The translations under genes were made by a program, and so were the position numbers. Below the pieces are notes generated by a model, which was given only the letters and a program-made list of their open reading frames with translations, made no database searches and was not told the DNA's origin. A DNA stretch of 8,736 bases from Candidatus Rokuibacteriota bacterium (GTDB lineage: Bacteria; Methylomirabilota; Methylomirabilia; Rokubacteriales; JACPHL01): the NCBI GenBank assembly GCA_016188625.1, contig JACPHL010000082.1, forward strand, positions 1-8,736. The letters are read 5' to 3'. Below, piece after piece: positions 1 through 8,736 of the stretch. Positions within the stretch are counted from its first letter, which is position 1. Every line of letters begins with the position of its first letter.

Positions 1-1
1 G

Positions 2-73
2 GGACAAACTTTTGGTGCAACCAATGATCTTCCCTGCTTTATTGGCTTGACTTATCATGAGACTGGGTTCTAA
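2..73 (+). CDS. Possible C-terminal tail of an upstream gene (partial)
   Basis: The frame starting at base 2 is open from the window edge to a TAA at 71-73 and encodes 23 residues ending in LTYHETGF. The stretch reads like ordinary protein, but it is too short to assign to any family. If real, it overlaps the first possible start of the next gene (ATG at 57) by 17 bases, as in a tightly packed operon. A second frame, starting at base 3, is also open from the edge but stops at 48-50, so this choice rests only on the look of the residues. No function can be given. Confidence 0.3.
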   Translation, partial: GQTFGATNDLPCFIGLTYHETGF

Positions 74-386
74 GATCAAGCCAGGGATGAAACCTGTGCG
101 AGCTAGCTTGCGATTCAGTGAACGGGAGGCGTTCGGGCGATTTTGCGTCGCCCTAACGGAAGACCATGTGCCGTTTAGCCATCGAGGGTTTCAAACTCTC
201 GTAATCGATCAGGCACGATTTGCCCGGCTGCCCGGCGAGTCTCGACGGCTTTTTGAGCTATTCAGTAGCAAGGGCTGGGTAGAGGTGTGGCCAACGGCCG
301 CAGCAGGCAAGCGATCAATTCCTGGTAAAGAAGAGGCAGCCTCTCGTCTCAGGAGGTTCACAGAGCGGTTAACTAAAGCTCTCTAA
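57..386 (+). CDS. Small hypothetical protein, 109 aa
   Basis: I do not recognise this family. The product is a soluble, basic protein with no membrane segment or signal peptide. Its core (about residues 16-80) mixes short predicted strands and helices and contains FSEREAFGRF and GESRRLFELFSSKGWVEVWP; the last 25 residues are charged and helical. The ATG at 57 has no clear ribosome site. An in-frame ATG at 87 (MKPVRASLRF) follows AGGG directly and lies after the stop of the preceding frame at 73, so the true protein may be 99 aa. Its TAA (384-386) touches the ATG of the next gene (TAAATG), so the two are probably translationally coupled. Codon use is far less GC-biased than in the rest of the window, consistent with acquisition from another genome. 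Confidence 0.5.
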   Translation: MRLGSKIKPGMKPVRASLRFSEREAFGRFCVALTEDHVPFSHRGFQTLVIDQARFARLPGESRRLFELFSSKGWVEVWPTAAAGKRSIPGKEEAASRLRRFTERLTKAL

Positions 387-742
387 ATGCGGGAACCCCG
401 CACGCGGATCACGCTGTTTCTTCCTGCCCCTGTCACGCTACCTCAACACTTCCTGGTTGACGAAGTTCTCACGGCGCTGATCGAGGTCTGTGGCGGCGTA
501 ACGGCGAGCCAACAATTCCCCGCCGTCTTCAGCGGTTGGTGGTTGAAGACCCCACCCTTACCGGTTACTTGGAAGCACTCAAGCGGCGGTGTCAGCAAGA
601 TTTTGACCAAGACGTTGTCTGGATAACCGTTCATCACGTGGATCGAATTGTCCCGTTCAAATCAGGACACGCCGAGCGCCCCGCGCGCTTGACAGTCCCA
701 GGGGGGCCGGGTAGGCTCGAAGGAGAACGACGTCGCTCGTGA
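387..742 (+). pseudogene. Small hypothetical protein, frameshifted and probably internally deleted
   Basis: The gene opens with ATG at 387, immediately after the stop of the preceding gene. The first frame encodes about 52 plausible residues (LFLPAPVTLPQHFLVDEVLTAL then GGVTASQQFPAVFSGWW-like text ending at about 542). After that the original frame turns into Ser/Thr/Lys-rich nonsense and stops at 626. From about 536 a second frame continues as VVEDPTLTGYLEALKRR and then VVWITVHHVDRIV, and runs to TGA at 740-742. The two halves resemble a single small hypothetical family that I recall only loosely, in which a segment of roughly 20 residues lies between the GWW-type motif and the last helix. 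If that is right, codons are missing at the break as well as the frame. The last 25 or so codons are GC-rich and unlike the rest, so the native stop may also be lost. No function is known. Confidence 0.5.
689..717 (+). promoter_or_regulatory. Sigma-70-type promoter for the DUF169-UroD gene
   Basis: A perfect -35 box TTGACA lies at 689-694. A 17-base spacer separates it from TAGGCT at 712-717, which matches the -10 consensus at the first, second and last positions. Transcription would start near 724, about 30 bases before the ATG at 756. The site lies on the GC-rich side of the composition change near 665. Box match and spacing are seen in the sequence; activity is inferred. Confidence 0.5.
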
Positions 743-743
743 G

Positions 744-750
744 AAGGGAG
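744..750 (+). promoter_or_regulatory. Ribosome binding site AAGGGAG
   Basis: AAGGGAG ends five bases before the ATG at 756. It is the strongest Shine-Dalgarno match on this strand and fixes the start of the DUF169-UroD gene. Confidence 0.6.
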
Positions 751-755
751 TCCCC

Positions 756-2562
756 ATGATCGATCCCAAGACTGCCGACCAGGCGCTCCAGACCTACGTC
801 CGGCCCCAGACCTTCCCGGTGGCGATCCGGATGCTCCGGCCCGGCGAGCCGATCCCCGAGAAGGCCAAGCGCCCGGCGCGCGACTTCAAGAAGCTCTCGA
901 TGAACTGCCAGGTCATCGACATGTCCCGGCGCTACGGCTGGATGATCGCGCTGACCCGCGAGGACCACATCTGCTCGCTGGGGATCACGGCCCTCGGACT
1001 CGACAAGCCCACCCACCTCTACGCCTCGGGCACCCTCTGCGAGGGGATGTACACCGAGACCGCCGAGGCCGGCCAGCGCTCCGAGGCGGCCGTGGACAAG
1101 TTCGCCCCGGGCGAGTACGCCTGCCTCCTGGTCTCCCCGCTCGACCGCTGCGCCTTCGAGCCGCACCTGGTGGTGGTCTACGCGAACCCGGCGCAGGTGA
1201 TGCGCCTGGCCCAGGCCGCCCTCTGGAAGCGCGGGGGGAAGCTCGCCTCCGCCTTCGGCGGGCGGATCTCCTGCTCGGAGACCATCGTCACCACCATGAA
1301 GACCGACGAGTGCCAGGTGATCCTCCCCTGCTCCGGGGACCGGATCTTCGGGCAAACCCAGGACCACGAGATGGCCTTCACCATCCCCTGGCACAAGATG
1401 GAGGAGATCATCCGGGGCCTGGAGGGGACCCATCGGGGCGGGATCCGCTACCCCATCACCCAGTTCATGGAGTACGAGGCCAAGATGCCGCCGAAGTACC
1501 TCGAGGTGAACCGGCTTTGGGACGTCCAGGCCGGCCGGGCCCAGTACACCGGGCGCGACCACGTGGTGGCGGCCTACAAGCGGAGCTTCACCGACCGGGT
1601 CCCGGTCTACCCCATCACCGCCTCCTTCGCCGGGACCCTCGACGGCCTCTCGATCGAGGAGTACTGCACGGACCCCCAGAAGGCGGTCCGGGCCCAGCTC
1701 AACTACTATCGCCAAGGAGGCCGAGGCGGTCGGGTGCGGGGTCAAGTACTCCGACTACGTCGTCCCCTCCATCGCCACCCACGTCCTCCAGGAGGACAAG
1801 GGGAAGCTGGCGAAGCTCGAGATCCCGGACCCGAGGAAGGCCGGCCGCCTCCCGGGGTTCCTGGAGATGTGCGAGGGGCTCGTGGCCGCCAAGCTCCCCA
1901 CCGCGGTGGGGGCGGTGGTGGTGGGGCCCTGGACGATCGCCATGCTCATGCGGAACCCCGAGGTGATGCTGCTCGACACCTTCGAGGACCCGGGGTTCAT
2001 CCACGAGCTGATGCGCTTCACCACCGAGTACTGCAAGGTCTTCGGGGACGCGGTCCTCGCCACCAAGATCGGACTTTCCTTCTCCGAGCCCACGGCCTCC
2101 ATCAGCCTGGTCTCCCCGGACAACTACCGGGAGTTCATCAAGCCCTACCACAGGGAGCTGGTGGAGGACTTCAAGGGCAAGAAGGTGGGGGCGACGGTCC
2201 ACCTCTGCGGGCCGACCTACCCGATCTACGAGGACCTCATCGAGGCCGGCTTCACGACCCTCTCCATCGACCTCGATCAGCAGGCCGACCCGACCCTCAA
2301 GGTGGACCAGCTCCGGCGGCTGAAGGAGGTGGCGCGGCGGCGGGTCGTGGCCATCGGCAACGTGGACGCCACCATGTTCGAGCGGGCGACCCGGGCCGAG
2401 ATCGAGGCCGAGGTCCGGCGCTGCGTCGACACCGCCGCGGCCGACTCGGCCTTCATCCTCTCCACCTCCTGCGAGATCCCCCCGCGCTCCAAGCCCGAGA
2501 TCGTCCAGTGGTTCATGGAGGCGGCCCGCGAGTACGGCCGCTACGAGCGCCTCCCGGGCTGA
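756..2562 (+). pseudogene. DUF169 domain fused to a UroD/MtaA-family corrinoid methyltransferase domain, frameshifted
   Basis: Residues 1-~255 match DUF169 (COG2043, function unknown): QTFPVAIRML near the start, conserved cysteines at 51 and 73 (EDHIC), and SGTLCEG at 91-97. A UroD-type domain starts at about 265 with TGRDHVVAAYKRSFTDRVPVYP. The first frame is sensible to about residue 318 (1709), then becomes Arg/Gly-rich nonsense up to 2582. The protein continues in the +1 frame from about 1708-1711 (AKEAEAVGCGVKYSDYVVPS) to TGA at 2560-2562. There His-Leu-Cys (2200-2208) and Cys (2470-2472, STSCEIPP) match the zinc ligands of MtaA/CmuA methyltransferases, which heme-pathway UroD lacks. Such enzymes move methyl groups to or from a corrinoid protein, and one is encoded nearby on the other strand. 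MtaA has about 12-16 more residues between the NYY and AEAVGC regions, so codons seem lost at the break. There is no intervening start, so this is a fusion and not two genes. It could be a true pseudogene or a sequencing/assembly error. Confidence 0.75.
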
Positions 2563-2585
2563 CCCGACCAGGCGGGGCATAAGAG

Positions 2586-2622
2586 ACACGCGGGCGGTCT
2601 CCGGACCGCCCGTTTCGCGTGT
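2586..2622 (+). terminator. Terminator hairpin after the DUF169-UroD gene
   Basis: A perfect 9-bp GC-rich stem (CGGGCGGTC 2591-2599 with GACCGCCCG 2604-2612) closes on a TCCG tetraloop 28 bases after the stop codon and is followed by TTT. An outer 5-bp arm (ACACG 2586-2590 with CGTGT 2618-2622) can extend it. The T run is short, so it may act partly as a barrier to convergent transcription or as an RNA 3' end. Confidence 0.6.
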
Positions 2623-2656
2623 GGGTCCTGCCGACTTTGGAGCGGGTAGGAGGCCC

Positions 2657-2674
2657 CGCCGGGGGTTCCCGGCG
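2657..2674. repeat. Intergenic hairpin
   Basis: A perfect 7-bp inverted repeat (CGCCGGG / CCCGGCG) with a GGTT loop lies in the gene-free gap between the two convergent transcription units. No T run follows on either strand. The rest of this 250-base gap, apart from the terminator and the element at 2775-2806, holds nothing I recognise; no tRNA or small-RNA fold is evident. Confidence 0.4.
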
Positions 2675-2774
2675 AGCGAATTCGGGCGAGCCGTGTGGCC
2701 GTGCGCAGCGCAGGGCAGGGCGGAGCGCGCGGGCCCGAAAGCACCTACCCAGAGGGTCGGATCTTGGCCCGCCC

Positions 2775-2806
2775 CCTCAGGGGGTTGGGGGGTCGCGCGG
2801 AGCCCC
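2775..2806. repeat. Intergenic repeat element, copy 1
   Basis: The copy contains CCTC, a G run, GGTTGGG (2783-2789), seven other bases, and GCGGAGCCCC (2797-2806). A second copy with the same two blocks and the same 7-base gap lies at 6997-7032. A small hairpin, CCCCC (2772-2776) with GGGGG (2780-2784), overlaps its left side. It lies about 60 bases downstream of the - strand shikimate kinase stop, the same relative side as copy 2 has to the HAD gene. It may be a member of a genome-wide intergenic repeat or a terminator-like structure. Confidence 0.45.
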
Positions 2807-2868
2807 GGCCGAGCCAGCTACAACGCCTCACCCACGCGACCCCCGGAAAAGCCCGTGTGGCTGGAGCG

Positions 2869-3438
2869 CTACGCGCGAGAGTCGGGCGGGCGGGCGCGCA
2901 TCCTCTCCGCGCCGGCGGAGCGCTGCCGCTCGCCGAGGAGCCGGAGGATCTGCCCGACCACCGCGTCCACCCCGAGGTGCGAGGTATCCACGCGAGCGTC
3001 GGCCCGGGCGTAGTAGGCCTCCCGCTGCCGGTAGAGGGCGAGGAGGTCCTCGCGGCTCCGCCCGGCCAGCATCGGGCGGTCGCCGCTCCGCTGGGCCCGC
3101 GCGTAGAGGCGGTCGAAGTCGCCGTCGAGCCAGACGACCGTCCCAAGCCGTTTCAGCCGCTCCATGACCCCGTCCCGGCACGGGAACCCGCCGCCCGTGG
3201 CGATGACGTGCCCGCGCTTCTCGGCGAGGAGGTCGAGGACCTCCGCCTCCAGGGCGCGGAAGTAGGTCTCCCCGCGCTCGGCGAAGATCTCGGGGATCGG
3301 CTTCCCCTCCCGCGCCACGATCATGTCGTCGGTCTCGACGAAGCAGAGGTCGAGGCGGCGGGCCAGGAGGCGGCCGACCGCCGACTTGCCCGCCCCCATG
3401 AACCCGACCAGGATGACGTTGGCGCTCCCCGACCCCAT
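2869..3438 (-). CDS. aroK: Shikimate kinase
   Basis: A 189-aa cytoplasmic enzyme that phosphorylates shikimate with ATP at the 3-hydroxyl, the fifth step of the chorismate pathway. The standard features are present in order: Walker A GFMGAGKS (residues 12-19), ETDDMI with the shikimate-binding Asp (37/38), the YFRALE arginine (61), the GGG loop (82-84), the lid arginine in RPMLAG (121), and a YRQREAYY helix (136-143) whose Arg and Tyr are typical near the adenine site. ATG at 3438 is chosen because it puts the P-loop at the usual distance from the N terminus. A GTG at 3495 would add 19 unlikely residues and overlap the preceding gene. It is the last gene of the four-gene - strand run, 49 bases after the activation-domain protein. 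aroK more often sits beside aroB, so this position is unusual. The protein looks complete and functional. Confidence 0.92.
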   Translation of the reverse strand: MGSGSANVILVGFMGAGKSAVGRLLARRLDLCFVETDDMIVAREGKPIPEIFAERGETYFRALEAEVLDLLAEKRGHVIATGGGFPCRDGVMERLKRLGTVVWLDGDFDRLYARAQRSGDRPMLAGRSREDLLALYRQREAYYARADARVDTSHLGVDAVVGQILRLLGERQRSAGAERMRARPPDSRA

Positions 3439-3487
3439 GGCCCGATCATAGCAGCCGCGGCCGGTCGAGGCCAGCCGTCGCGCCGGC

Positions 3488-4210
3488 TCAGGCACGGCCG
3501 ACGGTGACCGTCGCGGCGGCCCGGCGGAAGGGGCAGCCGGCCGCCCAGCAGCGGCGGCACTGGACGAAGTAGTGGTCCACCCGGGCGACGGGGCCGATCC
3601 CGACCGCGAAGCTGATCGTCTTGGCGGGGCTCATCACCCCGGCCGAGGAGAGGGCGATCCCGGCGGGTCCGCCCGGGCAGAGGCGGAAGAAGGCGGGCTG
3701 CTCGCTCAGGGCCCAGCCGGCGTAGCCCGGGCTGATCCGGTTCGTCACCCGGAGCCCCTCGGGGATCGCCGCCAGGCAGAGGGCGTCGTTGGCCCACTCG
3801 GCCAGGCACTCGACGGCGGCCGACCCCGCGCTCTCCAGGAGCCCCGCGTGGAGTGCCTCGCCCGCCTCCTCGAGCTCGCGGACCCTGACCTCGATCCCCT
3901 CCCCCACCGTGACCAGGCCCACCCCGAGCGCCTCGATCGGCCCCCAGTGGTGGTGGATGTCGGGGATGTGGAACTCGGTCCCGTCGGCGAGGGCGATGAG
4001 GTCCGGCTCCTGCGCGACAACCCGCGCCGCCCGGTAGACGAGGCGCGGGGCCATGAGCCGCTCGGCCTCGGCCAGGGCCTCGGCGTAGCGCGCGGCGGGC
4101 GGGGCGGGACCGGGCCGGTAGGCGTGGAAGCGGACGACCTCGTCGGGGTCGATCCGGAGGGGGATGGCGGTGAGGAGGGCGGCCTCCTCACTGAGGACCG
4201 AGCCGATCAC
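3488..4210 (-). CDS. Stand-alone methionine-synthase activation-domain protein (corrinoid reactivation)
   Basis: About 240 aa, cytoplasmic. The C-terminal half matches the MetH activation domain, which binds S-adenosylmethionine and helps reduce and remethylate cob(II)alamin. RISPGY (158-163) reproduces the R-x3-G-Y SAM motif of MetH. It is followed by ALSSAGVMSPAKTIS (186-200), equivalent to the LTESFAM...SVSG stretch. A conserved-looking central region (GLVTVGEGIEVRVREL, 98-113) precedes it. The tail has three cysteines in C-x2-C-x4-C (218, 221, 226), which could hold a metal or an iron-sulfur cluster; MetH lacks these. GTG at 4210 is the first start after the stop of the upstream gene at 4239, with a weak ribosome site. 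An open frame continues upstream to 4381, but that part is the shadow of the Hcy gene. Position between the Hcy methyltransferase and aroK, and one gene away from the corrinoid protein, supports a reactivase role for that system. Start uncertain by some codons. Confidence 0.78.
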   Translation of the reverse strand: MIGSVLSEEAALLTAIPLRIDPDEVVRFHAYRPGPAPPAARYAEALAEAERLMAPRLVYRAARVVAQEPDLIALADGTEFHIPDIHHHWGPIEALGVGLVTVGEGIEVRVRELEEAGEALHAGLLESAGSAAVECLAEWANDALCLAAIPEGLRVTNRISPGYAGWALSEQPAFFRLCPGGPAGIALSSAGVMSPAKTISFAVGIGPVARVDHYFVQCRRCWAAGCPFRRAAATVTVGRA

Positions 4211-4238
4211 CGGCCAGACGCCGGACGACGGGCGCCGG

Positions 4239-5144
4239 CTACCGGCCGCGCCGGGCCCGCACGACCTCGGCGATCCGGCGGATGTGCTCGGGGGTGGAGC
4301 CGCAGCAGGCCCCCACGATGTTGGCGCCGGCATCGAGGAGCCCGGGGTAGTCCCGCACCATCTCCTCGGGGCCCAGCTCATAGGTGACCCGGCCGCCCCG
4401 GGTGATCGGCAGCCCGGCGTTGGGGTAGGCGATGAGCGCGACCGGGGTGACGGCTCGCATCTCGCGGATGATCACGATGGCCCGGTCCGGCCCCCGGCCG
4501 CAGTTCATTCCCACCACGTCCGCGCCCCCCGCCAGGAGCTTCTGCGCCACCTCGGGCGGGCTCTCGCCCCACATGGTCCGGTCCCGGTCGTGGAGCTCCT
4601 CGTACTGGAAGAACATGGTCGTCATGACCGGGAGGTCGGTCACCGCCTTGCAGGCGCGGATCGCGGCCAGGGCCTCCTCGGGGTACATCATGGTCTCCAC
4701 CGCGAAGAGGTCCACGCCGCCCTCGGCCAGGGCCTCGGCCTGCTCCCGGAAGTTCTCGAACAGCTCGGCCTCGGTCACGTCCCCGTAGGGCTCGACGATG
4801 TGGCTGGTGGGGCCGATGGAGCCGGCGACGTAGCCGCCCGGGGGGCAGACCTCGCGGGCGAGCCGGACGCCCTTCTCGTTCAGCTCACGGGTCCGGTCGC
4901 CGAGCTTGTAGGCGTCGAGCTTGAGGCGGGTCCCGCCGAAGGTGTTGGTCTCGACGAAATCGGAGCCGGCCTCGAAGTAGGCCCGATGGATCCCGCGGAC
5001 GATGTCGGGGCGGGTGTCGTTCCAGAGCTCGGGGCACGCCCCGTCCACGAGCCCGGCGGCGAAGAGCATGGTCCCGTAGCCGCCGTCGAAGACGAGGGGC
5101 TCGGCCTGGACCCGCCGGATCAGCTCCCACCCGCGCCCGGGCAT
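4239..5144 (-). CDS. Homocysteine S-methyltransferase (MetH Hcy-domain type)
   Basis: A complete 301-aa single-domain zinc enzyme of the Hcy/BHMT family, expected to transfer a methyl group to homocysteine, giving methionine. Motifs follow the MetH N-terminal module: DGGYGTM (20-26), FVETNTFGG (63-71), GSIGPT (108-113), GMNC (212-215) and GACCGSTPEHI (278-288). The zinc ligands would be Cys215, Cys280 and Cys281. No cobalamin or folate domain is attached. ATG at 5144 is seven bases after the corrinoid protein's stop; the GAGG overlapping that stop is a modest ribosome site. Its neighbours make a methylcorrinoid protein the likely methyl donor, rather than betaine, S-methylmethionine or free methylcobalamin. 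The acceptor is inferred from family; another thiol is possible. Confidence 0.85.
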   Translation of the reverse strand: MPGRGWELIRRVQAEPLVFDGGYGTMLFAAGLVDGACPELWNDTRPDIVRGIHRAYFEAGSDFVETNTFGGTRLKLDAYKLGDRTRELNEKGVRLAREVCPPGGYVAGSIGPTSHIVEPYGDVTEAELFENFREQAEALAEGGVDLFAVETMMYPEEALAAIRACKAVTDLPVMTTMFFQYEELHDRDRTMWGESPPEVAQKLLAGGADVVGMNCGRGPDRAIVIIREMRAVTPVALIAYPNAGLPITRGGRVTYELGPEEMVRDYPGLLDAGANIVGACCGSTPEHIRRIAEVVRARRGR

Positions 5145-5151
5145 GCGCGCC

Positions 5152-5820
5152 TCAGGGCCTGGCCGGGGCCGCCGCCCCCGCCAGCTCCTTGGCCTTCACC
5201 ACCGCCAGGGTCGAGTCCTTGGCGTAGCCGTCGGCCCCGATCTCGTCGGCGAAGGCCTGGGTCACCGGGGCCCCGCCCACCATCACCCGGACCCGGTCGC
5301 GGAACCCGGCGGCGGCGAGGGCGTCGATGGTCCGCTTCATCGCCGGCATGGTGGTGGTCATCAGGGCCGAGATCCCCACGATGGTGGCGTGGTGCTCCCG
5401 GACCGCCTGGACGAAGGTCTCCGGGGCCACGTCGCGCCCGAGGTTGAACACCTTGAAGCCGGCCCCCTCGAGCATCATGGCCACCAGGTTCTTGCCGATG
5501 TCGTGGAGGTCGCCCTGCGCCGTGCCGATGACCACGGTCCCGAGGTACCCCGAGGTCGCCGACGCCGTGATGAGCGGCTTCAGGAGGTCGAGCCCCGCGT
5601 ACATGGCGCGGGCCGAGAGGAGGACCTGGGGGACGTAGTACTCGTTCCGCCGGAACTTCTCCCCCACCACGTCCATCCCGGGGATCAGCCCCTTGAAGAT
5701 GATCGCCTTGGGGTCGAGCCCCTGGTCGAGCCCCTCCCGGGTCATCCGGCCGACCGTCTCCCGGTCGCCCAGGATGAGGGCCCGGGCCATCAGGGGATAC
5801 GGGAAATCGTTGTCGGACAT
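5152..5820 (-). CDS. Corrinoid-binding methyltransferase protein (MtaC/MtbC/MtgC type)
   Basis: A 222-aa soluble methyl carrier with the two-part fold of MetH module 3 and methanogen MtaC/MtbC. The N-terminal helical cap (about 8-90) contains GLIPGMDVVGEKF and YYVPQVLLSARAM. The Rossmann B12 domain follows, with TAQGDLHDIGKNL, where D104-x-H106-x2-G109 supplies the lower axial His to cobalt. It also has SALMTTTM (151-158) and VGGAPV (181-186). The protein shuttles a methyl group as methyl-Co(III) between a methyltransferase and an acceptor enzyme. Full length for the family. It heads the - strand run: the Hcy methyltransferase begins seven bases after its stop. The promoter at 5840-5868 lies just upstream. 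Only 52 bases separate this ATG from the preceding gene's stop, so a cobalamin riboswitch cannot fit there. The substrate cannot be read from the sequence. Confidence 0.9.
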   Translation of the reverse strand: MSDNDFPYPLMARALILGDRETVGRMTREGLDQGLDPKAIIFKGLIPGMDVVGEKFRRNEYYVPQVLLSARAMYAGLDLLKPLITASATSGYLGTVVIGTAQGDLHDIGKNLVAMMLEGAGFKVFNLGRDVAPETFVQAVREHHATIVGISALMTTTMPAMKRTIDALAAAGFRDRVRVMVGGAPVTQAFADEIGADGYAKDSTLAVVKAKELAGAAAPARP

Positions 5821-5839
5821 GGCCGTCGCTCAGTCTCTG

Positions 5840-5868
5840 TTTTTAGCACAGCCTCCCCGCCCTGACAA
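5840..5868 (-). promoter_or_regulatory. Sigma-70-type promoter of the corrinoid operon
   Basis: On the - strand, TTGTCA (5863-5868, five of six matches to TTGACA) is separated by exactly 17 bases from TAAAAA (5840-5845, four of six matches to TATAAT). This is a rare AT-rich spot in GC-rich DNA. It places the transcript start near 5833, about 13 bases before the ATG at 5820. The -35 box lies only four bases downstream of the CDF stop, so the corrinoid genes can be transcribed separately from the transporter. Confidence 0.6.
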
Positions 5869-5872
5869 GCCG

Positions 5873-6826
5873 TCAGCGGTCGGGAACCCGCTGGTGGGCG
5901 AAGAGGTCCGGCCGGTCGGCCGTCAGCACGCAGTGCTCCGTCGCGGGGCAGCCCTCCGGGCACGGCTCGGGGTGGATGACCACGTCCGAGTGGGAAACGC
6001 CCGCCTCGATCTCCTTCTCGATGTGATCCACCAGGTCGTGGGTCTCGCCCAGGGGGAGGTGGCGGCAGAGGACGACCGAGAAGTCGATGAGGCGCCGGGA
6101 GCCGGAGCGCCGGGTGCGGAGGTCGTGGTAGGAGAGGACGAAGGCGTGGCGCCGGATGATCCGGTCGATCTCGCCCTGCTCGTGGGCCGGGAGGGCCGAG
6201 TCCATGAGATCCCAGATGGAGCGACGGGCGATCTTGCCCGCGGCGCCGAGGATGAGCCCCCCGACCCCGATGGCGATGAGGGGATCGAAGAGGGGGATCC
6301 CCGTCAACCGGATGAGGACGAGAGCCGCCAGCACCCCGAGGCCGGTCCAGATATCCGTGGCGTAGTGGTAGGAGTCGGCCAGGAGGATCACCGAGTCGGT
6401 CTCCCGGGCGGTCCGGCGCAGGCGCCAGGCGATGAGCCAGCTCCCCCCGATGGAGACCAGGATGACCGCGATCCCCCAGTCCACATGCTGGATCGGGACG
6501 CCCCGGAGGAGCCGGCGGATCGCCTCGGCGATGACCCAGCCGCCCATCACGCCGATGACGCCGGCCTGGAGGAGCCCGGCCAGGTTCTCGACCTTCCCGT
6601 GGCCGTAGGGGTGGCCCGCGTCGGCGGGCGACTCGGCGAGCCGGATGGAGAAGAGGTTGACGGTGGAGATGAGGACGTCCACCAGGGAGTCGATGGCCGC
6701 GGAGATGAGGCCGATGGAGCCGATGAGGAGCCCGGTGACGAGCTTGAGGAGGCCGAGGACGGCGGCGCCCGCGATGGCGAATCGCGCGGCGCGCTCCTTG
6801 CGGATCGCCATCGGCTCGGCGCCCAT
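5873..6826 (-). CDS. Cation diffusion facilitator (FieF/YiiP-like metal efflux transporter)
   Basis: A 317-aa inner-membrane divalent-metal/proton antiporter of the CDF family. About six hydrophobic segments span residues 14-200. The transport site matches YiiP exactly in pattern: DSLVD (D46, D50) in the second segment and HYATD (H154, D158) in the fifth, which in YiiP bind Zn2+. HPYGHGKVE (72-80) is the usual cytoplasmic loop signature. A cytoplasmic ferredoxin-like domain (about 210-290) with HDLRTRRSGSRRLIDF follows. The last 30 residues are unusual: cysteines at 289, 293 and 299 (C-x3-C-x5-C) beside histidines, a possible extra metal site. ATG at 6826 is chosen; an in-frame ATG six codons... 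five residues later is also possible. It is separated from the downstream corrinoid operon by that operon's own promoter. Zn or Fe is the likeliest cargo, but this is not proven. Confidence 0.9.
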   Translation of the reverse strand: MGAEPMAIRKERAARFAIAGAAVLGLLKLVTGLLIGSIGLISAAIDSLVDVLISTVNLFSIRLAESPADAGHPYGHGKVENLAGLLQAGVIGVMGGWVIAEAIRRLLRGVPIQHVDWGIAVILVSIGGSWLIAWRLRRTARETDSVILLADSYHYATDIWTGLGVLAALVLIRLTGIPLFDPLIAIGVGGLILGAAGKIARRSIWDLMDSALPAHEQGEIDRIIRRHAFVLSYHDLRTRRSGSRRLIDFSVVLCRHLPLGETHDLVDHIEKEIEAGVSHSDVVIHPEPCPEGCPATEHCVLTADRPDLFAHQRVPDR

Positions 6827-6832
6827 AGCCGA

Positions 6833-6841
6833 ATCTTACCA
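6833..6841 (-). promoter_or_regulatory. Possible extended -10 promoter of the transporter gene
   Basis: The - strand reads TGGTAAGAT, an extended -10 (TGn) joined to a hexamer with four of six matches to TATAAT. No good -35 box lies at the normal distance. A start six or seven bases downstream would fall on the ATG at 6826, giving a leaderless or nearly leaderless transcript, and no ribosome site precedes that ATG. Confidence 0.35.
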
Positions 6842-6975
6842 GATCGGCCGGGTGGCCGACCAGGAAGGCCCGAGTAGTCCGGGCGAACGCCCCCGCCGGG
6901 GAGGCGGCGGCCCCTCGCTCCACACGCTCCGCGGCGCAGTGATCTTGGCGTCACGATCTGACCGGTCCACTTCGA

Positions 6976-6994
6976 GCGCCGGCTTTGCCGGCGC
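6976..6994. repeat. Intergenic hairpin (8-bp stem)
   Basis: GCGCCGGC (6976-6983) and GCCGGCGC (6987-6994) form a perfect stem with a TTT loop. It is the first of three back-to-back hairpins that fill 6976-7038. The remainder of the 6827-6975 gap holds no gene that I can support. Confidence 0.5.
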
Positions 6995-6996
6995 AA

Positions 6997-7032
6997 CCTC
7001 TGGGGGGAGGTTGGGAAGGGGGGCGGAGCCCC
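6997..7032. repeat. Intergenic repeat element, copy 2
   Basis: The copy has CCTC, a G run, GGTTGGG (7009-7015), seven other bases, and GCGGAGCCCC (7023-7032). The blocks and their 7-base spacing are the same as in copy 1 at 2775-2806. An inverted repeat AACCTC (6995-7000) / GAGGTT (7007-7012) overlaps its left part. Confidence 0.45.
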
Positions 7033-7038
7033 CCTCCC
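7013..7038 (-). terminator. GC-rich hairpin just after the HAD gene
   Basis: GGGGGGC (7018-7024) pairs with GCCCCCC (7028-7034) around a GGA loop, and GGGA (7013-7016) pairs with TCCC (7035-7038) with one bulged A. It begins five bases past the HAD stop at 7044-7046. There is no T run in the transcript direction, so it may be a terminator-like structure or an RNA 3'-end protector, not a classical intrinsic terminator. Confidence 0.45.
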
Positions 7039-7043
7039 AGGGG

Positions 7044-7777
7044 TTACTCGGCCTCCCAGCGGGCGAGCAGCTCCTCGAAGGAGGCGACCCGGAGATGGGG
7101 GGTCAGGGGCCCCGGCGAGGCCTCCGGGGGGGCGAGCCAGATCGTCACCATCCCCGCCTCGAGCCCGCCCCGGATGTCGGTGCCCAGGCTGTCCCCCACC
7201 ATCGCGGCCTCGGCCGGTCGGCAGCTGAGCCGCGCGAGCGCCTGCTCGAAGATCGGCCGAAACGGCTTGCCGACGACCAGGGGCCGTGTCCCGCCCGCCA
7301 CCGCGATCGCCTCGGCGAGGGCCCCACAGCCCGGCTCGAAGGCGCCGCCCTCGAGCGGGAGCCGCGGGTCGAGGCTCACGGCGACGAACCGGCGGGGTCG
7401 TTCCCCACCGCGACCACCCGCGCCTCGGCCCACGCCTCGGGGGCCACCACGGTGTGCCCGGCGGCCCTCAGGACCTCCGCCAGCTCCTCGGTCCCGAGGG
7501 GAAGGACCGCGCTCGGCCCGAACCCCCGCCGGATCGCCTCCCCGAGCAGCTCGAGGGCGGTGACGACCTCACGAGGCGCGGCGGGGACGCCGAGCCGGGT
7601 CAGCTTCAGGGCGAGCTGCTCGGCCCGCTCGCGGGAGTTGTTGGTGAGGAACACGACCGGCCGCCCCGCGCGGCGGAGCGCGTCGAGGAAGACCCGGACG
7701 CCGGGCAGGAGGCGCTCCCCCGCCCAGACCGAGCCGTCGAGGTCGAGGGCGAAGCCCCGGAGGTCCCGGAGCCTCAC
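7044..7777 (-). pseudogene. HAD-IIA (NagD/AraL-like) phosphatase, frameshifted with apparent missing codons
   Basis: A cytoplasmic HAD-family sugar-phosphate or nucleotide phosphatase with all four HAD motifs, split over two frames. The first frame (GTG at 7777) gives DLDGSVWAG with catalytic D12 and D14, FLTNNSR (43-49), and VVAVGND (121-127). It then reads PAGSSP and stops at 7376. From about 7391 a second frame continues RFVAVSLDPRLP, then VVGKPF (Lys of motif III), then MVGDSLGTD (acidic motif IV), to TAA at 7044. In E. coli NagD about 20-25 residues separate the equivalents of VVG and FIATN; here only two or three remain. So about 20 codons and the frame seem lost together near 7390-7397. 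The start lies 64 bases after the stop of the metallo-beta-lactamase-fold gene, probably in one operon. The substrate is unknown. A sequencing or assembly error is possible. Confidence 0.8.
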
Positions 7778-7841
7778 GGCGGACCGGCTCCCGAGGCGGG
7801 GACCCGGGGCGGCACGACCGGCATCCCGCGGACGCGCCCGG

Positions 7842-8684
7842 CTACTTGGCGAGGTGGTAGGCCTGGCCCAGGGCCGGCTCGAGGACCGGGACGGCGAACC
7901 CGAGGGCGCGCACCTCGGCCGCGAGGTCCGCCACCGTCGGGCTCCCGGGCTCGGGGCGCAGGCGGTGGTGGTGGGGGATCACCAGGCGGAGATTCGGGTT
8001 CTCGGTGGAGAGGAGACGGACCATCTGGGCGATGTCGTGCGCCTCGGTCCGGGGATGCAGGGGGAGGATGACCACGTCGGGCTTGTAGAGGCTCCCGAAC
8101 AGGGCGAGGTCGGTGGTCAGGGCGGTGCTCCCGGCGAAGTACACGGTCAGGTTGTTCTCAAACGTGATCAGAAAGCCGAGCGCGGGGCCGCCGTAGGGGA
8201 GCCCGGGGGCGTGCTCCGCCACCCCGGAGCCGTGCACCGCCTGGACCACCCGAACCTTGATCCCCTCCAGTCGGAAGACGAACCCCGGCTGGGCGAGGAC
8301 GAGCTGGTCCTCCGGGACCCCCCGCGCGCGGAGGAGCCCCATGGCGAGCTCGCGGGCCGCCATGATCCGCGCCCCGGTCCGGAGGGCGATCTCCGGCGCC
8401 GAGCCGACCTCGTCGCGGTGCCCGTCCGAGACCAGGATGATGTCCGCGCGGGTCATCGCCTCGAGCGGCACCGGGCTGTCGGGATTCGTCACGAACGGGT
8501 TGATCAGGATCACCCGGCCGGCGAGGGAGGTGAGACGGAAATGGGACCAGGAGAGCCACTCCAGCGCGACCCCCTGCCCCGGCGGCGGGGGCTGGCCGGC
8601 GGCCGGGAGCCCCCAGAGCGCCGAGAGGGCGGCGAGGAGCAGGAGCGGCAGGCGGCGGGGCCGGCGCCGGGACCGCTCCGCCAT
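7842..8684 (-). CDS. Secreted metallo-beta-lactamase-fold protein (UlaG-like) with altered metal site
   Basis: About 280 aa. An Arg-rich start and the hydrophobic LPLLLLAALSALWGLPAAG (about 12-30) form a probable Sec signal peptide, so the mature protein is likely periplasmic or outer-face. The rest follows the UlaG-like beta-lactamase fold: LTSLAGRVILINPFVTNP (51-68), a metal loop, H151, YFAGSTALTTDLALFG (182-197), PDVVILPLHPRTEAHD (202-217) and VIPHHHRLRPEPG (235-247). The normal THxHxDH loop reads SDGHRDE (86-92), keeping only the middle His and Asp, and the usual GDT reads GST (185-187). Metal binding is therefore reduced or different. ATG at 8684 is preferred over GTG at 8687 because GGAGG (8690-8694 on this strand) lies five bases from the ATG. 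It probably heads an operon with the HAD gene. Activity is unknown. Confidence 0.75.
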   Translation of the reverse strand: MAERSRRRPRRLPLLLLAALSALWGLPAAGQPPPPGQGVALEWLSWSHFRLTSLAGRVILINPFVTNPDSPVPLEAMTRADIILVSDGHRDEVGSAPEIALRTGARIMAARELAMGLLRARGVPEDQLVLAQPGFVFRLEGIKVRVVQAVHGSGVAEHAPGLPYGGPALGFLITFENNLTVYFAGSTALTTDLALFGSLYKPDVVILPLHPRTEAHDIAQMVRLLSTENPNLRLVIPHHHRLRPEPGSPTVADLAAEVRALGFAVPVLEPALGQAYHLAK

Positions 8685-8689
8685 CACCG

Positions 8690-8694
8690 CCTCC
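8690..8694 (-). promoter_or_regulatory. Ribosome binding site GGAGG
   Basis: GGAGG lies five bases before the ATG at 8684 and only two before the alternative GTG at 8687, so it decides for the ATG. The bases beyond, to 8736, are very GC-rich and show no gene or promoter that I can support. Confidence 0.5.
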
Positions 8695-8736
8695 GGGACG
8701 CGCGGGCGCGCCGGGCGGGGCGCCGAGCCGCGCGGG

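Follow-up and report, generated by a model that had tools for sequence, protein, structure and literature searches.

Methionine synthase is near-universal; the methyl group used by its known forms derives from folate or, for core synthases, from the corrinoid proteins that belong to special pathways. The locus described here, from a Rokubacteria (Methylomirabilota) MAG, raises the question where the methyl group comes from when MetH-like modules are encoded by separate genes and the pterin module is missing. The window, i.e. the whole stretch of DNA analysed, spans contig C115 from end to end (8736 bp), so gene neighbourhood could be judged in relatives only, and statements on the host genome come from family searches. 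A minus-strand run of three genes, hereafter the trio, encodes a corrinoid carrier, a homocysteine methyltransferase (HCY) and a reactivation domain. The window contains the following features:

756..2562, plus strand: DUF169::UroD fusion methyltransferase of the MtaA/CmuA superfamily (DUF169 E 2.2e-55, URO-D E 1.8e-45), convergent to the trio
2869..3495, minus strand: shikimate kinase AroK (PF01202, E 4.2e-43), the next gene, in the same direction as the trio
3488..4210, minus strand: stand-alone MetH-type reactivation (AdoMet-binding) domain, 240 aa, GTG start, assigned by family profile and fold
4239..5144, minus strand: homocysteine S-methyltransferase, 301 aa (S-methyl_trans, PF02574, E 2.2e-74)
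5152..5820, minus strand: corrinoid (B12) carrier, 222 aa, MtgC/MtbC-like, pyl_corrinoid family (B12-binding, PF02310, E 1.1e-29; B12-binding_2, PF02607, E 1.7e-22)
5873..6826, minus strand: CDF cation-efflux transporter (PF01545 and PF16916), upstream of the trio, same direction

Composition of the trio

A preliminary description had recognised three MetH-like modules in separate, adjacent minus-strand genes; Pfam, profile and structure matches confirm this, as they do the absence of a pterin domain from the 8736 bp. The genes are separated by 7 nt (carrier/HCY) and 28 nt (HCY/reactivation domain), which is compatible with an operon. An Rfam search of the window gave zero matches, so a cobalamin or SAM riboswitch is absent from it at the gathering threshold. 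AroK, which lies between the trio and the DUF169::UroD gene and comes next after the trio in most members of the order, probably has no share in methyl transfer; an in-frame ATG is present in its gene near 3438. Apart from the window, only one genome, G093 from a different family, showed the CDF transporter linked to the trio (locus L052).

The carrier combines a helical cap with a B12 Rossmann domain bearing D-x-H-x-x-G, as in MtgC/MtbC-type carriers, and scores 212 bits against TIGR02370 (cut-off 215). It is 75-83% identical across the class, with an invariant D-x-H-D-x-G motif among relatives, and 46% identical to MtgC of S. meliloti. The HCY protein pairs its PF02574 profile match with three zinc-binding cysteines (C215, C280 and C281), all invariant in 10 relatives, and is 36% identical to S. 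meliloti Bmt/MtgE. In the tree it forms its own supported clade, apart from MetH, from Hcy::MTHFR (a fusion of MTHFR with a second Hcy domain) and from a copy on contig C341 of the host genome. Judged from sequence, homocysteine is the probable methyl acceptor.

The reactivation protein of the window, searched alone, gave zero Pfam or NCBIfam matches. Its family profile matches TM0269 (1j6r; E 2e-10), its AlphaFold model (pLDDT 90) resembles 1j6r (Z 18.7) and Thermus MetH (Z 17.5), and the proteins of relatives score above the cut-off of PF02965, the MetH reactivation domain. Profile and fold thus bear out the stand-alone activation domain proposed earlier at 3488-4210. In alignments, its tail reads C-x2-C-x4-C-x2-R.

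The best explanation, which we consider about evenly balanced, is that the trio is a split, pterin-less, corrinoid-dependent homocysteine methyltransferase whose corrinoid would be charged by another methyltransferase, with DUF169::UroD as the best candidate. Its more general part, namely a putative corrinoid:homocysteine system into which the methyl group would enter by a route other than a MetH-type pterin domain, has good support. Homology of the carrier and the HCY protein to MtgC and MtgE/Bmt, proteins of a genetically proven split methionine synthase, speaks for this explanation. Against it counts that some relatives with the carrier-HCY pair (L112, L118 and L193) showed no reactivation domain. 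A scan of the genome collection with the reactivation domain as query found nothing; the scan that retrieved the relatives used HCY as query.

The DUF169::UroD gene and its linkage to the trio

The head-on, MtaA-like UroD gene of the preliminary description does belong to the UroD family and is convergent, but it encodes a DUF169::UroD fusion instead of a lone MtaA-like protein, and its reading frame is broken near 1710 in this assembly. The break is caused by the loss of ~41 nt relative to relatives, either through decay or through an assembly error; relatives carry one intact ORF of ~615 aa. The H-x-C...C zinc site is intact in the window and the triad is conserved in relatives. For the UroD half, PRK06252, MtaA and CmuA are the best models, with scores below the curated cut-offs. 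The AlphaFold model of the fusion (pLDDT 38.7) was too low for use, so the DUF169 fold was not obtained. The titles and abstracts listed for DUF169 give no function, and plasmid records held only separate UroD or DUF169 proteins and no fusion.

In a phylum sample of 94 genomes, HCY was present in 63 and DUF169::UroD in 64; 61 genomes had both, 28 had neither and five were discordant. The trio is found in soil and groundwater Rokubacteria. The carrier-HCY order is kept in nearly all relatives and the whole trio in most. The neighbourhood, including the linked UroD-family gene, is conserved, as a check of the earlier proposal required. In the loci retrieved, tblastn with the C341 pterin protein as query found no pterin gene beside a Rokubacteria trio. 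Both genes lie on one contig in 40 genomes, 0.9-18 kb apart and convergent in every case. As the linkage is phylogenetically clustered, this convergence may reflect one ancestral arrangement. For the UroD enzyme as methyl-transfer partner of the trio, the support obtained consists of this linkage.

The usual spacing of ~10 kb on opposite strands, with variable genes in between, counts against the preferred explanation, as does the break of the fusion gene in this contig. Such spacing would fit a DUF169::UroD gene that is unrelated to the trio and held near it by inherited synteny, the corrinoid being charged by another paralogue of the UroD or PF01717 type; these genomes have free-standing UroD paralogues with 76-79% identity to the UroD half, and many PF01717 paralogues. 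We nevertheless regard this as very unlikely, given that 89 of the 94 genomes are concordant and that the link persists between families with nothing else in common at the locus, such as the distant family of G018 and the order.

The zinc triad of the UroD half is of the thiol type, and about one relative in three has an MBL-rhodanese sulfur gene immediately upstream. Together with the MtaA/MtbA/CmuA models nearest to the UroD half, these features would suit S- or Se-methyl salvage, in which methyl groups pass from methylthioethers or methylselenides to the corrinoid and on to homocysteine or another thiol. This was proposed for mlp clusters, which also lack a pterin gene and for which methyl-S/Se substrates were suggested (PMC10418091). 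However, an mlp cluster requires a pair of Mlps together with a Ram activase in a single operon, and such clusters come from anaerobes, whereas a single convergent UroD and a MetH-type activator are found here, which makes salvage an improbable role.

Other methionine routes and folate genes

The trio occurs alongside MetH in 44 genomes and alongside split MetE in 11, so it is usually an addition. Four near-complete trio genomes (G018, 96%; G016, 95%; G080, 94%; G003, 93% complete) have neither, and FolP is their sole pterin domain, with the proviso that genes absent from fragmented MAGs may be unassembled. The check for MetH, MetE or a pterin domain in relatives thus gave a divided answer. 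The stand-alone PF00809 genes examined in MetH-less relatives as a possible hidden MtgD proved to be DHPS/FolP, as they passed the TIGR01496 (DHPS) cut-off or showed ftsH-folP-cdaA synteny. An apparent MetH fragment of G018 (contigs C18/C108) was rejected, being of the Hcy::MTHFR type. Charging by MttB enzymes as in MtgB was rejected for 91/94 genomes, from which MttB-type (PF06253) donor enzymes are absent; they are present in 3/94, and the host genome has none.

The host genome also encodes split MetE, MTHFR and, on C341, a second cluster (MTHFR-pterin-Hcy-B12-UroD) whose pterin protein is 34% identical to S. meliloti MtgD. The term folate-free in the preliminary description was therefore too strong for this genome, while the pterin-less corrinoid:homocysteine set that it described holds. 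MTHFR, which the four genomes above have, is present in all 15 trio genomes tested. In most of the order it takes the form of Hcy::MTHFR and comes immediately after the trio and AroK, a position that hints at a connection with folate. This occurrence of MTHFR counts against the preferred explanation, as do two weak PF01717 paralogues retained by G080.

These observations raise the alternative that the trio works as a conventional split methionine synthase on CH3-THF and receives the pterin step in trans: from MetH where a genome has it, from the C341 pterin protein in the host, or from a folate enzyme that has escaped recognition, for which Hcy::MTHFR is an example. The pterin gene of P. inhibens is likewise unlinked to the others (PMC5764234), and the nearest HCY genes outside the phylum (L138, L139) have genes for a pterin protein, a B12 protein and RACo as neighbours. 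On the other side, the near-complete MetH-less genomes lack a pterin domain other than FolP, and the trio is kept beside MetH in the 44 genomes mentioned. To our knowledge, MTHFR does not methylate corrinoids. On balance, we consider this alternative unlikely.

Proposed function and significance

According to the preferred explanation, the carrier would hold the methyl group on cobalt and the zinc enzyme would transfer it to homocysteine, yielding methionine. The reactivation domain would rescue accidentally oxidised Co(II) in the way MetH does, through reductive methylation with AdoMet, a role that TM0269 probably plays for Thermotoga MetH. The corrinoid would be charged by another methyltransferase and not through a MetH-type pterin domain, the best candidate being the linked DUF169::UroD, which keeps an MtaA-type His-x-Cys...Cys zinc site. 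The proposal builds on gene content, conserved folds and motifs, gene order, convergent linkage and the absence of other routes in the four assemblies; the direction of transfer and the role of DUF169::UroD are predictions from these sequence features.

In most Rokubacteria, the trio would supplement MetH or split MetE. In a few lineages, namely G016/G018, G080 and G003, the main methionine synthase may be the trio itself, which appears to be the sole candidate methionine route in a few genomes. A bolder version, which we put forward tentatively and hold to be rather unlikely, is that DUF169::UroD, carrier, HCY enzyme and reactivation domain form a four-part methionine synthase, the sole one in some Methylomirabilota lineages, in which the UroD fold replaces the pterin module and loads the corrinoid from a non-folate donor or CH3-THF. 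MetE, of the same superfamily as the UroD-fold enzymes, uses CH3-THF to methylate homocysteine.

The pterin-less set is conserved, and several near-complete genomes carry it without a recognised folate-using partner; methionine prototrophy in MAGs can thus be misjudged by counting MetH and MetE alone. If the preferred explanation is true, the methionine of an uncultured soil and groundwater order would draw on a methyl source not recognised so far, and a DUF169 protein would gain its first biochemical role.

Comparison with known systems

Modular split methionine synthases (MtgBCDE, PMC12478193; P. inhibens, PMC5764234) and UroD-corrinoid clusters without a pterin gene (PMC10418091) are already known, and MtgBCDE and the mlp clusters are the closest known systems. 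MtgBCDE of Ruegeria, Phaeobacter and Sinorhizobium, a split methionine synthase and glycine betaine demethylase, shares a separate corrinoid protein (MtgC) and homocysteine enzyme (MtgE) with the trio. Unlike MtgBCDE, the trio has no MttB-type MtgB and no MtgD pterin protein beside it, MtgD being absent from several trio genomes altogether while the host genome has its MtgD-like pterin protein on C341; its HCY falls in a separate clade, and its linked methyltransferase is DUF169::UroD. The MtgBCDE activator is RACo/RamA with DUF1638, whereas the trio has a MetH-type reactivation domain, and a RACo-type activase gave no match in the loci of relatives.

Type 1 mlp clusters (PMC10418091) resemble the locus in having an MtaA-like UroD, a corrinoid protein and an activator, and thiol-directed methyl transfer was proposed for them. 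They are defined by at least two Mlps, a corrinoid protein and Ram (Ram/RACE) in one co-directional cluster with no THF methylase within 20 kb. In the present locus, a single UroD fused to DUF169 lies convergent and at a distance, and a homocysteine methyltransferase is present as well.

Canonical MetH has Hcy, B12 and reactivation modules homologous to those of the trio, in which each is separate and the pterin module is missing (TIGR02082, 194.6 bits against a cut-off of 1010.9). Thermotoga MetH also has a separate activation protein, TM0269, the closer of the two structural matches given above. The core folate-independent methionine synthases MesA-D (PMC7857596) include MesA-C, which have no folate-binding domain and methylate homocysteine from a corrinoid protein, as is predicted for the trio; their catalytic domains are of the MetE family, whereas the Hcy domain of the trio is of the MetH type and comes with a dedicated carrier and reactivator. 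In the O-demethylase and haloalkane systems MtvB, OdmB, VdmB, CdmBCA and CmuAB (PMC13222342), a UroD-superfamily methyltransferase charges the corrinoid protein and a second methyltransferase passes the methyl group to tetrahydrofolate, whereas the second enzyme linked here is a homocysteine methyltransferase.

Gene layout and trio proteins

The window is an entire contig of 8736 bp from a 2.6-Mb MAG that is 84% complete. In the genome-collection search its relatives are Candidatus Rokubacteria/Rokuibacteriota and other Methylomirabilota. The features considered here are the following.

756-2562, plus strand: DUF169::UroD, facing the minus-strand run
2869-3495, minus strand: shikimate kinase (AroK), in the minus-strand run
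3488-4210, minus strand: stand-alone reactivation domain (ACT), by family profile and AlphaFold fold
4239-5144, minus strand: homocysteine S-methyltransferase (HCY), matching S-methyl_trans
5152-5820, minus strand: corrinoid (B12) protein with both B12 domains
5873-6826, minus strand: CDF transporter, in the minus-strand run

The genes of the B12-HCY-ACT trio are spaced by 7 and 28 nt. HCY matches S-methyl_trans at 2e-74 in a profile search, and all three of its zinc cysteines are invariant in an alignment of relatives, as is the DLHDIGK motif of the B12 protein, which comprises two B12 domains. Within the order, most relatives of B12 and HCY share 72-86% identity with the window proteins, which indicates strong constraint. 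The ACT protein alone has no Pfam or NCBIfam match. Its family profile reaches TM0269, the separate MetH activation protein of Thermotoga, at 2e-10, and its relatives score above the PF02965 cut-off. Its AlphaFold model (pLDDT 90) superposes on TM0269 with a Z of 18.7 across 191 residues and on MetH reactivation domains with Z 15-17.5, against < 6 for the next unrelated chains. These profile matches, invariant motifs and fold confirm the three MetH modules that the preliminary description had read as separate genes; the modules are real. Trio ACT proteins carry a conserved cysteine-rich C-terminal tail, C-x2-C-x4-C-x2-R (window 3491-3560), possibly a metal or Fe-S site. The tail is also present in a Bacillota homologue (L164 9325-10017), and a second ACT paralogue type lacks it.

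Conservation and linkage

ACT was found in 61/95 genomes, a few of them counted through second-type paralogues as well; the corresponding figures are 65/94 for HCY and 66/94 for DUF169::UroD. After dropping two HCY copies of another clade and two DUF169-only matches, HCY and the fusion co-occur in 61 of 94 genomes, with HCY alone in 2, the fusion alone in 3 and neither in 28; the p-value calculated for this association takes no account of phylogeny. B12 and HCY are adjacent in nearly all loci with enough flanking sequence. ACT and AroK usually come next, and in many loci an Hcy::MTHFR fusion as well. In 40 genomes a single contig carries both HCY/ACT and DUF169::UroD; the two lie 0.9-18.3 kb apart (median 10.5 kb) and are convergent in 40/40. 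In the distant family to which G018 belongs (L071), the trio lies 3.4 kb from the fusion and the locus shares no other genes with the order. The neighbourhood is conserved, and in the loci examined the trio operon of relatives contains no pterin gene; the central inference of the preliminary description withstands both of these checks, which it had itself named as possible refutations. In about one third of relatives (e.g. L039 6321-7724), an MBL-rhodanese, persulfide-dioxygenase-like protein is encoded directly upstream of B12.

The convergent DUF169::UroD gene

The convergent gene had been described as an MtaA-like partner; its UroD fold and head-on orientation hold, but it is not a lone MtaA-like protein, since the methyltransferase is fused to DUF169. 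In relatives the fusion is a single unbroken ORF of ~615 aa. In the window the frame is broken, with ~41 nt lost near 1710, and the two halves align stop-free to relatives at 76-83% identity. An assembly error is plausible because a HAD-family hydrolase gene (7044-7777, minus strand) likewise lies in two different frames; the 8.7-kb contig thus has two damaged ORFs, which suggests assembly error or decay. Among family models, those for MtaA/CmuA give the UroD half its highest scores, which remain under the cut-offs. Its His-x-Cys...Cys triad, retained in 7/7 fusion proteins and 3/3 free paralogues compared, aligns with that of solved MtaA, in which these residues are the zinc ligands. Free-standing UroD paralogues (L181 9188-10333; L176 9211-10302) are 76-79% identical to this half and in several Rokubacteria adjoin an apparent LLM-class (luciferase-like) oxidoreductase gene.

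Other methionine routes and pterin genes

Whether full MetH or MetE accompanies the trio, a check proposed in the preliminary description, has a mixed answer: among 63 trio genomes, 44 encode MetH (including some partial copies at contig ends), 11 split MetE, none both and 8 neither. A MetH from one trio genome has all four modules. The window's genome has split MetE (C64; L182 8568-12521), whose N-half, with PF08267, and C-half are two genes immediately followed by an Hcy::MTHFR fusion. Over the phylum as a whole, genomes with a strong MetE C-half almost never encode full MetH as well; only G010 has both.

The genomes with neither include G018 (96% complete), G016 (95%, 9% contamination), G080 (94%) and G003 (93%). 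All four have MTHFR, and the one PF00809 gene of each either scores above the DHPS cut-off or bears the FolP signature. G080 keeps two weaker PF01717 paralogues; G018, G016 and G003 have none. MetH-like Hcy fragments in G018 belong to Hcy::MTHFR and were rejected as MetH. G084 (92%) likewise lacks MetH and split MetE, yet carries the second cluster described next. G018, G016, G080 and G003 give the best support, limited by MAG fragmentation, for a trio that need not obtain its methyl group via a pterin domain.

The window's genome itself encodes a second corrinoid cluster, MTHFR-pterin-Hcy-B12-UroD (C341; L075 348-6076), and a second reactivation protein (C211), so the cell is not folate-free; that label, previously given to the system, should be limited to the trio. 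A relative has the same kind of cluster complete (L186 8185-16566; ACT2-MTHFR-pterin-Hcy-UroD-B12-RACo, the last a corrinoid activase). This second cluster has the appearance of a full UroD-type system for demethylation, in which folate and homocysteine would both serve as acceptors. For the window's genome it is conceivable that a pterin protein acts for the trio in trans; for most relatives it is not. On a Thiodictyon plasmid (pTs417; L205 5320-8653), a corrinoid protein-UroD-ASKHA activase run, with no annotated pterin gene within the 13-kb stretch shown, is another pterin-less UroD-corrinoid unit.

Origin, methyl donor and function

In the Hcy-domain tree, trio HCY forms a supported clade separate from MetH, Hcy::MTHFR and cluster II; S. 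meliloti MtgE, from a split methionine synthase, sits on a long branch with unsure placement. The HCY proteins of two ACT2-RACo-HCY-B12-pterin clusters (L138/L139) fall within the trio clade. The pterin-less trio therefore plausibly arose either out of a complete split system or in parallel with one, and the tree fits both.

A betaine-type donor enzyme is unlikely, because the MttB family was not found in 91/94 genomes. UroD enzymes load corrinoids with methyl groups taken from methoxyaromatics or haloalkanes (PMC13222342), and methyl exchange with thiols and selenols has been proposed for them (PMC10418091). DUF169::UroD is therefore, by linkage and family, the leading candidate for charging the trio corrinoid. 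We infer that the trio synthesizes methionine. The system is real and conserved across relatives, and its arrangement, as previously described, is not a textbook one, while its parts are all of known kinds.
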